Of a stretch of 64,000 bases of DNA, positions 1 to 64,000 are shown piece by piece. Each line of letters starts with the position of its first letter. The first letter of the stretch is position 1. The notes under the pieces are model-generated. The model did not search any database. It saw only the letters and a list, made by a program, of their open reading frames with translations, and had not been told where the DNA came from. Origin of the DNA: Phycicoccus sp. CSK15P-2 (GTDB taxonomy: Bacteria > Actinomycetota > Actinomycetes > Actinomycetales > Dermatophilaceae); the NCBI RefSeq assembly GCF_016888005.1, contig NZ_JAFDVE010000003.1, positions 1 through 64,000 of the forward strand, read 5' to 3'. Both the position numbers and the translations under genes were made by a program.

Positions 1-78
1 CCTGGGAGAGACCCTGCACAGTGACCGCGGTGATGACCAGCCTGGCTTTCGACACCCCCGCATCGCACCCCCACCAGG

Positions 79-160
79 GTTTCCTATGTCTTGAGACATG
101 CGTTTCCTATGTCCTGAGACTCAACACCTTCGGGCGCGCAGTGTGATGTCTCAGGACATC
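79..160. repeat. IS481-type element end repeats
   Basis: Two 19-bp direct copies of a GTTTCCTATGTC(T/C)TGAGAC motif lie at 79-97 and 102-120, differing at one base and 23 bp apart. A related perfect inverted repeat, GATGTC-TCAG-GACATC, lies at 145-160. Motifs of this kind are typical of the ends of actinobacterial IS481-family elements, where they probably act as transposase binding sites. They sit directly downstream of the transposase remnant on the minus strand, so this would be the element's 3' end; the exact terminus and any target duplication cannot be fixed because the other end is missing. Confidence 0.6.
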
Positions 161-177
161 CCGGACTCCCCGAACCC

Positions 178-360
178 CTAGGGTTTCGGGGAGTTTCTCT
201 TGCTGGGCTGGTATCGGCGTGTGGGGTCGAGGACCAGTTCGCGGAGGATCTCGCCGGTGTGGGTGTCGCTGATGGTGATGTCGAGGTCGTGGACCAGGGC
301 GGTGACCTTGCGGCCGTTGTGAGCGCGGCGGGACTGCTGCACCGATAGTGACAGGGTGAC
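178..360 (-). pseudogene. IS481-family transposase, C-terminal remnant
   Basis: A minus-strand reading frame ending in TAG at 180-178 encodes about 60 residues including GRKVTALVHDLDI, ILRELVLDPTR and a final YQPSK. This matches the extreme C-terminus of IS481-type integrases, which characteristically end in LVxDLDxRV...LDPTRDYQP. The frame is closed by a TGA at 390-388, so everything upstream (HTH and DDE catalytic core) is absent. The remnant abuts the toxin gene ending at 419. It is a decayed insertion, not a functional transposase. Confidence 0.7.
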
Positions 361-418
361 CCGTGGTGCTCGCGGAGGCAGCTGTCGTCACGGGCTGCTC
401 GTTCGGGGAGTCGGCCGG

Positions 419-730
419 CTACAGGTCGAGAACGAGGCGTAGCGCTGCCTCGACACGTCGGAGCTCGTCGAACGCCAGCTGGCCCGTGCTGTCACCGAGG
501 CGGCTGGGATCGACGGCGGTCGTCTGCTCGACAAGCACGACCGTCCGTCGGCCGCCGATCAGGACCTCGGGTCTGAAGCTGGCCGCGCGTGCCGAGGTGG
601 AGGTGGGAGCGACCAGCCACGTCGAGAGCGGGAGCGAGTCGGACTGGACGACGACCGCGTACCGACGGTGTGCATGTTCGTCTCCTCGAGCGCCGCGGGG
701 CGCGAGCAGCCGGAAGACCTCACCCCGCAC
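419..730 (-). CDS. mazF: MazF/PemK-family toxin
   Basis: A 103-residue protein of the MazF/PemK fold, predicted to be an mRNA interferase cutting RNA at a short motif in the cytoplasm. Visible family features are the N-terminal RGEVFRLLAPRG strand, RRYAVVVQ, the APTSTSA loop that carries the catalytic Thr/Ser in relatives, and VLVEQTTAVD near residues 66-74. The GTG start at 730 gives the usual family N-terminus; longer versions of the frame only read back through the antitoxin. It overlaps the 3' end of the antitoxin gene by 11 nt, so the two are translationally coupled. The IS481 remnant lies immediately downstream. The RNA target cannot be read from the sequence. Confidence 0.82.
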   Translation of the reverse strand: MRGEVFRLLAPRGARGDEHAHRRYAVVVQSDSLPLSTWLVAPTSTSARAASFRPEVLIGGRRTVVLVEQTTAVDPSRLGDSTGQLAFDELRRVEAALRLVLDL

Positions 731-953
731 GCAGCGTCTCCATGTCCCGAAGCACTTGTGCGGCTTCCGCGCGGTCCTGCTCGTCGGCCGCCAGCGCTTC
801 GGCCTCGGCGCGCAGCGCCGTACGGGCACGGTCACGGGCTGCGGTGATCAGTGCGGCCCGCACCGCGGTGGATACCGACGTGCCATCTGCGGTCAACGCG
901 ACCAGCGCTCGAGCGGCGTCCTCGTCGGGGCGGAAGGTGATCGTACCGGCCAT
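720..953 (-). CDS. MazE-like antitoxin
   Basis: A 77-residue protein starting MAGTITFRPDEDAARAL and ending in an Ala/Glu-rich helix (about residues 40-72). This is the layout of a small DNA-binding antitoxin: an N-terminal ribbon-helix-helix or AbrB-like half and a C-terminal toxin-neutralising tail. It is transcribed first and overlaps the toxin gene by 11 nt, the usual antitoxin-toxin order. The stretch just upstream on its coding strand (about 955-985) is markedly AT-richer than its surroundings and holds TTAC-containing elements, a likely autoregulated promoter. Which antitoxin class it belongs to is uncertain; the role rests on its position and size. Confidence 0.75.
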   Translation of the reverse strand: MAGTITFRPDEDAARALVALTADGTSVSTAVRAALITAARDRARTALRAEAEALAADEQDRAEAAQVLRDMETLRAG

Positions 954-1042
954 GGCGACAACCGTAACACTGCTTGTAAGACACTCGAGGCCTCGGGCTC
1001 CAGCGAGTGCTGGCCCCGCCCCGGTCGGGTTCGTCACCCAGG

Positions 1043-1732
1043 TCACTGCGGGCCTCTCCCGGTGGTGAGCGGAGGAGGGCTGACGCTGGCAAGGCACGCC
1101 GCGGCCAGCACCGCGGTGGCCGTCATGCCGGCCAGCATGAGCCGCTCGACCAGCCCGAAGCCCGACCCGGGCTCGGCGCCCAGGAGCACGACGGGTACGT
1201 GCAACGCCACGAAGAACGTGCCCAGACCGGCCTGACCGACCACCGCACGACGTAGCACCGTGCGTGCCCTGGGGGAGCACGCGTTCGAGATCAGCAGTCC
1301 GAGCGCTGGAGGACCCACAACGACCGCGGCCGCGGCCAGCTGGTGCACCCGTCCCGCCGCCGTGGTGGGGTCGCCGGGCACGTCGCTCGGGACCGCCGCC
1401 ACAGCGGCCAGACCGACGGACCACAGGGTCAGGAGTCCGAAGGCCGTGGTGCGCAGCCGGCCGGTCGTGAGATGCCGGCGGACCCCGAGGGCCGTCCCGG
1501 CCGCGGCGATCTCCATCCCCACGACGCAGCCCGTCAGCCACCACCAGCCGGCGGGCCGGTGCACGGCATGGCTGAGCATGTCGTCGAGGGGGTTGCCGCC
1601 GGTGAGGTCGGTACCGATCGCGCCCACGACCGCGAGTGCGACCCCGAGCAGCACGACCGGGAACCATGGCGCGTCCGGCGCCGGACGCTGCTCCGGCGCC
1701 CGCCGCCGCTCCGGCGCGGAGACCGCGGTCAT
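1043..1732 (-). CDS. DUF998-type membrane protein
   Basis: A 229-residue integral membrane protein with about six hydrophobic segments (roughly residues 22-42, 64-82, 92-114, 128-150, 168-190, 197-215). The pattern of a long first loop, a WWWLTGCVVG helix and a final AGMTATAVLAA helix resembles the DUF998 family. Its ATG overlaps the stop of the upstream glycosyltransferase by 4 nt (ATGA), so it is the last gene of a dedA-glycosyltransferase-DUF998 operon. No enzymatic motif is visible; by context it may serve cell-envelope lipid or glycolipid metabolism (inference). Confidence 0.7.
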   Translation of the reverse strand: MTAVSAPERRRAPEQRPAPDAPWFPVVLLGVALAVVGAIGTDLTGGNPLDDMLSHAVHRPAGWWWLTGCVVGMEIAAAGTALGVRRHLTTGRLRTTAFGLLTLWSVGLAAVAAVPSDVPGDPTTAAGRVHQLAAAAVVVGPPALGLLISNACSPRARTVLRRAVVGQAGLGTFFVALHVPVVLLGAEPGSGFGLVERLMLAGMTATAVLAAACLASVSPPPLTTGRGPQ

Positions 1733-2937
1733 GCCGGCGTCAGGGCGTCACGTCGGGGACGCCACTCCGTCCGGGAGCCGAGGCACGCTTCGTAGAGACC
1801 GAGGAATGCCTCGAGGGTGGCGCCGAGGTCGTGGCCCGCCGCCACGGCGCCGGCGTTCCGGCCCATCCGCCGCGCGGACTCCGGGTCCTCCAGCAGGGCG
1901 GCCAGCCGCCCGGCGAGCTCCTCGACGTCGCCGTGGGGGTAGAGCCAGCCGGTGCGACCGTGCTGGACGAGGTGCGGCAGTGCGCCGGCGTCGACACCCA
2001 GGACCGGCAGCCCCGTGGCCATCGCCTCCAGCGTCACCAGGCTCTGCAGCTCGGCGGTGCCGGCGATGCCGAAGAAGTCGGCGGCGGCGTACGCCTCGGG
2101 CAGCTCGGCGTCGTCGAGCACGCCCGTGAAGGTGACGGAGTCCGCCACGCCGCGCTCGGCGGCCAACGCCTCGAGTCGCGGACGCTCGGCACCGTCACCG
2201 ACGACGAGCAGATGGACGTCTCGGTGGGCCCGCACCAGGGCGAGGGCCTCGATGAACTCGTGGACGTTCTTCTCCGGGTCCAGGCGACCGACGGAGGCGA
2301 GCACGGGACCAGAGGGAAGGCCGTACTTCCGCCGGAACCGTGCCCCGTCCCGGGCGGAGGAGAACCGGTCCAGGTCCAGCCCGCAGGAGATGGGCAGGAC
2401 CGGCCCGGGAACACCGGCCGACTCGGCCAACGCCGCGGCGAACGGCGTGGGGCTCGTGACGACGTCGGCCAGGGCGAGCACGCCGGCGGCGTCCTGCCAG
2501 GCCCACCCGTGTGCCCGGCGCCGAACGGCGGCGCCGCCCGGCACGTAGTGCAGCAGGTTCTCCGGCATGAAGTGGTTCGTGGCGACGACGGGGATGCCCA
2601 TCTCGCGCGCCGCGTGCAGCACCGCCCGACCCACGAGGAAATGGCTCTGCACGTGCACCACGTCCGGCCGCACGGACCGGAGCACCGACCGGACGTGGCT
2701 CCCCAGCCCGACCGGCGGGCAGAACCGGAACCCGCGGGACAGCACCACCGGCAGGGAGCGCACCCGGTGCTCGGTGATACCCCCGGCTCCCGTCGAGGAC
2801 GAGCTGCGCGCCGTCCGCGAGGGGGCGATCACGTGTACCTCGTGGTCGGTGGCGAGCCCGGCCGCCAATCGCTGGGCGAAGTAGGACGCACCGTTGACGT
2901 CCGGGGCGTAGGTGTCGGCGGCGATCAGGATCTTCAC
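1729..2937 (-). CDS. Glycosyltransferase family 4 (GT-B)
   Basis: A 402-residue GT-B glycosyltransferase. The N-terminal Rossmann half begins KILIAADTYAPDVNGAS, the acceptor-side pattern of GT4 mannosyl/glucosyltransferases acting on lipids. The C-terminal half carries SVGRLDPEKNVHEFIEAL (about residues 200-220) and the nucleotide-sugar signature around SLVTLEAMATGLPV (EX7E-like region). It resembles PimB/MgtA-type enzymes that glycosylate phosphatidylinositol or diacylglycerol, but the substrate cannot be assigned. The GTG start at 2937 is chosen because a GGAGGAG ribosome site lies 8 nt upstream and the start overlaps the stop of the dedA gene by 4 nt. Confidence 0.85.
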   Translation of the reverse strand: MKILIAADTYAPDVNGASYFAQRLAAGLATDHEVHVIAPSRTARSSSSTGAGGITEHRVRSLPVVLSRGFRFCPPVGLGSHVRSVLRSVRPDVVHVQSHFLVGRAVLHAAREMGIPVVATNHFMPENLLHYVPGGAAVRRRAHGWAWQDAAGVLALADVVTSPTPFAAALAESAGVPGPVLPISCGLDLDRFSSARDGARFRRKYGLPSGPVLASVGRLDPEKNVHEFIEALALVRAHRDVHLLVVGDGAERPRLEALAAERGVADSVTFTGVLDDAELPEAYAAADFFGIAGTAELQSLVTLEAMATGLPVLGVDAGALPHLVQHGRTGWLYPHGDVEELAGRLAALLEDPESARRMGRNAGAVAAGHDLGATLEAFLGLYEACLGSRTEWRPRRDALTPA

Positions 2938-3494
2938 AGGATTTCTCCTCCGGTACGTCGGGACGAAAGCTTCTTTGCGGTGAGGGAGACGAGCAGGAGG
3001 GAACCGCCCAGTGCCGCGCTGAGCGAGGCGACCGTCGCAGGGCTGTTCGCCAAGGCGTCGAGCTGGTGCCCGGCGAGGACGCCGAGAGCGACCAGGACGG
3101 CGGCCCGGACGGCGCTGGTCAGCGCCGTCCAGACCACGAAACGGCGGTACGGGACGCCGGCCAGGCCCGCGGCCAGGAACGCGGGCACGGCGCTGACGTC
3201 GACCAGCTTCGCGCCGATCATCACCCTGGGGAGGTGACGACCGATGCCGTGCTGGAGCCGGTCGAGCCGCTCCGCGCCCAGTCCGAGCCGTGCGAGTATC
3301 CGGCGGACGCGCGGATGCCGGCCCCACCGCCCGACCCCGAAGAGCACGCTGTCGGCGACCACGTCGGCGCCGACCGCCAGCAGCCACACCGGCAGGAGCG
3401 CCAGCTGTCCGGCGCCCACCATCGAACCGGCCGCCAGGGTGGTGGCCGGTCCTTCCAACAGCATCAGCGTCGCGATGACGAGATATGCCTGCAC
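2934..3494 (-). CDS. DedA-family membrane protein
   Basis: A 186-residue DedA/SNARE-associated (VTT-domain) membrane protein, thought in this family to move polyprenyl or phospholipids across the membrane. Visible features are an early re-entrant segment (LLEGPATTLAAG), the G-rich helix SVLFGVGRWG, the RHLPRVMIGAKLVDVSAVPAFLAAGLAG block and a C-terminal hydrophobic helix before KKLSS. The acidic residue in the first loop (E of LLEGP) matches the family. The GTG start at 3494 is supported by GGAGGGAG 11 nt upstream; longer frames add only low-complexity sequence. It is the first gene of the operon with the glycosyltransferase and DUF998 gene. Confidence 0.8.
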   Translation of the reverse strand: MQAYLVIATLMLLEGPATTLAAGSMVGAGQLALLPVWLLAVGADVVADSVLFGVGRWGRHPRVRRILARLGLGAERLDRLQHGIGRHLPRVMIGAKLVDVSAVPAFLAAGLAGVPYRRFVVWTALTSAVRAAVLVALGVLAGHQLDALANSPATVASLSAALGGSLLLVSLTAKKLSSRRTGGEIL

Positions 3495-3808
3495 GAGGTG
3501 ACTGCTCCCTCCTGATCCGCCCCGTCGACGAGGCGGAGAAGCGCCGGACCATCCGGCGGCGAGAGAGAAGGTAGGTCCGACGGCCGGGCGCGGACATCGG
3601 TCCGGGGGGCCGTTCGCTCCCCCTCGCGCGGGGTTGACGCCGAGCGCCGACCCCCGACCGCGGTAGGGGGTCGTCTGGCTCCGCAGAGGGATCTCGCCGC
3701 GCCGCGAGCGCCCTACCATGGAGCGCGGAGCCGGACCGAGCGCCGCCCGAGGAGTCTCATCGAGGGCCGGCGCCGAGCCGGGAGGCAGAGGATCGGCGGT
3801 GGAGAGGT
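3495..3808. promoter_or_regulatory. Divergent intergenic region with inverted repeat
   Basis: This 314-bp gap separates the minus-strand dedA operon from the plus-strand two-component system and must hold both promoters. It contains a perfect inverted repeat, GACCCCC (3649-3655) and GGGGGTC (3666-3672), separated by 10 bp. A similar CCCC/GGGG repeat occurs before the PAP2-dedA pair at 5808-5827, so both may be sites for the adjacent NarL-type regulator (inference). A GGAGAGG ribosome site precedes the kinase ATG. No further gene is visible. Confidence 0.45.
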
Positions 3809-5092
3809 ATGAGGGTGGACCGGCTGGTCGACCGTGACGCGGGGAGAACCTGGACGGCCGGAACGGCGCTGGTCGGGATCCTGCTGGTGCTGCTGCAGCT
3901 GCCCACCACCACGGGCATCTACGAGCTGCCGCTGCTCGCCGCGCTGCCGATCCACCTGCTGCAGGGGTTCGCTCTCCCGCTGGCGTTGCGCCGTCCGCTG
4001 CTCGCCACCGTCGTCCAGCTCGCGACGGCGGCGGCCACCGCCCTGGCGGTCGACCCCGTGGACGGGCAGGCCTGGCCGCTCACCGTCCCGGGTGTCCTGC
4101 TGCTCGTGGCGCACGTCGGGCTGGTCGCGGTCTCTCGTGGCTGGCGACCTGCCGCCATCGTGTGGGGCGCCTCGATCGTCGGACTCGCCGTCCTGATGAC
4201 AGCTCAGGTGGGGGAGTGGGGCAGCGAGACCGTCGGCGACGTCACCGTCGCGATCTACGCGGCCAGCGCCTTGCTCGTCCTGATGGTGGGGTCGGTCTGG
4301 CGGCAACGGTCCCTGCTGGCCCACGAGCTGTCGGCCGCCCAGCGCGACGTCGGCATCGAGCAGGCGAAGCGGGCCCTGGTCGAGGAGCGCACTCGCATCG
4401 CCCGGGAGCTGCACGACGTGGTGGCGCACACGATGTCCGTCGTCCACATGCAGGCCAGCACCGCACGCTTCCGGCTGCCGGACCTCACGCCCGAGTCGGC
4501 GGCGGAGTTCCAGGAGATCGCGGCCGCTGCCAAGGCGGCCATGACGGAGATGCGCCAGCTGCTCGGCGTGCTGCGGGACGACGGCGCGAACGCTCCGGTC
4601 GCACCGACCCCCTCGTTGGCGGACCTGCCCGGGATGGTCGCCGGAACGGCCCGCGCCGGAACGGCCGCCCGCCTGTCGATCGACCCTGCGCTGGACACCC
4701 GGAAGATCCCGGAGATCCTGCAGGCGGCCACGTACCGCGTGATCCAGGAGGCGCTGAGCAACGTCGTGCGGCACGCCCCGGGAGCACCCGCGACCGTCGA
4801 CGTCCGGCTCGCAGCGGACGGACGCGCACTCGAGGCGACGGTCACCAACCCGCCGTCCGCCTCGCCGCATGCAGGCGTGGCGCCTCGGGACCCCACGCGA
4901 CCGCGCCACGGGCTCATCGGCATCCGCGAGCGCGCGGTCCTGCTCGGGGGCTGGTCGAGCGCAGGCTCGTTGCCGGCCGGAGGCTGGCAGGTCGGCCTCC
5001 ACCTGCCGCTCGAGCCGGACGAGCCGGACGAGCCGGTCGCGGGCGACATGCGCGGCCACGGTGTCGCAGTCGAGCCCGGGGGCACCTCGTGA
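3809..5092 (+). CDS. NarL-family sensor histidine kinase
   Basis: A 427-residue membrane sensor kinase of the HisKA_3 type. Residues 18-150 form about five or six hydrophobic segments with almost no extracytoplasmic domain, so the signal is probably membrane-borne or intramembrane. The dimerisation/phosphoacceptor helix reads EERTRIARELHDVVAHTMS, with His202 as the likely phosphorylation site. A HATPase_c domain follows, with the N-box EALSNVVRHAPGA and the G-box GLIGIRERAVLLGGW near the end. Its TGA overlaps the GTG of the response-regulator gene by 4 nt, so the pair is co-translated. Flanking dedA and PAP2 genes suggest it monitors envelope lipid state (inference). Confidence 0.92.
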   Translation: MRVDRLVDRDAGRTWTAGTALVGILLVLLQLPTTTGIYELPLLAALPIHLLQGFALPLALRRPLLATVVQLATAAATALAVDPVDGQAWPLTVPGVLLLVAHVGLVAVSRGWRPAAIVWGASIVGLAVLMTAQVGEWGSETVGDVTVAIYAASALLVLMVGSVWRQRSLLAHELSAAQRDVGIEQAKRALVEERTRIARELHDVVAHTMSVVHMQASTARFRLPDLTPESAAEFQEIAAAAKAAMTEMRQLLGVLRDDGANAPVAPTPSLADLPGMVAGTARAGTAARLSIDPALDTRKIPEILQAATYRVIQEALSNVVRHAPGAPATVDVRLAADGRALEATVTNPPSASPHAGVAPRDPTRPRHGLIGIRERAVLLGGWSSAGSLPAGGWQVGLHLPLEPDEPDEPVAGDMRGHGVAVEPGGTS

Positions 5093-5766
5093 TCCGGGTG
5101 CTCGTCGTGGACGACCAGTCGATGATCCGCCTGGGCATCCGCTCCGTCGTCGACGCCCAGGCGGACATGACCGTCGTCGACGAGGCGGAGAACGGGGAGC
5201 GGGCGCTCGCCCTCGCCCGGCGGCTGCGTCCGGACGTCGTGCTGATGGACGTGCGGATGCCCGTCCTCGACGGGCTGCAGGCCACTCGCGAGATGCTCGC
5301 GGACGACCAGCCGAGCAGCCACCGGCCGAAGGTCGTCGTGCTGACCACCTTCGACCTCGACGACTACGTCTACGCCGCGCTCCAGGCGGGAGCCAGCGCG
5401 TTCCTGCTCAAGGACAGCGAGCCCGAGGAGGTGCTGCGGGCGATCCGGGTGGTGGCCGGCGGACAGGCCCTCCTGGCGCCCGGGGTGACCCGTCGCCTCA
5501 TCGAGCAGTTCGTCGACGCACGCACCACCGCACGTCCACCCGACCCGGCGCTCAACGGGCTCACCGAGCGCGAGCGCGAGGTGCTCACACTGCTGTCGGC
5601 CGGACGGTCCAACGCCGAGATCGCCGCGGAGCTGTTCATCGCCGAGCAGACGACCAAGAGCCACGTGAGTCGGGTTCTGCAGAAGCTGCACCTGCGTGAC
5701 CGCGCCCAGGCCGTCGTGTACGGCTACGAGAACGGGCTCGTCCGCCCTGGGGAGTCGGACCTCTGA
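5089..5766 (+). CDS. NarL/LuxR-family response regulator
   Basis: A 225-residue response regulator. The receiver domain (1-120) has the acidic pocket VVDDQ, the phosphoacceptor Asp54 in VVLMDVRMP, the conserved LTTFD Thr and the KDS lysine. A LuxR-type HTH occupies about 155-215 (LTEREREVLTLLSAGRSNAEIA ... KSHVSRVLQKL). The GTG start overlaps the kinase stop by 4 nt. It should dimerise on phosphorylation and bind inverted repeats; the CCCC/GGGG repeats at 3649-3672 and 5808-5827, on either side of the operon, are the obvious local candidates. Confidence 0.93.
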   Translation: MIRVLVVDDQSMIRLGIRSVVDAQADMTVVDEAENGERALALARRLRPDVVLMDVRMPVLDGLQATREMLADDQPSSHRPKVVVLTTFDLDDYVYAALQAGASAFLLKDSEPEEVLRAIRVVAGGQALLAPGVTRRLIEQFVDARTTARPPDPALNGLTEREREVLTLLSAGRSNAEIAAELFIAEQTTKSHVSRVLQKLHLRDRAQAVVYGYENGLVRPGESDL

Positions 5767-5807
5767 GCACCTGACACCGTGCCGTCGCGGTGTCGCTCGT
5801 GCGTACT

Positions 5808-5827
5808 ACCCCGTCCAGTACCGGGGT
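5808..5827. promoter_or_regulatory. Inverted repeat before PAP2-dedA
   Basis: A 6-bp inverted repeat (ACCCCG at 5808-5813, CGGGGT at 5822-5827, 8-bp spacer) lies in the 136-bp gap between the response regulator and the PAP2 gene. It resembles the repeat in front of the histidine kinase, so one regulator may bind both. A terminator use is less likely because no T-tract follows. Confidence 0.4.
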
Positions 5828-5902
5828 TGGATGCTCTCCTGCACGGGTCGCGCCTAGCGTCCGCGCCATGGACGCCACACACAGCCTCACCTGCGAGCGA
5901 CG

Positions 5903-6604
5903 ATGCCCCGGACCCTGACGTGGTGGGGCTCCGCCGCGCTCGTCTCGGCGATGTCGCTCGGGGCCGCGATCGAGCTCGGACGCACCGAGCCTCCGGCACT
6001 CGACCGCTGGTGGAGTGGGGTGGTGGCCGTGCTCAGGGACGACTGGACGCTGTCGTCCGCGCTGCTGCTCGACCGGGTCGGCGGGGGCTGGCTGGCGGTG
6101 CTCGTCGTCCCCTCGATCGTGGTCATCGTGATGATCCTGGCCCGACGATGGCGCGGTGCGCTGTTCGCCGTCGGCGCGTTCCTCCTCAGTGCAGTGTTCG
6201 TGCAGGTCCTCAAGAACCTGTTCGGACGTGCCCGCCCGCAGGACATGCTCGTCTCGAGCGACGTCGGGGCCTTCCCGTCGGGCCATGTCGCGAACGCGAC
6301 CACGATCGTGGTGGTGCTGTGCCTGCTCTTCCCGCGCCTGTGGGTGGCGGTCCTCGGCACCGGGTGGATCGTGGCCATGGCGCTCTCCCGCACGCTGCTC
6401 TCGGTGCACTGGGCCACCGACACCGTGGGTGGTGTCCTCGTGGGAGCAGGTGTTCCGCTGCTCCTCGCCGCATGGGTCCTCCCCTGGGCGCGAACCACCT
6501 CGGTGCGGGTCCCTCCTTCACCGGAGCGGCGGACGAAGGGCCGGGAGGCGGCACTCCACGCGGAGGACCGACGGGTCACGCGCGGGAAGCACCCCGCGTC
6601 ATGA
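5903..6604 (+). CDS. PAP2-family membrane phosphatase
   Basis: A 233-residue membrane phosphatase of the PAP2/bacitracin-resistance superfamily, which dephosphorylates lipid phosphates or undecaprenyl pyrophosphate at the outer face of the membrane. The three catalytic blocks are present in order: KNLFGRARP, FPSGH (with the general His) and SRTLLSVHWATD. About five or six transmembrane segments surround them. Its stop overlaps the ATG of the next dedA gene by 4 nt; PAP2 plus DedA is a recurrent pairing in lipid-carrier recycling. The basic C-terminal tail (about 205-233) is probably cytoplasmic. Substrate not determinable. Confidence 0.9.
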   Translation: MPRTLTWWGSAALVSAMSLGAAIELGRTEPPALDRWWSGVVAVLRDDWTLSSALLLDRVGGGWLAVLVVPSIVVIVMILARRWRGALFAVGAFLLSAVFVQVLKNLFGRARPQDMLVSSDVGAFPSGHVANATTIVVVLCLLFPRLWVAVLGTGWIVAMALSRTLLSVHWATDTVGGVLVGAGVPLLLAAWVLPWARTTSVRVPPSPERRTKGREAALHAEDRRVTRGKHPAS

Positions 6605-7248
6605 ACGACCTCGTCATGAGCATTCTCGACATGGTGCAGAGCGTCGACCCGCCACTCCGGATCGTCGTGGCCGGTCTCGCGATCCTGCTGGAGACCAGCG
6701 TCCTCGTCGGCCTCGTCGTGCCCGGCGACACGATCGTCATCGTCGCCGGGACGGCCGTGTCCTCCTGGCCGGAGGGGGTCGTGCTCGGCGCCGCGATCGT
6801 CGCCGCCTCCGTGGCCGGAGAGAGCATCGGGTTCGTCCTGGGGCGACTCCTCGGCCCCCGGGTCCGTGCGTCGCGTCTCGGCGACCGCATCGGGCAGGCC
6901 GGCTGGGCGCGTGCGGAACGCTATCTGGAGCGACGCGGGGGGACGGCGATCTTCCTGTCGCGCTTCCTTCCCGTGCTGCACTCGCTCGTCCCCCTCACCG
7001 TCGGCATGAGCGGGTTCACGTACCTGAGGTTCATCGCCTGGACCCTCCCGGCATGCGTCATCTGGGCGGGTACGTACGTCACGGCTGCAGCGGTGGCCGC
7101 TGCGACCTTCCGTGAGCTCAGCGACACCGTCCACTACGCCGGGTACGTGTTCGTCGCGATGATCGTCGGCTTCCTCCTGCTGGTCACGACCGCGAAGAAG
7201 CTCGTTGCACGTTCCGAGCAACGTCGGGGAGGGGCAGCTCGTCGGTGA
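6601..7248 (+). CDS. DedA-family membrane protein (second copy)
   Basis: A 215-residue DedA protein, closer to the canonical family than the copy at 2934-3494. It shows ETSVLVGLVVPGDTIVIVAG (first re-entrant loop with the conserved Glu and PGD), GESIGFVLGRLLG, FLSRFLPVLHSLVPLTVGMSG (the conserved FxRFxPxxR-like block) and a C-terminal helix followed by KKLVARSEQRR. DedA proteins are proposed flippases for undecaprenyl phosphate or phospholipids. Translationally coupled to the PAP2 phosphatase by a 4-nt overlap. Confidence 0.9.
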   Translation: MNDLVMSILDMVQSVDPPLRIVVAGLAILLETSVLVGLVVPGDTIVIVAGTAVSSWPEGVVLGAAIVAASVAGESIGFVLGRLLGPRVRASRLGDRIGQAGWARAERYLERRGGTAIFLSRFLPVLHSLVPLTVGMSGFTYLRFIAWTLPACVIWAGTYVTAAAVAAATFRELSDTVHYAGYVFVAMIVGFLLLVTTAKKLVARSEQRRGGAARR

Positions 7249-7314
7249 GGATGTGTCCCATGGTGGCGCCCACGGGTTCGGGGATGGCGCTCTCGCAGTG
7301 ATGGCCGGTCGCGG

Positions 7315-8025
7315 TCAGTCCTGCAGACGCAGGATCGCCTCGGCCACCGCGTCCGGGTGGGTGAGCAAGGCCTCGTGCGTGCCGGGGACGGAGACCGGCT
7401 CCACACCCAGCCTCTCGGCGAGGTCGGGTCCGGGGACGGCGAGCCCCTGGTCGTCGTCGGCCAGCACGTAGGAAAGGGCGACGCCGAGGTCGCTGACGTC
7501 CGGGCCCGGGTAGGGGTCCAGGAAGTACCCGCCCGGAGTGGGCGTGAGCAGCTGGTAGATCAGTCGCGCTGCGACATCGGGCAGATCCTGCATCAAGGCG
7601 CTCTTGGCGAGGTCGTAGTCCGGGACGCCGACCGTGCCGTCGGCAGAGCCGTCGACCATGTCGGCCACGTACTGCCGGATCTCGGGGGCGTTGGCGTCGT
7701 TCATCGACCGGCCGGGGACGGGAACGAAGGCGTCGACGAAGACGAGACGCCGCAGCCTGTCCCGCAACGCCTCCGCAGCTGCCGAGATCATCAGACCGCC
7801 CAGACTGTGGCCCACCAGGACGAGGTCGTCCGCGAGCTGCCGGTCAGCCCTGGAGACGATGTGCCGGGTGGCGTCCGCGAGACCGATCCCGCGCCTGTCC
7901 TCTCCGTCACCCATCCCGGGCAGGGTCAGGCACTCGGCCTCGTGGCCGGCCGTGCGGAGGCGTTGCGCCACGGCGTGCCAGGCCCAGCCTCCGTGCCACG
8001 CGCCGGGAACGAGCAGGTACTTCAT
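7315..8025 (-). CDS. Alpha/beta-hydrolase (salicylate-esterase-like)
   Basis: A 236-residue alpha/beta hydrolase similar in layout to the methylesterase/salicylate-esterase branch. The oxyanion loop is PGAWHGGWAW (7-16), the nucleophile elbow VGHSLGG with Ser74, the acid lies in YVLADDDQG and the catalytic His in VPGTHEALLTHPD near the C-terminus. The ATG at 8025 gives a start directly on the first beta strand (KYLLVPGAW). It is transcribed away from the Nit1C operon with a 274-bp shared upstream region, so it may or may not be related to it. The residue after the catalytic His is Glu, not the Lys that marks hydroxynitrile lyases. Confidence 0.85.
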   Translation of the reverse strand: MKYLLVPGAWHGGWAWHAVAQRLRTAGHEAECLTLPGMGDGEDRRGIGLADATRHIVSRADRQLADDLVLVGHSLGGLMISAAAEALRDRLRRLVFVDAFVPVPGRSMNDANAPEIRQYVADMVDGSADGTVGVPDYDLAKSALMQDLPDVAARLIYQLLTPTPGGYFLDPYPGPDVSDLGVALSYVLADDDQGLAVPGPDLAERLGVEPVSVPGTHEALLTHPDAVAEAILRLQD

Positions 8026-8261
8026 GACGGGTCCTCCCGGGTCCGACGGGTCTTGGGCGTCCTCGGGTGTCCGGGCTTCGGGCACGGCGAGGTCGTCGAA
8101 CAGAGTAGACATCCGCCAGTGGGGGATTGGACACCCGGTGCCAGGTGCGCCGCCCGGGCGTACACCCTCCCCGCGCCGAGCCCCGCGCCCGGGTCGGGGG
8201 TGGCGGTCGAAACCGCGCCGACATCGATTCCTGCCACTCGTAGCCGAGCCTTCGTCCGGCC

Positions 8262-8277
8262 GAAACCAGCACGAAAC
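8262..8277 (+). promoter_or_regulatory. Candidate GlnR box upstream of Nit1C operon
   Basis: Two GAAAC half-sites (8262-8266 and 8273-8277) are separated by exactly 6 bp. This fits the GnnAC-n6-GnnAC pattern described for the actinobacterial nitrogen regulator GlnR in mycobacteria and closely matches the GTnAC-n6-GaAAC form of Streptomyces. The site lies 22 bp before the ATG of the first operon gene, which is close for an activator unless the transcript is leaderless or nearly so. A third GAAAC lies at 8209-8213 without a good partner. Assignment is by pattern only. Confidence 0.45.
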
Positions 8278-8299
8278 GCACCCTCCGTGGAATGGTCCC

Positions 8300-9118
8300 A
8301 TGCCGATCCGCGACGGGCACCGTCACATCGGGGTGCTGCCGGAGCACCCCTTCTACGGGGGCCCTCCGGTGCGCGCCGACCTCGGCGCCCGGGCGACGGT
8401 CGACGAGCTCGTCGCCGACCTCGACGCCGACGGCATCGAGCGTGCGCTCGTCCTGCCCAACTACGGGGTGCCCGTCCCGGACGTCGCGTTCGAGCTGAAC
8501 CACCTGGCCCTCGACGCGGCGCAGCGTGACGACCGGATCCGGTGTGGCCTGTGGGTGTCACCGAAGGCCTCGGACCGTCGGCGCAACGACGCTGCCCTCG
8601 CGCTCGCCGCCGAGGACGGCGTCGCCGCGCTCAAGACGAGCTTCCTCCTCGGTGGCAGCCCGACGGACCCCGACTGCGCGGACGAGCTCGACCGGATCTT
8701 CACCACCGCGGCCCGGCTCGGGCTCGTCGTCCACGTCCACACCTCCCCGGGCGCGGCCTCCGACGTCGACCAGGTGGGCACCCTCGTCGAGCGCTACGGG
8801 GACGCGACGAAGATCCACCTCGTCCACCTGGGCGGTGGGATGAGCGGCCACCTGAAGCTCATCGGGGGCCGGTTCTTCGACTGGGTCGAGGCCGGCAAGC
8901 AGGTCTACACCGACACCAGCTGGACGATCGGCTTCGCCCCGCGCTGGCTCGTCGCCGAGATCGAGCGGCGCGGCGTCGGCCACGACCGGGTCCTCTTCGC
9001 GACCGACACCCCCTGGGGCGACTTCGCCGGCGAGCACGCCCGGCTCGCGGCCGCCGCGGGCGACGGTGAGCTGGCCCGCGCCTTCTTCCACGACAACTTC
9101 GCCACGCTCTACGGCTGA
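8300..9118 (+). CDS. Amidohydrolase-2 family metal-dependent hydrolase
   Basis: A 272-residue TIM-barrel hydrolase of the amidohydrolase-related (Amidohydro_2) family. The N-terminal metal motif is DGHRHIG (HxH), followed by LVVHVHTSPG, IHLVHLGGGMSG and the C-terminal VLFATDTPWGDF with the metal-binding Asp; members hydrolyse or decarboxylate small carboxylated or amide substrates. It is the first gene of the rightward Nit1C run, 82 bp before nitB, with a hairpin in that gap. Joint function with the cluster, for example processing an amide or acid released by the nitrilase, is inference. The ATG at 8300 begins right before the HxH strand; no nearer in-frame ATG exists. Confidence 0.82.
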   Translation: MPIRDGHRHIGVLPEHPFYGGPPVRADLGARATVDELVADLDADGIERALVLPNYGVPVPDVAFELNHLALDAAQRDDRIRCGLWVSPKASDRRRNDAALALAAEDGVAALKTSFLLGGSPTDPDCADELDRIFTTAARLGLVVHVHTSPGAASDVDQVGTLVERYGDATKIHLVHLGGGMSGHLKLIGGRFFDWVEAGKQVYTDTSWTIGFAPRWLVAEIERRGVGHDRVLFATDTPWGDFAGEHARLAAAAGDGELARAFFHDNFATLYG

Positions 9119-9126
9119 CCCGCCCG

Positions 9127-9148
9127 GCCCGGCCGGCGACGGCCGGGC
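9127..9148 (+). other. GC-rich hairpin between amidohydrolase and nitB
   Basis: A perfect 9-bp stem, GCCCGGCCG (9127-9135) with CGGCCGGGC (9140-9148), is closed by a GCGA tetraloop of the stable GNRA type. No T-tract follows, so it is more likely an RNA-processing or stability element, or a weak terminator, than a strong terminator. It would allow nitB to be expressed at a different level from the gene before it. Confidence 0.5.
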
Positions 9149-9200
9149 GCCACCCCGACCGCACCCCCGCAGCGCGCACCACACACCAAGGAGAGACACG

Positions 9201-9725
9201 ATGAGCACGTTCGACGACGAGATCATGGCGAACATCGAGAAGTCGGTCGGTGAGATCCCGCACCCCTCGCAGGCCGCCGGCACCAACCTCTACGGCTCGA
9301 CGAAGATCTTCCCCGACTACCAGGCGAGCGAAGGCCAGAGCTACCTCACGCTCGTGCACGGCATCCCGCACGAGAGCTCGGTGAGCTTCGTCGCGGTCCT
9401 CCAGGCCACCCGGGCGCTGCGCAAGGGCTTCGACTCCACCATCTACTTCTACGGCCCGGGGTCGCTGGCGTGCATGGACACCCGCGGCTTCCCGACGACC
9501 GGCGACGTGGCGTTCCCCGGGAACCAGAACATGAACGACTCCATCAAGACCTTCATCGGGGAGGGCGGCACGGTGTTCTGCTGCCGGTTCGGGATGGCGC
9601 TGCACGGCTGCCGCGAGGAGGACCTCATCGAGGGCGTCATCCCCGCGCACCCGCTCGACGTGCAGGACTGCGTCATCCACTTCGCCAACCGGGGCGCCAT
9701 CATCAACTCGGTGTACAACCTCTGA
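9201..9725 (+). CDS. nitB: MSMEG_0572/Sll0783-family nitrogen-starvation protein (NitB)
   Basis: A 174-residue protein matching the MSMEG_0572/Sll0783 family, the hallmark gene of Nit1C clusters. Recognisable blocks are GTNLYGSTKIFPDYQ, YLTLVHGIPHESSVSFVA, the helix LQATRALRKGFDSTIYFYG, the Cys-containing FCCRFGMALHGC and the C-terminal HPLDVQDCVIHFANRGAI. The alternating strand/helix pattern and the late Cys region look DsrE-like (my inference). Its biochemical role is unknown; in cyanobacteria the homologue responds to nitrogen starvation, and in cyanide-growing pseudomonads the cluster is needed for growth on cyanide. A strong AAGGAGAG ribosome site precedes the ATG. Confidence 0.88.
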   Translation: MSTFDDEIMANIEKSVGEIPHPSQAAGTNLYGSTKIFPDYQASEGQSYLTLVHGIPHESSVSFVAVLQATRALRKGFDSTIYFYGPGSLACMDTRGFPTTGDVAFPGNQNMNDSIKTFIGEGGTVFCCRFGMALHGCREEDLIEGVIPAHPLDVQDCVIHFANRGAIINSVYNL

Positions 9726-9736
9726 GGCGGGACGTC

Positions 9737-10801
9737 ATGGCCTCAGCTCCCTCCACCCGGGTCGACGTCGCGATCCAGGGCATCCGTCTGCTCGACGCCC
9801 CGGTCGCCCGACGCGCAGGCGCCGGGCCGAGCGACGACGGGCACCTCCTCCTCGACGGTGTCGGTGCCGCGATCCCGCTCAACCCGCGCAGCCCCTACTC
9901 GGTGCGCGGTGGCCGTCTGCTGCTCGACGGGGCGGACACCGGGATGGGGGTCGAGGCCGTGGCCCGGCCACGCTTCTACGACCTGCGCACCGCGGACGGC
10001 GTGCCGTACGAGCAGATCGCCCGGCTCCACTCCAGCCACGTGCTCGCGACGACGGTCGTGCAGACCTGCGTCCGTTACGAGGAGTCCGAGCGGTGTCGCT
10101 TCTGTGCCATCGAGGAGTCGCTCCGCCAGGGGTCCACGATCGCGGTGAAGACCCCGGCGATGATCGCCGAGGTCGCTCGCGCCGCGGCGGAGCTCGACGG
10201 CGTGACCCAGATGGTCATGACGACCGGGACCTCGAACGGCCGGGACCGGGGTGCGGTGCACCTCGCGCGCTGCGTCCGGGCCGTGCGCGAGGTGCTCCCG
10301 GACCTGCCCGTCCAGGTGCAGTGCGAACCGCCCGCGGACCTGGGTGTCATCGGGGACCTCCACGACGCCGGTGCCCGGTCCATCGGGATCCACGTCGAGT
10401 CGCTCGACGACGAGGTGCGACGCCGGTGGATGCCCGGGAAGGGGTCGGTGTCCCTCGCGGAGTACCGCGCCGCGTGGCGGGAGGCCGTCCGGGTCTTCGG
10501 GCACAACCAGGTCTCGACGTACCTCCTCGTCGGGCTCGGTGAGGACCCCGACGAGCTCGTCGCCGGCGCCGAGGAGCTCATCGACATGGGGGTCTACCCG
10601 TTCGTCGTCCCGTTCCGTCCCCTCGCAGGGACGCTCGCCACCGACGTGGACCGGGTACCGGCCCCGCCGCCGGCCCTCGTCGCCGACGTGACCGTCCGCG
10701 TCGCCGCCGCGCTGCGGGCGGCCGGGATGCTCGGCAGCGACCAGGCCGCCGGATGCGCCGCGTGCGGGGCCTGCTCGGCCCTGTCCTGCGAGGGCGCGTG
10801 A
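9737..10801 (+). CDS. nitD: MSMEG_0568-family radical SAM protein (NitD)
   Basis: A 354-residue radical SAM enzyme of the Nit1C type. The [4Fe-4S]-binding motif is atypical, C111-x8-C120-x2-C123 (CVRYEESERCRFC), instead of Cx3Cx2C. SAM-binding strands follow (QMVMTTGTSNG; VQVQCEPPADL; STYLLVGLGEDP). The last 20 residues are Cys-rich (GCAACGACSALSC), which could bind a second cluster. The reaction is unknown; in the family it is thought to act with the GNAT and AIRS-like proteins encoded next. The gene starts 11 nt after nitB and its TGA overlaps the ATG of the next gene by 1 nt. Confidence 0.88.
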   Translation: MASAPSTRVDVAIQGIRLLDAPVARRAGAGPSDDGHLLLDGVGAAIPLNPRSPYSVRGGRLLLDGADTGMGVEAVARPRFYDLRTADGVPYEQIARLHSSHVLATTVVQTCVRYEESERCRFCAIEESLRQGSTIAVKTPAMIAEVARAAAELDGVTQMVMTTGTSNGRDRGAVHLARCVRAVREVLPDLPVQVQCEPPADLGVIGDLHDAGARSIGIHVESLDDEVRRRWMPGKGSVSLAEYRAAWREAVRVFGHNQVSTYLLVGLGEDPDELVAGAEELIDMGVYPFVVPFRPLAGTLATDVDRVPAPPPALVADVTVRVAAALRAAGMLGSDQAAGCAACGACSALSCEGA

Positions 10802-12243
10802 TGGACCTCCGGTCCGGTGAGACGTCCTCCGGCGACGTCGTCATCGCCGGTCGGCCGGTGCGCACGGTGGCGCCACGCCCGTTCACGATCGGCGAGGCCG
10901 AGGACTCGGCCGGTCTCGCCGCCCACCGCGCGCTGCGCCATCGGGCCTTCGTCGAGGAGCAGCGACTGTTCGCCACCCACGACGTCGACCCGGCCGACGA
11001 GGACCCGCGGACCCGGGTCCTCGTGGCCCGCGTCCCGGACGGGACGGTCGTCGGCGGTGTGCGGGTCCACCCGGCCCTCCCCGGGCCGGACCTCGGATGG
11101 TGGCGAGGCAGCCGGCTCGTCGTCGTCCCCGGGCGCGGCACCGCCGGGGTCGCCGCCGCGCTCGTCACCGCCGCGTGCGCCCTCGCGGAGACGCTCGGTG
11201 CCCTGCGGTTCGACGCGACCGTCCAGGCCCGGAACGAGCGGCTCTTCCGCCGTCTCGGCTGGAGCGCCCGTCAGGCCGTCGAGCTGCACGGACGTCCGCA
11301 CCTCCTGATGGAGTGGCCGGTCGGCAGGGTCCAGCGGCTGGTCGACGCGACCAAGGCACCGCTCGGGCCACTGCTGCGCGAGCTCGGCCGGCATCCTGCG
11401 GCAGGCGGCGGCCCCGGCTTCCGCGGCGACGACGGTGCCCCGGTCCCCGGCACCGCAGCGGGCTCGGGGATGGTCGCCGCCTGCGACGCGATCCTGCCCT
11501 CCATGGTCGAGCGCGACCCGGAGTGGGCCGGGTGGTGCGCCGTCCTCGTCAACCTCAACGACCTCTTCGCGATGGGGGCCCGGCCGGTCGGGCTGCTCGA
11601 CGCCGTCGGTGCCCGGGACGCCAGCTTCGCCCGACGGATCCTTCGCGGGCTCGCCGAGGCCGCCGACGCGTGGGACGTCCCGGTGCTCGGCGGGCACACC
11701 CAGCTCGGGGTGCCGGCGGCGTTGTCGGTCACCGCGCTGGGCCGGACCGACGCGCCCGTGCGCGGTGGCGGAGGCCGTGCGGGGGAGCGGGTGCGGGTCA
11801 CCGCCGACCTGAGCGGCGCCTGGCGGCCGGCCTACCGCGGCACCCAGTGGGACTCCTCGTCGACGCGGAGCCCGGCCCAGCTCCGCCGGCTCGCCGACGT
11901 GGTCCCGGCGCTCGCCCCGACCGCCGCCAAGGACGTGAGCATGAGCGGCCTCGTCGGCACGCTCGGGATGCTCGCCGAGGCCGGCGGGTGCGGTGCGGTC
12001 CTCGACGTCGCCGACGTCCCGACACCGGCCGGTGCCGGCACCGCCGAGTGGCTCACCTGCTTCCCGGGCTTCGCCGTCGTGAGCACCGAGCCCGCCGGCC
12101 ACCGCCCCGACCCGCTGCCCGACCTCGTCACCTCCGCCCGCTGCGGCGAGCTCGTCCCCGGCAACGGTGTCGAGCTGCGCTGGCCGGACGGCCTCACCAC
12201 ACGTGCCGTGGCCTCGACCGTCACGGGGATGGGAGCAGCATGA
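10801..12243 (+). CDS. Fused GNAT acetyltransferase / AIR-synthase-like protein (NitE-NitF)
   Basis: A 480-residue two-domain protein. Residues about 20-180 form a GNAT acetyltransferase fold (RHRAFVEEQRLF; VGGVRVHPAL; SRLVVVPGRG; RNERLFRRLGW). Residues about 210-480 are PurM/AIR-synthase-like, with GSGMVAACDAILPSMVERD, LVNLNDLFAMGARPVGLLDAV, a VLGGHTQLG loop and an ATP-grasp-like C-terminal half. In cyanobacteria and pseudomonads these are two genes (sll0786 and sll0787, nitE and nitF); here, as in MSMEG_0567, they are fused. Substrates are unknown; an ATP-dependent activation coupled to acyl transfer is inference. It overlaps its neighbours by 1 nt (nitD) and 4 nt (nitrilase). Confidence 0.87.
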   Translation: MDLRSGETSSGDVVIAGRPVRTVAPRPFTIGEAEDSAGLAAHRALRHRAFVEEQRLFATHDVDPADEDPRTRVLVARVPDGTVVGGVRVHPALPGPDLGWWRGSRLVVVPGRGTAGVAAALVTAACALAETLGALRFDATVQARNERLFRRLGWSARQAVELHGRPHLLMEWPVGRVQRLVDATKAPLGPLLRELGRHPAAGGGPGFRGDDGAPVPGTAAGSGMVAACDAILPSMVERDPEWAGWCAVLVNLNDLFAMGARPVGLLDAVGARDASFARRILRGLAEAADAWDVPVLGGHTQLGVPAALSVTALGRTDAPVRGGGGRAGERVRVTADLSGAWRPAYRGTQWDSSSTRSPAQLRRLADVVPALAPTAAKDVSMSGLVGTLGMLAEAGGCGAVLDVADVPTPAGAGTAEWLTCFPGFAVVSTEPAGHRPDPLPDLVTSARCGELVPGNGVELRWPDGLTTRAVASTVTGMGAA

Positions 12244-13130
12244 GCACCGACCGGAGCATCGGGGTCGCGGCGGCCGCCGCCCCCTTCGGCCGTGACCTCG
12301 ACGCCTGTCTGGCCCGCGTCCGCGACCTCGTGAGGCGCGCCCGCAGGCAGGACGTGCGGCTGCTCGCCCTGCCCGAGGCATGCCTCGGCGGGTACCTCTC
12401 GGTCCTGGGCCGAGGTCGGGACGGGAGCCACGACGAGACCCCCGAGTCCCTGCCACCGGTCGTCGACCTCGACGGCCCCGTGATGCGCGAGGTGGCGGAG
12501 GCCGCCCGTGAGATGACCGTCGTCGTCGGGTTCTGCGAGTCCGACGGGGTCAGCCGCTACAACAGCGCCGCGGCCGTCACCGGTGACGGGGTGCTGTCCG
12601 TGTACCGCAAGGTGCACCAGCCGCTCGGGGAGGAGCTGAGCTACGACGCGGGCGAGCAGCTCCGCGCCTTCGACTCCCCGGTCGGCCGGATGGGCCTGCA
12701 GATCTGCTACGACAAGGCCTTCCCCGAGTCGGCCAGGGCGCTCGCGCTGGACGGGGCCCGGGTCGTCGCGTGCATCTCGGCCTGGCCGGCGTCCCGCACG
12801 GCGTCCGCCGCCTCGCTCGCCGAAGACCGGTGGACCCGTCGCAACGCCCTCTTCGACCAGGCCCGTGCCCTGGAGAACCAGGTCGTCTGGGTGGCGGCCA
12901 ACCAGACCGGGACGTTCGGGTCGCTGCGCTTCGTCGGCAGTGCCCGGGTCGTCGCTCCCGGTGGGGAGGTCCTCGCCGGCACCGGGGTCGACGCCGGTCT
13001 CGCCGTGGCCCACCTCGACCTGGAGGACGCCCTGCTCACGGCGCGACGGACCATGTTCCACCTCGGCGACCGGCGACCCGAGGTGTACGCCGCGGCGAAC
13101 GAGCGCGTGGCGGAGGTCAGCCGTGCCTGA
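12240..13130 (+). CDS. nitC: Nit1-type nitrilase (NitC)
   Basis: A 296-residue carbon-nitrogen hydrolase with an intact catalytic set: Glu46 in LPEACLGGYL, Lys124 in YRKVHQP and the nucleophile Cys156 in QICYDKAFPE. A further Glu (131/132) after the Lys matches the structural second Glu of the superfamily. The sequence around the triad fits branch-1 nitrilases (sll0784/MSMEG type), converting nitriles, and possibly cyanide-derived adducts, to acid plus ammonia. It overlaps the preceding gene by 4 nt and the following nitG by 8 nt. In known Nit1C systems this is the central hydrolase. The true physiological substrate cannot be read here. Confidence 0.92.
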   Translation: MSTDRSIGVAAAAAPFGRDLDACLARVRDLVRRARRQDVRLLALPEACLGGYLSVLGRGRDGSHDETPESLPPVVDLDGPVMREVAEAAREMTVVVGFCESDGVSRYNSAAAVTGDGVLSVYRKVHQPLGEELSYDAGEQLRAFDSPVGRMGLQICYDKAFPESARALALDGARVVACISAWPASRTASAASLAEDRWTRRNALFDQARALENQVVWVAANQTGTFGSLRFVGSARVVAPGGEVLAGTGVDAGLAVAHLDLEDALLTARRTMFHLGDRRPEVYAAANERVAEVSRA

Positions 13131-13428
13131 GGCGACCGTGACCGTCCGCTGGCCCGACGGTCGGGTCCAGTCCGTGTACTCGCCGAGCCTCGTCGTCCAC
13201 GACCACCTGAGGGCCGGGGCCGGCTACCGGGTGGCCGAGTTCGTCCAGCGCACCCACCTGGCCCTGGACGAGGCGAGCGAGCGGGTCCGGGCCAGGTACG
13301 GCATGGCGTGCACCGCGGCCGCCGCATCCCAGGAGGACGTGCGTGCGGCGGGGTCCCGCCACGACCCGGACGCACGGGTCACGGTCCTCGACATCCAGCC
13401 GCCGCTGCCCGAAGGAGAACCACGATGA
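13123..13428 (+). CDS. nitG: MSMEG_0570-family nitrogen-starvation protein (NitG)
   Basis: A 101-residue protein that follows the MSMEG_0570 pattern: an N-terminal strand pair VTVRWPDGRVQSVYSPSLVV, a YRVAEFVQRTHLALDEASERVRARYG helix block and a short C-terminal strand (ARVTVLDIQPP). Its biochemical role is unknown; it is small enough to be an adaptor or assembly factor. The GTG at 13123 is chosen because it gives the family N-terminus (PEATVTVRWPDG) and overlaps nitC by 8 nt. The stop overlaps the ATG of nitH by 4 nt. Confidence 0.83.
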   Translation: MPEATVTVRWPDGRVQSVYSPSLVVHDHLRAGAGYRVAEFVQRTHLALDEASERVRARYGMACTAAAASQEDVRAAGSRHDPDARVTVLDIQPPLPEGEPR

Positions 13429-14720
13429 GCCCGGACGCACCCGACCACGAGACCGAGGTCGTCGTCGTCGGCGGGGGGCAGGCCGGCCTCGCGGTGAGCT
13501 GGTACCTCACCCGTGACGGGGTCGACCACGTCGTGCTCGAGGCGCACACGGCGACGCACGAGTGGGCCGACACCCGGTGGGACGCCTTCACCCTCGTCAC
13601 GCCGAACTGGCACTGTCGGCTGCCCGGGTACGCCTACGACGGGTCGGACCCCGACGGCTTCATGACCCGCGACGAGGTCGTCGACTGGTTGCGCGGCTAC
13701 CCCGCGACGTTCGGGCCGCCGCTGCGCGAGCACCACCGCGTCGTCGAGATGGTGCCGCGAAGTCCGGGCTACGCGCTCACCGTCGAGACCCCGCAGGGCA
13801 CGAGGACCTGGCACGCCTCCCAGGTCGTCGTCGCCACCGGCGGCTACCACGTGCCGATCGTGCCGGCCTGGGCGCCGGCGCTCGACCCCTCGGTGCTCCA
13901 GGTGCGCTCCGGGGAGTACCGCCGTCCGCAGGCCCTCCCCGAGGGGGCCGTGCTCGTCGTCGGGTCGGGGCAGTCGGGCGCCCAGATCGCCGAGGACCTG
14001 CACCTCGCGGGTCGGCAGGTGCACCTCGCTCTCGGTGACGCCCCCCGGGTCGCCCGCACCTACCGCGGACGGGACTGCATGACGTGGCTCGCCGACATGG
14101 GCCTCTACGACACCCCGGTCGCCTCCTACCCCGGCGGCCTCGCGGCACGGGAGAAGACCAACCACTACGTCACCGGTCGGGACGGCGGCCGGGACATCGA
14201 CCTGCGCGCGTTCGCCCGGGAGGGGATGCGGCTCTACGGGCTCCTCGACTCCGGGTCCGGCATGAGCGTGAGCTTCCGCCCCACCCTGGAGTCCTCGCTC
14301 GACGCCGCGGACGAGGTGTACCGGTCCATCTGCCGCGACATCGACCGGCACATCGACCGGACCGGACTCTCCGCGCCGCCGCCCTCGCAGTACGAGCCGG
14401 TGTGGCGACCCGAGCACGAGCCGACCCGTCTGGACCTCGCGGCCGAGGGAGTCACGAGCGTGGTGTGGGCGATCGGCTACCGCCCGGACTACCGGTGGGT
14501 GCGGGTCGGGGTGTTCGACGGAAGTGGCCGGCCGACGCACGAGCGCGGTGTCACCGGCGCGCGCGGGCTCTACGTCCTCGGGCTGCCCTGGCTCCACACG
14601 TGGGGGTCGGGTCGCTTCCACGGCATCGCACGCGACGCCGAGCACGTCGCCGCTCGGATCCTGGCCCTCCGCTCGCTCCGACGCGGCTCTTCGCTCGCAC
14701 CGGCTCTCGAGGCCGGGTGA
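13425..14720 (+). CDS. nitH: MSMEG_0569-family flavin-dependent oxidoreductase (NitH)
   Basis: A 431-residue flavoprotein resembling class B flavin monooxygenases. An FAD-binding GGGQAGLAVSWYLT lies near residues 13-26 and a second, NAD(P)H-binding Rossmann motif VVGSGQSGAQIAEDL at about 183-197. A conserved GYRPDYRWV/GLPWLHTWGSGRFHG block near the C-terminus is typical of the group. Proposed role: oxidation or oxygenation of a nitrogen compound (cyanide-derived intermediate) before or after the nitrilase step; this is inference from the cluster. A GAAGGAG ribosome site precedes the ATG. The next gene starts after a 1-nt gap. Confidence 0.9.
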   Translation: MSPDAPDHETEVVVVGGGQAGLAVSWYLTRDGVDHVVLEAHTATHEWADTRWDAFTLVTPNWHCRLPGYAYDGSDPDGFMTRDEVVDWLRGYPATFGPPLREHHRVVEMVPRSPGYALTVETPQGTRTWHASQVVVATGGYHVPIVPAWAPALDPSVLQVRSGEYRRPQALPEGAVLVVGSGQSGAQIAEDLHLAGRQVHLALGDAPRVARTYRGRDCMTWLADMGLYDTPVASYPGGLAAREKTNHYVTGRDGGRDIDLRAFAREGMRLYGLLDSGSGMSVSFRPTLESSLDAADEVYRSICRDIDRHIDRTGLSAPPPSQYEPVWRPEHEPTRLDLAAEGVTSVVWAIGYRPDYRWVRVGVFDGSGRPTHERGVTGARGLYVLGLPWLHTWGSGRFHGIARDAEHVAARILALRSLRRGSSLAPALEAG

Positions 14721-14721
14721 C

Positions 14722-15576
14722 GTGACGACGCTGACGCTCGGCGCGGTCGCCGCGAACTTCGGCCGCGACCTCGAGCGGTGCGTCGAGAAGGCGGTCCGGA
14801 TCATGGGCGACGCCCGCAACGCCGGGGTGGGTCTGCTCGTCCTGCCGCACGCCACCCTCGGGGGGTACCTCGGCGACCTCGCCCGGCCGGACCCACGGGC
14901 CCTGCCACCGGCGCTGCCGGAGTCCTCGCCGCAGCTCGAGCGGGTCCGCCGGATGGCGGGCGGGATGGTCGTCTGTCTCGGCTACACCGAGGTCGAGATC
15001 GTCGACGGGGCCGCGACGACGTACAACGCCGCGGTCTGCCTCAGTGGTGATGGCGTGCTGGGACGCCATCGCAAGGTCCACCAGCCGCTCGGCGAGGCCG
15101 AGGCCACCCGCGCCGGTGACGGTTTCACCGCCTTCGACACCCCGGTCGGCCGGATGGGCATGCTCATCGACTACGACAAGACCTTCCCCGAGGCGGCACG
15201 CAGCCTGGCGCTCGACGGTGCGCTCGTCCTCGCCTGTCTCAGCGCGTGGCCGGCGAGCGTCACCGACCGGACCGACCGGCTCTCCCAGGACCGCCAGTCC
15301 CGGCTGTTCGACATCTACGACACCGCCCGGGCCGCGGAGAACCAGGTGGTGTGGGTGTCGTCGAACCAGACCGGGACGATGGGCAGCCTGCGCTTCCTCG
15401 GCCAGGCCAAGATCGTCGGGCCGGGCGGTGACGTGCTCGCCCGCACCCGGAACAAGGGCGGCATGGCGACGGCCCGGATCGACGTCGCGGCCGAGGTCGC
15501 CCGGTCGCGCCGCACGTTGAGCCACCTCGTCGAGCGGGTGCCGTCGGCTTACCGGAACGAGGGGGCGAGGCGGTGA
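14722..15576 (+). CDS. Nitrilase-fold paralogue lacking catalytic Glu and Cys
   Basis: A 284-residue carbon-nitrogen-hydrolase-fold protein clearly paralogous to the nitrilase at 12240-13130 (shared GGYL, RKVHQPLGE, NQVVW, NQTGT, GSLRF). Two of three catalytic residues are replaced: Glu becomes His43 (LPHATLGGYL) and the nucleophile Cys becomes Asp150 (LIDYDKTFPE). Lys118 remains. It should therefore be unable to form the thioimidate intermediate, yet the fold, length and reading frame are intact, so it looks maintained rather than decayed. A structural or regulatory subunit of a mixed nitrilase spiral, or a ligand-binding protein, is plausible. GTG start; its TGA overlaps the glycosyltransferase GTG by 4 nt. 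Confidence 0.88.
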   Translation: MTTLTLGAVAANFGRDLERCVEKAVRIMGDARNAGVGLLVLPHATLGGYLGDLARPDPRALPPALPESSPQLERVRRMAGGMVVCLGYTEVEIVDGAATTYNAAVCLSGDGVLGRHRKVHQPLGEAEATRAGDGFTAFDTPVGRMGMLIDYDKTFPEAARSLALDGALVLACLSAWPASVTDRTDRLSQDRQSRLFDIYDTARAAENQVVWVSSNQTGTMGSLRFLGQAKIVGPGGDVLARTRNKGGMATARIDVAAEVARSRRTLSHLVERVPSAYRNEGARR

Positions 15577-16685
15577 GGGTCGCCCTGCTCACGTACTCGA
15601 CCAAGCCGCGCGGTGGGGTGGTGCACACCCTCGCGCTGGCCGAGAGCCTCGCCGCCCTCGGGGTCGAGGTCGAGGTCTGGACGCTCGGCCGAGGCGGGGA
15701 CGCCGGGTTCTTCCGGCCGGTCGACCCCGCCGTGACCGTCCACGCGGTGCCGTTCCCGGAGCGCGCGGACGAGGACGTCGGGACGCGGATCGTCCGCTCG
15801 ATCCACGTCTTGCGCGACGCGTTCGACCCCGGTCGCTACGACATCGTGCACGCCCAGGACTGCATCAGCGCGAATGCCGCCCTGCCCTGTCTGCGCACGG
15901 TCCACCACCTCGACACCTTCACGACCCCCGAGCTCGCGGCCTGTCACGAGCGGGCCCTCGTGGAGCCGACGCTCCGGATCTGCGTGTCGGCGGCGGTGGC
16001 CGAGGAGGTGCGCAGCGGCTGGGGGCTGGAGCCGGTCGTCATCCCCAACGGGGTCGACGCCGCACGCTTCGCCGCCGGCGCGGACGACCGGCCCGGGCGG
16101 GCACGCTGGGCCGACCGCCTCGGGCCCTACGTGCTCGCCCTCGGCGGGATCGAGCCGCGCAAGGGCAGTGTCGACCTCCTCCGCGCGATGGCGGCGACGC
16201 AGCAGGCCCGTCCCGACGTCCGCCTCGTGTACGCCGGTGGCGAGACACTTTTCGACTACCGCGACTACCGGGTGGAGTTCGACGCCGTGGCCGTGGAGCT
16301 CGGCATCGACGTCGAGGTGCTCGGCGTCATCGACGAGCCGGATCTGCCCGCGCTCGTCGCACAGGCCGAGGCGCTGGGATTCGTCTCGACCAAGGAGGGA
16401 TTCGGGCTCGCGGCGATGGAGGCGCTGGCCGCCGGGGTCCCCGTCGTCGCCCGGGACCTTCCGGTGCTGCGGGAGGTGCTGGGCGAGGCCGTGACGTACG
16501 CGAGGACCCCGGACGACATCGCGGCGCGGCTGCTCGACGCGCTGGAGGGCCGCCACCCCGGACCGCAGCCGGGGCGGGACCTGGCGGCGAGGTTCACCTG
16601 GGCGGCCGCGGCCCGGGCGCACCTGGACCTCTACACCGCCCACCTGGCGCGCGGGACGGAGGGACCGGACGCACGCCGGCGCTGA
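15573..16685 (+). CDS. MSMEG_0565-family glycosyltransferase
   Basis: A 370-residue GT4 glycosyltransferase. The N-terminal domain begins RVALLTYSTKPRGGVVHTLALAE, followed by DIVHAQDCISANA. The C-terminal nucleotide-sugar domain shows LALGGIEPRKGSVDLLRAM and the EX7E motif in STKEGFGLAAMEALAAG. This is the glycosyltransferase that accompanies nitrilase clusters in mycobacteria (MSMEG_0565). Its presence suggests that the product of the cluster is glycosylated, which a pure cyanide-assimilation pathway would not require. GTG start with a 4-nt overlap, so it is the last gene of the operon; the next gene begins 88 bp downstream. Confidence 0.87.
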   Translation: MRVALLTYSTKPRGGVVHTLALAESLAALGVEVEVWTLGRGGDAGFFRPVDPAVTVHAVPFPERADEDVGTRIVRSIHVLRDAFDPGRYDIVHAQDCISANAALPCLRTVHHLDTFTTPELAACHERALVEPTLRICVSAAVAEEVRSGWGLEPVVIPNGVDAARFAAGADDRPGRARWADRLGPYVLALGGIEPRKGSVDLLRAMAATQQARPDVRLVYAGGETLFDYRDYRVEFDAVAVELGIDVEVLGVIDEPDLPALVAQAEALGFVSTKEGFGLAAMEALAAGVPVVARDLPVLREVLGEAVTYARTPDDIAARLLDALEGRHPGPQPGRDLAARFTWAAAARAHLDLYTAHLARGTEGPDARRR

Positions 16686-16773
16686 CGCTCGGCCGGCTGT
16701 CCCCGGCTCCCTACGGCCGGGCGCGGACGTCGGCGGCGACCGCCCGGTCCGCCGGTGTGGGGAGGCTGCGAGG

Positions 16774-18084
16774 ATGTCGGCGATGAACTGGGTCGAGCAC
16801 GTCATCTGGTGGCACGTCTACCCGCTCGGGTTCCTCGGAGCCGACACGACCGGGGAGGACCGCACCCCCGGGCGGGCCCTGCGCGACCTCGAGCCGTGGC
16901 TGGACCACCTCGTGGCGCTCGGTGCGAACGGTCTGGCCCTCGGCCCGGTGTTCGACTCCGCCACCCATGGGTACGACACGACGGACTGGTTCCACGTCGA
17001 CCCCCGGCTCGGCACCGACGACGACCTCGTCCACCTCGTCGAGGCCGCTCACGCCCGCGGCGTGCGGGTCATGCTCGACGGTGTCTTCAACCACGTCGGC
17101 CCGCACTTCCCGGCGCTCGTGGCGGCGCGTCGGGACCCGGCGGCCCCGGAGCGGGCGTTGTTCCGCATCGACGACGGAGACTTCGCGACCTTCGAGGGGC
17201 ACGGCGGCCTTGTCGCCCTCGACCACGACAACCCGGACGTCGCCCGCACCGTCGCCGAGGTCATGACGTCCTGGTGCGAGCGCGCGGGGGTGGACGCCTG
17301 GCGGCTCGACGCCGCCTACGCGGTGCCTCCGGCGTTCTGGGCCGGGGTGCTCCCGCAGGTCCGGGCGGCGCACCCGGACGTCTGGGTGGTCGGCGAGGTC
17401 ATCCACGGCGACTACGTCGGCATCGTGCGCGACGGCGGGCTGGACTCGGTCACCCAGTACGAGCTGTGGCAGGGCGTCTGGCACGCCCTGCAGGACGTCA
17501 ACCTCCACGAGCTCGCCTGGGCTCTGCAGCGCCACGAGGACTTCCTCGCCCACTTCGTGCCGATGACCTTCGTGGGCAACCACGACGTGACCCGCATCGC
17601 CAGCCAGGTCGACGACGGGCGCCACCACGCGCACGCCGCGGTGCTCCTGCTCCTGCTCGGCGGGACGCCCTCGCTCTACGCCGGTGACGAGTACGGGCTG
17701 CGCGCGGTCAAGGAGGAGCGCGTCGGTGGCGACGACGCGATCCGGCCGGCGTTCCCGCCGACGCCGGAGGAGATGGCCGAGGCCGAGCCCGGCCTCCTCG
17801 ACCGCTGGCGCGCGCTCGTCGGGCTGCGCCGACGGTACCCGTGGCTGCACACCGCGCGGACCACGGTGAAGGCCGTCGCCAACGCGACGATGGTCCTCGA
17901 GTCGGCGCCCCGGGGCGAGGCGGGCGGGACCGGTCCGCTCGTCGTCGCCCTCAACCTCGGCGACGACGAGCTCGTGACCCCGCTGGGTGCGTCGGGGACC
18001 TACCTCGTGGGAGCCGACTCCGGCCTGCGCGGCGAGGACCTCGTCGTCGGCGCGCACGGATGGGCCGTCGCCGCTCGCGGCTGA
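16774..18084 (+). CDS. GH13 alpha-amylase-family glycosidase
   Basis: A 436-residue single-barrel GH13 enzyme without a signal peptide. The four conserved regions are visible: DGVFNHVG; the nucleophile Asp179 in DAWRLDAAY; the acid/base Glu208 in VVGEVIHGD; and Asp271 in FVGNHDV. No accessory starch-binding domain is present and the C-terminal beta domain is short (about 380-436). Probable cytoplasmic action on maltooligosaccharide, trehalose or glucosyl-glycerate type substrates; the exact activity is unresolved. Start taken at ATG 16774; ATG 16783, three codons later, is equally possible. It follows the Nit1C operon by 88 bp. Confidence 0.88.
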   Translation: MSAMNWVEHVIWWHVYPLGFLGADTTGEDRTPGRALRDLEPWLDHLVALGANGLALGPVFDSATHGYDTTDWFHVDPRLGTDDDLVHLVEAAHARGVRVMLDGVFNHVGPHFPALVAARRDPAAPERALFRIDDGDFATFEGHGGLVALDHDNPDVARTVAEVMTSWCERAGVDAWRLDAAYAVPPAFWAGVLPQVRAAHPDVWVVGEVIHGDYVGIVRDGGLDSVTQYELWQGVWHALQDVNLHELAWALQRHEDFLAHFVPMTFVGNHDVTRIASQVDDGRHHAHAAVLLLLLGGTPSLYAGDEYGLRAVKEERVGGDDAIRPAFPPTPEEMAEAEPGLLDRWRALVGLRRRYPWLHTARTTVKAVANATMVLESAPRGEAGGTGPLVVALNLGDDELVTPLGASGTYLVGADSGLRGEDLVVGAHGWAVAARG

Positions 18085-18264
18085 CGCCCTCTCCCCGACG
18101 GCTCCGTGGTCGTGACGGGTGGCACGGGCGACCCGCGGCCGATCGGCGGCCGTCCGGCGTTCACGACGACGTCACGAGCACTTCATGATCACCGAGGCCG
18201 TCCCCGCCGCTGTGTGCGCATTGAATGGCGCCGTCCCTCGACCCGCGATGCCAGGAGCCGATCC

Positions 18265-19734
18265 ATGCCCACCACCCGTCGTTCCCTCCTCACCACCGGT
18301 GCCGCCGGCGTCGGCCTCGCCGCCACCGGGGCGATCCCGTCCCTGGCGCAGGCGACGCCGACGCGCCGACCGGACCCGAGCGGGCCGCGCGAGCCGTTCC
18401 CGGCACTGGTCGACGACCCTGACGGCATCCTCGCGCTCGCCGAGGGGTTCAGCTACTCGATCGTGACCCGCACCGGCGTGACGAGGCTCGACAAGGCCCA
18501 GGGCGTCACCCCGTCCGACCACGACGGCATGGCCGTCGTGGCAGCGCGACGCGGCCGCTACACCCTGATCCAGAACCACGAGATCGACCCCGGCGCGCAG
18601 TTCGGCGTCCCGCATGTCCGAGGCACGGTCTACGACCCGGGCGCCGTCGACGCCGGCGGCTGCACGGTCATCACGACCGACCGCGAGGGTCGCAACCACG
18701 GGGAGTTCGTGGCCCTGTCGGGCACCGCCTCGAACTGCGCCGGTGGCCCGACCCCGTGGGGCACCTGGCTGAGCTGCGAGGAGACCGAGGACCGTGCCGG
18801 TGCCCCGTGGGAGGAGGGCGACCGGACGGGCGTCTTCCAGAAGGACCACGGGTACGTCTTCGAGGTCTGGGCCGACGGGAGTGCCGACCCGCGCCCCGTC
18901 CGGTGCCTCGGCCGGTACGCGCACGAGGCTCTCGCCATCGACCACGACCGCACCCACGTCTACCTGTCGGAGGACGCCAGCGGACCCAACGGGCTCTTCT
19001 ACCGGTGGACCGCGCCCCGGGGGCTGCGGCTGGGCCCGCGCGTCCTCACCCGCCTGGCCGCGGACGCCGGGACGCTCGAGGCCATGCAGATCATCATGGA
19101 CGACGGCTCGGTCCTCCCCGACGTCGCGTACCTGACCTCCGCCCAGCTCGGTCGTCCCTTCCCCGTCCGCTGGGTGAAGGTCCCGGACCGTGACGCCAGG
19201 ACGACCTCGGTGCGCGAGCAGTTCGACGACTCCGAGGTGACCCGTGGCCGCAAGTTCGAGGGCGTGTGGGGCACCGACGCAGGCGTGTACGTCGTCAACT
19301 CGTACGCCTGGAAGGACGGCGACCTGCCCTCCGACGCCGTGCCCCACGACGGCATGGTCTGGTTCTACGACTACCGCGCCCGGACCATCCAGCTCGTCAC
19401 CTACTTCCCGCACCAGCCGACGACCGAGGACGGCTCGCCGGCCCGGTTCGACGGCATCAGCTTCGACGGACCCGACAACGTCACCGTCACGCCGTGGGGC
19501 AGCCTCGTCATGGCCGAGGACGGCGAGGGCGCCTCGCACGTCCTCGGTGCCTTCCCCGGCGGACCCACCTATGCCATCGCCCGCAACCAGCTCAACGACT
19601 CGGAGTTCTGCGGGCCGGTCTTCAGCGACGACGGGCGGGTCCTGTTCGTCAACATGCAGGATCCCGGCCTCACCCTCGCCATCACCGGTCCCTGGGAGCG
19701 GTACCTCGGCGGGGAGCCGGCCGGGAGCCGCTGA
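18265..19734 (+). CDS. PhoX/DUF839-family Tat-exported protein
   Basis: A 489-residue secreted protein. The N-terminus TTRRSLLTTGAAGVGLAATG is a Tat signal (twin Arg followed by a hydrophobic stretch). The mature part matches the DUF839/PhoX family of Ca2+/Fe-dependent alkaline phosphatase-like beta-propellers: GWSYSI-like FSYSIVTRTG, HDGMAVV, NHEID, GGCTVI, TPWGTWLSCEE, GRYAHEAL and PWGSLVMAEDGEG. Likely a phosphomonoesterase or propeller of unknown substrate outside the membrane. An AGGAG ribosome site lies 8 nt before this ATG; upstream in-frame codons are not supported. The preceding 180 bp hold no other gene. Confidence 0.88.
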   Translation: MPTTRRSLLTTGAAGVGLAATGAIPSLAQATPTRRPDPSGPREPFPALVDDPDGILALAEGFSYSIVTRTGVTRLDKAQGVTPSDHDGMAVVAARRGRYTLIQNHEIDPGAQFGVPHVRGTVYDPGAVDAGGCTVITTDREGRNHGEFVALSGTASNCAGGPTPWGTWLSCEETEDRAGAPWEEGDRTGVFQKDHGYVFEVWADGSADPRPVRCLGRYAHEALAIDHDRTHVYLSEDASGPNGLFYRWTAPRGLRLGPRVLTRLAADAGTLEAMQIIMDDGSVLPDVAYLTSAQLGRPFPVRWVKVPDRDARTTSVREQFDDSEVTRGRKFEGVWGTDAGVYVVNSYAWKDGDLPSDAVPHDGMVWFYDYRARTIQLVTYFPHQPTTEDGSPARFDGISFDGPDNVTVTPWGSLVMAEDGEGASHVLGAFPGGPTYAIARNQLNDSEFCGPVFSDDGRVLFVNMQDPGLTLAITGPWERYLGGEPAGSR

Positions 19735-19840
19735 CTGGTGCGGTGAGGGCGACACCGTCGAGCGGGTGCTCTGGCTGCCGGCCTCCTCGTCACCCCGGCG
19801 ACTGGTCCGTGGTCGCCGTCATCGTGTCCATTCGGTCGTG

Positions 19841-20455
19841 TCAGCGGCTGTATGGCCCGAGCGCTCGGTGCACGGCATCCACGACGGCTGCGCGATGTTC
19901 GGCGAGCCGTGCGGCACCGTGCGGGTCGGAGTCGACCGCCGAGTGCAACGCCGGGGTGGCGGTCAGCCAGCCTCGAGCCAGCGCGAGGAGCATGGCCAGG
20001 AGGTCGACCGCAGCGATGTCGTCCCGGACCTTGCCCTCGGCCTGTGCGCTACGGATGGCGGCCAGCTTGCGGGCGAAGGACTCTCGCTCCGGCGCGGTGG
20101 GCTCGACGTGCTCGACGCTGCGCCACATCGTCAGCCGGAGCGCCTCCGGATCGGCAACGAGCTGGTCGAAGTAGCCCCCGACGTACGCCGGGAGGTCGTC
20201 CGCGGTGAAAGGCACCTCATCGAGCAGCCGACCGATCGTCGTGTCGATGACGGCGTCGAACAGGCCCTGCTTCGAGCCGAAGTAGACGTAGATCATCCGC
20301 TTGTTCGTCTCGGCCTGCTCGGCGATGCGGTCGACCCGGGCCCCGGCCAGGCCGCGTTCCGCGAACTCAGCTCTCGCCGAAGCCAGAAGCCGTGCTCGCG
20401 TGGCCGCGGCATCGCGTCGGCCCGATCGGGGTCGCCCGGTCGAGTCGCTGGTCAT
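19841..20455 (-). CDS. TetR-family transcriptional regulator
   Basis: A 204-residue TetR repressor. The N-terminal HTH spans about 15-60 (RARLLASARAEFAERGLAGARVDRIAEQAETNKRMIY with YFGSKQGLF). The C-terminal ligand-binding helices include a TetR_C-like PAYVGGYFDQLVADPEALRL segment. It is divergent from an SDR gene with a perfect 14-bp palindrome in the 86-bp gap, so it most likely represses both itself and the SDR and responds to that enzyme's substrate. Ligand unknown. Confidence 0.92.
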   Translation of the reverse strand: MTSDSTGRPRSGRRDAAATRARLLASARAEFAERGLAGARVDRIAEQAETNKRMIYVYFGSKQGLFDAVIDTTIGRLLDEVPFTADDLPAYVGGYFDQLVADPEALRLTMWRSVEHVEPTAPERESFARKLAAIRSAQAEGKVRDDIAAVDLLAMLLALARGWLTATPALHSAVDSDPHGAARLAEHRAAVVDAVHRALGPYSR

Positions 20456-20506
20456 GACAGGACCTTAGTTGTCGTGGCCGGGCGACGAATGGAGGCCGTC
20501 GTGATA

Positions 20507-20520
20507 TAACCATCTGGTTA
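20507..20520. promoter_or_regulatory. TetR operator (TAACCA-TC-TGGTTA)
   Basis: A perfect inverted repeat with 6-bp arms and a 2-bp centre lies between the divergent TetR and SDR genes, inside an AT-rich island unlike the surrounding DNA. TAACCANNTGGTTA-type palindromes are common operators for TetR regulators paired with SDR genes. It is 21 bp before the SDR ATG, where it would block the SDR promoter. Confidence 0.7.
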
Positions 20521-20541
20521 GTTATCTATGCAGGAGACCTG

Positions 20542-21396
20542 ATGCCCTCCACCTGGTTGATCACCGGCACGTCCAGCGGACTCGGACTCGAGCTCACCCG
20601 GCAGCTGCTGGCCCGCGGCGACCGTGTCATCGCCCTCCAGCGTCGTCCGGAGCGCCTGGATCGGCTGCTGCTCGACCACCCGGATGCGCTGTGGGTCCAC
20701 GATGTCGACGTCACGGACGGCCTCCGCGTCCGCTCGGCCGTCGACGGGGCGTGGCGTGACCGAGGCCGGGTCGACGTGGTCGTCGCCAATGCCGGCTTCG
20801 GTCTCTTCGGTGCCCTGGAGGAGCTCGACGACGACGACATCCGCCGGCAGGTCGAGACCAACGTCATGGGGTCGCTGGCACTCATTCGGGCGGCCGTCCC
20901 CCATCTGCGCGAGCAGGGGGGCGGCAAGATCGTGCAGATCTCGAGCATGGCGGGCCAGATGGCCGCCCCCGGAATGTCGCTGTACCACTTGACGAAGTGG
21001 GCCAACGAGGGCTTGGTGGAGGCCCTGCGCGAGGAGCTGGCGCCGTTCGGCATCGAAACCTGCATCGTGGAGCCCGGTTCGGCGCGAACGGAGTTCGGCG
21101 GATCGTCGATGACCGTCGCGAGGTCGCTACCCGCCTACGACGACACCCCTGCCGCGGCCGTCCGAGGCCGCCGCGAGCGTAGTCGGGAGTCGATCCCCGG
21201 GGACGCCGGCCGGATGGCCGGAGCAGTCATCGACGCCACCGGGCACTCTCCGATGCCTCGCCGGCTTCTGCTGGGCTCGGACGCGTACGCGCTGGTCACG
21301 GCATCGGTCCGCGCTCGCCTGGCGGAGGCCGAGGCGCAGGAGGCCATCGCGCGCTCGACCGACGCGGACGACTACGACCCCACCGCACCACACTGA
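20542..21396 (+). CDS. Short-chain dehydrogenase/reductase
   Basis: A 284-residue classical SDR. The cofactor loop is TGTSSGLG (8-15), followed by VVANAGFG (the NAG motif), the catalytic Ser in IVQISSMAG and the YHLTK catalytic Tyr-x3-Lys. A PGSARTEFG turn follows strand 6 as usual. NADP preference is suggested by the basic QRRPER after strand 2. It acts in the cytoplasm on an unknown alcohol or ketone and is probably induced by the ligand of the divergent TetR protein. An AGGAGA ribosome site precedes the ATG. Confidence 0.92.
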   Translation: MPSTWLITGTSSGLGLELTRQLLARGDRVIALQRRPERLDRLLLDHPDALWVHDVDVTDGLRVRSAVDGAWRDRGRVDVVVANAGFGLFGALEELDDDDIRRQVETNVMGSLALIRAAVPHLREQGGGKIVQISSMAGQMAAPGMSLYHLTKWANEGLVEALREELAPFGIETCIVEPGSARTEFGGSSMTVARSLPAYDDTPAAAVRGRRERSRESIPGDAGRMAGAVIDATGHSPMPRRLLLGSDAYALVTASVRARLAEAEAQEAIARSTDADDYDPTAPH

Positions 21397-21564
21397 CCGA
21401 CCCGTCGGACAGAACGGCAAGGCGTCCGAGGAGGACCTCGTCGACTTCTGGGGGGTCCGGGTGGACGTACGGCAACAGGCCGGCCCGGAGACCCAGGTCG
21501 CGGGCCGCCGCGGAGGCGTTCCGACGGCGCGCCGGACGCGCGCGAGGCCTCGTACCGTGGCTCC

Positions 21565-22572
21565 ATGAGTACGAGAGCGAGCATCCGGGACCTCACCGAG
21601 CTCGTCGAGGTCCCGGCAGGTCGGTTCACGATGGGCTCGGCGGACTTCTACCCGGACGAGGGGCCGGTGCGCGACGTCGACGTCTCGGGCTTCCGCATGG
21701 AACGCCACCCGGTGACGAACGCCCGGTTCGCCGTCTTCGTCGCCGAGACCGGGTACGTCACGGTGGCCGAGCAGGAGCTCGACCCCGCGGACTTCCCCGG
21801 GGCGGACCCCGAGCTGCTCGTCCCCGGCGGCCTCGTCTTCACCCCGACCCCCGGTCCGGTACCGCTGTCGGACTGGAGCCGCTGGTGGCGGTGGCAGCCC
21901 GGTGCGTCCTGGCGGCACCCCGGTGGTCCGGGCACCGACCTCGAGGGCCGTGACGAGCACCCGGTCGTCCTCGTCTCCTACGAGGACGCGCTGGCGTACG
22001 CCGCGTGGGCCGGGCGGGACCTGCCCACCGAGGTGGAGGCCGAGTACGCGGCACGCGGCGGGGGACCGGCGACGACCTACGCGTGGGGCGAGCAGCCGGA
22101 CCCGGGTGGCCGGATCATGGCCAACACCTGGCAGGGCCGGTTCCCGTACCGCAACACCGGGGCGAAGGGATGGGCCGGCACCTCACCGGTGGGTGCCTTC
22201 CCCGCCAACGGGTACGGCCTCGTCGACACCATCGGGAACGTCTGGGAGTGGACCCGCACGCTCTACCTCGTCGGCGCCGACCGGGACGCCGCCGATGCGC
22301 TCGCGGCCGCGGGAGACGACGGCGCGAGGCCGGCGCCGGACCCCGGGGCCTCCTCGTGCTGCGCCCCGCAGCGCGCCGAGGCGCTCCCGGCGGCAGACCT
22401 CGCGGCGTCCAGCCGCGCCCCCGGAGAGACCCGTCCGCGCCGGGTCCTCAAGGGTGGCTCACACCTGTGCGCCCCCGAGTACTGCCTGCGCTACCGGCCC
22501 CCTGCACGCTCGCCGCAGTCCGAGGACTCCGCGACCACGCACATCGGCTTCCGCTGCGTCGTCCGCGGCTGA
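21565..22572 (+). CDS. Formylglycine-generating enzyme (sulfatase-modifying factor)
   Basis: A 335-residue FGE/SUMF1 enzyme that converts a Cys in CxPxR sulfatase motifs to formylglycine. Landmarks in order are VPAGRFTMGS, MERHPVTNARFAVFV, HPVVLVSYEDALAYAAWAGRDLPTE, GNVWEWTRT and the copper-binding active-site pair Cys302/Cys307 in GGSHLCAPEYCLRYRP, spaced as in the Streptomyces enzyme. A flexible insert around SSCCAPQRA precedes it. No sulfatase is encoded within this window, so its client must lie elsewhere. Convergent with the efflux gene downstream. Confidence 0.93.
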   Translation: MSTRASIRDLTELVEVPAGRFTMGSADFYPDEGPVRDVDVSGFRMERHPVTNARFAVFVAETGYVTVAEQELDPADFPGADPELLVPGGLVFTPTPGPVPLSDWSRWWRWQPGASWRHPGGPGTDLEGRDEHPVVLVSYEDALAYAAWAGRDLPTEVEAEYAARGGGPATTYAWGEQPDPGGRIMANTWQGRFPYRNTGAKGWAGTSPVGAFPANGYGLVDTIGNVWEWTRTLYLVGADRDAADALAAAGDDGARPAPDPGASSCCAPQRAEALPAADLAASSRAPGETRPRRVLKGGSHLCAPEYCLRYRPPARSPQSEDSATTHIGFRCVVRG

Positions 22573-22586
22573 CCACGGAGGTCAGC
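22568..22586. terminator. Bidirectional hairpin between convergent genes
   Basis: GCTGACC (22568-22574) and GGTCAGC (22580-22586) form a perfect 7-bp stem with a 5-nt loop. The stem contains the stop codon of the formylglycine enzyme on one strand and that of the DHA2 transporter on the other. It could terminate both transcripts, although no T-tract is visible. Confidence 0.4.
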
Positions 22587-24102
22587 GGCCGCTGCCCTCC
22601 GCGGCCTGTCCGGGAACCCGCGCGTCGGTCGACGTCGTGAGCGGCGGAGCGCCCACCCCGCAGTGCCGCACGTGGTGGGTGGGCTCCTCTCGGGGCTCCG
22701 GCTCGAGCACGTCGTCGCGGATGGAGACCGCCGCCACGACGGCCCCGACGAGCAGGGCGCCGACGGCGACCCACATGGCCGTCGTGAAACCGGCGTCGAA
22801 CGCGTCCGGGTCGTCGTACACCCGGCCGGTGAGGCCGGCCAACGCCGGGACCGCCGCGACGGCCACCAGGCCACCCGTACGGGCGACGGCGTTGTTGACG
22901 CCCGAGGCCAGCCCGGCGTGCTCGTCCGGTGCGGCACCGAGGGCCGTGGCGGTGAGCGGGGCGACCAGCACGGAGAGGCCGAGCCCGAACACGAGGACGG
23001 CGGGCAGGACGTCGCCGACGTAGCCGGCGTCCCGCCCGACCCGCAGCATGAGGACCAGGCCGGCCGCGCAGACGACCGGCCCGAGGGCCATCTGCAGCGG
23101 CGGCCCGATGCGTGCGGCGACCTCGCCGGACCACGCGGACAGCAGCAGCATCAGGCCGGTGACGGGCAGCAGGGCGACGCCGGCGGCGACGGGTCCGTAG
23201 CCCAAGACGACCTGGAGCTGGATGACCAGGAGGAAGAACACGACCCCGAACGCGCCGTAGACGATGAACGTGACGACGTTGGCCGCGCTGAACTGGGCCG
23301 ACGAGAACACCGACAAGGGCAGCATGGGGTGGGCCGAGCGCCGCTCGACGACGACGAAGGCGGCGGCCGCCACCGCACCCAGGACCCCCGCGGCCACCAC
23401 CGGGAGGGTCCACCCCTCGTCGCCCGCCGAGATGAGCGCATAGCTGGTTCCGGCGAGAGCCACCGCTCCGACGACCGCGCCGAGCCAGTCCACCCCGCCC
23501 GTGGCCGTCGGGTCCCGGGTGTCGGGCACGTGCCGGGTGGCGACCACCACGAGCACGACCGCGAGCGGGGCGTTGACGAGGAAGACCCACCGCCAGGAGA
23601 CGGCGTCGACCAGCCATCCACCGAGGAACGGGCCGACCGCGGTCGCGACGCCGCTCAGCCCGGACCACGCCCCGATGGCCCGCGCCCGGTCCGCCGGGGT
23701 GACCGAGGCCTGGATGACCGCGAGGCTCGCGGGAGTCAGCAGGGCGCCGCCGACGCCCTGGAGTGCGCGCGCCAGGACGAGGACCTCCTCGGTGGGTGCC
23801 AGCCCGCACAGCAGCGAGGCAGCCGCGAACCACACCACGCCCACGACGAAGACCCGTCGCCGTCCGTAGCGGTCGCCAAGGACCCCGCCGACGAGGATGA
23901 AGGCCGCGAGTGTGAGGGCGTACGCGGTGACGACCCACTGGAGCGCCGTGAAGGACGCGTCGAAGGACTCGCCGATCGCCGGCAGGGCGACGTTGACGAC
24001 CGTCGCGTCGATCCCGCTGAGGCCCGACCCGAGGACCGCCGCGAACAGCAGCCATCGTCCCTGAGCGCTCGACAGCGGCACACGCGCCGGAGCCTGGCCC
24101 AT
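22582..24102 (-). CDS. DHA2-family MFS drug transporter
   Basis: A 506-residue major-facilitator exporter of the EmrB/QacA (DHA2, 14-helix) type, driving proton-coupled efflux of drugs or metabolites. Signatures are the helix-1 GIDATVVNVALPAIGESF, the loop motif GVLGDRYGRRRVFV (motif A), RALQGVGGALLTPASLAVI and the motif C-like SGVATAVGPFLGGWLVD. The C-terminal 45 residues are hydrophilic and disordered. No regulator is adjacent; the divergent neighbour is a degenerate SDR. Confidence 0.92.
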   Translation of the reverse strand: MGQAPARVPLSSAQGRWLLFAAVLGSGLSGIDATVVNVALPAIGESFDASFTALQWVVTAYALTLAAFILVGGVLGDRYGRRRVFVVGVVWFAAASLLCGLAPTEEVLVLARALQGVGGALLTPASLAVIQASVTPADRARAIGAWSGLSGVATAVGPFLGGWLVDAVSWRWVFLVNAPLAVVLVVVATRHVPDTRDPTATGGVDWLGAVVGAVALAGTSYALISAGDEGWTLPVVAAGVLGAVAAAAFVVVERRSAHPMLPLSVFSSAQFSAANVVTFIVYGAFGVVFFLLVIQLQVVLGYGPVAAGVALLPVTGLMLLLSAWSGEVAARIGPPLQMALGPVVCAAGLVLMLRVGRDAGYVGDVLPAVLVFGLGLSVLVAPLTATALGAAPDEHAGLASGVNNAVARTGGLVAVAAVPALAGLTGRVYDDPDAFDAGFTTAMWVAVGALLVGAVVAAVSIRDDVLEPEPREEPTHHVRHCGVGAPPLTTSTDARVPGQAAEGSGR

Positions 24103-24178
24103 CCCGACCTCCTGACCGCGGTGGTCGACCGTGGCCGGGGACGCGCCGCTGCGCCGACGCTAGCGCCTTCGAGGCCGC

Positions 24179-24883
24179 TCAGCGTGCGCGGTGGCGCAGC
24201 AGGTAGGTGGTCCCGGCGGCGACGGCCGCGCCGGTCCCGACCGCACCGGCGCGGAGCAGCTGCGTCCGGCGGTCCTGCCGGCTCGTCGCGGCGACGACGT
24301 CGCGCGCGACCGTCAGTGGGTGGGCGTCCTCCGGCACCTGCACCAGCCGGACCCGGACGTGCGCGCCCTCCTCCCGGAGCTCGGCCGCCAGGGCCTCGTG
24401 GAACCCGCGCACCGCCGCGAACGCTCCCGACGCGGCCACGCTGCCGGAGACGCCGTGCGACGGGATCCGCGGGGCGAGGTGCACGACGACCCCGCGGTCG
24501 TGGTCGCGCATCCGCTCGATGTTGGCCATCGTCGCGTGCACCTGGCCGAGGTAGCACGTGTCCGTGACCCGTCGGAGCTCGCCGGGCTCGAGGTCGTCCA
24601 GAGCCACGGGTGGCGGAGCCACGGCCCCGTTGACCCAGACCTCCACCTCACCGAGCTCGTCCTCGATGCGGTCGAGTGTGGTCTCGACGTCGTCGGGGTT
24701 CCCGGCGTCGAGGACGTGCCCGAAGGCGGAGCCGCCGAGGCCACGGATCTCGGCCGTGACCCGCTCGGCGGCCTCCGGTCTCGGCGACAGTGCCGCGACG
24801 CGGTCCCCGCGTCGGGCGAACTCGTGGGCCGCCGCTCGGGCGACCTCCGTGCAGACGCCGGTGACGGCGACGACGCGTGACAT
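24179..24883 (-). CDS. SDR-fold protein without catalytic residues, with C-terminal TM helix
   Basis: A 234-residue Rossmann-fold protein related to SDRs but stripped of their signatures: the cofactor loop is TGVCTEVA rather than TGxxxGIG, NAG is NGA, the Ser strand is VHLAPRI, and the position of YxxxK holds ASGAF. Residues about 208-228 (AGAVGTGAAVAAGTTYLL) form a probable membrane anchor. It keeps enough of the fold to be stable but is unlikely to be a dehydrogenase. Start at ATG 24883; the longer frame adds low-complexity sequence. It may be a scaffolding or regulatory protein; no neighbour reveals its role. Confidence 0.78.
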   Translation of the reverse strand: MSRVVAVTGVCTEVARAAAHEFARRGDRVAALSPRPEAAERVTAEIRGLGGSAFGHVLDAGNPDDVETTLDRIEDELGEVEVWVNGAVAPPPVALDDLEPGELRRVTDTCYLGQVHATMANIERMRDHDRGVVVHLAPRIPSHGVSGSVAASGAFAAVRGFHEALAAELREEGAHVRVRLVQVPEDAHPLTVARDVVAATSRQDRRTQLLRAGAVGTGAAVAAGTTYLLRHRAR

Positions 24884-25063
24884 CCCTGCTCCCTGCTGTA
24901 CCGGGCCGGGACCCTGCGTGCCCGGCCCGCTGCCATCGTAGGAACGGGCGGCACCGTGAGTCGAGGGTGCTGGCCATCCTTGCCATGACGGGCGACCTAG
25001 AGTAAGGACGCCCGGAGCGACCGGGACCGCCCGGCCGCCGGACGGCAGACGGAACGGAGCGAC

Positions 25064-25561
25064 ATGGACGTCGACCTCGGGATGCTCGTGGTCCGGCTGG
25101 CCCTCGGGCCCATGCTCGTCGTCCACGGCGCCAACAAGGTGTGGGGTGGCGGCGGGCTGGTCGGCACGGCCGGCTGGTTCGAGTCGCTGGGCCTGCGTCC
25201 GGGGTGGCTTCACGCACGGGTCGCCGCCGGCACCGAGCTGGTGGCCGGCACGCTCGTCACCCTCGGCCTGCTCACCGCTCCGGCCGCTGCGGCCTTCGTC
25301 GGCCTGATGACGGTGGCGGCGCTCACCGACCACGCGGGCAAGGGGTTCTTCGTCTTCAAGGGCGGATGGGAGTACGTCGTCGTCGTCGCGACCGTCGCCG
25401 TCGGCCTCGCGGTCGTCGGCCCGGGCGGATGGTCCCTCGACGCCGCGCTCGGTCTGCCGTTCTCCGGGGTGTGGTGGGGTGCGGTCGCCGCTGTCGGTGG
25501 GGTGCTGGCCGGGCTCGGCCTCCTCGCGGTCTTCCGCCGGCCGTCCCCCGGCACCGCCTGA
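25064..25561 (+). CDS. DoxX-family membrane protein
   Basis: A 165-residue four-helix membrane protein of the DoxX family. It shows RLALGPMLVVHGANKVWGGGG at the first helix, GWLHARVAAGTELVAGTLVTLGLL, the conserved DHAGKGFFVFKGGWEYVVVVA loop/helix and a final long hydrophobic segment. Family members work in thiosulfate:quinone or redox-stress complexes, but most actinobacterial copies are uncharacterised. Its TGA overlaps the ATG of gpgS by 1 nt, so it heads the gpgS-folP2 operon. Confidence 0.85.
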   Translation: MDVDLGMLVVRLALGPMLVVHGANKVWGGGGLVGTAGWFESLGLRPGWLHARVAAGTELVAGTLVTLGLLTAPAAAAFVGLMTVAALTDHAGKGFFVFKGGWEYVVVVATVAVGLAVVGPGGWSLDAALGLPFSGVWWGAVAAVGGVLAGLGLLAVFRRPSPGTA

Positions 25562-26487
25562 TGGGGGTCCGCACCGTCGCCGTCGACTGGACGGGTGAGG
25601 ACCTGCTGGCCGCCAAGGGCGGGACCCGGGTCAGCGTCGTCGTCCCTGCCCGGGACGAGGAGGCGACGGTCGCCGACGTCGTCTCGGGTGTCCGGAGGGC
25701 CTGGGTCGAGGACGTCCCGCTCGTCGACGAGCTCGTCGTCGTCGACTCCGACTCCACGGACCGTACGGCCGAGGTCGCGCGCAGCGCCGGGGCCACCGTG
25801 CACGCCGCGGCCGAGGTGCTGCCCGGCCTCGGCCCCGCCCGCGGGAAGGGCGAGGCGCTGTGGAAGTCGCTGCACGTGACCACCGGTGACGTCCTCGTCT
25901 TCCTCGACGCCGATCTCCTCGAGTGGGGCCCGCACTTCGTGAGCGGCCTCCTCGGGCCTCTGCTCCTCGACGCCGAGGTCGTGCTCGTCAAGGCGTTCTA
26001 CGACCGCCCGCTGCTCGACGAGGCGGGCCGCGAGGCCGAGGCCGGCGGGCGGGTCACCGAGCTCGTCGCCCGGCCGCTCGTCGCCATGCACCACCCGGAC
26101 CTCGCCGGTCTCGTCCAGCCGCTCGCAGGGGAGTGGGCCGTGCGCCGGTCGGCGTTCGAGCGGTTCTCCGTGCCGGTCGGCTACGGCGTCGAGGTCGCGG
26201 CCCTCGTCGACACCGCGGCGGCCCACGGACCGGAGGCCATCGCCCAGGTCGACCTCGGCCGGCGGGCTCACCGGCACCATCGGCACGACACCCTCGGGCC
26301 GATGGCGGTCCAGGTCATCGCCGCGGTCGAGGCCAGGCAGGGCCGGGCCGTCCCGGCGCGGGACCGGGTCGTGCTCACCCAGTACGACCGCACGCCGGCG
26401 GGTTTCGTCCCGTGCGACCGGGACGTCGACCTCACCGAGCGGCCGCCGGCGGTCTCGGTGCCCGGCTACGCGGGTGGTCGGCGATGA
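25561..26487 (+). CDS. gpgS: Glucosyl-3-phosphoglycerate synthase
   Basis: A 308-residue GT81 (GT-A) enzyme making glucosyl-3-phosphoglycerate from NDP-glucose and 3-phosphoglycerate, the first step of glucosylglycerate and methylglucose lipopolysaccharide synthesis. It shows VSVVVPARDEEATV, the DELVVVDSDSTDRTAEVA strand, GPARGKGEALWKSL, the metal-binding DAD in LVFLDADLLEWGPHF and the acceptor loop GEWAVRRSAFE, then DLGRRAHRHHRHDTLGPMA. In mycobacteria gpgS sits next to folP2, as it does here, which supports the call. It overlaps the DHPS gene by 4 nt. Confidence 0.9.
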   Translation: MGVRTVAVDWTGEDLLAAKGGTRVSVVVPARDEEATVADVVSGVRRAWVEDVPLVDELVVVDSDSTDRTAEVARSAGATVHAAAEVLPGLGPARGKGEALWKSLHVTTGDVLVFLDADLLEWGPHFVSGLLGPLLLDAEVVLVKAFYDRPLLDEAGREAEAGGRVTELVARPLVAMHHPDLAGLVQPLAGEWAVRRSAFERFSVPVGYGVEVAALVDTAAAHGPEAIAQVDLGRRAHRHHRHDTLGPMAVQVIAAVEARQGRAVPARDRVVLTQYDRTPAGFVPCDRDVDLTERPPAVSVPGYAGGRR

Positions 26488-27359
26488 CGTCCGGAGCGCC
26501 GCTGCGGCTCGGCCGTACCGAGTACCCGGCGACGGCCCGGCTCGTCATGGCCATCGTCAACCGCACCCCGGACTCGTTCTACGACAAGGGGCTCACCTGG
26601 GCCGCGGACGCCGCGCTCGACCGGGTGCGACAGGTGGTCGACGAAGGGGCGGACCTCGTCGACATCGGGGGGATCAAGGCCGCCCCCGGCGCCGAGGTCG
26701 ACGCTGCCGAGGAGCGGCGCCGGGTCGTCGGCTTCGTCGAGCGGGTCCGGGCGGAGTACCCCGACCTCGTCGTCAGCGTCGACACCTGGCGCGCCGAGGT
26801 CGCCCGCGCCGTGCTGGAGGTCGGCGCCGACGTCATCAACGACGCCTGGGGAGGCGCCGACCCGGACTTGCCGGCCGTGGCGGCCGAGTTCGGGGCGTCA
26901 CTGGTCTGCACCCACACCGGCGGGGTGACGCCACGGACCCGCCCGCACCGCATCGAGTACGACGACGTCGTCGCCGACGCCCGTGCCTCGTTGCTCGCCC
27001 AGGCCGAGCGCGCCGTCGCCGCGGGCGTCGAGCCGTCCCGGGTGGTCGTCGACCCCGCCCACGACTTCGGCAAGAACACCTGGCACAGCCTCGAGGTCAC
27101 CCGTCGCCTCGAGGAGCTCACGACGCTCGGATGGCCGGTCCTCGTCTCGCTGTCGAACAAGGACTTCGTCGGCGAGGCGCTCGACCGGCCTGTGGGAGAA
27201 CGGCTCACGGGCACCCTCGCTGCGACCGCCCTGTGCGCGTGGAAGGGAGCCCAGGTCTACCGGGTGCACGAGGTCCGCGAGACCCGGGAGGTCCTCGACC
27301 TCGTGTCCGTCGTCGCCGGGGACCTGCCGCCCGCCCGGACCGTCCGGGGGCTCGCGTGA
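26484..27359 (+). CDS. folP2: Dihydropteroate synthase-like protein (FolP2 type)
   Basis: A 291-residue TIM-barrel of the dihydropteroate synthase family. MAIVNRTPDSFYDKG, GADLVDIGGIKAAPG, VSVDTWRAEVARAVLEVGADVINDAWGG and the C-terminal KGAQVYRVHEV are present. It follows the mycobacterial FolP2 pattern (GGIKAAPG in place of GGESTRPG), and FolP2 proteins of this type are reported to lack true DHPS activity. Location next to gpgS is conserved across actinobacteria. GTG start of the next gene overlaps by 4 nt. Confidence 0.88.
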   Translation: MTSGAPLRLGRTEYPATARLVMAIVNRTPDSFYDKGLTWAADAALDRVRQVVDEGADLVDIGGIKAAPGAEVDAAEERRRVVGFVERVRAEYPDLVVSVDTWRAEVARAVLEVGADVINDAWGGADPDLPAVAAEFGASLVCTHTGGVTPRTRPHRIEYDDVVADARASLLAQAERAVAAGVEPSRVVVDPAHDFGKNTWHSLEVTRRLEELTTLGWPVLVSLSNKDFVGEALDRPVGERLTGTLAATALCAWKGAQVYRVHEVRETREVLDLVSVVAGDLPPARTVRGLA

Positions 27360-27973
27360 GCACGCGGGTCGCCGTCGTGCCGAGCGCCCCGCTGCTCCTG
27401 CCCGAGTACACCGGCCGGGAGGACGTCGGGGCCGGCCTGCGGGCGCGGGCCGCCGAGGCGGTGGGGTGGGCCGGCGACGGCGGCGACGTCGTCCTCGTCG
27501 TCGCCACGGACCGTGAGCAGCGCGGCACCCGTCCACCGCTGGGCCAGCGGGTGGGCACCCACTTCGCCGGGACGGCCGGGGTCGGCGTGGCCGCGGTTGT
27601 CGTCGTCGGATGGGACGCCTCCCCCGCGGAGTGCGCGGCCCTCGGCGAGCACCTGGCCGGCTCGGCGCCGGGGCAGCCGCTCGTCGTCGTCGCCGACGGC
27701 AGCGCCCGGCGCGGCGAGAAGGCGCCCGGGCACCTCGACGAGCGGGCCTTCGCCGTGGACGGGTCGGTGGTGGCCGCGCTGCGCTCGGGTGACCTCGACC
27801 CGGTCCGCCGGCTGGACCCCGCGCTGTGCGCCGACCTCCTCCTGCACGGCCGGGCGCCGCTCCAGGTCCTCGCCGCCCGCTCGCCCGGGCCCGTCGTACC
27901 CGTCGCGCTGGAGGCCGACGACCCCTGGGGGGTGCTGCACGTCGTCGCTCGGCTCCAGCTGCCCGAGGACTGA
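27356..27973 (+). CDS. LigB-like conserved hypothetical protein
   Basis: A 205-residue protein whose start VAVVPSAPLLLPEYTG and strand VVLVVATD resemble the class III extradiol-dioxygenase B-like (LigB/MEMO) fold common in actinobacteria. The His of the usual PHPP metal motif is replaced by Ser-Ala, so a metal dioxygenase activity is doubtful. The C-terminus ends LEADDPWGVLHVVARL. It overlaps folP2 by 4 nt and is the last gene of the doxX-gpgS-folP2 operon. Function unknown. Confidence 0.72.
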   Translation: MSTRVAVVPSAPLLLPEYTGREDVGAGLRARAAEAVGWAGDGGDVVLVVATDREQRGTRPPLGQRVGTHFAGTAGVGVAAVVVVGWDASPAECAALGEHLAGSAPGQPLVVVADGSARRGEKAPGHLDERAFAVDGSVVAALRSGDLDPVRRLDPALCADLLLHGRAPLQVLAARSPGPVVPVALEADDPWGVLHVVARLQLPED

Positions 27974-28081
27974 GGACGGCCCGGCCGCGCGCACCCGGCA
28001 CGGGACCGCTCGAGGTGGTTGCGTTCGGGTCCGGGACCCCGGACAGGGGGTGCGGGCGGGTCGGGTCGGGCCGGCCCTGCG

Positions 28082-31000
28082 TCAGCGGACGGTGACGGTG
28101 AGGCTCCCGAGGACGTCCGACCGAGAGTCGCCGACGAGGACCTGGACGCGGTACGTCCCCGACCGCGACCACGTGTGCGTGCCGGTGAGGGTGGCCGTGC
28201 CGTCCTCGGCGACCGACACGGTCGCGTCCTCGGTGTCGGAGCCGTCGCCCCACTCGACCCGGGCGGTGTAGCCGTCGCCCGGGACGCCGCCGGAGACCGC
28301 GCCGAGGGTGACCTCGGCGGCCTTCCCGCGGGCCGCCCTCGCGGCGGCGGCCGGGTCGAACGCCACCGGGGCGCCGTCGTCCGCGACCGCGAAGACGTGC
28401 ACGCGACCGGCGGTCTGCGGGTCGCCGGTCTGCTCCGGCATGGTGACCGATGCGACCTGCTTGCCCTCCGGGATGTCGAGCGGGGCAGTCGCGAACAGCT
28501 TGAGCCGGCAGCTGTCCGTGCCGGTCCCGTTGAGCCGGTAGCCCATCTCGACCGCGAGGACGTTGTCGAACGTCACGCCGCCGCACCAGTCGCCGTAGCG
28601 CACCGGGTACTCGACGCTCGAGCCGTCGGTGAAGGTGACCGTCGCCGTCGTGTCCTGGTCCTTCTGGGTGGCGGTGCCGATGAGGGACATCTGCGTCGCC
28701 CCCGGTGCGAGCGTCACGTCGAGCGTCTGGCCCGCGCCCGTGGCGCTGTCCGGCTCACCCGCGGGGACCGCCGGGAGCGACCAGCGCAGGCCGGTCCCGG
28801 GGACCTCGACGAGCTTGCCCGGGACGACGCCCTCGTCGGCCAGGGCCTGCCGGGCGACGCCGGAGCGTCCGCCGTCGCACGGGACCGTCGTCCCGACGTC
28901 CCCGATGCACCGGAGGTCGAAGCCCTCCGCGTAGGAGGGGACGACCGCCTGGTGCACCGTCGCGGAGGCGAGCCCCGACGCGCTCTCGCGGCCCTGCGTC
29001 ACGGTGACGGTGGGCCGGTAGGGCCCCGGGCCCTCCCACGTGTGCGTGCCGGACACGGACGACGTCCCGAGGTCGCCGGGCTCGACCGTGCCCTCGGAGG
29101 TCGTGCCGTCGCCCCACGCGATCGTCGCCGTGGCCTCGGAGTCGCCACGACCCCGTCCGCCCGCGAAGGTCGCGAGCACGCCCGACCACTCCTGGCCCTC
29201 GGAGACCTCGACCGGGTCGGTCGCGGTGACCGTGAGCGGGCCGACGGACGCCCTGGAGCCGTCCGTGAGCAGCTCGACCTCGGACAGGGTGACCGCGCCG
29301 GTCGCGGCCGTGACGACGAGCCGGTAGCTCGTGTACGTCCCGGGCCGGGCGACCCGGAACGGCCGGGTCTGGACCCGCCACGCGAAGGACTCGTGGCTCC
29401 GGCGGTCCAGGGTGCGCCAGGTCTTCCCGCCGTTCTTCGAGCCCTCGAGCCGCCAGGCCGTCGGGTCGCCGTCCTGCGGGCCGGAGGTCAGGGTGTACCA
29501 GGTGGCGCGCTGGCCGTTGCCGGACAGCTCGTAGGTCACCCGCGGCCGATCGGTCGAGAACGTCGCGGACGTCCTCGACGTGTTGTCGAACAGCGCGGTG
29601 GCCGCACTGCCGTCGGCGAGGTCGCTCGCCGACGCGCTGCCGCGGCCGGAGCCGGTCGCGTCGCGCAGCGGGTTGGGCGGCTCGCTCCCCGTCGTCAGCG
29701 ACGGGGGTGCGTCCTCGGCCCGCGTGCCGAACGAGGACGGCTTCGGGCCCATCGAGAAGTCGACGCGGGTCCGTCCCCGCAGCTCGGACTGGTCGATCGA
29801 GAGGCTCCGGTGCTTCGTGCCGTCGATGCGCAGACCCTGGACGTAGATGTTCTCCTCGGAGTTGCGGGGTGCGTTGACCACGAGGTCGCCCTGCGTGCGG
29901 TGCACGGTCGTGCGCTCGAACTTCGGCGAGCCCACGGCCCACTCGGACGAGCCGACCTGGAGCGGATAGATGCCGAGCGCGGACAGGACGTACCAGGCCG
30001 ACATCTCGCCGTTGTCCTCGTCACCGGGGTAGCCCTGGCCGATCTCGGCGCCGGTGTAGAGGCGGCGCATGATCTCGCGGACCTTCTCCGCGGTCTTCCA
30101 CGGCTGCCCGGTCCAGTCGTACATGTACGGGATGTGGTGCGAGACCTGGTTGCTCTGCCCGAGCATCCCCATCCGCACGTCGCGGGCCTCGCGCATCTCG
30201 TGGATGACGCCGCCGTAGCCGCCGGGCTTGGTCGCCGTCTCGGGGGTGGCGAAGAACTCGTCGAGCTTGTCGGCGAGACCGTCCCGGCCGCCGTAGAGGT
30301 TCGCGAGGCCGACGCCGTCGTGCGGTGCGTGGAAGGCGAAGTTCCAGCCGTTGGTCTCGGTGAAGTCGTGGCCCCAGGACTCGGGGTCGAACTCCTCCGC
30401 GGGGAAGCGGCCGTCCGCCTGTCGGCCGCGGAAGAAGTCGACCTCGGGGTCGAAGCTGTTGACGTAGTGCGTCGCGCGCTCGAGGAAGTACGCGGACTCC
30501 TCGCGCAGCCTGGCCCGACGGGCGCGGGGCGTCGCCGGGTCCTTCGCGAGCCTGTCCGCCATCGTGCCGATGCCGAAGTCGTTGATGAAGCCCTCGAGGC
30601 CCCACGACACCGACTCACCGGTCTTCGTGCTCGTGTAGCCGATGAACGTCGAGGTGTCGATGCCCTTGCGGCCCACGGCGCTCGAGGTCGGCAGCACGGT
30701 CGCGTTCTTCACGGCCGCGTCGTACGCGCCGAGCGGGTCGGGCAGCGGCACACCCTTGACGTAGGCGTCGGCGAAGGCGACGTCCGAGCTCGTCCCGGTC
30801 ATGAGGTCGGCGTAGCCCGGCGAGGACCAGCGGGCGACCCAGCCGCCGTCGCGGTACTGCTGGACGAAGCCGTCCGCGATCTCGGCGGCGACCTCCGGGT
30901 AGAGGAGGCTGTAGGCCGGCCAGACGGTGCGGTAGGTGTCCCAGAAGCCGTTGTTGACGTACACCTTGCCCTCGACGACCTTCGCGTTCGTCGTGGTCTC

Positions 31001-33136
31001 GGTGGCCTCGCCGGACGTCGGGGAGACCGGGCTCGCGTACTCGAAGACCGGGTCGGCGGCAGTGCCGGTGTTCTCGAACTGGCTGTTCGGGTAGAGGTTC
31101 AGCCGGTACAGGTTCGAGTACAGCGTCGTGCGGTCGCTGTCGTTCGCGCCCTCGACCTCGACGACACCGAGCCGCTCGTTCCACGCGGTGTTCGCCGCGT
31201 GGCGCACGGCGTCGAAGTCGCGGTCGGTGAGCTCGAGACCGAGGTTGCGCTCGGCCTGGTCGAGCGAGATGAACGACGTCGCGAGCCGCAGCACGACCTG
31301 CGTGTCCTCGCTCGTGTCGAACGTCGCGTACCGGGTGCCGGTGTGGCCGTCCGGGGCGACCCCGGAGACGGTCGGCGCGTGGTCGAAGGTGCCGTGCACG
31401 AACATCCGGCTGCGTCCGGCGGAGAGCCCGCTGCCGTTGTCGACCCAGCCGGTGACCGTGCCGTCGTCGTGGACCGTGAAGGCGCCGGAGTCGTCCACGG
31501 TGTCGAGGACGAGGTGCCCGGTGTCGGCGTCGTCCGGGAAGGTGAACCGGAAGACGCCGCCGTGGTCGGCCGGGGTGTGCTCGGCGACGATGCCGCCCGC
31601 GAGGACCGCGCGGTAGTAGTCGGGGCGGGCCACCTCGGTCGCGTGGTCGAACGCGAGGCCGCGGGCGTCGGCGTTGCCGGTGGGGGTCCCCGACGCGGTC
31701 GACGGCATGACCGAGAGCTGGTTGCGGTCACCCATCCACGGGCTCGGCTCGTGCGAGACCGCGAGCCCCTCCAGCACGGGGAGGTTCGCGTCGTTGTTCG
31801 CGGACTGCCACGAGTACTCCCACGACTGCGAGGTCGCGTTCGTCACGGGGGTGAGGAAGGTGAAGCCGTTGGGCAGCGCGCTGATCGGCAGGTTGTTGCC
31901 CCGGGAGAAGCTGCTCGAGGAGTTGGTGCCGCGCCGGACGTCGACGAAGCCCGTCAGGTCGGAGGCGTCGACCGCGGTGGGCGAGCCCTCGATGCCGAGG
32001 TCGTCGAGCCAGCCGCCGAACCGGGTGTCGGTCGAGGCCTCCGGGTTGTCGTAGCCGACGAGCACACGGTCGACCGTCCTCCCGGCGGCCACCGCACCGA
32101 GCTCGACGGTCACGGCGTTCCACTGGTTCGCGTAGAGGATCTTGCCGGCGCCCTGGCCGGACGGGCTCGCCGAGGTGCCGTGCACGTCCTCGGCACCGAG
32201 GTCGGAGAGATAGGTGCCGTCGGTGAAGCGCAGGTCGACAGCGCTGTACGTCGACGGGTAGGTGAGGTCGCCGCTCACCATGTCCGGGAAGATCCGGTAG
32301 GTGAGCCGGCTGTCCGGGCCGACCGGGACGTCCACGTCGAACAGCCGGTTCCAGGCGTAGCCGCGGCCCTCGGCGGTGTGCCCGCCGGAGAAGCGCATCG
32401 CCTTCAGGCCCGTCCAGCCGACGAGGGGCTTGATGTTGAAGCCGGAGATCGGGCCGGACCCGACCTTCGTGACCATCGGCGAGGCCGCGCCGTCGCCGGT
32501 CGAGCCGTCCGAGATGTCCCAGTCGGCGAGCTGGACGATGCCGCCCGAGTGGTTCGCCGTGACGTCGAGCCGATAGTGGAGGAACTCCTGCGACGGCTCG
32601 ACCTCGAACTCGAGGGTCGCGTAGCGGTCCGGGAAGTCCAGCCCGGTCCGGCGGTCGAGGTCGGTCCACTCCTCGCCGTCGGTGGAGCCCTGGAGGGTGA
32701 CGTCCTTCGGGTCGCGCTGCGGGGCGTCGTTGGCCGACGTCATCGACCAGCGGACGACGGCCGCGGGCCGGGCCAGCTCGTAGCGCACCCAGCCCGTGGG
32801 CTCGAACGCCAGCCACTTCGTGTCCGGGTTGGCGTCGGCGAGCGAGGCCGCGACCTCACCGGGGGCGTTCTCGGCGCTCGCGGTGACGTCGACGACCTGG
32901 CCGAGGAGGCTGCCGTCGCTCGCGGCCGTGCCACTGACGTTCTGCTGGCGGGGCCCGTCGTCGCCGACCTCGGCGGTCGACACCTCGGGCTGCGGCTGGC
33001 CGTCCTCGAACGACGTGAAGAAGTCGCCGGGTGCCGGATCGGCCGCTGCGACCACGCCCGCACCTCCCGTGAACGTCGTGGCCACGGCGACCGCCACGGC
33101 CGTCGTCGCCACCCGGATCCTCGTCAGTGCACCCAT
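28082..33136 (-). CDS. Secreted multidomain GH92 alpha-mannosidase
   Basis: A 1684-residue secreted glycosidase. Signal peptide about 1-32 (VATTAVAVAVATTFTGGAGV...AAA). An F5/8-type carbohydrate-binding domain lies near 70-175, a second beta-sandwich near 210-420, the GH92 N-terminal domain from about 450 (SPWMGDRNQLSVMP) and the catalytic (alpha/alpha)6 barrel about 650-1110 with NNGFWDTYRTVWPAY and PGDEDNGEMSAWYVLSALG (catalytic acidic loop). Then come a second F5/8 domain (about 1155-1290), a PKD domain (about 1300-1380), an NPCBM-like domain (about 1400-1560) and a final PKD domain. GH92 enzymes are Ca2+-dependent exo-alpha-mannosidases acting on yeast mannan or N-glycans. A LacI regulator is divergent. 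ATG 33136 chosen because the signal peptide follows directly. Confidence 0.93.
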   Translation of the reverse strand: MGALTRIRVATTAVAVAVATTFTGGAGVVAAADPAPGDFFTSFEDGQPQPEVSTAEVGDDGPRQQNVSGTAASDGSLLGQVVDVTASAENAPGEVAASLADANPDTKWLAFEPTGWVRYELARPAAVVRWSMTSANDAPQRDPKDVTLQGSTDGEEWTDLDRRTGLDFPDRYATLEFEVEPSQEFLHYRLDVTANHSGGIVQLADWDISDGSTGDGAASPMVTKVGSGPISGFNIKPLVGWTGLKAMRFSGGHTAEGRGYAWNRLFDVDVPVGPDSRLTYRIFPDMVSGDLTYPSTYSAVDLRFTDGTYLSDLGAEDVHGTSASPSGQGAGKILYANQWNAVTVELGAVAAGRTVDRVLVGYDNPEASTDTRFGGWLDDLGIEGSPTAVDASDLTGFVDVRRGTNSSSSFSRGNNLPISALPNGFTFLTPVTNATSQSWEYSWQSANNDANLPVLEGLAVSHEPSPWMGDRNQLSVMPSTASGTPTGNADARGLAFDHATEVARPDYYRAVLAGGIVAEHTPADHGGVFRFTFPDDADTGHLVLDTVDDSGAFTVHDDGTVTGWVDNGSGLSAGRSRMFVHGTFDHAPTVSGVAPDGHTGTRYATFDTSEDTQVVLRLATSFISLDQAERNLGLELTDRDFDAVRHAANTAWNERLGVVEVEGANDSDRTTLYSNLYRLNLYPNSQFENTGTAADPVFEYASPVSPTSGEATETTTNAKVVEGKVYVNNGFWDTYRTVWPAYSLLYPEVAAEIADGFVQQYRDGGWVARWSSPGYADLMTGTSSDVAFADAYVKGVPLPDPLGAYDAAVKNATVLPTSSAVGRKGIDTSTFIGYTSTKTGESVSWGLEGFINDFGIGTMADRLAKDPATPRARRARLREESAYFLERATHYVNSFDPEVDFFRGRQADGRFPAEEFDPESWGHDFTETNGWNFAFHAPHDGVGLANLYGGRDGLADKLDEFFATPETATKPGGYGGVIHEMREARDVRMGMLGQSNQVSHHIPYMYDWTGQPWKTAEKVREIMRRLYTGAEIGQGYPGDEDNGEMSAWYVLSALGIYPLQVGSSEWAVGSPKFERTTVHRTQGDLVVNAPRNSEENIYVQGLRIDGTKHRSLSIDQSELRGRTRVDFSMGPKPSSFGTRAEDAPPSLTTGSEPPNPLRDATGSGRGSASASDLADGSAATALFDNTSRTSATFSTDRPRVTYELSGNGQRATWYTLTSGPQDGDPTAWRLEGSKNGGKTWRTLDRRSHESFAWRVQTRPFRVARPGTYTSYRLVVTAATGAVTLSEVELLTDGSRASVGPLTVTATDPVEVSEGQEWSGVLATFAGGRGRGDSEATATIAWGDGTTSEGTVEPGDLGTSSVSGTHTWEGPGPYRPTVTVTQGRESASGLASATVHQAVVPSYAEGFDLRCIGDVGTTVPCDGGRSGVARQALADEGVVPGKLVEVPGTGLRWSLPAVPAGEPDSATGAGQTLDVTLAPGATQMSLIGTATQKDQDTTATVTFTDGSSVEYPVRYGDWCGGVTFDNVLAVEMGYRLNGTGTDSCRLKLFATAPLDIPEGKQVASVTMPEQTGDPQTAGRVHVFAVADDGAPVAFDPAAAARAARGKAAEVTLGAVSGGVPGDGYTARVEWGDGSDTEDATVSVAEDGTATLTGTHTWSRSGTYRVQVLVGDSRSDVLGSLTVTVR

Positions 33137-33280
33137 GGGTCCTCCGTGCTCGTCGTCGAGCGTGCCGCCGGCCTGTCCTGCGCGGCGACACGCGGCCGGA
33201 CGGCCGCCGATGGGGGCGTCGCTGCACACCGGTGCGGCGAGCCTGGGGGTGCCCTCCGAGACCTGTCAAACGCGCGCCCA

Positions 33281-33303
33281 GGACTGTCCGGTGAGGACAG
33301 TCC
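33281..33303. promoter_or_regulatory. Perfect operator-like inverted repeat (GH92/LacI)
   Basis: GGACTGTCC (33281-33289) and GGACAGTCC (33295-33303) are exact reverse complements with a GGTGA spacer. The repeat lies in the 247-bp gap between the mannosidase gene and its divergent LacI regulator, about 80 bp before the regulator's ATG. LacI sites usually have a compact CG-centred palindrome, so the 5-bp spacer is unusual; it may bind another protein or LacI in a spaced arrangement. Confidence 0.6.
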
Positions 33304-33383
33304 GCCGGACATCAGATCCTCCGCGAGGGCGTCCGGACCCCGTTCCGTTGCCGGTCGCGTCGGTCTTCTGCTGTCATGGCGCG

Positions 33384-34397
33384 ATGACATCGTGGCCGGA
33401 CCACCGGACACCGGCGCGACCGACCATGGCGGAGGTGGCGGCCGAGGCGCACGTGTCGGTCAAGACCGTCTCCCGGGTCGTCAACCACCAGGCCGGGGTG
33501 CGTCCGGACACCGCCGAGCGGGTCCGCGCGGTCATCCAGCGCATCGGGTTCCGCCGGGGCGGAGGGGTGGCCATCCGCGAGGGACGCACGTTCACGATTG
33601 GGCTCGTCCTCGAGGACCTCGGCAACCCGTTCTACTCGCAGGTCTCCGCGGGGGTCGAGCGCGAGGCACGGATGCGGCAGTACCTCCTCGTCACGGCCTC
33701 GGCGGAGAACTCGCCGAACCGGGAGCGGGCGGTGCTCCAGGCCCTCGTCGCGCGCCGGGTCGACGGCGTGGTCGTCGTCCCGGCGGGGGAGACCCCGGAG
33801 GCCGACCCCGCCATCGAGTCGGCGGGGGTGCCGATCGTCCACCTGGACCGTCCCGTCCGGGGCTCCCGGCGCGACACCGTGCTGAGCGACAACCTCGGCG
33901 GGATGCGCAGCGCCGTGGAGCACCTCGTGGCCCACGGACACCGGCGGATCGGCTTCCTCGGCGACGACCCGGAGTTCTGGACCGCCCGGCAGCGGCGGGA
34001 GTCCTTCCTCGCGACGCACACCTCGATCGGGCTGCCGGAGCCGGCGCCCGTCGTCATGGGGCCGCACTCGGCCGAGACCGTGGGACGCTCGCTGCAGCGG
34101 TGGGCCGCGGACGCCGAGCCGGTCACGGCGGTCATCACCGGGAACAACCGCGTGACCGTCCTGGCTCTCGACGCCATGCGCCGGGCCGAGCGTCGGCCGG
34201 CACTCGTGGCCTACGACGACTTCGAGCTCGCGGCCGTCGTCGACCCGCCGGTCACCGCGGTCCACCAGGACCCGGTGGCGATGGGGGAGAAGGCGGCGCA
34301 GGTCCTCTTCGCGCGGCTGCTCGGCGACGAGTCGCCGCCCCGGACGATCGTCCTGCCCACCCGGCTCGTCGTGCGCGGGTCGGGCCGTCGGCACTGA
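33384..34397 (+). CDS. LacI-family transcriptional regulator
   Basis: A 337-residue LacI/GalR repressor. The HTH and hinge are TMAEVAAEAHVSVKTVSRVVNHQAGVR (about 14-40). The periplasmic-binding-like sensor domain follows (IGLVLEDLGNPFYSQVSAGVE; RVDGVVVVPAG; GHRRIGFLGDD; CT VTAVHQDPVAMGEKAAQVL). Position, divergent from the GH92 mannosidase, indicates local sugar-responsive control, probably by mannose or a mannooligosaccharide (inference). ATG 33384 begins a short tail before the HTH. Confidence 0.93.
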   Translation: MTSWPDHRTPARPTMAEVAAEAHVSVKTVSRVVNHQAGVRPDTAERVRAVIQRIGFRRGGGVAIREGRTFTIGLVLEDLGNPFYSQVSAGVEREARMRQYLLVTASAENSPNRERAVLQALVARRVDGVVVVPAGETPEADPAIESAGVPIVHLDRPVRGSRRDTVLSDNLGGMRSAVEHLVAHGHRRIGFLGDDPEFWTARQRRESFLATHTSIGLPEPAPVVMGPHSAETVGRSLQRWAADAEPVTAVITGNNRVTVLALDAMRRAERRPALVAYDDFELAAVVDPPVTAVHQDPVAMGEKAAQVLFARLLGDESPPRTIVLPTRLVVRGSGRRH

Positions 34398-34423
34398 GCC
34401 GCTCGCGGGGACGGCGGCGCCCG

Positions 34424-34618
34424 TCAGCCGGCCGGAGTGGTCGCCTGCCGGTCGTCGTGGCCCTCGGTCCCCGCCGCGCGCTCGCGGAGGCGGTCCCGCA
34501 CCTCGTCCGGTGTGTACGCCCGCCGCTGCCGCTCGTCCCGTGCAACGAGAACCCCGGTGGCGACGACCCCCGCCACCCCGGCGACGCCGAGCAGCTTGAC
34601 CCACCGGTTGCGCTCCAC
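34424..34618 (-). CDS. Small single-pass membrane protein
   Basis: A 64-residue protein with one N-terminal membrane helix (VKLLGVAGVAGVVATGVLVA, residues 7-26) followed by a charged RDERQRRAYTPDEVRDRLRERAAG segment and a short tail. The TPDEVRDRLRER pattern recurs in small actinobacterial anchor proteins of unknown function. It is convergent with the LacI gene and divergent from the papain-like hydrolase gene 40 bp away. Confidence 0.7.
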   Translation of the reverse strand: MERNRWVKLLGVAGVAGVVATGVLVARDERQRRAYTPDEVRDRLRERAAGTEGHDDRQATTPAG

Positions 34619-34629
34619 GCGCCAACCCT

Positions 34630-34641
34630 AGACCCGGGTCT
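34630..34641. promoter_or_regulatory. 12-bp palindrome in divergent 40-bp gap
   Basis: AGACCCGGGTCT is a perfect palindrome centred in the gap between the small membrane protein (minus) and the papain-like hydrolase (plus). In so short a divergent spacer it could be an operator shared by both promoters, or chance in GC-rich DNA. Confidence 0.3.
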
Positions 34642-34658
34642 GCGGGCAGACTGGCGCC

Positions 34659-35315
34659 ATGACGCGCTCCGGACGGACCACGGTCCCCTTCGATGACGCC
34701 GTCGCGGCGACCCGGACGGGTGACCTCTGGATCTTCCGCGGCGGTACTGTCGCCGACCGGCTCATCCAGACCGCCAGCAACGCGCCGGTCAACCATGTGG
34801 GCATGGCCCTCGTCGTCGACGACCTGCCGCCCCTGATGTTCCACGCCGAGCTCGGCCGCTCCCTCCTGGACGTGTGGACCGGCGACCACCACCGGGGCGT
34901 CCAGCTGCACGACCTCGCCGAGGCGGTGACGACCTGGCAGCAGCGGTACGGCCAGCGGGCGTGGCTGCGCCAGCTCCGACCCGACGCGGGGCCGGCCGAG
35001 GAGGACGCCGCGCTGCGGGCGGTCGCCCGGCTCGACGGCGTGTCCTTCCCCTCGACGGTGCGGCTCGGCTGGCGCTGGCTGCGCGGCCGTGACGCCCATC
35101 TGACGCGTCGCGCCTCGGAGCGCAAGGGGCTGCGTCCGGAGGACGCCTACTGCGCCGAGGTCGTCGCCGCCACGCTCGAGGAGATGGGCGTGCTGCGCCC
35201 GGACGTGCCGACGAGCTGGTACGACCCGGGGCGTTTCTGGTCCGGGGACTCGCTGCCCCTCGCGCACGGGTGGTCCTACGGGCGCGAGGTCGAGGTCGGC
35301 GCCCCGGCGGAGTGA
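34659..35315 (+). CDS. Permuted papain-like (YiiX/NlpC-P60-type) hydrolase
   Basis: A 218-residue protein with a circularly permuted papain-like fold: the catalytic His comes first (His46 in NHVGMAL) and the nucleophile Cys last (Cys165 in DAYCAEVVAATLEEMG). The N-terminal GDLWIFRGG strand and the late SWYDPGRFW segment match the YiiX/YaeF-like branch, thought to cleave amide or acyl bonds of lipids or peptides. No signal peptide or membrane helix is visible, so it probably acts in the cytoplasm. Substrate unknown. Confidence 0.78.
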   Translation: MTRSGRTTVPFDDAVAATRTGDLWIFRGGTVADRLIQTASNAPVNHVGMALVVDDLPPLMFHAELGRSLLDVWTGDHHRGVQLHDLAEAVTTWQQRYGQRAWLRQLRPDAGPAEEDAALRAVARLDGVSFPSTVRLGWRWLRGRDAHLTRRASERKGLRPEDAYCAEVVAATLEEMGVLRPDVPTSWYDPGRFWSGDSLPLAHGWSYGREVEVGAPAE

Positions 35316-35448
35316 GCCGCGAGGCGCGACGTCCGGGCGGGTGCGGACCGCCGTCACGAAAGCCCCGTTGCGCCGTCCGCCCGAATAGCGTGGGCCGGCG
35401 GACGGTGCCACAGTGATGCCATCCACCCCCATCGATCGAGGAGAGACG

Positions 35449-37185
35449 ATGCGACGATCTCGCATGGTGGCCCTGACCGGCGTCGCGGCCCTTGCCATGG
35501 CGACCGCCGGCGCGGCGACGACGGCACAGGCCCGGGAGTCCGGTGTCAGCTCGGAGAGCTCTGCGCGGACGAGCTACGCGGTGCTGGCGGAGAAGGGCGC
35601 CGACGTCGGCGAGCTGGCCTCCCGCCTCGAGAAGTCCGGCGCGAAGGTCGTGTCGGTCAACGAGGCGATCGGGATGGTCACCGTCTCGTCCGAGAAGTCC
35701 GGCTTCCTCGCCTCCGCGCGCTCCGTCGAGGGCGTCGACGTCGCAGCCCGTGAGGGCGTCGTCGGCCATGCGCCCCGCGACGCCGAGCCCGACCGCACCG
35801 TCGTGGAGCGGCTGCGCGGCCGGGGCCCGGCCTCCGGTCACGGCGAGAAGGGCCGCAAGGGGACGAAGGCCGAGAGCGACCCGCTCGACTCCTACCTGTG
35901 GGGCATGGACATGATCGGCGCGCCCGCGGCGCACAAGGTCGAGCGCGGCAACAAGAAGGTCCTCGTCGGGGTCATGGACACCGGTGTCGACGCCAGCCAC
36001 CCCGACATCGCGCCGAACTTCGACCGGAAGCGCTCACGCAACTTCACGACCGACATGGAGGACGTCGACGGGCCGTGCGAGGAGGCCGACTGTGTCGACC
36101 CCGCCGACGTCGACCAGAACGGCCACGGCACGCACGTCGCCGGCACGATCGCCGGTGCGCTCAACGGCATCGGCGTCTCCGGTGTCGCGCCGGACGTGGG
36201 CATCGTCAACGTCCGCGCCGGCCAGGACAGCGGTTACTTCTTCCTCACGCCGACCGTCGACGCGCTCACCTACTCCGGTGACGTCGGCATCGACGTTGTC
36301 AACATGTCGTTCTACGTCGACCCGTGGGCGTACAACTGCATCGGCGGGGCCCCCGAGGACTCCCCGGAGGAGGCCGCGGAGCAGGCGGTCATCATCGAGG
36401 CGATGAACCGGGCGCTCGAGTACGCGCACGCCAAGGGCGTCACCCTCGTCGCCGCGCTCGGCAACGGGCACGACGACCTCGCGAACCCGCGTAACGACAC
36501 CTCCAGCCCCGACTACCCGGGTGGTACGGAGCACGAGCGCACGATCGACGGGCAGACCTGCTTCGACCTGCCGACCGAGGGCCCGCACGTCATCGGCGTC
36601 TCGGCCGTCGGCCCGACGAAGCGCAAGTCGTACTTCTCGAACTACACGACCGACCTGAAGTCCGGCGAGATCGAGGTCTCGGCGCCCGGCGGCGACTACC
36701 GCGACAACTACGGCACCGACGAGTACGCCACCCCCGGCAACCTCATCCTCTCCGCGGCGCCGCTCGGCGTCCTGCAAGAGGCCGGCGACGTCGACGAGAA
36801 CGGCGACATCACCGAGCAGGGCGAGGGCTGGGTCATGAAGGACTGCCGGACGGTCCGCACCCGTTGGCACCGCGAGGGCCGTGAGGAGTGCGGGTACTAC
36901 CAGTACCTGCAGGGCACCTCGATGGCCGCGCCGCACGCGGCCGGCGTCGCGGCACTCGTCGTCTCGGCCCACGGCAGGTCCCAGGGCCGGAGCGGCTTCG
37001 GGCTCGCGCCGGACCGGACCGCGAGCTACCTCATGCGGACCGCGACCGACACCCCCTGTCCCGAGACCAACCCCTACGTCTACCCTGACCGCACCGACGA
37101 GTACACGGCGGAGTGCGTCGGGAACAAGAGGTTCAACGGTTTCTACGGGGACGGCATCGTCAACGCCCTGAGAGCCGTGCGCTGA
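35449..37185 (+). CDS. Secreted S8 subtilisin-like serine protease
   Basis: A 578-residue secreted protease. Signal peptide about 1-29 (MVALTGVAALAMATAGAATTAQA), an I9-type propeptide region about 35-110 and the catalytic domain from about 165: Asp177 in VGVMDTGVD, His226 in NGHGTHVAGT and Ser491 in GTSMAAPHAAG. A long insert (about 275-330, and again 395-480) separates His from Ser, larger than in simple subtilisins. Start placed at ATG 35449, which has a GAGGAGAG ribosome site and opens directly into the signal peptide, rather than the in-frame ATG at 35413. A strong hairpin follows the gene. Confidence 0.93.
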   Translation: MRRSRMVALTGVAALAMATAGAATTAQARESGVSSESSARTSYAVLAEKGADVGELASRLEKSGAKVVSVNEAIGMVTVSSEKSGFLASARSVEGVDVAAREGVVGHAPRDAEPDRTVVERLRGRGPASGHGEKGRKGTKAESDPLDSYLWGMDMIGAPAAHKVERGNKKVLVGVMDTGVDASHPDIAPNFDRKRSRNFTTDMEDVDGPCEEADCVDPADVDQNGHGTHVAGTIAGALNGIGVSGVAPDVGIVNVRAGQDSGYFFLTPTVDALTYSGDVGIDVVNMSFYVDPWAYNCIGGAPEDSPEEAAEQAVIIEAMNRALEYAHAKGVTLVAALGNGHDDLANPRNDTSSPDYPGGTEHERTIDGQTCFDLPTEGPHVIGVSAVGPTKRKSYFSNYTTDLKSGEIEVSAPGGDYRDNYGTDEYATPGNLILSAAPLGVLQEAGDVDENGDITEQGEGWVMKDCRTVRTRWHREGREECGYYQYLQGTSMAAPHAAGVAALVVSAHGRSQGRSGFGLAPDRTASYLMRTATDTPCPETNPYVYPDRTDEYTAECVGNKRFNGFYGDGIVNALRAVR

Positions 37186-37230
37186 CCGTCCGTCGGGGCC
37201 GAGGGCCCACGGCTCCGTACGGACCACAGG

Positions 37231-37262
37231 AGGCCGCCCGCTCGACGACGCGCGGGCGGCCT
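37231..37262 (+). terminator. Terminator-like hairpin after subtilase
   Basis: AGGCCGCCCGC (37231-37241) pairs perfectly with GCGGGCGGCCT (37252-37262) across a 10-nt loop, 46 bp after the protease stop codon. The last arm runs into TTCG, with no long T-tract, as is common in high-GC actinobacteria. Confidence 0.75.
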
Positions 37263-37371
37263 TCGCACATCCGGGCCGGGCCGCGTCGCCGGTGCCGTCC
37301 CGACGGGTTCGTTGGTAGCTGGTCCTCCGGCTGACGAGGGCGATGCGGGGCCGGCCACACGGCTGTTCTCC

Positions 37372-37433
37372 CATCCGCACAGGCTGTCGTCATCCACACC
37401 GGCAGCATCCTGTGCGGATGACGACCCGGTGTG
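37372..37433. repeat. Interleaved inverted-repeat element
   Basis: Three segments recur as exact reverse complements in the same order: CATCCGCACAGG (37372-37383) with CCTGTGCGGATG (37409-37420); GTCGTCATCC (37386-37395) with GGATGACGAC (37417-37426); and CACACCGG (37395-37402) with CCGGTGTG (37426-37433). The order A-B-C-A'-B'-C' means the pairings compete or cross like a pseudoknot, unlike a simple hairpin. It lies in the 286-bp gap between the convergent protease and crcB genes. Nature unknown: a structured RNA, a remnant of a mobile repeat, or a complex terminator. Confidence 0.55.
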
Positions 37434-37471
37434 CGTCCGTTCCCGCGGTGTCCCGGGCGTGTGGCGCGAGC

Positions 37472-37837
37472 TCAGAGGTCGCCCGCGACGACGTAGCCGA
37501 GCGCGGCTGCGGTGAGGCCGAGGACGAGGGAGAGCCCGACGGTGCGGACGGCGTCGAGCGGACGCTCGTCCTCCATCGCGTCCCAGATCTCGAGGGCGAG
37601 CGACGAGAACGTCGTGAACGCCCCGCAGAAGCCCGTGCCGACGAGCGCCAGCCATCCGGGCTCCGCCCCGCCACCCACGAGCGCGCCGAGCACCAGCGAC
37701 CCCGCGACGTTGACGACGAGCGTGCCGGTGGGCGCTCCGTTCCCCAGCCGGCGCCTGGCCCAGTGCCCGACGAGCATGCGGGCGGGAGCGCCGACGGCGG
37801 CCCCGGCGGCGACGAGCAGGGCGTGCGCGGCGGTCAC
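37472..37837 (-). CDS. crcB: Fluoride exporter CrcB (second of pair)
   Basis: A 121-residue Fluc/CrcB fluoride channel subunit with four membrane helices. It shows GAPARMLVGHW, GTLVVNVAGSLVLGALVG (with the conserved Asn of the pore helix), GFCGAFTTFSSLALEIWD (the F-TTFSSF motif with the central Na+ site) and a last helix VGLSLVLGLTAAALGYVVA. Actinobacteria commonly encode two unequal CrcB subunits in tandem that form a heterodimer. GTG start overlaps the stop of the other crcB gene by 4 nt. Confidence 0.9.
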   Translation of the reverse strand: MTAAHALLVAAGAAVGAPARMLVGHWARRRLGNGAPTGTLVVNVAGSLVLGALVGGGAEPGWLALVGTGFCGAFTTFSSLALEIWDAMEDERPLDAVRTVGLSLVLGLTAAALGYVVAGDL

Positions 37838-38247
37838 GGGCCGGGCCAGACGCGTCGGCCGAGCCACATCCCGAGGGCGACGGCGAGCACCCCGACGAGG
37901 AACGTCCCCGCGACGTAGGCGATCCCGAGCTGCACGTGGTCGGAGTCGCCGAGCTGCACGGCGTCGACCGCCAGGGTGGAGAAGGTCGTCCATCCCCCGA
38001 GGACACCGACGCCGACGACGGGCCGGGCCAGCCGGTGCACCCCCGGGCGGTCCACGAGGAACGAGACGAGCAGGCCCATGGCGAAAGCCCCCGTGACGTT
38101 GACGAGGAACGTCGCCCACGGGAACGTGCCGACGCCGTGCGGCAGGGCCAGGCCGACCGCCCAGCGGCCGAGCGACCCGACCGCGCCACCGGCTGCGACC
38201 CCGCCCAGCAGGGCGAGGTCGCGGTGCGGGACGGGCAGGGCCGTCAC
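37834..38247 (-). CDS. crcB: Fluoride exporter CrcB (first of pair)
   Basis: A 137-residue CrcB subunit, four helices: GGVAAGGAVGSLGRWAVGLAL, FPWATFLVNVTGAFAMGLLVSFL, GVLGGWTTFSTLAVDAVQL (TTFST replacing TTFSS) and VGVLAVALGMWLG. It pairs with the downstream crcB gene as a dual-topology heterodimer that exports fluoride. The GTG at 38247 overlaps the stop of alaA by 4 nt, so fluoride export and alanine synthesis share one transcript. No fluoride riboswitch is recognisable upstream of alaA. Confidence 0.9.
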   Translation of the reverse strand: MTALPVPHRDLALLGGVAAGGAVGSLGRWAVGLALPHGVGTFPWATFLVNVTGAFAMGLLVSFLVDRPGVHRLARPVVGVGVLGGWTTFSTLAVDAVQLGDSDHVQLGIAYVAGTFLVGVLAVALGMWLGRRVWPGP

Positions 38248-39461
38248 GCGCGCAGCGTCGAGAGGTGGTCGGCGATCCGGCCGATGGCCTCGGTCAGGGT
38301 GTCGACGTCGGGCAGCGTGACGAGCCGGAAGTGGTCGGGCTCGAACCAGTTGAACCCGGTGCCGTGGGTCACGAGGATCTTCTTCGAGCGCAGGAGGTCG
38401 ATGACGAACTCCTCGTCGGACTCGATGGGGTAGACGTCGGGGTCGAGGCGCGGGAAGCAGTACAGCGCACCTTGGGGCTCGACGCACGAGACGCCCGGGA
38501 TGTCGTTGAGCAGCTGCCACGCGAGCTTGCTCTGCTCGCGGAAGCGACCACCCGGTCCGATGAGCTCGTTCACCGACTGGTAGCCGCCGAGAGCGGTCTG
38601 GATGGCGTGCTGCGCGGGCACGTTGGCGCACATCCGCATGTTCGCCAGGAGCGTCAGCCCCTCGAGGAAGTCCTCGGCGAGGTGCTTGGGCCCGCTCACC
38701 ATGACCCAGCCGGCGCGGTACCCGCAGACCCGGTAGGCCTTGGACAGTCCGCTGAAGGTGAGGCAGAGGACGTCGTCGCCCGCGAAGGTCGCGGTGTGGT
38801 GGTGGACGGCGTCGTCGAAGAGGATCTTCTCGTAGATCTCGTCGGCCATGAGGACGAGGTCGTGGCGGCGCGCGATGTCCACGAGGCCGCGGACGGTGGC
38901 CTCCGAGTACACGGCGCCGGTGGGGTTGTTCGGGTTGATGACGACGAGCGCCTGGGTGTTCGGCGTGATCTTGGCCTCGATGTCGGCGAGGTCGGGGTCC
39001 CACCCGTTCGACTCGTCGCAGCGGTAGTGCACGGGCGTGCCGCCGGAGAGCGAGACGGCGCCGGTCCACAGCGGGTAGTCGGGTGCCGGGACGAGGATCT
39101 CGTTGCCGTCGTCGACGAAGGCCTGGAGCACCATCGTGATGAGCTCGGAGACGCCGTTGCCGATGTAGACGTCCTCGACGACGACGTCCTTGAGCCCGCG
39201 GGCCTGGTAGTACTGCGCCACCGCGGTGCGCGCCGAGTAGATGCCGCGGGAGTCGGCGTAGCCCTGGCTGTCGGGGAGGTTGTGGACCATGTCGGCGACG
39301 ATGGCCTCGGGGGCCTCGAACCCGAACGGGGCCGTGTTGCCGATGTTGAGCTTGAGGATCTTGTGCCCCTCGGCCTCGAGGCGCTGCGCCTCGACGAGGA
39401 TGGGTCCGCGCACGTCGTAGCGGACGTGCTGCAGCTTCTGGCTCTGGACGATCCGGCGCAT
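38244..39461 (-). CDS. alaA: AlaA-type alanine/aspartate aminotransferase
   Basis: A 405-residue class I PLP aminotransferase of the AlaA type (pyruvate to alanine with glutamate). Landmarks are LNIGNTAPFGFEAPEAI, GYADSRGIYSARTAVAQYY, the Asn in VINPNNPTGAVYSE, the Asp-x-Ile-Tyr in MADEIYEKILFDD and the Schiff-base Lys in FSGLSKAYRVCGYRAGW. The ATG at 39461 is the first Met after low-complexity sequence and gives the family N-terminus RRIVQSQKLQ. A 25-bp perfect palindrome lies 39 bp upstream. Head of the alaA-crcB-crcB operon. Confidence 0.9.
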   Translation of the reverse strand: MRRIVQSQKLQHVRYDVRGPILVEAQRLEAEGHKILKLNIGNTAPFGFEAPEAIVADMVHNLPDSQGYADSRGIYSARTAVAQYYQARGLKDVVVEDVYIGNGVSELITMVLQAFVDDGNEILVPAPDYPLWTGAVSLSGGTPVHYRCDESNGWDPDLADIEAKITPNTQALVVINPNNPTGAVYSEATVRGLVDIARRHDLVLMADEIYEKILFDDAVHHHTATFAGDDVLCLTFSGLSKAYRVCGYRAGWVMVSGPKHLAEDFLEGLTLLANMRMCANVPAQHAIQTALGGYQSVNELIGPGGRFREQSKLAWQLLNDIPGVSCVEPQGALYCFPRLDPDVYPIESDEEFVIDLLRSKKILVTHGTGFNWFEPDHFRLVTLPDVDTLTEAIGRIADHLSTLRA

Positions 39462-39500
39462 GGCGGCCAGTCTTCCAGCCGCGGCCCCCTCCCTTCCTCG

Positions 39501-39525
39501 ACATTTCGGGGTGACCCCGAAATGT
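39501..39525. promoter_or_regulatory. 25-bp perfect palindrome upstream of alaA
   Basis: ACATTTCGGGG (39501-39511) and CCCCGAAATGT (39515-39525) are exact inverted repeats around TGA. The motif is AT-rich at its outer ends, unlike surrounding DNA, and sits 39 bp upstream of the alaA start in the divergent gap with the OmpR-type regulator gene at 39682. It looks like an operator for a dimeric regulator controlling alaA-crcB, the two-component operon, or both. As a terminator it would be misplaced. Confidence 0.65.
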
Positions 39526-39681
39526 GGACTAGACAAGGGTTCGGAGGTCGTGTCTGGTGGACGAACCGGGGTCTCGGCGACAGCCCCTCGGTGACCGAGG
39601 ACCGACGACGCGTCTTTCGGGCGGGTTACCGGTGCCCTCGGATGCTCGGGCCGGCACGGCCGCGGCCCCTAGCCTGGGGCG

Positions 39682-40437
39682 GTGGCGCGCATCCTTCTCG
39701 TCGAGGACGACGCGACCGTCCGCGAGACGGTGGCGGCGTACCTGACCCGTGCCGGCCACGAGGTCGAGGCCGTCGCGGACGGCGAGGCGGGGGTCGAGGC
39801 CTTCACCCGCACACCGGCCGACCTCGTCCTCCTCGACCTCATGCTCCCCGGTCTCGGCGGCTTCGAGGTCACCCGGCGGCTGCGGTCGATGCGCCGCGAC
39901 CTGCCGCTCGTCATGGTCACCGCGCGTGGCCAGGAGCACGAGCGGGTCCAGGGCCTGCAGCACGGGGCCGACGACTACGTGACCAAGCCGTTCAGCCTGC
40001 GCGAGCTCGAGCTGCGTGTCCGCTCCGTGCTGCGCCGCACGAGCGCGGCGCCCCCCGAGGTGACGGGTGTCCTGCGCGACGGCGACGTCGAGATCGACCT
40101 CGGCGCACGGTCCGCGACCCGGGCCGGGCGGCCTCTGCAGCTCACCTCGCGCGAGCTCGACCTCCTCGCCTGGTTCGTCCAGCACCCGGGCGTCGTCTGG
40201 TCCCGCGACCAGCTGATCCGCGAGGTGTGGGGCTGGGAGGTCGGGGACGCCTCGACGGTCACCGTGCACGTCCGGCGCGTCCGCGAGAAGGTCGAGGCCG
40301 ACCCCGGGTCCCCGGCCCGGCTCGTCACCGTCTTCGGCCGCGGCTACCGCTGGGACCAGGCGCCTCTAGACGGCGCCACCGCACCCGACAGTGCCTCCGC
40401 ACCTGACAACCCCACCGGGGGTGCCGGTGGGGCCTGA
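39682..40437 (+). CDS. OmpR/PhoB-family response regulator
   Basis: A 251-residue OmpR-type regulator. Receiver domain 1-120 with EDD, phosphoacceptor Asp52 in VLLDLMLPG, and KPF. Winged-helix DNA-binding domain about 130-228 (LTSRELDLLAWFVQHPGVVWSRDQLIREVWG ... VTVHVRRVREKVEADPG). The last 22 residues are a disordered Thr/Ser/Ala tail not usual in the family. GTG start. The kinase gene overlaps its 3' end. The pair lies upstream of thiol-redox genes, so it may respond to envelope redox state or copper (inference). Confidence 0.92.
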   Translation: MARILLVEDDATVRETVAAYLTRAGHEVEAVADGEAGVEAFTRTPADLVLLDLMLPGLGGFEVTRRLRSMRRDLPLVMVTARGQEHERVQGLQHGADDYVTKPFSLRELELRVRSVLRRTSAAPPEVTGVLRDGDVEIDLGARSATRAGRPLQLTSRELDLLAWFVQHPGVVWSRDQLIREVWGWEVGDASTVTVHVRRVREKVEADPGSPARLVTVFGRGYRWDQAPLDGATAPDSASAPDNPTGGAGGA

Positions 40438-41437
40438 GGTCAGCGCCGTCGTCATCTGCGTCCTCGTGACGGCGGGGGTCGGCGCGCTCGGCTCGCTCGC
40501 GCTCATGCGGGTCTCGCGTTCGCGGGCCGACGTCGCCGCGTTCGGCGCGCCGCTCGTCGTCGTCGCGGCGCTGGCCGCGGGGGTCGCCACGGCCAGCGGG
40601 GCCATGCTCATCGCCGAGGACGACCAGCACACCATCCTCGTGGTGCTCCTCGCCGGGATGCCGGTCGCGGTCGCCGTCGGCTTCCTGCTGGCCCGCCGGG
40701 TCCGCCGGCTGGAGCAGGACTCCGCGCGGGTCCACGCCGCCCGCGAGCGCGACCGCGAGGTCGAGGAGTCCCGGCGCGAGACGATCCGCTGGCTGTCGCA
40801 CGACCTGCGCACGCCCCTCGCGGGCATCCGGGCGCTCGCCGAGTCGCTCGAGGACGGCGCGGTCGAGCGGCCGGTGGAGGCCTACGGGCGGATCGTCCAC
40901 GAGGTCGACCGGATGGACGGCATGGTCGACGACATCGCCGAGCTGTCCCGGCTGCACGGCCCCGCGGCGGTGCGCCGCGAGCCGGTCGACCTCGACGACG
41001 TCGTCTCCGACGCGGTGACCGGGGTCGTGCCGCTCGCCGACGCCGCGGGGGTGGAGGTCGTCGCCGGCGACCTCGCCGGCGAGGTCGTCCTCGGCGAGGC
41101 GCGCGCGCTGACGCGGGCGGTGAGCAACGTCGTGCGCAACGCCGTGCAGCACACCCCCGCCGGGGGCACGGTCACCGTCCGGACCGCCGCCGGAGACGGC
41201 CAGGTCGTCGTCGAGGTCGCCGACGGCTGCGGTGGCCTGGCGGACGAGGCCGCCGCGCGGGTCTTCGACGCCGGCTGGCGCGGCGACACCTCGCGGCACG
41301 AGCGCGGCATGGGGCTCGGGCTGACCATCACCCGCGAGGTCGCGCGGGCCCACGGTGGGGACGCCACGGTCGCCAACCGGCCGGAGGGGGGCGGGTGCGT
41401 CGTCGCCGTCCGCGTCCCGACATCGCCCGCCGGCTGA
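40391..41437 (+). CDS. Sensor histidine kinase
   Basis: A 348-residue membrane histidine kinase. Three hydrophobic segments fill about residues 15-110 with very short outside loops. The phosphoacceptor helix is IRWLSHDLRTPLAGIRALAE, followed by a HATPase_c domain (VSNVVRNAVQHTPAGG; VEVADGCGGL; GMGLGLTITREV). The start is ambiguous: GTG 40391 overlaps the regulator by 47 nt; in-frame GTG 40421 or 40427 would overlap by only 17 or 11 nt and still precede the first helix. Partner of the OmpR regulator just upstream. Confidence 0.87.
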   Translation: MPPHLTTPPGVPVGPEVSAVVICVLVTAGVGALGSLALMRVSRSRADVAAFGAPLVVVAALAAGVATASGAMLIAEDDQHTILVVLLAGMPVAVAVGFLLARRVRRLEQDSARVHAARERDREVEESRRETIRWLSHDLRTPLAGIRALAESLEDGAVERPVEAYGRIVHEVDRMDGMVDDIAELSRLHGPAAVRREPVDLDDVVSDAVTGVVPLADAAGVEVVAGDLAGEVVLGEARALTRAVSNVVRNAVQHTPAGGTVTVRTAAGDGQVVVEVADGCGGLADEAAARVFDAGWRGDTSRHERGMGLGLTITREVARAHGGDATVANRPEGGGCVVAVRVPTSPAG

Positions 41438-41545
41438 CCCCTGGCGGGGTTCTTACCCGCATCTGACGGCTGACCCCTCCGGCTGGCCCACCCCGCCGTG
41501 GTCGCGGTCCACTGGACAGGACGCACCCGACCCCAGGAGAGCACC

Positions 41546-42034
41546 ATGCGCATCCGCCCCGCCGTCCTCGCCGCGACCGCCGTCGCGGGCCTGACCCTCG
41601 CCGCCTGCGGGACCGAGACCCCGGACGCGGACGCCGGTGCCGGCTCCGGCGCGACGACCTCGAGCAGCGCGTCGTCCACGGCCGGCTCCACGAGCGGCAC
41701 CGACGCCTCCGGCGACGCGGCCGCCGCCGGCTCCTACGTGTCCCTCGCCGACTACGACGCGGACCCCTCGGCCTACGAGGACACCAAGGTCGTCCTCTTC
41801 TTCCACGCCGACTGGTGCCCGTCGTGCCGCGCGACCGAGGCGGCGATCGCCGAGAAGGGCGTCCCGGCCGGGCTGACGGTCGTCGAGGTCGACTACGACA
41901 GCGAGACCGACCTGCGCAAGCAGTACGGCATCACCCAGCAGCACACCTTCGTGCAGGTCGACGGCAGCGGCGCCGAGCTCGGGAAGTGGAGCGGCAGCGC
42001 GGACGGCGCGGCCATCCTCGCCGAGACCGTCTGA
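41546..42034 (+). CDS. Thioredoxin-like lipoprotein
   Basis: A 162-residue lipoprotein. The signal peptide ends in the lipobox LTLAAC, so the mature N-terminal Cys is lipidated and anchored outside the membrane. A Ser/Thr/Gly-rich linker (about 22-62) precedes a thioredoxin domain with the redox motif WCPSC in FFHADWCPSCRATEAAI. It is probably a thiol-disulfide oxidoreductase fed by the CcdA-like protein encoded next (1 nt after its stop). ATG preceded by AGGAGA. Confidence 0.9.
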   Translation: MRIRPAVLAATAVAGLTLAACGTETPDADAGAGSGATTSSSASSTAGSTSGTDASGDAAAAGSYVSLADYDADPSAYEDTKVVLFFHADWCPSCRATEAAIAEKGVPAGLTVVEVDYDSETDLRKQYGITQQHTFVQVDGSGAELGKWSGSADGAAILAETV

Positions 42035-42035
42035 C

Positions 42036-42767
42036 GTGCTCGTCGCGCTCGCCGGGGCGCTGCTCGCCGGGGCCCTGACCACCCTCGCGCCCTGCGCCCT
42101 CTCGCTGCTGCCGGTCATCGTCGGCGGCTCGCTGGCCGGGACGCCCGGACGCGCCGCCACCCGTCGTGCGCTGCTCGTCGCCGGCTCGCTCGGTGCGTCG
42201 GTGTTCGTCTTCACGCTCGCGCTCAAGGCGACGACGGCGCTCATCGGCATCCCGCCGTCGGTCTGGCAGTGGGTGAGCGGGGGCCTGCTCGTCGTCCTCG
42301 GTCTCACCCAGGCCGTGCCCGAGCTGTGGGACCGGGTGTCGGTCGCCACCGGGCTCTCCAGCGGCAGCGCCCGTGGTCTGTCCGCGGCGCACCGGCGGGG
42401 CGGGACGCTCGGCGCGGTCCTCACCGGCGCCGCGCTCGGCCCGGTGTTCACCTCGTGCAGCCCGCTGTACGGCTACGTCGTCGTCACGGTGCTGCCGGCC
42501 GAGCCGGCACGCGGACTGGCCCTCCTCACCTCGTACGTCGTCGGGCTCGTCGCGGTGCTCCTCGCCGTCGCGGTCGGTGGGCAGCGCGCGGTGGGACGGA
42601 TGCGCTGGGCCGCCGACCCGCACTCGCCCTTCCGTCGGGCGCTCGGCGTCCTCTTCGTCGTCGTCGGGGTCCTCGTCGCGACCGGTCTCATGCTGGAGCT
42701 CGAGGCGTGGGTCCTCGAGCACTCGCCGGTCGCCCCGTGGGAGGTCGGGTCCGAGATCGGTCGCTGA
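42036..42767 (+). CDS. CcdA/DsbD-like transmembrane thiol transporter
   Basis: A 243-residue six-helix membrane protein of the CcdA/DsbD-beta family, passing electrons from cytoplasmic thioredoxin to extracytoplasmic thiol proteins. The two redox Cys lie in TLAPCALSLLPVIVGG (helix 1) and FTSCSPLYGYVVVTVLP (helix 4). The adjacent thioredoxin lipoprotein is its likely partner. GTG start, 1-nt gap to the preceding gene. Confidence 0.87.
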   Translation: MLVALAGALLAGALTTLAPCALSLLPVIVGGSLAGTPGRAATRRALLVAGSLGASVFVFTLALKATTALIGIPPSVWQWVSGGLLVVLGLTQAVPELWDRVSVATGLSSGSARGLSAAHRRGGTLGAVLTGAALGPVFTSCSPLYGYVVVTVLPAEPARGLALLTSYVVGLVAVLLAVAVGGQRAVGRMRWAADPHSPFRRALGVLFVVVGVLVATGLMLELEAWVLEHSPVAPWEVGSEIGR

Positions 42768-42796
42768 CCGCTCGGGCGGAACATCGCGGCCGAAGG

Positions 42797-42810
42797 GAGT
42801 AGCCGTACTC
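42797..42810. promoter_or_regulatory. 14-bp palindrome upstream of OleA-like operon
   Basis: GAGTA (42797-42801) and TACTC (42806-42810) are inverted around GCCG, giving GAGTAGCCGTACTC. A plausible -10 element, TAGCCT, lies about 25 bp downstream (near 42836), so the palindrome would sit upstream of the promoter where an activator binds. Length and shape suit a LuxR/NarL-type or MerR-type regulator; none is encoded next to it. Confidence 0.5.
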
Positions 42811-42891
42811 ATCCCCGGCGAACCCCTGCCTGCCTAGCCTCGGGAGCACCCGGACGGAGCACCTCCGGGCTCTCGCACACAGGGGTGACCC

Positions 42892-43896
42892 ATGGACCAC
42901 GACCGACAGCGACGGGCCGGCATCGTCGGCGCCGGCCATCACCTGCCCGCGCAGGTGCTCACGACCGAGGAGCTCGAGTCCCGCCTGAGCGGGGTGCGGG
43001 TGCCCGCGGGGATGCTCGGCTCGATCACCGGCATCCGGGAGCGCCGGGTCGTCGGCGAGGGGGAGTACGCCTCGACCCTCGCCGTCGCCGCCGCCCGGCA
43101 GGCACTCGCGCGGGCCGGGCGCGACGCCGCCGAGGTCGACCTCCTCCTCTTCGCGTCCGCCTCCCGGGACTTCGTCGAGCCGGCGACGGCGCACGTCGTC
43201 GCGCACGAGCTCGGGACGCGCGCCCACTGCCTCGACGTCTCGAACGCGTGCAACAGCTTCGTGAACGGCGTCGACCTCGCGCGGACGATGGTCGAGGCCG
43301 GACGCGCCCGAACCGCTCTCGTCGTCACCGGCGAGACGCCGAGCCTGTCGGCCCGGTGGGAGGTCGAGAACCTGCCGCAGGTGGTCGAGCACTTCGCCGG
43401 CTACACCTTCGGGGACGCGGGCGCCGCGGTCGTCGTCGAGCCCGTGGATCGCGGTGGGCTGGGGCACACCGAGACCGTCACCCGCAGCGAGCACTGGGAG
43501 GTCGGCGGCATCTTCGGCGGCGGCGCCCGCCACCCCCGCGACCTCGACAAGCTGTACTTCAGCGGCGCCGGCCACGAGCTGCGCACCGCGTTCGAGAAGC
43601 TCGGCCCGGCCGTCATCGAGTCGACGATGGCCCGCGCGGGCCTCGGCTGGGACGACCTGTCGAGGGTCCTCGTCCACCAGGTGACCCGGCCCTACCTCGA
43701 CCGCTTCGTCGAGGTCACCGGCGCCCCGGAGCGGCTGCTCGACGTCACGGTCGAGGACCACGGGAACATCGCGTCCGCCACGCTCGGGCTCCAGCTGAGC
43801 CGGGCCTGGGACACCCTCGCCCCCGGCGACCGCGTCCTCATGGTCGGTCTCGGCGGGGGCATCTCCGTCATGACGATGCTCTGGGAGCGCTCGTGA
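42892..43896 (+). CDS. Ketoacyl-synthase III, OleA-like
   Basis: A 334-residue thiolase-fold condensing enzyme. The catalytic triad is Cys120 (VSNACNSF), His262 (LVHQVTRP) and Asn292 (EDHGNIASAT), with the closing GLGGGISVMTMLW typical of KAS III. It resembles OleA, which joins two fatty acyl-CoAs head to head into a beta-keto acid, more than FabH, judging from the accompanying OleC- and OleD-like genes. First gene of a five-gene overlapping operon; its TGA overlaps the next gene's GTG by 4 nt. Confidence 0.87.
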   Translation: MDHDRQRRAGIVGAGHHLPAQVLTTEELESRLSGVRVPAGMLGSITGIRERRVVGEGEYASTLAVAAARQALARAGRDAAEVDLLLFASASRDFVEPATAHVVAHELGTRAHCLDVSNACNSFVNGVDLARTMVEAGRARTALVVTGETPSLSARWEVENLPQVVEHFAGYTFGDAGAAVVVEPVDRGGLGHTETVTRSEHWEVGGIFGGGARHPRDLDKLYFSGAGHELRTAFEKLGPAVIESTMARAGLGWDDLSRVLVHQVTRPYLDRFVEVTGAPERLLDVTVEDHGNIASATLGLQLSRAWDTLAPGDRVLMVGLGGGISVMTMLWERS

Positions 43897-44642
43897 CGAT
43901 GCCCGTCCGCACCCTGTGGGTCGTCGTCCCCGCCTTCGACGAGGAGGCCCGGCTGCCGGACACCCTGGCGGCGCTCGCGGCCCAGACCGACCGCGACCTG
44001 CACCTCGTCGTCGTCGACAACGGCTCGCGCGACCGCACGGGCGAGGTCGCGCGGGCGTTCGCCGCGACCGCGCCCTTCCCCGTCACGGTGCTCGACGAGC
44101 CCGAGAAGGGGGTCGGCTGTGCGGTCGACACCGGGGTCCGACACGCGATGGGTCACGGAGCGCGGCACGTCGCCCGGACCGACGCCGACTGCCTGCCGCG
44201 CCCGGACTGGGCCGCCCGGGCCCGCGCCGCCCTCGACGACGGCGCCGAGCTCGTCTGCGGCGGCATCGTCGCCCGGCAGGACGAGAACGGACGGCTGCGC
44301 CGGCTCGCCTTCGCGGGGATGGTCCGGCTGGCGGCCACGTTCGGCCGCTGGCGTCCGGCCAACCGCGGCCGCGAGTACCGCACGCCGTACACGATGCACG
44401 CGGGCAACAACATGGCGATGACGACCGACCTCTACCAGCGGTGCGGAGGGATGCCACGCCGTCCGTCGCCCACCGACCGCACCTTCCTCAACCGGGTCCG
44501 CCGGGTCACCGACCGCGTCGTGCAGTGCCCGGGGATGGTGTCGGAGAACTCCACCCGGCGGATCACCGCCTACGGCGTCGTCGGCACCGCCCGCTGGTAC
44601 CTCGACCGCGGCCCCGGCGCCCTGACCCCGGACCCACGATGA
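43893..44642 (+). CDS. GT2-family glycosyltransferase
   Basis: A 249-residue GT-A glycosyltransferase: LWVVVPAFDEEARLPDTL, the strand LHLVVVDNGSRDRTGEVA, the metal-binding DAD in VARTDADCLPRPDW, and a C-terminal acceptor region YTMHAGNNMAMTTDLYQ. It lacks clear membrane helices. In a cluster of lipid-condensing enzymes it suggests that the product is glycosylated, or that the enzyme is a mis-named GT2-fold acyltransferase partner. Overlaps the AMP-ligase gene by 4 nt. Confidence 0.87.
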   Translation: MTMPVRTLWVVVPAFDEEARLPDTLAALAAQTDRDLHLVVVDNGSRDRTGEVARAFAATAPFPVTVLDEPEKGVGCAVDTGVRHAMGHGARHVARTDADCLPRPDWAARARAALDDGAELVCGGIVARQDENGRLRRLAFAGMVRLAATFGRWRPANRGREYRTPYTMHAGNNMAMTTDLYQRCGGMPRRPSPTDRTFLNRVRRVTDRVVQCPGMVSENSTRRITAYGVVGTARWYLDRGPGALTPDPR

Positions 44643-46138
44643 CGACCCGCGCCGCCGACACCCTCGACGGGCTGCACGACGAGCTCCGGCTCGACCCGCA
44701 CGGACCCGCGTTCGTCCGGGCCTCGCGGGGTCGGGTGCGTCCGGTCCTCACCCGCGGCGAGCTCGCCGACCGTGCGCTCGGCGTCGCCGCCGACCTGCAC
44801 CGGCGGGGCATCGGGCCGGGCGACACCGTGGCACTCGCCGTCCGGCCCGGGCCCGCAGCGCTGGCGGTCGTCCTCGCCGCACTGCGGCTGCGGGTCCGGA
44901 TCGCCCTCGTCGACCCGACCGCCGGCCCCGAGCTCGTGACCGCCCGGCTCGCGTCGGTCTCCCCGCGGCTCCTCGTCGCCGACGCCGCCGCCCAGGCGGC
45001 CGCCGGATGGGCCGCACCGCTGGCCCGCCGGGCAGGCCTGCGGCTGCCCCGGCTCGACGCGATCGCCCCGGTCGCGACCCTGGGCCGGCGGGTGCCCGGC
45101 TGCGCGCCCGCGGTGTCGAGCACCCTCCCGACCTGCCGTTCCGTCGTCCCCGACCACCGTGGCGCGGATGCCGACGCGCTCGTCGTCTTCACCTCCGGCA
45201 CGACCGCGCGGCCCCGGGCCGTCGTGCACACGACGGCCTCGGTCGGTGCCGGTCTCGCCACGGTGCGCGGTCTCGTGGACCCCTCGCCGGGCTCGCCGGT
45301 GCTCGGATCGACGTTCTTCGTCATGGGCCCGGCGCTCGCGGCCGGCGCACCGGTGGCCCTGCCGGCCCGGCGTCCGGGGGTGCTCGCGGGGCAGCTCCGG
45401 GCGCTGCGGCCCCAGGCCACGTACCTGACGCCACCCCAGGCCCGGGCCCTCCTCGACACCGGTGCTGCGGTGTCGGGGGCGTTCTTCGCGGGCTCCGCAC
45501 CGGTCACGGCCCGGCTACTCGAGCGGCTGCGGGCCGCGGGGGCGGACCGTGCCCACGGCGTCTACGCGATGACCGAGGCGTTCCCGGTGGCGGCGGTCGA
45601 GGCGGCCGAGAAGTCCGCGTTCGAGGGGCCGGGCGACCTCCTCGGCACGCCGCTCGGACGGATGCGGGTGCGGTCCGACGTTTCCGGGAGGCTGTACGTC
45701 TCCGGTCCGGGGGCGTGCCACCGCTACCTCGGCGACGACCCCCTGGACGAGGTCGACACCGGCGACCTCGGACGGGTCGACGAGGCGGGGCGGGTCGTCC
45801 TCCACGGCCGCGCCAAGGACATGGTGCTGCGTGGTGCCGAGAACATCTACCCGGGCCTGTACGAGCCGGCGCTGCACGTGCCCGGGGTCGCGCTGGCCGT
45901 GCTCGTCGGCGTCCCGCGGGAGGACCTCGACGAGGCCCTCGTCCTCCTCGTCGAGCCCGAGCCCGGATGGTCCGAGGCCGCCGTGCGGGTCGCACTGCGC
46001 GCGGTCGTCGCCGGGTTGGGACCCGCCCGGCCCGACCATGTGCTCGTCGCCCCGGTCCCGCTCGCCGGACGCTCCCGCAAGCCCGACCGCCCCGCCGCGT
46101 CCGCCCTCGCCGCACGGATGATCGGCGAGACACCGTGA
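44639..46138 (+). CDS. AMP-dependent ligase, OleC-like
   Basis: A 499-residue ANL-superfamily enzyme. The ATP loop is VVFTSGTTARPRAVVH, the A5-like motif VYAMTEAFPVAAVEA, and the late motifs DTGDLGRVDEAGRVVLHGRAKDMVLRGAENIYPG. OleC enzymes, which close a beta-hydroxy acid into a beta-lactone, carry a comparable GATESLPVA stretch, so the EAFPVAAV match supports a beta-lactone synthetase role; a simple acyl-CoA or acyl-AMP ligase remains possible. It lies between the GT2 and P450 genes with 4-nt overlaps on both sides. Confidence 0.82.
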   Translation: MTTRAADTLDGLHDELRLDPHGPAFVRASRGRVRPVLTRGELADRALGVAADLHRRGIGPGDTVALAVRPGPAALAVVLAALRLRVRIALVDPTAGPELVTARLASVSPRLLVADAAAQAAAGWAAPLARRAGLRLPRLDAIAPVATLGRRVPGCAPAVSSTLPTCRSVVPDHRGADADALVVFTSGTTARPRAVVHTTASVGAGLATVRGLVDPSPGSPVLGSTFFVMGPALAAGAPVALPARRPGVLAGQLRALRPQATYLTPPQARALLDTGAAVSGAFFAGSAPVTARLLERLRAAGADRAHGVYAMTEAFPVAAVEAAEKSAFEGPGDLLGTPLGRMRVRSDVSGRLYVSGPGACHRYLGDDPLDEVDTGDLGRVDEAGRVVLHGRAKDMVLRGAENIYPGLYEPALHVPGVALAVLVGVPREDLDEALVLLVEPEPGWSEAAVRVALRAVVAGLGPARPDHVLVAPVPLAGRSRKPDRPAASALAARMIGETP

Positions 46139-47283
46139 CGGCGGCTGCACCGCGGTCGGCCCCCACCGCACGACCGACGCCGCCGGGCGCCGGGCACCGC
46201 CGGGCCCGGCGCCGCGACCGACGGGTGTACCTGGCGTCCCATCCGGTGCTGTTCGCGCTGCTCGCCCTCGCGCGGCACCGGCCCGTCGTGCGGCTCGGGC
46301 GGCGGGTCGTCGTCAACGACCCGGACGCCCTGCGCACCGTCCTCACCGCCGTCCCGCTCGACCGCACCTCGCCGCTGACCACCGGGGGCGTGGTGCACAG
46401 CCACGGCGGTCGCGGGCTGTTCGACGAGGAGGGCCCGGCGCACCGGACCGCGCGCCGCGAGCTCGGCGCGCGCCTGGACTCACGGGGTGTGGCGGCGCTG
46501 CGGCCGACGTGGCTCCCGGTGCTCGACGACGCGGCCGCCGCGCTGCGCCGTGGCGACACCGTGGACGTCGCCGCGCTCGCCGACACGGTGTCCGGACGGG
46601 CGACGGCCGTGCTGCTCGGCCGGCCCGACCTCGACGCCGCTGCCTGCCGGGCGCTCGCCTCGGCCGCCCGCGACCTCGCCGCCGTGACGGTCGCCGCGGA
46701 GCTGCCCGGGGTCCGGAGGGCGCGGCGAGGTGCCGCAGAGGGGCACCTCGCCGAGGTCTTCGGCCTGCTCGGCGGCCCGCCCGACCCGCTCGCCGCCACG
46801 CTCGCCGTCGCCGCGGTCACGACGACCCGGGTGGGGATGCCGCGCGCCGTCGCGTGGTGCGCCGACGCCGGTCTGTGGGACGCCGCCGCCGACCCGTCCC
46901 GGCGTGACGCGCTCGTCGGCGAGCTGCTGCGGGTCACGACCCCCACGCCCGTCCTGCCGCGGGTCCCCGCCGAGGACGCGGTCGTCTCGGGTTGCCCGGT
47001 GGCCCGGGGCCGTCAGCTCGTCCTCGTCGCCCGGCACGCCGTCGGAGCCCACCACCGGGACCCGGACCCCGACGCCCCGGCCCCGGCTGCGCTGGCCCAG
47101 CTGGTGTTCGGCGCCGGGCCGCACGCCTGCCCGGGCGCCGCGCTCGCCCGCGCGCAGCTCGCGGACGTCCTCGCGGTCCTCGCGCCGCTGCGTCCGGTCG
47201 TCGTGTCCGCCCGGGCCGACCGCCGCGCCGCGCTGCCGTCCTGGCGCGAGCTGCGTGTCCGGGCGGGTGAGGTGCCGCGATGA
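46135..47283 (+). CDS. Cytochrome P450
   Basis: A 382-residue P450. The heme signature is FGAGPHACPGAALAR with the axial Cys332. The K-helix ExxR is present as ELLR in LVGELLRVTTPTPVLPR. The I-helix region reads LAVAAVTTTRVG, so the usual acidic residue before the Thr (GxD/ET) appears to be missing, which may alter oxygen activation. It overlaps both neighbours by 4 nt and probably hydroxylates or desaturates the lipid made by the cluster (inference). GTG start. Confidence 0.87.
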   Translation: MTAAAPRSAPTARPTPPGAGHRRARRRDRRVYLASHPVLFALLALARHRPVVRLGRRVVVNDPDALRTVLTAVPLDRTSPLTTGGVVHSHGGRGLFDEEGPAHRTARRELGARLDSRGVAALRPTWLPVLDDAAAALRRGDTVDVAALADTVSGRATAVLLGRPDLDAAACRALASAARDLAAVTVAAELPGVRRARRGAAEGHLAEVFGLLGGPPDPLAATLAVAAVTTTRVGMPRAVAWCADAGLWDAAADPSRRDALVGELLRVTTPTPVLPRVPAEDAVVSGCPVARGRQLVLVARHAVGAHHRDPDPDAPAPAALAQLVFGAGPHACPGAALARAQLADVLAVLAPLRPVVVSARADRRAALPSWRELRVRAGEVPR

Positions 47284-48212
47284 GGGTCGGCGTCACCGGT
47301 GCCGGCGGGTTCTGCGGGGGAGCCGCCGCGCGGGCGCTCGACGCGGCCGGGCACGAGGTCGTCACGCTCGGACGGTCCGGGCGGGTCCGTCCCGGCTGGG
47401 AGCACCGCACGTGGGACGCCGAGCTGCCGGACGTCCCCGACCTCGGGGGGCTCGACGCCGTCGTCCACCTCGCCGCGGCGGTCGGGGACCCGGTCACCCG
47501 CGCGGACGCGCGGCGCTGCGCCGTGGTGAACGTGGACGCTGCCCACCGGATGCTCGAGGCCGCCCGGGGCCTGCGGGTGGTGTGGGTCAGCTCGGCGAGC
47601 GTCTACGACCCGCGGCTCGACCGCTCGTGCGTCCCGGAGGAGCATCCGACCGCGGGCGGCCACGACAACGCCTACGGCCGGACCAAGGCCCTCGGCGACG
47701 CCGCCGCACGGGCGGCGGGCGCGGTCGTCCTGCGGCCCAGGGCGGTCTACGGGCCGGGGGACCCGCACCTGCTGCCGCGGCTGCGGCGCGCGGTCCGTGG
47801 TGGCACGCTCACCGTCCCCGGCGACGACGTGCCGCTCAGCCTGACCCACGTCGACACCCTCGCCGAGGCGTGCGTTCACGGCCTCACCGCGGCTCCGGGG
47901 GCGTACAACGTCGCCGACCCGGCCCCCCACCGCCGGGACGCGGTGCTCACCGACGTGCTCACGGCGGACCTCCGGCGTCCCGTGAGGCTCCGGCGCGTCC
48001 CCGTGCCGCTCGCCGGTGCGGCCGCCGCCCTGGCGACCGCGACGGCGCGGCTGCGGGGGGTGGAGCCCCTCCTCACCCGGTACGCCGTCGACCAGCTGGC
48101 CCGGCCGTGTGTCCTCGACACAGGGCGGTTGCGCGCCTCCGGCTACGACCCCCCGGAGCGGATGGCGCCGTTCCTCGCGGCACTCGCGGTCACCGCGTCC
48201 GTGCCCGCCTGA
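47280..48212 (+). CDS. NAD-dependent epimerase/dehydratase, OleD-like
   Basis: A 310-residue extended SDR. VGVTGAGGFCGGAAARAL is the NAD-binding GxxGxxG, VVHLAAAVGDP follows, then WVSSASVYDP (Ser) and YGRTKALGDAAA (Tyr-x3-Lys). LRPRAVYGPGDPHLLPRL matches the 3-beta-hydroxysteroid dehydrogenase/OleD type, which reduces the beta-keto acid from OleA to a beta-hydroxy acid. This fits the OleA- and OleC-like genes upstream. Last gene of the operon; overlaps the P450 gene by 4 nt. Confidence 0.83.
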   Translation: MRVGVTGAGGFCGGAAARALDAAGHEVVTLGRSGRVRPGWEHRTWDAELPDVPDLGGLDAVVHLAAAVGDPVTRADARRCAVVNVDAAHRMLEAARGLRVVWVSSASVYDPRLDRSCVPEEHPTAGGHDNAYGRTKALGDAAARAAGAVVLRPRAVYGPGDPHLLPRLRRAVRGGTLTVPGDDVPLSLTHVDTLAEACVHGLTAAPGAYNVADPAPHRRDAVLTDVLTADLRRPVRLRRVPVPLAGAAAALATATARLRGVEPLLTRYAVDQLARPCVLDTGRLRASGYDPPERMAPFLAALAVTASVPA

Positions 48213-48233
48213 CCGTCCGGCAGACTCCGGGGC

Positions 48234-48569
48234 ATGGACGACGTCCTCGTCGAGCGCGTGCTGCGCGCCGTGGAGCAGGTGCCCCGCGGCCGGGTCGTCT
48301 CCTACGGCGACGTGGCGGCGCTCGTCGGCATCGGCCCCCGCCAGGTCGGCTCGATCATGAAGGCCTACGGCGGGAACGTCACCTGGTGGCGGGTGACCAA
48401 CGCCTCGGGGGACCTCCCGGCGCCGCTGCGTGAGCGGGCGCGGCGGGCATGGGCCGAGGAGGGCATCCTCATGAAGCCCAACGGGCTCGGCTGCCGGATC
48501 GCCGAGTACCGTGCCGACCTCGCCGGGATGGCCGTCGCGTACGAGCGAGCCGTCGCCGACCTTCCCTGA
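48234..48569 (+). CDS. Alkyltransferase-like protein (ATL)
   Basis: A 111-residue protein with the MGMT DNA-binding fold (VLRAVEQVPRGRVVSYGDVAALVG; RQVGSIMKAYGG) but without the PCHR active-site Cys: the site reads NVTWWRVTN, with Trp at the Cys position as in ATLs (usually PWHR), so it cannot transfer alkyl groups. ATL proteins bind O6-alkylguanine and hand it to nucleotide excision repair. The extra Trp replacing His is unusual even for ATLs. Starts 21 nt after the OleD-like gene. Confidence 0.85.
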   Translation: MDDVLVERVLRAVEQVPRGRVVSYGDVAALVGIGPRQVGSIMKAYGGNVTWWRVTNASGDLPAPLRERARRAWAEEGILMKPNGLGCRIAEYRADLAGMAVAYERAVADLP

Positions 48570-48612
48570 CCGGTGGCTGAGCGGTTCCCAGGCTCGGGTG
48601 TGAGACTGGGGT

Positions 48613-49878
48613 ATGCGCCCGCGTACCGCGTCCGCCGCCCGTCCCCGCCCGCTCGCGTCCGTCGCCGCGCTGGCCCTCCTCGGGGTGGCGTCCTGCTCCT
48701 CCTCCGGGGGTGACGACCTCGGCGAGGTGCCGCCCCGGTCCTCCGGCACGGCCACGCCGACCGGCGAGGAGTCCCCGAGCCCGGCCCCGCGCAGCACCGT
48801 CGTGCCGGACCTCGTCGTCGAGGAGGTCGCGGACGGCCTCGAGCACGGCTGGGACATCGGCTTCCTCCCGGACGGCCGGGTCCTCGTCACCGAGCGCCCG
48901 GCCCGGATCTCGCTGCTCTCCGGCATGCGGAAGGGCGCCGAGGTCACCCGCGTGGACGCAGACCTCGACGACGTCTGGGTCCAGGGCGAGGGCGGGCTCA
49001 TGGGGATGGTCGTCCATCCGGACTTCGCGGCGAGCCGGGAGTTCACGACCTGCCAGACGCACCTCGACGACGGTGAGCCCGACGACATCCGGCTCGTCAC
49101 CTGGCGGCTGTCCGAGGACGGCGGGTCGGCGGAGCGGGTCGACACCCTGCTCGCCGGGCTGCCGTTGTCGACCGGCCGGCACTCGGGCTGTCGGCTCGAG
49201 ATCGCGGACGACGGTGCGCTGCTCGTCGGCACCGGCGACACGGCCGTGGGGAGCATCCCGCAGGACCTCGACAGCCTCGGCGGCAAGACCCTGCGGCTCG
49301 ACCTCGAGACCGGCGAGCCGCTGCCGGATAACCCGTGGGCGGGTGAGTCCGGGCCCCGGCGGTACGTCTGGAGCTACGGGCACCGCAACATCCAGGGCGT
49401 CGCGGTGCAGCCCGGCACGGGAGAGGTGTACACGGCGGAGCACGGTCCGGACAAGAACGACGAGGTCAACCTCATCGAGCGGGGGGCCAACTACGGCTGG
49501 GACCCCTCGCAGGGCGGCACCGTCGGGGGGTACGACGAGAGCGTCCCGATGACCGACCGCGAGCGCTTCCCCGACGCGGTGCCCGCCGTGTGGCAGTCGG
49601 GCAACTCCACCCAGGCGGTGTGCTCGGCCGAGTTCCTCGAGGGGGAGGAGTGGGGTGCCCTCGACGGCGCGCTCGTCGTGACCGCGCTCAAGGGGGCCAA
49701 GCTGCTCGTCCTCACGCTCGACGACGACGGGCAGTTCGCCGACGTCTCCATCCCCGAGGCGACGAACGGGCCGTACGGTCGGCTGCGCGCGGCACGGCTC
49801 GGCCCGGACGGCGCCCTCTACGTCACGACGACGAACGGCGACGACGACGAGCTGCTGCGCGTGGCTCCCCGCTCCTAG
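48613..49878 (+). CDS. PQQ-type glucose/sorbosone dehydrogenase lipoprotein
   Basis: A 421-residue secreted lipoprotein. The lipobox is LLGVASC, followed by a Ser/Pro-rich linker (24-60). The remainder is a six-bladed soluble-GDH-like beta-propeller: WDIGFLPDGRVLVTERPARI, GLMGMVVHPDF, LVGTGDTAVG, YVWSYGHRNIQGVA and AEHGPDKNDEVNLIERGANYGW. Members oxidise aldoses or sorbosone with PQQ outside the cell. PQQ biosynthesis is not encoded in this window. The extreme G/C tract begins 48 bp after its stop. Confidence 0.88.
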   Translation: MRPRTASAARPRPLASVAALALLGVASCSSSGGDDLGEVPPRSSGTATPTGEESPSPAPRSTVVPDLVVEEVADGLEHGWDIGFLPDGRVLVTERPARISLLSGMRKGAEVTRVDADLDDVWVQGEGGLMGMVVHPDFAASREFTTCQTHLDDGEPDDIRLVTWRLSEDGGSAERVDTLLAGLPLSTGRHSGCRLEIADDGALLVGTGDTAVGSIPQDLDSLGGKTLRLDLETGEPLPDNPWAGESGPRRYVWSYGHRNIQGVAVQPGTGEVYTAEHGPDKNDEVNLIERGANYGWDPSQGGTVGGYDESVPMTDRERFPDAVPAVWQSGNSTQAVCSAEFLEGEEWGALDGALVVTALKGAKLLVLTLDDDGQFADVSIPEATNGPYGRLRAARLGPDGALYVTTTNGDDDELLRVAPRS

Positions 49879-49926
49879 CCCGACCGGGTGGGGAGGCCGG
49901 GCCCCTGTCCCGGTCCCGGCCCGGGC

Positions 49927-49992
49927 GGGGGGGGGGGGGGGGCCGGGGGGGCGGCCGGGGGGGGGGGGGGCGCCCCCCCCCCCCCCCCCCCC
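49927..49992. repeat. Extreme G/C homopolymer tract
   Basis: The gap between the dehydrogenase and the next gene holds G16 (49927-49942), G7 (49945-49951), G14 (49957-49970) and C20 (49973-49992), broken only by one- to three-base interruptions. The G and C runs could fold into a long hairpin and so act as a terminator or an RNA/DNA quadruplex, but runs of this length are also a typical place for sequencing or assembly error. No coding sequence is present. Confidence 0.85.
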
Positions 49993-50046
49993 GCGGCCTG
50001 TGGATGACGCCGGCGGCCAGGTCGCCGCACGTCGCACAGTGGGGCG

Positions 50047-50967
50047 ATGCCCAGGGACCTGCCCGACGAGCTGGCGAGTACGCCGTTCACGGTCGCGCAT
50101 GCCCGTGAGCTCGGGCTCCGGCAGTGCGACCTGCGCGCGCTGGGGCTGCACCGCCCGACCCACGCGGTGCGCGCCGCGCAGGCGCCGTCCACGGTCCTCG
50201 AGCGGGCCCGGGCCTGGGCCGCTGCGCTGCCGGCTGACGCCGCCTTCTCCCACGTCACGGCCGCCCAGCTGCTCGGTCTGCCACTCCCCGGCGACCTCGA
50301 GGGCAGCGTCGTCCTCGACGTCATGCGGCCGTCGGACAGCGTGGCGTCCCGGCGCCGGGGGTGCCGGGGACATCGGGGCCTGGAGTCCCGCGAGGTCGTG
50401 ACCCGGCACGGCCTGCGGGTCGTCGCGGGCCCGGACACCTGGTGCGACCTCGCCGGCCTCAAGGAGCACGCCCTCTCGGTCCACGACCTCGTCGTCGTCG
50501 GCGGCGCGGTGCTCGGGTCGTCCGGTGACGAGGCCGGCGCCCTCGCGGCGGCGCTCGCGGGTCGCTGCCGGCCACGGGGTGCGGTCCGGCTCGCCGAGGC
50601 TCTCGCCCTGCTCCGCCCGGGTGTCCGCTCGCCGATGGAGACCCGGGCACGGCTCATGTTCGTCGACGCGGGCTTCCCGGAGCCCGAGGTCAACGGTGCG
50701 GTCGGGGACCGTCACGGAGGCCGGCTGCTCGAGGGCGACCTGGTGTGGCGGGACCAGCGGGTCGTCGGCGAGTACCAGGGGGAGGCGCACGCCGACCGGA
50801 GGCGGCGCAGCGCCGACGCGCATCGCGCCGGGATCGCCCGCGACGAGGGGTGGACGGTGCTCGAGCTCTGGGCCGAGGACGTGCTGCGCGGGCCGCGACG
50901 GAGGACGACGCTCACCCGGTTCGCCGTCGCGCTCGGGCTCGACGTCCGGACCCTTCGGATCTCCTGA
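50047..50967 (+). CDS. AbiEi/DUF559-like protein
   Basis: A 306-residue protein matching the two-part layout seen in many actinobacteria: an N-terminal winged-helix AbiEi-antitoxin-like part (TVAHARELGLRQCDLRALGLHRPTHAVRA; AAFSHVTAAQLLGLPLP) and a C-terminal Vsr/DUF559 endonuclease-like part (PEPEVNGAVGD; LLEGDLVWRDQRVVGEYQGEAH; DEGWTVLELWAEDVL). The acidic D/E...EYxG pattern fits a PD-(D/E)xK core. No AbiEii nucleotidyltransferase toxin follows. It is flanked by the G/C tract on the left and an inverted repeat on the right. Function unknown. Confidence 0.8.
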   Translation: MPRDLPDELASTPFTVAHARELGLRQCDLRALGLHRPTHAVRAAQAPSTVLERARAWAAALPADAAFSHVTAAQLLGLPLPGDLEGSVVLDVMRPSDSVASRRRGCRGHRGLESREVVTRHGLRVVAGPDTWCDLAGLKEHALSVHDLVVVGGAVLGSSGDEAGALAAALAGRCRPRGAVRLAEALALLRPGVRSPMETRARLMFVDAGFPEPEVNGAVGDRHGGRLLEGDLVWRDQRVVGEYQGEAHADRRRRSADAHRAGIARDEGWTVLELWAEDVLRGPRRRTTLTRFAVALGLDVRTLRIS

Positions 50968-50982
50968 CCGCCGCCGGTGTGC

Positions 50983-51110
50983 AGGGTGCGCGACATGCCG
51001 GCGCACGAGTGGATGCACGGGAGCTGCGGATGCCCTGGTCCTCTACCCGCGGGTCGAGAGTGCGCGACATGCGGACGGACGGGCTCGTCGTTCGGCATGT
51101 CGCGCACCCT
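50983..51110. repeat. Extragenic inverted repeat AGGGTGCGCGACATGCCG
   Basis: An 18-bp motif, AGGGTGCGCGACATGCCG, at 50983-51000 recurs as an exact reverse complement at 51093-51110. A third, diverged direct copy (GTGCGCGACATGCGG) lies at 51060-51074. The element fills the gap between the DUF559-like gene and the convergent hypothetical gene. It resembles a REP-type extragenic palindrome; whether it is repeated elsewhere in the genome cannot be seen here. Confidence 0.7.
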
Positions 51111-51168
51111 CGTCCGGTTCGGACCACGACGAACCGGTGGGACCAGGACGTACGCCGACCTCTCGATG

Positions 51169-51777
51169 TCAGGTGGCGTCGACGACGGTCGTCGTCACCG
51201 ACGTGACGGACGGCCGGCGCGGCGTCGAGGAGAAGCCGAAGCGGCACGGCGGGTCCACGGGAGCCAGTGCCCCGAGGCCCACGCCGTCGAACGTGCCGCT
51301 CATCTCCGTGACGGCCCGGACGTCGGTGGCGCCGTAGTACTCACGCCGCCCCGCCCGGGCGACGCCGCGGGTCCGGACGCCGCGCAGGACGACCCTCGCC
51401 ACGGGGTCGGCAGCCGCGGCGAACACGGTGCTCTCCGCGACCCGGGACGGCACGACCCGCAGCAGCCGCCCGAGTGCGGTCCGTCCGCCGACGGCCAGGT
51501 CGAGTGTCAGCGACGGCGACCGCACGGCCCACCGTGTGGCGTCCCCCTGCGTCCCCACCGGCTCGACCCGTACCTCGTCGAAGGTGTACGTCGTCGCGAC
51601 GAGCTCGGCCACCTCGGGCGTGGGGGCGACGAGCACGCGGTGCCCCTCGGCGGTCTCGACCATCGCGTCGGTGAACTCCCCGTACGGCGACTCCATCCAC
51701 CGGCCGACGACCACCCGTGTCCCGGAGGCCGACCCGACGCCGGCGATCCGCCCGCGGAACCTGCGACGTCGGGTCAT
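51169..51777 (-). CDS. Conserved hypothetical protein
   Basis: A 202-residue protein with no recognised catalytic motif. The sequence is beta-rich: GTRVVVGRWMESPYGEFTDAMVE, WAVRSPSLTLDLAVGGRT, and a C-terminal GTFDGVGLGALAPVDPPCRFGFSSTP segment that recurs, in my memory, in actinobacterial proteins of unknown function. No signal peptide or membrane helix. Starts 29 bp from the divergent transporter gene, so the two may share a control region. I cannot assign a function. Confidence 0.75.
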   Translation of the reverse strand: MTRRRRFRGRIAGVGSASGTRVVVGRWMESPYGEFTDAMVETAEGHRVLVAPTPEVAELVATTYTFDEVRVEPVGTQGDATRWAVRSPSLTLDLAVGGRTALGRLLRVVPSRVAESTVFAAAADPVARVVLRGVRTRGVARAGRREYYGATDVRAVTEMSGTFDGVGLGALAPVDPPCRFGFSSTPRRPSVTSVTTTVVDAT

Positions 51778-51806
51778 CGGCCCATCATCCCGGCTAGGGT
51801 CCGGCC

Positions 51807-53153
51807 ATGGTCCGGGAGCCCACGGCGTCGTCGCCGTCCGTCGCCTCCGCCGGACGGCTGCCCGCGTCGGTGCGGCGCGGCTACGGGCTCGGCTCGGTGG
51901 CCACGGGGTCGTTCGGAACCGTGCCGGGGCTGCTCCTGCTGCCGTACCTCACCGACCGGCTGGGGGTCGCCGCCGGGGTCGCGGGGCTCGTGGTCTTCCT
52001 CCCGAAGGCCTGGGACGTCCTGCTCAACCCGGTGGCCGGCCGGATCAGCGACCGGTCCGAGAACCCCGCCGGACGCCGGCGCCCGTTCCTCCTCCGGGCG
52101 GGGCTCGCCCTCGCGGTGGCGTTCGCGCTCATGTTCGCCGGGCCCACCGCACCCACCGCCCTCGCGACCACGTGGGTCGTCGTCCTCTTCCTCGCCTGCG
52201 CCACGGCCTACGCGTTCTTCCAGGTGCCGTACGTCGCGATGCCGGCCGAGATGACGGCCGACTACCACGAGCGCACCCGGCTGATGACGTGGCGCGTCGC
52301 CGTCCTCGCCCTGGCCATCCTCGTCTCGGGCGGGGTGTCGCCGCTCGTGCGCGACGCGCTGGGGCCGGAGTGGGGGTACCGCGGGGTCGGCGTGTTCGTC
52401 GGCGTGCTCGTCCTCGTCGGCGCGGTCGGCGCCTGGCGCGGCACCCGGGACGCCCCGGTCGCCCGCGGCGCCACGGCGGGCGGCAGCCTGCGCGAGCAGC
52501 TCGCCGTCGTCGTCGCGGCGCCGTCCTTCCGCACCCTGCTGGCGGTGTACGTGCTCCAGGCCCTCGCGACCGGCACGATGCTCGCCGGCGTCGACTACGT
52601 GGCGCGGGTGCTCCTCGGCAGCCAGGGCGCCTCGACCGTCCTGTTCGTCTGCTTCGTCGGGCCGGCGCTCCTCGTCACACCGCTCTGGCAGCGGCTCGGC
52701 GAGGCTCGCGGCAAGCGGGCGGGCTACGTCGCGGGGTCGGTCGTCCTCGGCGCCGGGGCGCTCGCGACGCTGGCCGCCGTCCGGTACGGCGTGGTGGCCA
52801 CGGCGGCGACGGTCGCGGTCGTGGGCGTCGGCTACGCCGCGTGCCAGATGTTCCCGCTGGCGATGCTGCCCGACGTCGCGGCCGCGGACACCGCCCGGAC
52901 CGGCGAGGACCGGGCCGGCACGTACACGGGGGTGTGGACCGCCGGGGAGACGCTCGGTCTGGCCCTCGGTCCCCTCCTCTACGCGGGGGTCCTCGCGGTC
53001 GGTGGCTACGTGTCGTCCACGGATGCCTCCGTGGTGCAGCCGGACACGGCCCGCACGGCCATCGCGCTCGGCTTCACGCTGCTCCCGGCGCTGCTCGTGG
53101 CCCTCTCGCTCGCCGCCCTGCGGCGCTACCGCCTCGAGGAGGCTCATCGATGA
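51807..53153 (+). CDS. GPH/MelB-type MFS transporter
   Basis: A 448-residue 12-helix transporter of the glycoside-pentoside-hexuronide (MelB-like) branch of MFS. GLGSVATGSFGTVPGLLLLPYLTDRLGV and the loop LLNPVAGRISDRSENPAGRRRPFLL (D-x-x-G...GRRRP) are characteristic, as is YVAMPAEMTADYHERTRLMTWR. It probably cotransports a sugar or amino-acid-like solute with Na+ or H+. Its stop overlaps the ATG of the PLP decarboxylase by 4 nt, so transport of that enzyme's substrate or product is plausible. Confidence 0.87.
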   Translation: MVREPTASSPSVASAGRLPASVRRGYGLGSVATGSFGTVPGLLLLPYLTDRLGVAAGVAGLVVFLPKAWDVLLNPVAGRISDRSENPAGRRRPFLLRAGLALAVAFALMFAGPTAPTALATTWVVVLFLACATAYAFFQVPYVAMPAEMTADYHERTRLMTWRVAVLALAILVSGGVSPLVRDALGPEWGYRGVGVFVGVLVLVGAVGAWRGTRDAPVARGATAGGSLREQLAVVVAAPSFRTLLAVYVLQALATGTMLAGVDYVARVLLGSQGASTVLFVCFVGPALLVTPLWQRLGEARGKRAGYVAGSVVLGAGALATLAAVRYGVVATAATVAVVGVGYAACQMFPLAMLPDVAAADTARTGEDRAGTYTGVWTAGETLGLALGPLLYAGVLAVGGYVSSTDASVVQPDTARTAIALGFTLLPALLVALSLAALRRYRLEEAHR

Positions 53154-54619
53154 CCGACCCCGTCCCCGCCGGACCCTCCCCGGACGAGGTGCTCGCCGAG
53201 CTCCGGGCCCTGCAGGCCGCCGACCTGCCCACCCACGGCGGCCGCACACTGGCGTACGTCTACGACTCGGGTCTCGCCGAGGCCGACGCCCTCGGACGGG
53301 AGGCGCTCGCGCTCTTCGCGTCGTCGAACGGCCTGGACCCCACCGCGTTCCCGTCGCTGCTGCGGATGGAGAACGACCTCGTGGCGCTCGCCGCGGGGCT
53401 GCTCGACGGCCCGGCCGGGGCCGTCGGGTCGGTGACCTCGGGTGGGACGGAGTCCATCCTGCTGGCCGTCCTCGCGGCCCGGAAGGGCGCCTCGCACGTC
53501 GACCACCCGAGCATGGTGCTGCCGTCCTCGGCGCACGCCGCCTTCCACAAGGCCGCGGCCTACCTCGGCGTCCGGCCGGTCGTGGTCGACGTCGACCCGG
53601 GCACGCTCCGCGCGGACCCGCGGGCCATGGCCTCGGCCGTCGACCAGACGACGGTGCTCGTCGTCGCGTCGGCCCCGTCCTACGCGCACGGGGTGGTCGA
53701 CCCCGTCGCCGACATCGCGGCGCTCGCGGCGGCCCGCGGCGTCCGCTGCCACGTCGACGCCTGCATCGGCGGGTGGGTCCTGCCGTTCCTCGGCGACGTC
53801 CCGCCGTGGACCTTCGCCGTGGACGGCGTGACGAGCATCAGCGTCGACCTCCACAAGTACGCGTACACCCCGAAGGGCGTCTCGCTCCTGCTGCACCGCG
53901 ACACCGGGCTGCGTCGTGGGCACCTGTTCGCCTCCGCGGCCTGGCCGGGCTACACGATGCTCAACAGCACGATGCAGTCGACGAGGTCGGGCGGGCCGCT
54001 GGCGGCCGCCTGGGCGGTCAGCCGCCATCTCGGTACCGCCGGCTACGCGCGGCTCGCCGCCCGGGCACGTACCGCGACCCTCGAGGTCACCGGGGCGGTG
54101 CGCGAGCTCGAGGGCCTGCGCGTCGTCGCCGAGCCCGACTCGACCCTGCTCGCGCTCGCCACCGACGGCAGCTGCGACGTCTTCACCATCGCCGACGAGA
54201 TGCTCGCCCGCGGCTGGTACGTACAGCCGCAGATGGCCTTCGGGGACGTCCCGCCCACCCTGCACCTCACGTTCTCGGCGGCCACCGCAGCGTCCGTCCC
54301 GGAGCTCGTCGAGGCGCTGCGCGACGCGACGGCCGCGGCCCGGGCCGCCGGTCCCGCCCGGGTGGACCCAGGCCTCGCGGGGACGCTCGGCGGTCTCGAC
54401 GCGGCCACGCTCGACGACGCCGCGTTCGCGGGCCTGCTCGGCGCGGCGGGGCTCGCCGGCGAGGACGGCGGCCTCGCCCTGCCGGAGCGGATGGCCCCGG
54501 TCAACGCGCTCCTCGACGCCTGCCCGGCAGAGCTCCGCGAGGAACTGCTCGTCGGTGTCCTCGACCGCCTCTCCCGCCCGACGGGCACCGCGACATCCGG
54601 CCGGGCGCCCGAGGCCTGA
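53150..54619 (+). CDS. PLP-dependent decarboxylase / sphingosine-1-phosphate lyase-like
   Basis: A 489-residue fold-type I PLP enzyme of the group II decarboxylase/S1P-lyase family. Landmarks are SVTSGGTESILLAVLAAR (phosphate-binding), AHAAFHKAAAYLG (stacking His), CHVDACIGGWVLPFL (the Asp that binds the pyridine N) and the Schiff-base Lys236 in SVDLHKYAYTPKG. It would cleave sphingoid-phosphate-like or decarboxylate amino-acid substrates. Coupled by a 4-nt overlap to the transporter. A GAGGAG ribosome site lies upstream. Exact substrate unknown. Confidence 0.88.
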   Translation: MTDPVPAGPSPDEVLAELRALQAADLPTHGGRTLAYVYDSGLAEADALGREALALFASSNGLDPTAFPSLLRMENDLVALAAGLLDGPAGAVGSVTSGGTESILLAVLAARKGASHVDHPSMVLPSSAHAAFHKAAAYLGVRPVVVDVDPGTLRADPRAMASAVDQTTVLVVASAPSYAHGVVDPVADIAALAAARGVRCHVDACIGGWVLPFLGDVPPWTFAVDGVTSISVDLHKYAYTPKGVSLLLHRDTGLRRGHLFASAAWPGYTMLNSTMQSTRSGGPLAAAWAVSRHLGTAGYARLAARARTATLEVTGAVRELEGLRVVAEPDSTLLALATDGSCDVFTIADEMLARGWYVQPQMAFGDVPPTLHLTFSAATAASVPELVEALRDATAAARAAGPARVDPGLAGTLGGLDAATLDDAAFAGLLGAAGLAGEDGGLALPERMAPVNALLDACPAELREELLVGVLDRLSRPTGTATSGRAPEA

Positions 54620-54719
54620 GCCGCTGGACGTGCCGCCGGGGGGCCGGGCGACCGGTTGCCGCCCGGCGCCCGGGCGTGTTGGCTGGTCCTCCAGGCACCG
54701 ACGCCCGGAAGGACCGCCG

Positions 54720-56348
54720 ATGGACCCCGCGCCCGACCCGTCCCTGTCGCACACCATCGGCCCCACCGAGCCGCCGCTGCTCGAGCAGACCATCGGCGAC
54801 GCCCTCGACGCCACGGTGGCCGCGCACCCCGGCCGGGACGCCCTCGTCGACCGCGCGTCCGGCCTCCGGCTCACCTACGCCGAGCTCGGTTCCCGGGTCG
54901 ACGACCTCGCCCGGGCGCTCGTCGCATCGGGGCTCGAGAAGGGCGACCGGGTCGGCATCTGGGCGCCGAACTGTGCGGAGTGGGTGCTCGTCCAGCTCGC
55001 CACCGCGAAGCTCGGTGCCGTCCTCGTCACCGTCAACCCGGCCTACCGCACGCACGAGCTCACCTTCGTGCTGCGTCAGGCGGGGGTCCGCGCCCTCGTC
55101 ACGGCAGCGTCGTTCAGGTCGTCCGACCACGTCGCCATGGTCGAGCAGGCCCGCCCCGAGTGCCCCGCGCTCGAGCGGGTCGTCGTCCTCGGGCAGGAGT
55201 CGTGGGACGCACTCCTGGCGCGCGCCGACGAGGTGAGCCCGGAGCGGCTCGCGATGCTCCAGGGCGGGCTCGACCCGCACGAGCCGGTCAACATCCAGTA
55301 CACCTCGGGCACGACCGGGTTCCCCAAGGGCGCGACCCTCTCGCACCACAACATCCTCAACAACGGCTACCTCGTCGGAGAGATGTGCCGCTACACGGAG
55401 GAGGACCGGATCTGCATCCCGGTGCCCTTCTACCACTGCTTCGGGATGGTCATGGGCAACCTCGCGGCGGTCACGCACGGGGCGTGCATGGTCGTCCCGG
55501 CGCCCGGGTTCGACCCCGCGCTGACCCTCGCCGCGGTCGCCGAGGAGCGCTGTACGTCGCTCTACGGCGTGCCGACGATGTTCATCGCCGAATGGGCGCT
55601 GCCGGACTTCGGCTCCTACGACATCTCCTCGGTGCGTACGGGGATCATGGCCGGCTCGCCCTGCCCGGCGTCGATGATGACCCGGCTCATCGAGTCCGGG
55701 ATCGAGGAGATGACGATCGCCTACGGGATGACCGAGACCTCCCCGGTGTCGACGCAGAACCGCACCGACGACAGCTTCGAGCAGAAGGTCGAGACCGTCG
55801 GGTCGGTGCATCCGCACCTCGAGGTGAAGATCGTCGACCCCGCCACCGGCGAGACCGTGCCGCGTGGCGAGCCCGGCGAGCTCTGCACGGCGGGCTACTC
55901 GGTGATGCTCGGCTACTGGGAGGAGCCGGAGAAGACCGCCGAGGTGCTCGTCGACGGGTGGATGCGGACCGGCGACCTCGCCGTCATGGACGACGCCGGG
56001 TTCGTCCGGGTCACGGGCCGGATCAAGGACATGGTCATCCGCGGCGGGGAGAACGTCTACCCGCGCGAGGTCGAGGAGTTCCTCCACACCCACCCGGACG
56101 TCCAGGACGTGCAGGTCATCGGCGTGCCCGACCCGAAGTACGGGGAGGAGCTCATGGCCTGGGTGCGGATGAACGACGGGGCCGAGCCCCTGACCGTCGA
56201 GGCCGTCCGGGAGTTCTGCAGCGGCCGGCTGGCGCACTACAAGGTGCCCCGCTACGTCAAGGTCGTCGGCGAGTTCCCCATGACGGTGACCGGCAAGGTG
56301 CGCAAGGTGGAGATGCGCGAGAAGAGCGTCCGGGAGCTGGGCCTCTGA
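54720..56348 (+). CDS. Acyl-CoA synthetase (AMP-forming)
   Basis: A 542-residue medium/long-chain acyl-CoA synthetase of the FadD/AMP-binding family. Motifs are the P-loop-like YTSGTTGFPKGATLSH, IAYGMTETSPVS, GDLAVMDDAGFVRVTGRIKDMVIRGGENVYP and the terminal catalytic Lys in TVTGKVRKVEMRE. Activates a fatty acid to its CoA thioester in the cytoplasm. A GGAAGGA ribosome site precedes the ATG; a 100-bp gap separates it from the decarboxylase, so it may have its own promoter. Confidence 0.92.
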   Translation: MDPAPDPSLSHTIGPTEPPLLEQTIGDALDATVAAHPGRDALVDRASGLRLTYAELGSRVDDLARALVASGLEKGDRVGIWAPNCAEWVLVQLATAKLGAVLVTVNPAYRTHELTFVLRQAGVRALVTAASFRSSDHVAMVEQARPECPALERVVVLGQESWDALLARADEVSPERLAMLQGGLDPHEPVNIQYTSGTTGFPKGATLSHHNILNNGYLVGEMCRYTEEDRICIPVPFYHCFGMVMGNLAAVTHGACMVVPAPGFDPALTLAAVAEERCTSLYGVPTMFIAEWALPDFGSYDISSVRTGIMAGSPCPASMMTRLIESGIEEMTIAYGMTETSPVSTQNRTDDSFEQKVETVGSVHPHLEVKIVDPATGETVPRGEPGELCTAGYSVMLGYWEEPEKTAEVLVDGWMRTGDLAVMDDAGFVRVTGRIKDMVIRGGENVYPREVEEFLHTHPDVQDVQVIGVPDPKYGEELMAWVRMNDGAEPLTVEAVREFCSGRLAHYKVPRYVKVVGEFPMTVTGKVRKVEMREKSVRELGL

Positions 56349-56440
56349 CCTGCGTGGAGAGCCTCCCAGCGCGGGGCCTGCTCCGACGGTAGGTTGTCCG
56401 CCGACGCCTCGGGCGCGCGTCACCCTGAGAGGAAGGCCCC

Positions 56441-59197
56441 ATGGAGACCGACAAGCTGCTGCTGATCCTTCTCGTGCTCGTGCTGGCCGTGCTCGCGGTG
56501 TCGCTCATCGTGCGTCGCTCGTCGGCACGGAAGGAGGAGGCGCACGCCCATGCCGAGGAGCTCCGCGCCGACGCCGCGCAGGCGGCGGTCGTGGCCGAGG
56601 GACAGCAGCAGTTCGCCCAGCAGGCCGAGGAGCGCGCGGCCGTGGCGCAGGCGGAGGCCGGTGACGCCGCGGAGCACGCGGACCGCCTCGCCGCCGAGGC
56701 CACCGAGCAGCGCGTGCTGGCCGACGAGGCCCGCGCCGAGCACGACCAGATCCTGCAGCGGGCGGACGAGGTCGACCCCTACGTCGACACCCCGCCCGAC
56801 GCCCACACCGAGGAGCCTGTCGCCGAGGAGCCGACCGTCGAGAAGTCCGTCCCCACGGAGCCCACCCCCGACCCGACGGCCGAGGGGGCATCGGCCGAGG
56901 GGCGGATGCCGGAGGAGCCCGCGGTCGGAGAGGCTGTCGCGGAGCCGGCGGACGAGGAGCCCGTGGAGGAGCGGATGGTCGACGAGGGGACGCCCGAGCA
57001 GCCCGTCGAGGAGCACGTGGACCCGGACGACGAACGGGAGGGTGGGTCGGCCGCCCCCGTGGCCGGGGCTGCGGTCGCCGGTGGTGCTGCGGCCGCCGTT
57101 GCTGCCGCGTCGGACGAGCGTGCCCGCAGCGACGAGGAACGTGCGCGGAGCCTCTTCGAGCCGCACGAGCCCGACGACGACGGCGGCGAGCGCTTCTTCC
57201 ACCCGCCGCCCCCGCTCGAGGACGACGACGAGGAGGAGGTCGCGGTCGAGGACGAGGTGGACGACACCCCGGCCGCGGCCGAGACGCCGGTCGACGAGCC
57301 TCCTGTCGGCGCGGCCGAGGATCCTTCTGACGACGAGGAGCCTGTCGAGGAGGAGCTCGCCGAGGTCGAGGACGCCACCGAGCGGACCCCCGCGCTCGTC
57401 CCCGTGGTGGGGCCCGCCGCGGCCGCCTACCCGGACAGGGACACCGGCACCGGCACAGACACCGACGAGGATGCCCCCGAGGTCGAGGACGCGATCCAGC
57501 AGACCCCCGCTCTCGCCCCCGTCGTGGGGACGCCCGCGGCCGTCGGCACGGACGAGGACACGGCCGAGGTCGAGGACGCTACCGAGCAGACCCCCGCTCT
57601 CGCCCCCGTCGTGGGGACGCCCGCGGCCGTCGGCACGGACGAGGACGCCGAGGTCGAGGAGCCCGAGGAGACGACCACGGCCGTCGCCCCGGACAGCGAC
57701 ACCGACGAGGACGATGAGGAGGACGAGGACGAGTACTGGGACGACGACTTCCCCATCGTCCTCGTGCTCGACGACGACGACCCGCCGCCCGGGAGTGGGG
57801 ACGGTCCGCCGCTCACCCGGGCCGAGGCCCGCCGGCGTCGCGAGGACGCCGAGCGCGCCGCCTGGACGGCGGAGGACGAGACCGAGGACCCGGAGGCCGA
57901 GGAGGACACGGCGGCGGAGGACGCCGGCGAGCCGGGCGTCGCGGAGGAGCGCAGTGCCCGGATCGCCGCGGCCGAGGAGTACCGCGACGACCCCGACGCG
58001 GCGTGGGAGGAGACGGCGGACACCCGCCGCGGAGACACCTGGTGGTCCTCGGACCAGGCGTCGGACGCTTCGCACGGCCGCACGGCCGCCGGTGCGGCCG
58101 GCGGTTCGGCAGGAGCAGGGGTGTCGGCAGCCGCAGGAGCGGGTACTGACGACCCCATGACGACGGACCCCGAGGACGACGCCGCGGACGACGCCCGCAC
58201 CCCTGCCCCCGAATGGGGCGGCCCGAGGTCCGAGGAACCGGCCGCCGACGTCGCCGCCGGTGAGGACGAGTCCGAGGTCGACGACGAGGACGAGGACGAG
58301 GACGGCCGCGCGGCGGATGCCGCGGTTGCGGAGGACGAGAAGGCGAAAGACTCCGACGAGCCTGACGAGGCCGAGGGTCCCGTCGAGCCGGCTGCGGCCG
58401 GGCCGAGCGGCGCCGCTGCCTCCGCGGACACCGACGGCGAGACCGAGGTGGACGACGAGACCGACACCGACGACGCGCCCGACGAGGACACGACGGCACC
58501 GGCCGGCGGGGACGACGCCGACGACGAGACCGAGGCGGACGAGCCGTCCGAGGACGCTGACGAGGAGCGCGACTGGGCTGCGGACGAGGACGCGCTGCTC
58601 GCGGAGAACGCCGACCGCGCCGACCGCCTGGCCGAGGACCGTGCCCAGATGCGCGAGGAGGCCGTGCAGGCCGGGATGCCGGCCGAGCAGGTTCCCGGGT
58701 ACGACCTGGACGAGGCCGACGAAGGCACGACCGACGAGGCTGTGGACGACGAGACCGACGCCGCGGACGACGAGGTCGACACCCCCACCGAGCCGACGGC
58801 CCCGACGGCAGAGTCCGGTGCGGACACCGCAGACCAGACCGACGAGGACGAGGACGACGCGACGGCCGAGACCCCCGTCTCCGAGGACGCGGACGACGCC
58901 GCGGCCTCCGAGGACCAGCCTGTCTCCGAGGACGAGCCCGCACCGGGTTCCGACGAGGAGCTCGCGGATCGCCGGGTGTCGGAGTTCGACGAGATCCGGG
59001 ACGGTGGCTTCGGGATCGGGTCGGCGGCGACGATCGACGACGGTGCCCAGCCGCTCGACCATCCCGTCCAGGCCTACCGGGACACGATGACCTTCCGCGT
59101 CCCCGGCGACCCGGGCTACGACTCGGCCGACCCCGACGTCTGGTTCTACGACGCCGGGGCCGCCGAGCGGGCGGGCTTCCGTCACTCCGACGGCTGA
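56441..59197 (+). CDS. Membrane-anchored hyperacidic sunset-domain protein
   Basis: A 918-residue protein. Residues 5-24 (LLLILLVLVLAVLAVSLIV) form one membrane helix with RRSSARKE next to it; residues about 28-115 are an Ala/Glu-rich coiled coil (KEEAHAHAEELRADAAQ ... LADEARAEHDQIL). About 115-835 is a disordered, extremely acidic Asp/Glu/Ala/Pro region with internal repeats. The C-terminal 75 residues match the sunset domain of ArfC-type proteins: DEIRDGGFGIGSA, DGAQPLDHPVQAYRD, FRVPGDPGYDSADPDVWFYDAGAAERAGF. Known homologues are mostly far shorter; the acidic linker is the oddity. Possible structural role at the membrane (inference). AGGAAGG ribosome site. Confidence 0.88.
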   Translation: METDKLLLILLVLVLAVLAVSLIVRRSSARKEEAHAHAEELRADAAQAAVVAEGQQQFAQQAEERAAVAQAEAGDAAEHADRLAAEATEQRVLADEARAEHDQILQRADEVDPYVDTPPDAHTEEPVAEEPTVEKSVPTEPTPDPTAEGASAEGRMPEEPAVGEAVAEPADEEPVEERMVDEGTPEQPVEEHVDPDDEREGGSAAPVAGAAVAGGAAAAVAAASDERARSDEERARSLFEPHEPDDDGGERFFHPPPPLEDDDEEEVAVEDEVDDTPAAAETPVDEPPVGAAEDPSDDEEPVEEELAEVEDATERTPALVPVVGPAAAAYPDRDTGTGTDTDEDAPEVEDAIQQTPALAPVVGTPAAVGTDEDTAEVEDATEQTPALAPVVGTPAAVGTDEDAEVEEPEETTTAVAPDSDTDEDDEEDEDEYWDDDFPIVLVLDDDDPPPGSGDGPPLTRAEARRRREDAERAAWTAEDETEDPEAEEDTAAEDAGEPGVAEERSARIAAAEEYRDDPDAAWEETADTRRGDTWWSSDQASDASHGRTAAGAAGGSAGAGVSAAAGAGTDDPMTTDPEDDAADDARTPAPEWGGPRSEEPAADVAAGEDESEVDDEDEDEDGRAADAAVAEDEKAKDSDEPDEAEGPVEPAAAGPSGAAASADTDGETEVDDETDTDDAPDEDTTAPAGGDDADDETEADEPSEDADEERDWAADEDALLAENADRADRLAEDRAQMREEAVQAGMPAEQVPGYDLDEADEGTTDEAVDDETDAADDEVDTPTEPTAPTAESGADTADQTDEDEDDATAETPVSEDADDAAASEDQPVSEDEPAPGSDEELADRRVSEFDEIRDGGFGIGSAATIDDGAQPLDHPVQAYRDTMTFRVPGDPGYDSADPDVWFYDAGAAERAGFRHSDG
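57479..57652. repeat. Tandem 87-bp coding repeat
   Basis: Inside the sunset-domain gene two 87-bp units (57479-57565 and 57566-57652) lie in tandem; their central 60 bp (57500-57559 and 57587-57646) are identical. They encode a 29-residue unit, EVEDAxxQTPALAPVVGTP plus an acidic end; a third, diverged copy precedes them near 57360. Identity at DNA level implies a recent duplication, so the number of units probably varies between strains. Confidence 0.85.
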
Positions 59198-59212
59198 CGC
59201 ACCGGCGGCCGG

Positions 59213-60706
59213 TCAGGTCGTGAGCCAGCCCTTGGCGCGGTCCACGGCGTGCGCCCAGTGCGCGCGCTCGTGCTCGCGCGCCGACTCGTCCATCCGTGGC
59301 TCCCAGCTCGACGCCCGCCGCCAGAGCCGCCGCAGCGCGTCGAGGTCCGGCCACACCCCGGCGCTCAGCCCGGCGGCGTAGGCCGCCCCGACGGACACGG
59401 TCTCGGAGAACAGCGGGCGCTCGACGGTCACGTCCAGGACGTCGGCGACGGTCTGCATCAGCAGGTGGTTCGTCGTCATCCCGCCGTCGACCCGTAGCGT
59501 GTCCGGCCGGGTGCCGGACGTCTGCTCGACGGCGTCGACGACCTCGGCCGTCTGCCACGCCGTCGCCTCGAGCACCCCGCGCGCCAGATGCCCCCGCGAC
59601 ACGTACGACGTCAGCCCGACGATCACCCCACGGGCGTCGGCGTCCCACTGCGGCGCGTACAGGCCGGAGAAGGCGGGGACGACGTAGCAGCCGCCGTTGT
59701 CCTCGACGGTCGCGGCGAGCGTCTCGATGCGCGGGGCGGTCTCGACGAGGCCGATGTTGTCGCGGCACCACTGGACGAGAGAGCCGCTGACCGCCATGGA
59801 CCCCTCGAGCGCGAACACCGGCTGCTCCCCGGGGAGGACGTAGGCGACCGTCGCGAGCAGACCGGTCGTGGACCGTGGCCGGGTGGTGCCCGTGTTGACG
59901 AGGAGGAACGCCCCGGTCCCGTAGGTGCACTTGCTCTGTCCCTCGTCGAAGCACGTCTGGCCGAAGAGCGCGGCCTGCTGGTCCCCCATCGTGGCGGCGA
60001 TCGGCACTCCCGGCAGCACGTCGTCGCAGACGGCGTACGTCTCGGCGGTGGAGCGGATCTCGGGCAGCAGGGCCTCCGGCACCCCGAAGACGGACAGCAG
60101 CCGCGAGTCCCAGGCGAGGGTCTCGATGTTCATCAGGTTCGTCCGGCTCGCGTTCGTCACGTCCGTCACGTGCACGCCGCCGCCGAGGTTCCAGACGAGC
60201 CAGGTCTCCATCGTCCCGAACGCCACCTCGCCCGCCCGGGCCCGCTTCTCCAGGTCGGGGACGGTGTCGAGCAGCCAGCGCAGCCGGGAGGCCGCGAAGT
60301 ACGTCGCGGGCGGGATGCCCGACAGCTCGAGCACCGTCGCGCCGTGGCCTGCGGCGACGACGTCGTCGACGACCCCGCTGGCCCGGGTGTCCTCCCAGGT
60401 GATGACGGGCGACAGCGGCCGGCCCGTCCGTCGGTCCCAGACGAGGCAGGACTCCCGCTGGTTCGCGATGCCGAGGGCGATGACGTCGGCCGGCGTGGCC
60501 CCGGCGTCGGACAGGGCCTGCGGCACGACCCGCCGCACGTTGCCCCAGATCTCGCTCGCGTCGTGCTCGGACCAGCCGGGCTGCGGGTGACGGTGCGAGT
60601 GCTCGCGCTGGGCGAGGCTGACGAGCCGGCCGGCCTCGTCGAACAGCAGGCATCGCGTCGACCCGGTGCCCTGGTCGATGGCCGCCACGTACCCGGCGCC
60701 GCTCAC
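59213..60706 (-). CDS. glpK: Glycerol kinase (second copy)
   Basis: A 497-residue FGGY-family glycerol kinase, converting glycerol to glycerol-3-phosphate. It shows VAAIDQGTGSTRCLLFDEAG (phosphate 1), SPVITWEDTRASG, TMGDQQAALFGQTCFDEGQSKCTYGTGAFLLVNTG (FGGY signature 2) and LRVDGGMTTNHLLMQ. It differs considerably from the glpK fragment at 63261-64000. GTG start; the start overlaps the stop of the iclR gene by 4 nt, so it is the last gene of the glpK-glpD-iclR-glpK run. Confidence 0.9.
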   Translation of the reverse strand: MSGAGYVAAIDQGTGSTRCLLFDEAGRLVSLAQREHSHRHPQPGWSEHDASEIWGNVRRVVPQALSDAGATPADVIALGIANQRESCLVWDRRTGRPLSPVITWEDTRASGVVDDVVAAGHGATVLELSGIPPATYFAASRLRWLLDTVPDLEKRARAGEVAFGTMETWLVWNLGGGVHVTDVTNASRTNLMNIETLAWDSRLLSVFGVPEALLPEIRSTAETYAVCDDVLPGVPIAATMGDQQAALFGQTCFDEGQSKCTYGTGAFLLVNTGTTRPRSTTGLLATVAYVLPGEQPVFALEGSMAVSGSLVQWCRDNIGLVETAPRIETLAATVEDNGGCYVVPAFSGLYAPQWDADARGVIVGLTSYVSRGHLARGVLEATAWQTAEVVDAVEQTSGTRPDTLRVDGGMTTNHLLMQTVADVLDVTVERPLFSETVSVGAAYAAGLSAGVWPDLDALRRLWRRASSWEPRMDESAREHERAHWAHAVDRAKGWLTT

Positions 60707-61458
60707 GGGAGCATCGCCATCGCCCGGGAGACGAAGCCGGCCGCCCGGACCAGGCAGGTCAGCACCTCCTTCGCGGCGTCGCCCCGCTCCAGCACCTCGT
60801 CCCGGGAACCGAGGGTCGCGAGGGCGGCGACGAGGTCGCCGAGGGCGTCCCGGACCGGGACCGCGATGGCGGTGATGTCGGGGAAGTACTCGCCGGACTC
60901 CACGGCGTAGCCGTCCCGGAGGATGCGGGTGGACTCCGCGGCGAGGTCGTCGTGGGAGGACAGGGTGAAGCGGGTGAACGTCTCGAGCCGGTCGGGCAGG
61001 ACGGGCCGGCCGGGACGGGCGTGGGCGAGCAGCACCTTGCCGAGCGCGGTGGCGTGCAGCGGCAGCCCCTCGCCGACCCGGAGCCGCTGCGGGCTGTTGT
61101 CCGGCCGGTAGACGTGTTGGACGATGACGGCCTCGTCCCGGTCGGGCCACGCGAGCTGCACCTCGAGACCGGTCTCGGCCGCGAGCCGGTCCATCCACGG
61201 CGTGGCGGCACTGCGCAGGTCGGCGGGGTCGACGGAGCGTGCGAGCCCGTCGAGCCGGTGCGACACCCGGTAGCGGCTGGTCGACCGGTCCTGCTCGACC
61301 CATCCGGCCGAGCGCAGCGTCGCGAGCAGGCCGTGGACCGTGCTCTTGGGCAGCTCGACCGCTGCGGAGATCTCGACGAGGTCGAGGGGGCGCCCGGCAC
61401 CGGCGAGCAGCGTCACGAGCGACGCTGCCCGCAGGACGGACTGGACCGGCCGGGTCAC
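60703..61458 (-). CDS. IclR-family transcriptional regulator
   Basis: A 251-residue IclR regulator. The winged HTH occupies about 1-65 (RPVQSVLRAASLVTLL ... LDLVEISAAVELPKSTVHGLLATLRSAGWVEQD) and the ligand-binding domain follows (DNSPQRLRVGEGLPLHATALGKVLLAHA; VESGEYFPDITAIAVPVRD). Placed between glpD and a glycerol kinase gene in one transcript, it very likely controls glycerol catabolism, with glycerol or glycerol-3-phosphate as effector (inference). GTG start at 61458, 16 bp after the glpD stop. Confidence 0.9.
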   Translation of the reverse strand: MTRPVQSVLRAASLVTLLAGAGRPLDLVEISAAVELPKSTVHGLLATLRSAGWVEQDRSTSRYRVSHRLDGLARSVDPADLRSAATPWMDRLAAETGLEVQLAWPDRDEAVIVQHVYRPDNSPQRLRVGEGLPLHATALGKVLLAHARPGRPVLPDRLETFTRFTLSSHDDLAAESTRILRDGYAVESGEYFPDITAIAVPVRDALGDLVAALATLGSRDEVLERGDAAKEVLTCLVRAAGFVSRAMAMLP

Positions 61459-61474
61459 CGACGGCAGGGCCCGG

Positions 61475-63193
61475 TCACGACAGTGCCCGTTCGACGGCGC
61501 GCCGGCGGATGTCGGGGGCGACGAGGCGCTCGGCGTTGGCCTCCCGGTCCTCGGTGGCGCGCTGGGACTCGCGCTCGGCGTCCACCCTGGCCCGGTAGGC
61601 CCCGACCTCGTCGCGGGCGCGGGCCTCGTCCCAGCCGAGCACCGGCCCGACGATCGCCGCGACCTCCGGTGCGCACACGGTGCCCCGGTCGCGGGTCTCG
61701 ATGGAGATGCGGGTGCGCCGGGCGAGGACGTCGTCGAGGTGCAGCGCACCCTCGTGCGTCACGGCGTGGAGCACCTCGACCCGCAGGTACTCCGGAGCCC
61801 CCTCGAGGGGCGCCCAGAGGTCGGGGTCGCCGGCGGCGACGTCGAAGAGCTCGGAGATGAGGGAACCATATCGACCGAGCAGGTGCTCGATGCGCCACAC
61901 GGGCAGCCCGGTGTCCCGGGCGATCTGCACCGTACGGTGCACGAGAGCCGGGTAGCCCTCCGCGCCGAGCAGCGGGATGCGGTCGGTGACGCTGTCCGGG
62001 AGGGTGCCGGGCAGATCGGCCCCGGCGGCGTCGACGGCGTCCGCGGCCATCACCCGGTAGGTCGTGTACTTCCCTCCGGCGATCGTCACCAGACCCGGCT
62101 GCGGCCGGGCGACGGCGTGCTCGCGCGACAGCTGGGAGGTGGAGTCGCTCTCGCCCGCGAGCAGCGGCCGCAGCCCTGCGTAGACGCCCTCGATGTCGTC
62201 GTGGGTGAGCGGGGAGACGAGCACGGTGTTGACGTGCTCGAGGATGTAGTCGATGTCGGTCCGGCTGGCGGCGGGGTGGGCCTTGTCGAGGTCCCAGTCG
62301 GTGTCCGTCGTGCCGATGACCCAGTGCGTGCCCCACGGGATGACGAAGAGCACCGAGGTCTCGGTGCGCAGGATGATGCCGGTCTCGGCGTCGATCCGGT
62401 GTCGCGGGACGACCACGTGGACTCCCTTGGAGGCGCGGACGTGGAACCGGCCCCGGGACCCGGCGAGGGCCTGGACGTCGTCGGTCCACACCCCGGTGGC
62501 GTTGACGACGACGCTCGTGCGCACCTGCCCCTCCGCCCCGGTCTCGGCGTCGAGCAGCCGGGCGCCGACGACCCGTTCGCCCACCCTTTCCAGGCCCGTC
62601 ACCTGCACCGAGGTGAGCACGGTCGCCCCGTAGGCGGCCGCGGTGCGGGCCAGGGTCATCGTGTGCCGGGCGTCGTCGGCCCGGGCGTCGTAGTAGCGCA
62701 GTGCCCCGATGCAGGCGTCCTCGCGGAGCCCCGGGGCGAGCTTGCGCACCCGTCTCCGGCTCAGCTGCTCGTGGCCGGGCACCGAGCGGGCGCCGCCCAT
62801 CCGGTCGTAGAGCGTCAGCCCGGCCGTGACGTACGGCCGCTCCCACACCCGGTGGGTCAGCGGGTAGAGGAACGACACCGGCTTGACGAGGTGCGGTGCG
62901 AGTCGGGTCAGCATGAGCTCGCGCTCCCGCAGGGCCTCGCGCACGAGCGGGAAGTCCAGCTGCTCGAGGTAGCGCAGCCCGCCGTGGAACAGCTTCGAGG
63001 AGCGCGACGACGTGCCGGAGGCGAGGTCGGACTGTTCGACGAGGGCGACGCGCAGGCCGCGGGTCACGGCGTCGAGCGCGACCCCCGAGCCGGTGACCCC
63101 GCCACCGACGACGAGGACGTCGACCTCGGCGCCGTCCAGGGCGGTCCAGGCCTCCCGGCGGGCCTCGGGGGAGAGCGGTCGGTGGTCGGTCAT
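61475..63193 (-). CDS. glpD: Aerobic glycerol-3-phosphate dehydrogenase
   Basis: A 572-residue FAD-dependent enzyme oxidising glycerol-3-phosphate to dihydroxyacetone phosphate and passing electrons to quinone at the membrane. VDVLVVGGGVTGSGVALDAVTRGLRVALVE is the FAD-binding motif; SGTSSRSSKLFHGGLRYLEQ and RPYVTAGLTLYDRMGG are classic GlpD blocks, and GTTDTDWDLDKAHP, IEGVYAGLRPLLAG and TIAGGKYTTYRVMAADAVDAAG follow. A C-terminal DAO_C domain lies from about 430. ATG at 63193. Part of a glycerol operon with two kinases and an IclR regulator. Confidence 0.95.
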   Translation of the reverse strand: MTDHRPLSPEARREAWTALDGAEVDVLVVGGGVTGSGVALDAVTRGLRVALVEQSDLASGTSSRSSKLFHGGLRYLEQLDFPLVREALRERELMLTRLAPHLVKPVSFLYPLTHRVWERPYVTAGLTLYDRMGGARSVPGHEQLSRRRVRKLAPGLREDACIGALRYYDARADDARHTMTLARTAAAYGATVLTSVQVTGLERVGERVVGARLLDAETGAEGQVRTSVVVNATGVWTDDVQALAGSRGRFHVRASKGVHVVVPRHRIDAETGIILRTETSVLFVIPWGTHWVIGTTDTDWDLDKAHPAASRTDIDYILEHVNTVLVSPLTHDDIEGVYAGLRPLLAGESDSTSQLSREHAVARPQPGLVTIAGGKYTTYRVMAADAVDAAGADLPGTLPDSVTDRIPLLGAEGYPALVHRTVQIARDTGLPVWRIEHLLGRYGSLISELFDVAAGDPDLWAPLEGAPEYLRVEVLHAVTHEGALHLDDVLARRTRISIETRDRGTVCAPEVAAIVGPVLGWDEARARDEVGAYRARVDAERESQRATEDREANAERLVAPDIRRRAVERALS

Positions 63194-63260
63194 CGTGCTC
63201 CTCGTCGGTGTGGGACGGGTGGTGCCGCGCCGGGGCCGGGCCCCGGGCCCCGACGCGGTG

Positions 63261-64000
63261 TCAGTCGACGTCGTCGTCGACCCAGTCGAGGGTCTTGGTG
63301 ACGGCCTTCTTCCAGTTGCGGTACAGGCGCTCGCGCTCGGCCTCGTCCAGCTGCGGCGTCCAGCGCTTGTCCTCGCCCCAGTTCGCGGTGATCTCGTCGG
63401 TCGAGGACCAGTAGCCGACCGCGAGCCCTGCGGCGTACGCCGCACCGAGCGCGGTCGTCTCGGCCACCTTCGGCCGGACGACGTCGACGCCGAGGATGTC
63501 GGCCTGGAACTGCATGAGCGTCTCGTTGACGACCATGCCGCCGTCGACCTTGAGCTCGCTGAGCGTCACCCCGGAGTCGGCGTCCATCGCGTCGAGCACC
63601 TCCCGGGTCTGGAAGGCGGTCGACTCCAGCACGGCGCGGGCGATGTGCCCCTTGTTGACGTACCGGGTGAGGCCCACGAGCGCGCCGCGTGCGTCCGGGC
63701 GCCAGTGTGGCGCGAACAGTCCGGAGAACGCCGGGACGAAGTAGGCGCCGCCGTTGTCGTCGACGCTCGTCGCGAGGTCCTCGATCTCCGGGGCGCTCGA
63801 GATCATCCCGAGGTTGTCGCGCATCCACTGCACGAGCGACCCGGTGACGGCGATGGAGCCCTCGAGCGCGTACACGGTGTCGGCGTCCCCGAGCTTGTAG
63901 CAGACCGTCGTCAGCAGGCCGTTCTCGCTCGGCACCTGCTCGGTTCCCGTGTTGAGCAGCATGAAGTTGCCGGTGCCGTAGGTGTTCTTCGCCATGCCCT
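63261..64000 (-). CDS. glpK: Glycerol kinase, C-terminal part (cut by window edge)
   Basis: The C-terminal 246 residues or so of a glycerol kinase running off the right edge; the N-terminal half lies beyond 64000. It shows the signature [86 protein letters not shown] and the tail [21 protein letters not shown]. This fits the canonical housekeeping GlpK. It is the first gene seen of the minus-strand glycerol operon, 67 bp before glpD. Confidence 0.9.

Follow-up and report, generated by a model that had tools for sequence, protein, structure and literature searches.

The nine genes at positions 8300-16685 of the window, the whole 64,000-nucleotide stretch of Phycicoccus sp. CSK15P-2 DNA that was analysed, form an operon of a known family with unsolved chemistry, probably one that nitrogen starvation switches on. 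The operon is an actinobacterial relative ('gpr', MSMEG_0565-0572) of Nit1C and not Nit1C in the strict sense, because the nitrilase slot is filled by another carbon-nitrogen (CN) hydrolase, CN1 (46.6 bits, cut-off 502.6). Across related clusters the core is kept and the nitrogen-release enzymes are swapped, and a tentative reading, held with slightly less than even confidence, is that the operon scavenges nitrogen through a nitrile-type intermediate, with AMI corresponding to a nitrile-hydratase step and CN1, together with the non-catalytic CN2, releasing ammonia. The features are as follows.

8262-8277, + strand: putative GlnR-type box, GAAAC-n6-GAAAC, 22 nt 5' of the AMI start
8300-9118, + strand: AMI, amidohydrolase, 272 aa (PF04909, 67.5 bits)
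9201-9725, + strand: NitB, 174 aa (TIGR04044, 230.7 bits, cut-off 109.85)
9737-10801, + strand: NitD, radical SAM protein, 354 aa (TIGR04043, 508.9 bits, cut-off 303.7)
10801-12243, + strand: NitE-NitF fusion, GNAT and AIR-synthase-like (AIRS), 480 aa (TIGR04045, 92.8 bits, cut-off 68.45; TIGR04050, 444.5 bits, cut-off 312.2)
12240-13130, + strand: CN1, carbon-nitrogen hydrolase with catalytic residues, 296 aa (PF00795, 135.2 bits)
13123-13428, + strand: NitG, 101 aa (TIGR04042, 108.1 bits, cut-off 79.85, scored on the 96-aa form from 13138)
13425-14720, + strand: NitH, flavin-dependent oxidoreductase, 431 aa (TIGR04046, 628.2 bits, cut-off 498.35)
14722-15576, + strand: CN2, 284 aa, nitrilase-family protein that lacks the catalytic Cys (PF00795, 98.2 bits)
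15573-16685, + strand: GT, MSMEG_0565-family glycosyltransferase, 370 aa (TIGR04047, 448.6 bits, cut-off 259.85)

The co-directional run of nine genes described in the first-pass annotation was confirmed, coordinates included, as all nine reading frames are open and lie on one strand. The tight spacing it reported from nitB onward also holds: AMI ends 82 nt before nitB, and the following junctions measure +11 (NitB-NitD), -1 (NitD-NitEF), -4 (NitEF-CN1), -8 (CN1-NitG), -4 (NitG-NitH), +1 (NitH-CN2) and -4 nt (CN2-GT), the GTG start of NitG at 13123 having been picked by likeness to the N-termini of proteobacterial NitG. In profile searches NitB, NitD, NitG, NitH, GT and both halves of NitE-NitF scored above cut-off on the NCBIfam models dedicated to this cluster; the NitF half missed TIGR04049 (184.4 bits, cut-off 321.3) and passed the fused-form model TIGR04050. 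Among NitD relatives, CX8CX2C is present in 128 of 128 rows and a C-terminal CX2CX2C in 127 of 128, and a fold search of the PDB with NitG returned nothing at E ≤ 0.001. In a synteny search, the order AMI-NitB-NitD-NitEF-CN1-NitG-NitH-CN2-GT was found in 17 of 103 non-redundant actinobacterial type-B loci (window included) and is the most frequent order among them, so the arrangement in the window is not due to chance.

Clusters were typed by their nitrogen-release part: a nitrilase in type A (a sample of only four loci), CN1/CN2 in type B, and oxamate carbamoyltransferase AllFGH with carbamate kinase in type C. NitB, NitD, NitE and NitF are kept in all three architectures, and CN1/CN2 occurred together with AllF, AllG or carbamate kinase in none of 167 loci. 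In type C, AllH shares a contig with NitB, at a distance of no more than 20 kb, in 15 of the 20 genomes searched, AllF falls below its NCBIfam cut-off (396.8 vs 433 bits), and NitG and NitH are absent (0/36), another flavoprotein being present there.

A second exchange concerns AMI. Among 32 type-C genomes, 24 carry AMI anywhere in the genome, seven carry a cluster-linked nitrile hydratase, none has both and one has neither, an exclusion with a Fisher probability of 2.4e-6 in a test that is not tree-aware. In Methylocystis L203 neither gene was seen within 18 kb. Three AMI-bearing genomes (G213, G227, G1102) hold an unlinked nitrile hydratase and were considered as counter-examples; they were rejected as their enzyme diverges from that of the clusters, and the surrounding stretches (8-12 kb) are without other queried cluster genes. 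If they are included, the table becomes three with both, 21 with AMI only, seven with nitrile hydratase only and one with neither (p = 2.6e-4). The exchange is positional in four loci, in which nitrile hydratase occupies the AMI slot of an otherwise unaltered cluster: CoADR-NitB-AMI-OsmC in L089 is matched by CoADR-NitB-NHb-NHa-OsmC in L096 and L097, and L064 and L065 (AMI) are matched by L112 and L119 (nitrile hydratase). In the other three of the seven genomes, the nitrile hydratase lies in the cluster but outside the slot (L080, L228, L229). The presence of AMI in this operon, the type-C architecture and the exchange itself appear to be undescribed in the accessible literature.

AMI belongs to the amidohydrolase superfamily by its PF04909 match and by candidate metal-ligand residues on a predicted TIM barrel (pLDDT 95.6); residues D5, H7, H9, K112, H145, H147, H176 and D236, which we take to be the metal ligands, are invariant in 27 rows, and no PDB sequence match was found. 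We know of no nitrile hydratase in this superfamily, and genomic displacement is the basis on which AMI may work like one. The annotation had treated AMI as an addition to the operon, yet it occurs in 46 of 103 type-B loci (57 show none, some stretches being cut), and the idea of an accidental neighbour was rejected since AMI recurs, sits behind a GlnR-type box and is also found in type C. The motif GNNACN6GNAAC lies within 300 nt upstream of 23 of 36 AMI-first operons, compared with 61 of 4950 random segments. Relative to the consensus Gn2AC-n6-GnAACA given in the accessible part of PMC3662644, the box in the window reads G for the last A.

CN1 had been taken for a true NitC, an assignment rejected by its score on the Nit6803/NitC model (TIGR04048), on which CN2 reaches 24.2 bits; no genome of the class (0/394) reaches the cut-off, and the genome of the window gave no match at E ≤ 1e-30. 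By NCBIfam models and PDB sequence relatives, CN1 is closest to amidases and carbamoyl hydrolases. Its best NCBIfam relative is N-carbamoylputrescine amidase AguB (TIGR03381), although 99 bits is far under the cut-off of 410.25, and AguB and carbamoyl hydrolases of the nitrilase superfamily are among its PDB sequence relatives. The catalytic residues E-K-E-C are complete in 116 of 116 CN1 rows, the window included, where CN2 of the window reads H-K-E-D. The description of CN2 as a dead nitrilase paralogue thus stands for the residues and fails for the gene, as a decaying pseudogene is rejected by the constancy of Asp (93 of 93 relatives) and by a median dN/dS that does not exceed the CN1 value (CN2 0.327, CN1 0.379, NitH 0.414; 2446 pairs, limited to those short of saturation, with no correction for base composition and to be read as relative values only). 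Nor is CN2 an addition, as was supposed, being found with Asp for Cys in 78 of 103 type-B loci and adjoining GT in mycobacterial loci. Selenocysteine was proposed for MSMEG_0571 in the accessible text of PMC6039565. CN1 genes stop at TGA in 99 of 101 cases and at TAG in two.

In the proposed route, an operon probably controlled by GlnR would free ammonia from a nitrogen compound under nitrogen starvation. The core of NitB, radical SAM NitD and GNAT/AIRS NitE-F, mostly with GT, would make or handle a nitrile-type intermediate; AMI, as the counterpart of the nitrile hydratase of sister clusters, would convert the nitrile to an amide or a ureide, perhaps through ring opening of a cyclic form, and CN1, aided by non-catalytic CN2, would then hydrolyse that amide or ureido group with release of ammonia. 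In type C the last step would fall to AllFGH and carbamate kinase, saving an ATP, and in classic clusters one nitrilase would serve for both steps. As E. coli AllFGH acts on a carbamoyl-NH group, an N-cyano compound giving a ureide is one candidate for the intermediate. Gene content, order, residues, co-occurrence and slot replacement are the observations behind this route, from which we infer the reactions, the substrate, a CN1-CN2 complex and GlnR binding. Core conservation, the separation of CN1/CN2 from AllF, AllG and carbamate kinase, the linkage of AllH to NitB, the AMI/nitrile hydratase exclusion and slot exchange, the genus with both kinds, the kin of CN1, the Cys-to-Asp change in CN2, the GlnR-type boxes, the GlnR-dependent induction of the M. 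smegmatis homologue and the action of AllFGH on oxalurate were counted in its favor. Counted against it were the 57 type-B loci showing no AMI, the 25 of 103 in which CN2 was not seen, the three of seven nitrile hydratases off the slot, Methylocystis L203 with neither enzyme within 18 kb, the absence of any nitrile hydratase known to us in the superfamily of AMI, the counts being not tree-aware, and the peroxide sensitivity and biofilm defect of the M. smegmatis mutant (PMC6039565, accessible text). Eight AMI-less type-B genomes searched whole contain no AMI; seven are also without nitrile hydratase and that of the eighth (G259) lies at least 49 kb away, so that CN1 there would need to act on the nitrile itself. 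A more specific form of the proposal is unlikely. In it, AMI would be an amidohydrolase-superfamily enzyme that hydrates nitriles or N-cyano compounds. When nitrogen is short, the Nit1C core would turn a cellular compound into a nitrile or N-cyano intermediate, which AMI or nitrile hydratase would hydrate, and the carbamoyl nitrogen would be freed in three interchangeable ways, by nitrilase, by CN1 and a pseudoenzyme that is its obligate partner, or by carbamoyl transfer through AllFGH and carbamate kinase with ATP recovery.

The same gene set could instead make a glycosylated, acetylated nitrogen compound, in line with the first-pass annotation, with AMI, CN1 and nitrile hydratase as tailoring or activation enzymes and starvation as a mere trigger. 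Among non-redundant loci, one named GT family is present in three of the four of type A, 89 of the 103 of type B and 19 of the 35 of type C, the core holds GNAT, AIRS-like and radical SAM proteins, and the GO note 'biosynthetic process' is attached to several entries; we nevertheless consider this improbable, as the swaps affect nitrogen-release enzymes, including carbamate kinase, whose E. coli counterpart in allFGHK is catabolic (PMC11326118, accessible part), and GT is absent from one type-A locus and from 14 type-B loci (some cut). About as doubtful is the view that the mutual exclusion of AMI and nitrile hydratase reflects different substrates in different lineages and not a shared step. 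Exclusion by itself is no proof of equal function, and the off-slot nitrile hydratases fit that view, while the four shared slots in otherwise unchanged clusters and the occurrence of both kinds within one genus (G634, G619) argue against it.

Plain assimilation of cyanide or nitriles with CN1 as the nitrilase, as proposed for Pseudomonas, is very unlikely: the catalytic residues of CN1 are complete and AMI-less loci exist, but CN1 is far from NitC and none of 394 genomes of the class reaches the NitC cut-off. The doubt already voiced in the annotation, about simple cyanide hydrolysis as the role of the operon, is supported. A mainly redox role is given a similarly low probability. From deletion and complementation in M. 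smegmatis, gpr is reported to raise NADPH and to protect from peroxide, the mutant being peroxide-sensitive with a biofilm defect, but, in the accessible text of PMC6039565, the authors were unable to trace the effect to individual genes; type C, moreover, lacks NitG and NitH and keeps the rest, though with its other flavoprotein. Under the preferred route of nitrogen release via a nitrile-type intermediate, the AMI slot and the AllFGH/carbamate kinase swaps narrow the search to nitrile-to-carbamoyl nitrogen release and single out AMI and CN1, with and without CN2. They also correct the picture of a NitC-bearing operon with random extra enzymes, and the first-pass interpretation as a whole is partly supported.

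Nit1C was described in 2005, and the cluster occurs in Pseudomonadota, Cyanobacteria and Actinomycetota. As far as the accessible texts extend, the window shares the NitB, NitD, NitE, NitF, NitG and NitH families with Nit1C (Podar 2005, PMC1199592) and Pseudomonas nitBCDEFGH (PMC11049912), which upholds the kinship claimed earlier; the strict identity does not hold, as the window is without NitC, has two CN-hydrolases and AMI instead, fuses NitE and NitF, and departs from the Podar order of hypothetical-nitrilase-radical SAM-GNAT-AIRS-NitG (PMC1199592). E. coli allFGHK, in the accessible part of PMC11326118, encodes oxamic transcarbamylase, acting on oxalurate, and carbamate kinase in a catabolic operon; type-C relatives share AllF, AllG, AllH and carbamate kinase homologues, placed, unlike in E. 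coli, inside a Nit1C-like cluster, and the window operon contains none of these genes.

The closest system is the gpr operon of M. smegmatis, whose eight ORFs, MSMEG_0565-0572, include MSMEG_0565, after which the GT family is named (another supposed addition), and the amidase MSMEG_0566 (PMC6039565, accessible text). Its GlnR-dependent induction (accessible parts of PMC6039565 and PMC3662644) supports the link to nitrogen starvation that had been drawn for the window, where the likeness in control rests on the predicted GlnR-type box. Counterparts of all eight ORFs (GT, second CN-hydrolase, fused GNAT-AIRS, radical SAM protein, flavoprotein, NitG, nitrilase-like protein and NitB) are present in the window, as recognized by five MSMEG_05xx NCBIfam models and both MSMEG_0567 halves, with CN1 and CN2 matched by synteny with mycobacterial loci. 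In the available text, MSMEG_0566 is called a putative amidase, whereas CN2 of the mycobacterial loci compared (MSMEG_0566 not among them) is without the catalytic Cys; the two operons also differ in gene order and in AMI, which is absent from the eight gpr ORFs and leads the operon in the window.

The run of nine co-directional genes with tight spacing from nitB onward, described in the first-pass annotation, was confirmed, with successive gaps from NitB of +11, -1, -4, -8, -4, +1 and -4 nt and a gap of 82 nt between AMI and NitB. Pfam assigned AMI to PF04909 and both CN1 and CN2 to PF00795.

8262-8277: putative GlnR-type box, GAAAC-n6-GAAAC, 22 nt upstream of the AMI start
8300-16685: nine co-directional genes, in order amidohydrolase AMI (272 aa), NitB (174 aa), radical SAM protein NitD (354 aa), GNAT and AIR-synthase-like fusion NitE-NitF (480 aa), catalytic carbon-nitrogen hydrolase CN1 (296 aa), NitG (101 aa), flavin-dependent oxidoreductase NitH (431 aa), CN2, a nitrilase-family protein lacking the catalytic Cys (284 aa), and MSMEG_0565-family glycosyltransferase GT (370 aa)

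Overlapping genome samples were searched for NitB. The family sample gave 8 positives among 186 (7 of them over cut-off), the phylum sample 19 among 396 and the class sample 60 among 394; two further classes gave 6 among 24 and 25 among 249 (22 of the 25 over cut-off). Of the 12 genomes listed from the same genus, the window's own is the sole carrier. NitB-family genes also occur in 515 plasmid records, 374 of them from Klebsiella. Loci came from part of the NitB genome matches, from 80 named loci that ranked highest among 586 relatives, and from six plasmid loci hand-picked from the 515 records; 167 loci were annotated in tblastn searches that used window, type-C and nitrilase proteins as queries. 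Three architectures were seen: 4 loci of type A, 118 of type B (the window included) and 36 of type C, with 9 too short or incomplete; deduplication by NitB left 4, 103, 35 and 9, respectively.

Type A (L202, L204, L205, L207) combines the nitrilase NitC with NitB/D/E/F/G/H. Type C, defined here by the absence of CN1/CN2, holds NitB, NitD, NitE, NitF and GT with a CoA-disulfide-reductase-like flavoprotein (CoADR), AllF, AllG and carbamate kinase, often joined, where the stretch permits, by an ArgH-like lyase, OsmC and a PuuR-like regulator. Independently of that definition, NitG and NitH occur in 0 of 36 type-C loci, and CN1/CN2 were found together with AllF/AllG/carbamate kinase in 0 of 167 loci. 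The type-C NitB, NitD, NitE and GT proteins tested exceed the cluster's own cut-offs; NitF matches TIGR04049 best but falls under its cut-off, as does AllF against the FdrA model (396.8 of 433). Of 20 type-C genomes searched for AllH, 15 have it no more than 20 kb from NitB on a shared contig, 4 have it on a different contig, and 1 gave no hit. Type C is not confined to actinobacteria, since it is present on a plasmid of the alphaproteobacterium Methylocystis iwaonis (L203, NZ_CP143315.1) with AllF/AllG and GT, where AMI and nitrile hydratase are both absent within the 18 kb seen. An unassigned protein of about 227 aa, c20, lies between NitB and AMI or NitD at L074:8317-8997 and in 23 other type-C loci; the one tested had no Pfam/NCBIfam match. 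The window's own genome holds an AllH homologue on a different contig (G000:C17:109874-110194), with a CN-hydrolase in the same region (C17:100999).

In type C, AMI and nitrile hydratase appear to exchange. Four of the 36 type-C rows were set aside: L226 and L227, each a further stretch of a genome represented by another row, the plasmid L203, and L139, whose contig is truncated and which is more probably of type B. The remaining 32 genomes were searched throughout for AMI (E<=1e-20) and for nitrile hydratase alpha (TIGR01323). AMI was present in 24, counting G1045, where the contig ends within the gene, and nitrile hydratase stood among the cluster genes in 7, G287 and G308 included; none had both, and only G436 (81% complete) had neither. 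The exclusion gives a Fisher p of 2.4e-6 over genomes, and 2.4e-5 when each genus counts once for each kind (19 genera with AMI, 5 with nitrile hydratase, g332 in both), neither value being tree-aware; including three AMI genomes with an unlinked, divergent nitrile hydratase gives 2.6e-4. Four nitrile-hydratase loci (L096, L097, L112, L119) hold the enzyme in the position behind NitB that AMI occupies elsewhere: L089 reads CoADR-NitB-AMI-OsmC where L096 and L097 read CoADR-NitB-NHb-NHa-OsmC (NHa and NHb being the hydratase subunits), and L064 and L065 against L112 and L119 provide a second comparison. In G350, G287 and G308 the hydratase adjoins GT instead, and genus g332 has nitrile hydratase in G634 and AMI in G619. 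AMI, searched only in NitB-bearing genomes, is single-copy wherever found (8 of 22 genomes in one search, 16 of 20 in another) and shares NitB's contig in all finds except G619, where its contig holds PuuR and CoADR. No description of this exchange was found in the available text of the literature searched.

As a nitrilase accomplishes in one step what nitrile hydratase and an amidase accomplish in two, the three types can be read as variants of a nitrile route: type A would use NitC alone, type C nitrile hydratase or AMI followed by AllFGH with carbamate kinase, and type B AMI followed by CN1 with CN2. E. coli AllFGH converts oxalurate to carbamoyl phosphate and oxamate, according to the available text of PMC11326118; should the type-C substrate also be a carbamoyl-NH compound, the preceding nitrile would be an N-cyano group. 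Against this route, 57 of 103 type-B loci, some of them truncated, show no AMI; it was absent by whole-genome search from eight such genomes (G058, G059, G259, G481, G769, G805, G750, G305) and also from G284, where the contig is cut. Among these nine only G259 has a nitrile hydratase, at least 49 kb from NitB, so in them CN1 would have to take the nitrile directly as its substrate, or the step would be dispensable. Of the AMI-less CN1 rows in the tree, 25 of 31 fall in one group (99/95), which fits a single change of habit. Also counted against the route are NitB, NitG, NitH and GT, to which it gives no clear role, and the gpr mutant phenotype of peroxide sensitivity and nitrogen-dependent biofilm growth, as given in the accessible part of PMC6039565.

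CN1 keeps E-K-E-C in 116 of 116 rows. The 96 CN2-labelled hits included one too short and two, L210 and L213, that are catalytic single copies and branch together with rows labelled CN1 from their own family; in the remaining 93, Asp replaces Cys throughout, as D-K-E-D in 84 and H-K-E-D in 3, the window included. All 103 type-B loci have a catalytic copy and 78 an additional Cys-to-Asp copy, on which constraint is no lower than on CN1 or NitH; the simplest reading is that CN2 is a non-catalytic partner. No such constant partner was found described in the portions available of the literature searched. In family f95, of large genomes (L095, L098, L101, L104, L105, L108, L117), a protein that by its sequence looks FAD-monooxygenase-like, c17, lies between CN1 and GT, and CN2, NitG and NitH were not seen.

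AMI is predicted to fold as an amidohydrolase barrel (pLDDT 95.6), nearest to 2-pyrone-4,6-dicarboxylate hydrolases and ACMSD-type and isoorotate decarboxylases at 14-19% identity. Its invariant residues (H7, H9, K112, H145/H147, H176, D236; 27 rows) resemble the bridging-lysine set of dihydroorotase-like enzymes. NitD likely carries an auxiliary iron-sulfur cluster, since CX8CX2C (128 of 128 rows) and a C-terminal CX2CX2C (127 of 128) are near-invariant. For NitG (13123-13428) a fold is predicted with confidence (pLDDT 91.8), and no PDB structure matches it at E<=0.001.

No other order is as frequent among type-B loci as the exact nine-gene order, which 17 of 103 share (window included); two orders without AMI come next (15 and 11 of 103). 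NitB is closest to Nocardioides (92%) rather than Janibacter (75%), presumably of the window's own family, and CN1 groups with Nocardioidaceae rows (100/94, CN1/CN2 tree); taken jointly, these relationships point to horizontal gain of the operon.

The putative GlnR box differs from the M. smegmatis consensus, Gn2AC-n6-GnAACA in the available text of PMC3662644, in having G for the final A. Excluding 4 of 103 loci with short upstream sequence, GNNACN6GNAAC occurs within 300 nt upstream of 23 of 36 AMI-first, 7 of 43 NitB-first, 3 of 10 NitD-first, 0 of 4 NitH-first, 1 of 4 NitG-first and 2 of 2 CN1-first operons; random segments from the same loci have it in 61 of 4950, an approximate background as they are mostly coding; the looser GNNACN6GNNAC gives 24 of 36 AMI-first and 11 of 43 NitB-first against 459 of 4950.

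The first-pass interpretation was partly supported. Its Nit1C identity holds for NitB, NitD, both halves of NitE-F, NitG and NitH, which, like GT, exceed the NCBIfam cluster-model cut-offs. Nit1C was linked with a subfamily-1 nitrilase by Podar 2005 (PMC1199592, available text), whereas CN1, at 46.6 of the 502.6 bits required, falls short of that model and is closer to amidases and carbamoyl hydrolases (AguB, 99 bits, likewise under cut-off). The NitC cut-off was reached in 0 of 394 genomes of the class (60 with NitB in a same-size sample); at E<=1e-30, 40 of the 394 have a weaker relative; nine of the 40 carry NitB, and none of the nine has the two genes within 40 kb of each other on one contig. 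At L164 (Microbacterium testaceum), a NitC-like nitrilase with 39% identity to proteobacterial NitC lies near 16472, past the GT of a type-B operon and in the opposite orientation to it. The gpr operon of M. smegmatis, MSMEG_0565-0572, comprises eight GlnR-dependent ORFs in the accessible text of PMC6039565, and MSMEG_0572 has a listed GlnR peak and a 263-fold change in that of PMC3662644. All eight ORFs have counterparts in the window, so the glycosyltransferase and second nitrilase-family gene are not the additions they had been thought to be. Given the failure of CN1 on the NitC model and the lack of any class genome reaching its cut-off, the operon is filed, on its gene content, as a gpr-type relative of Nit1C rather than Nit1C in the strict sense.
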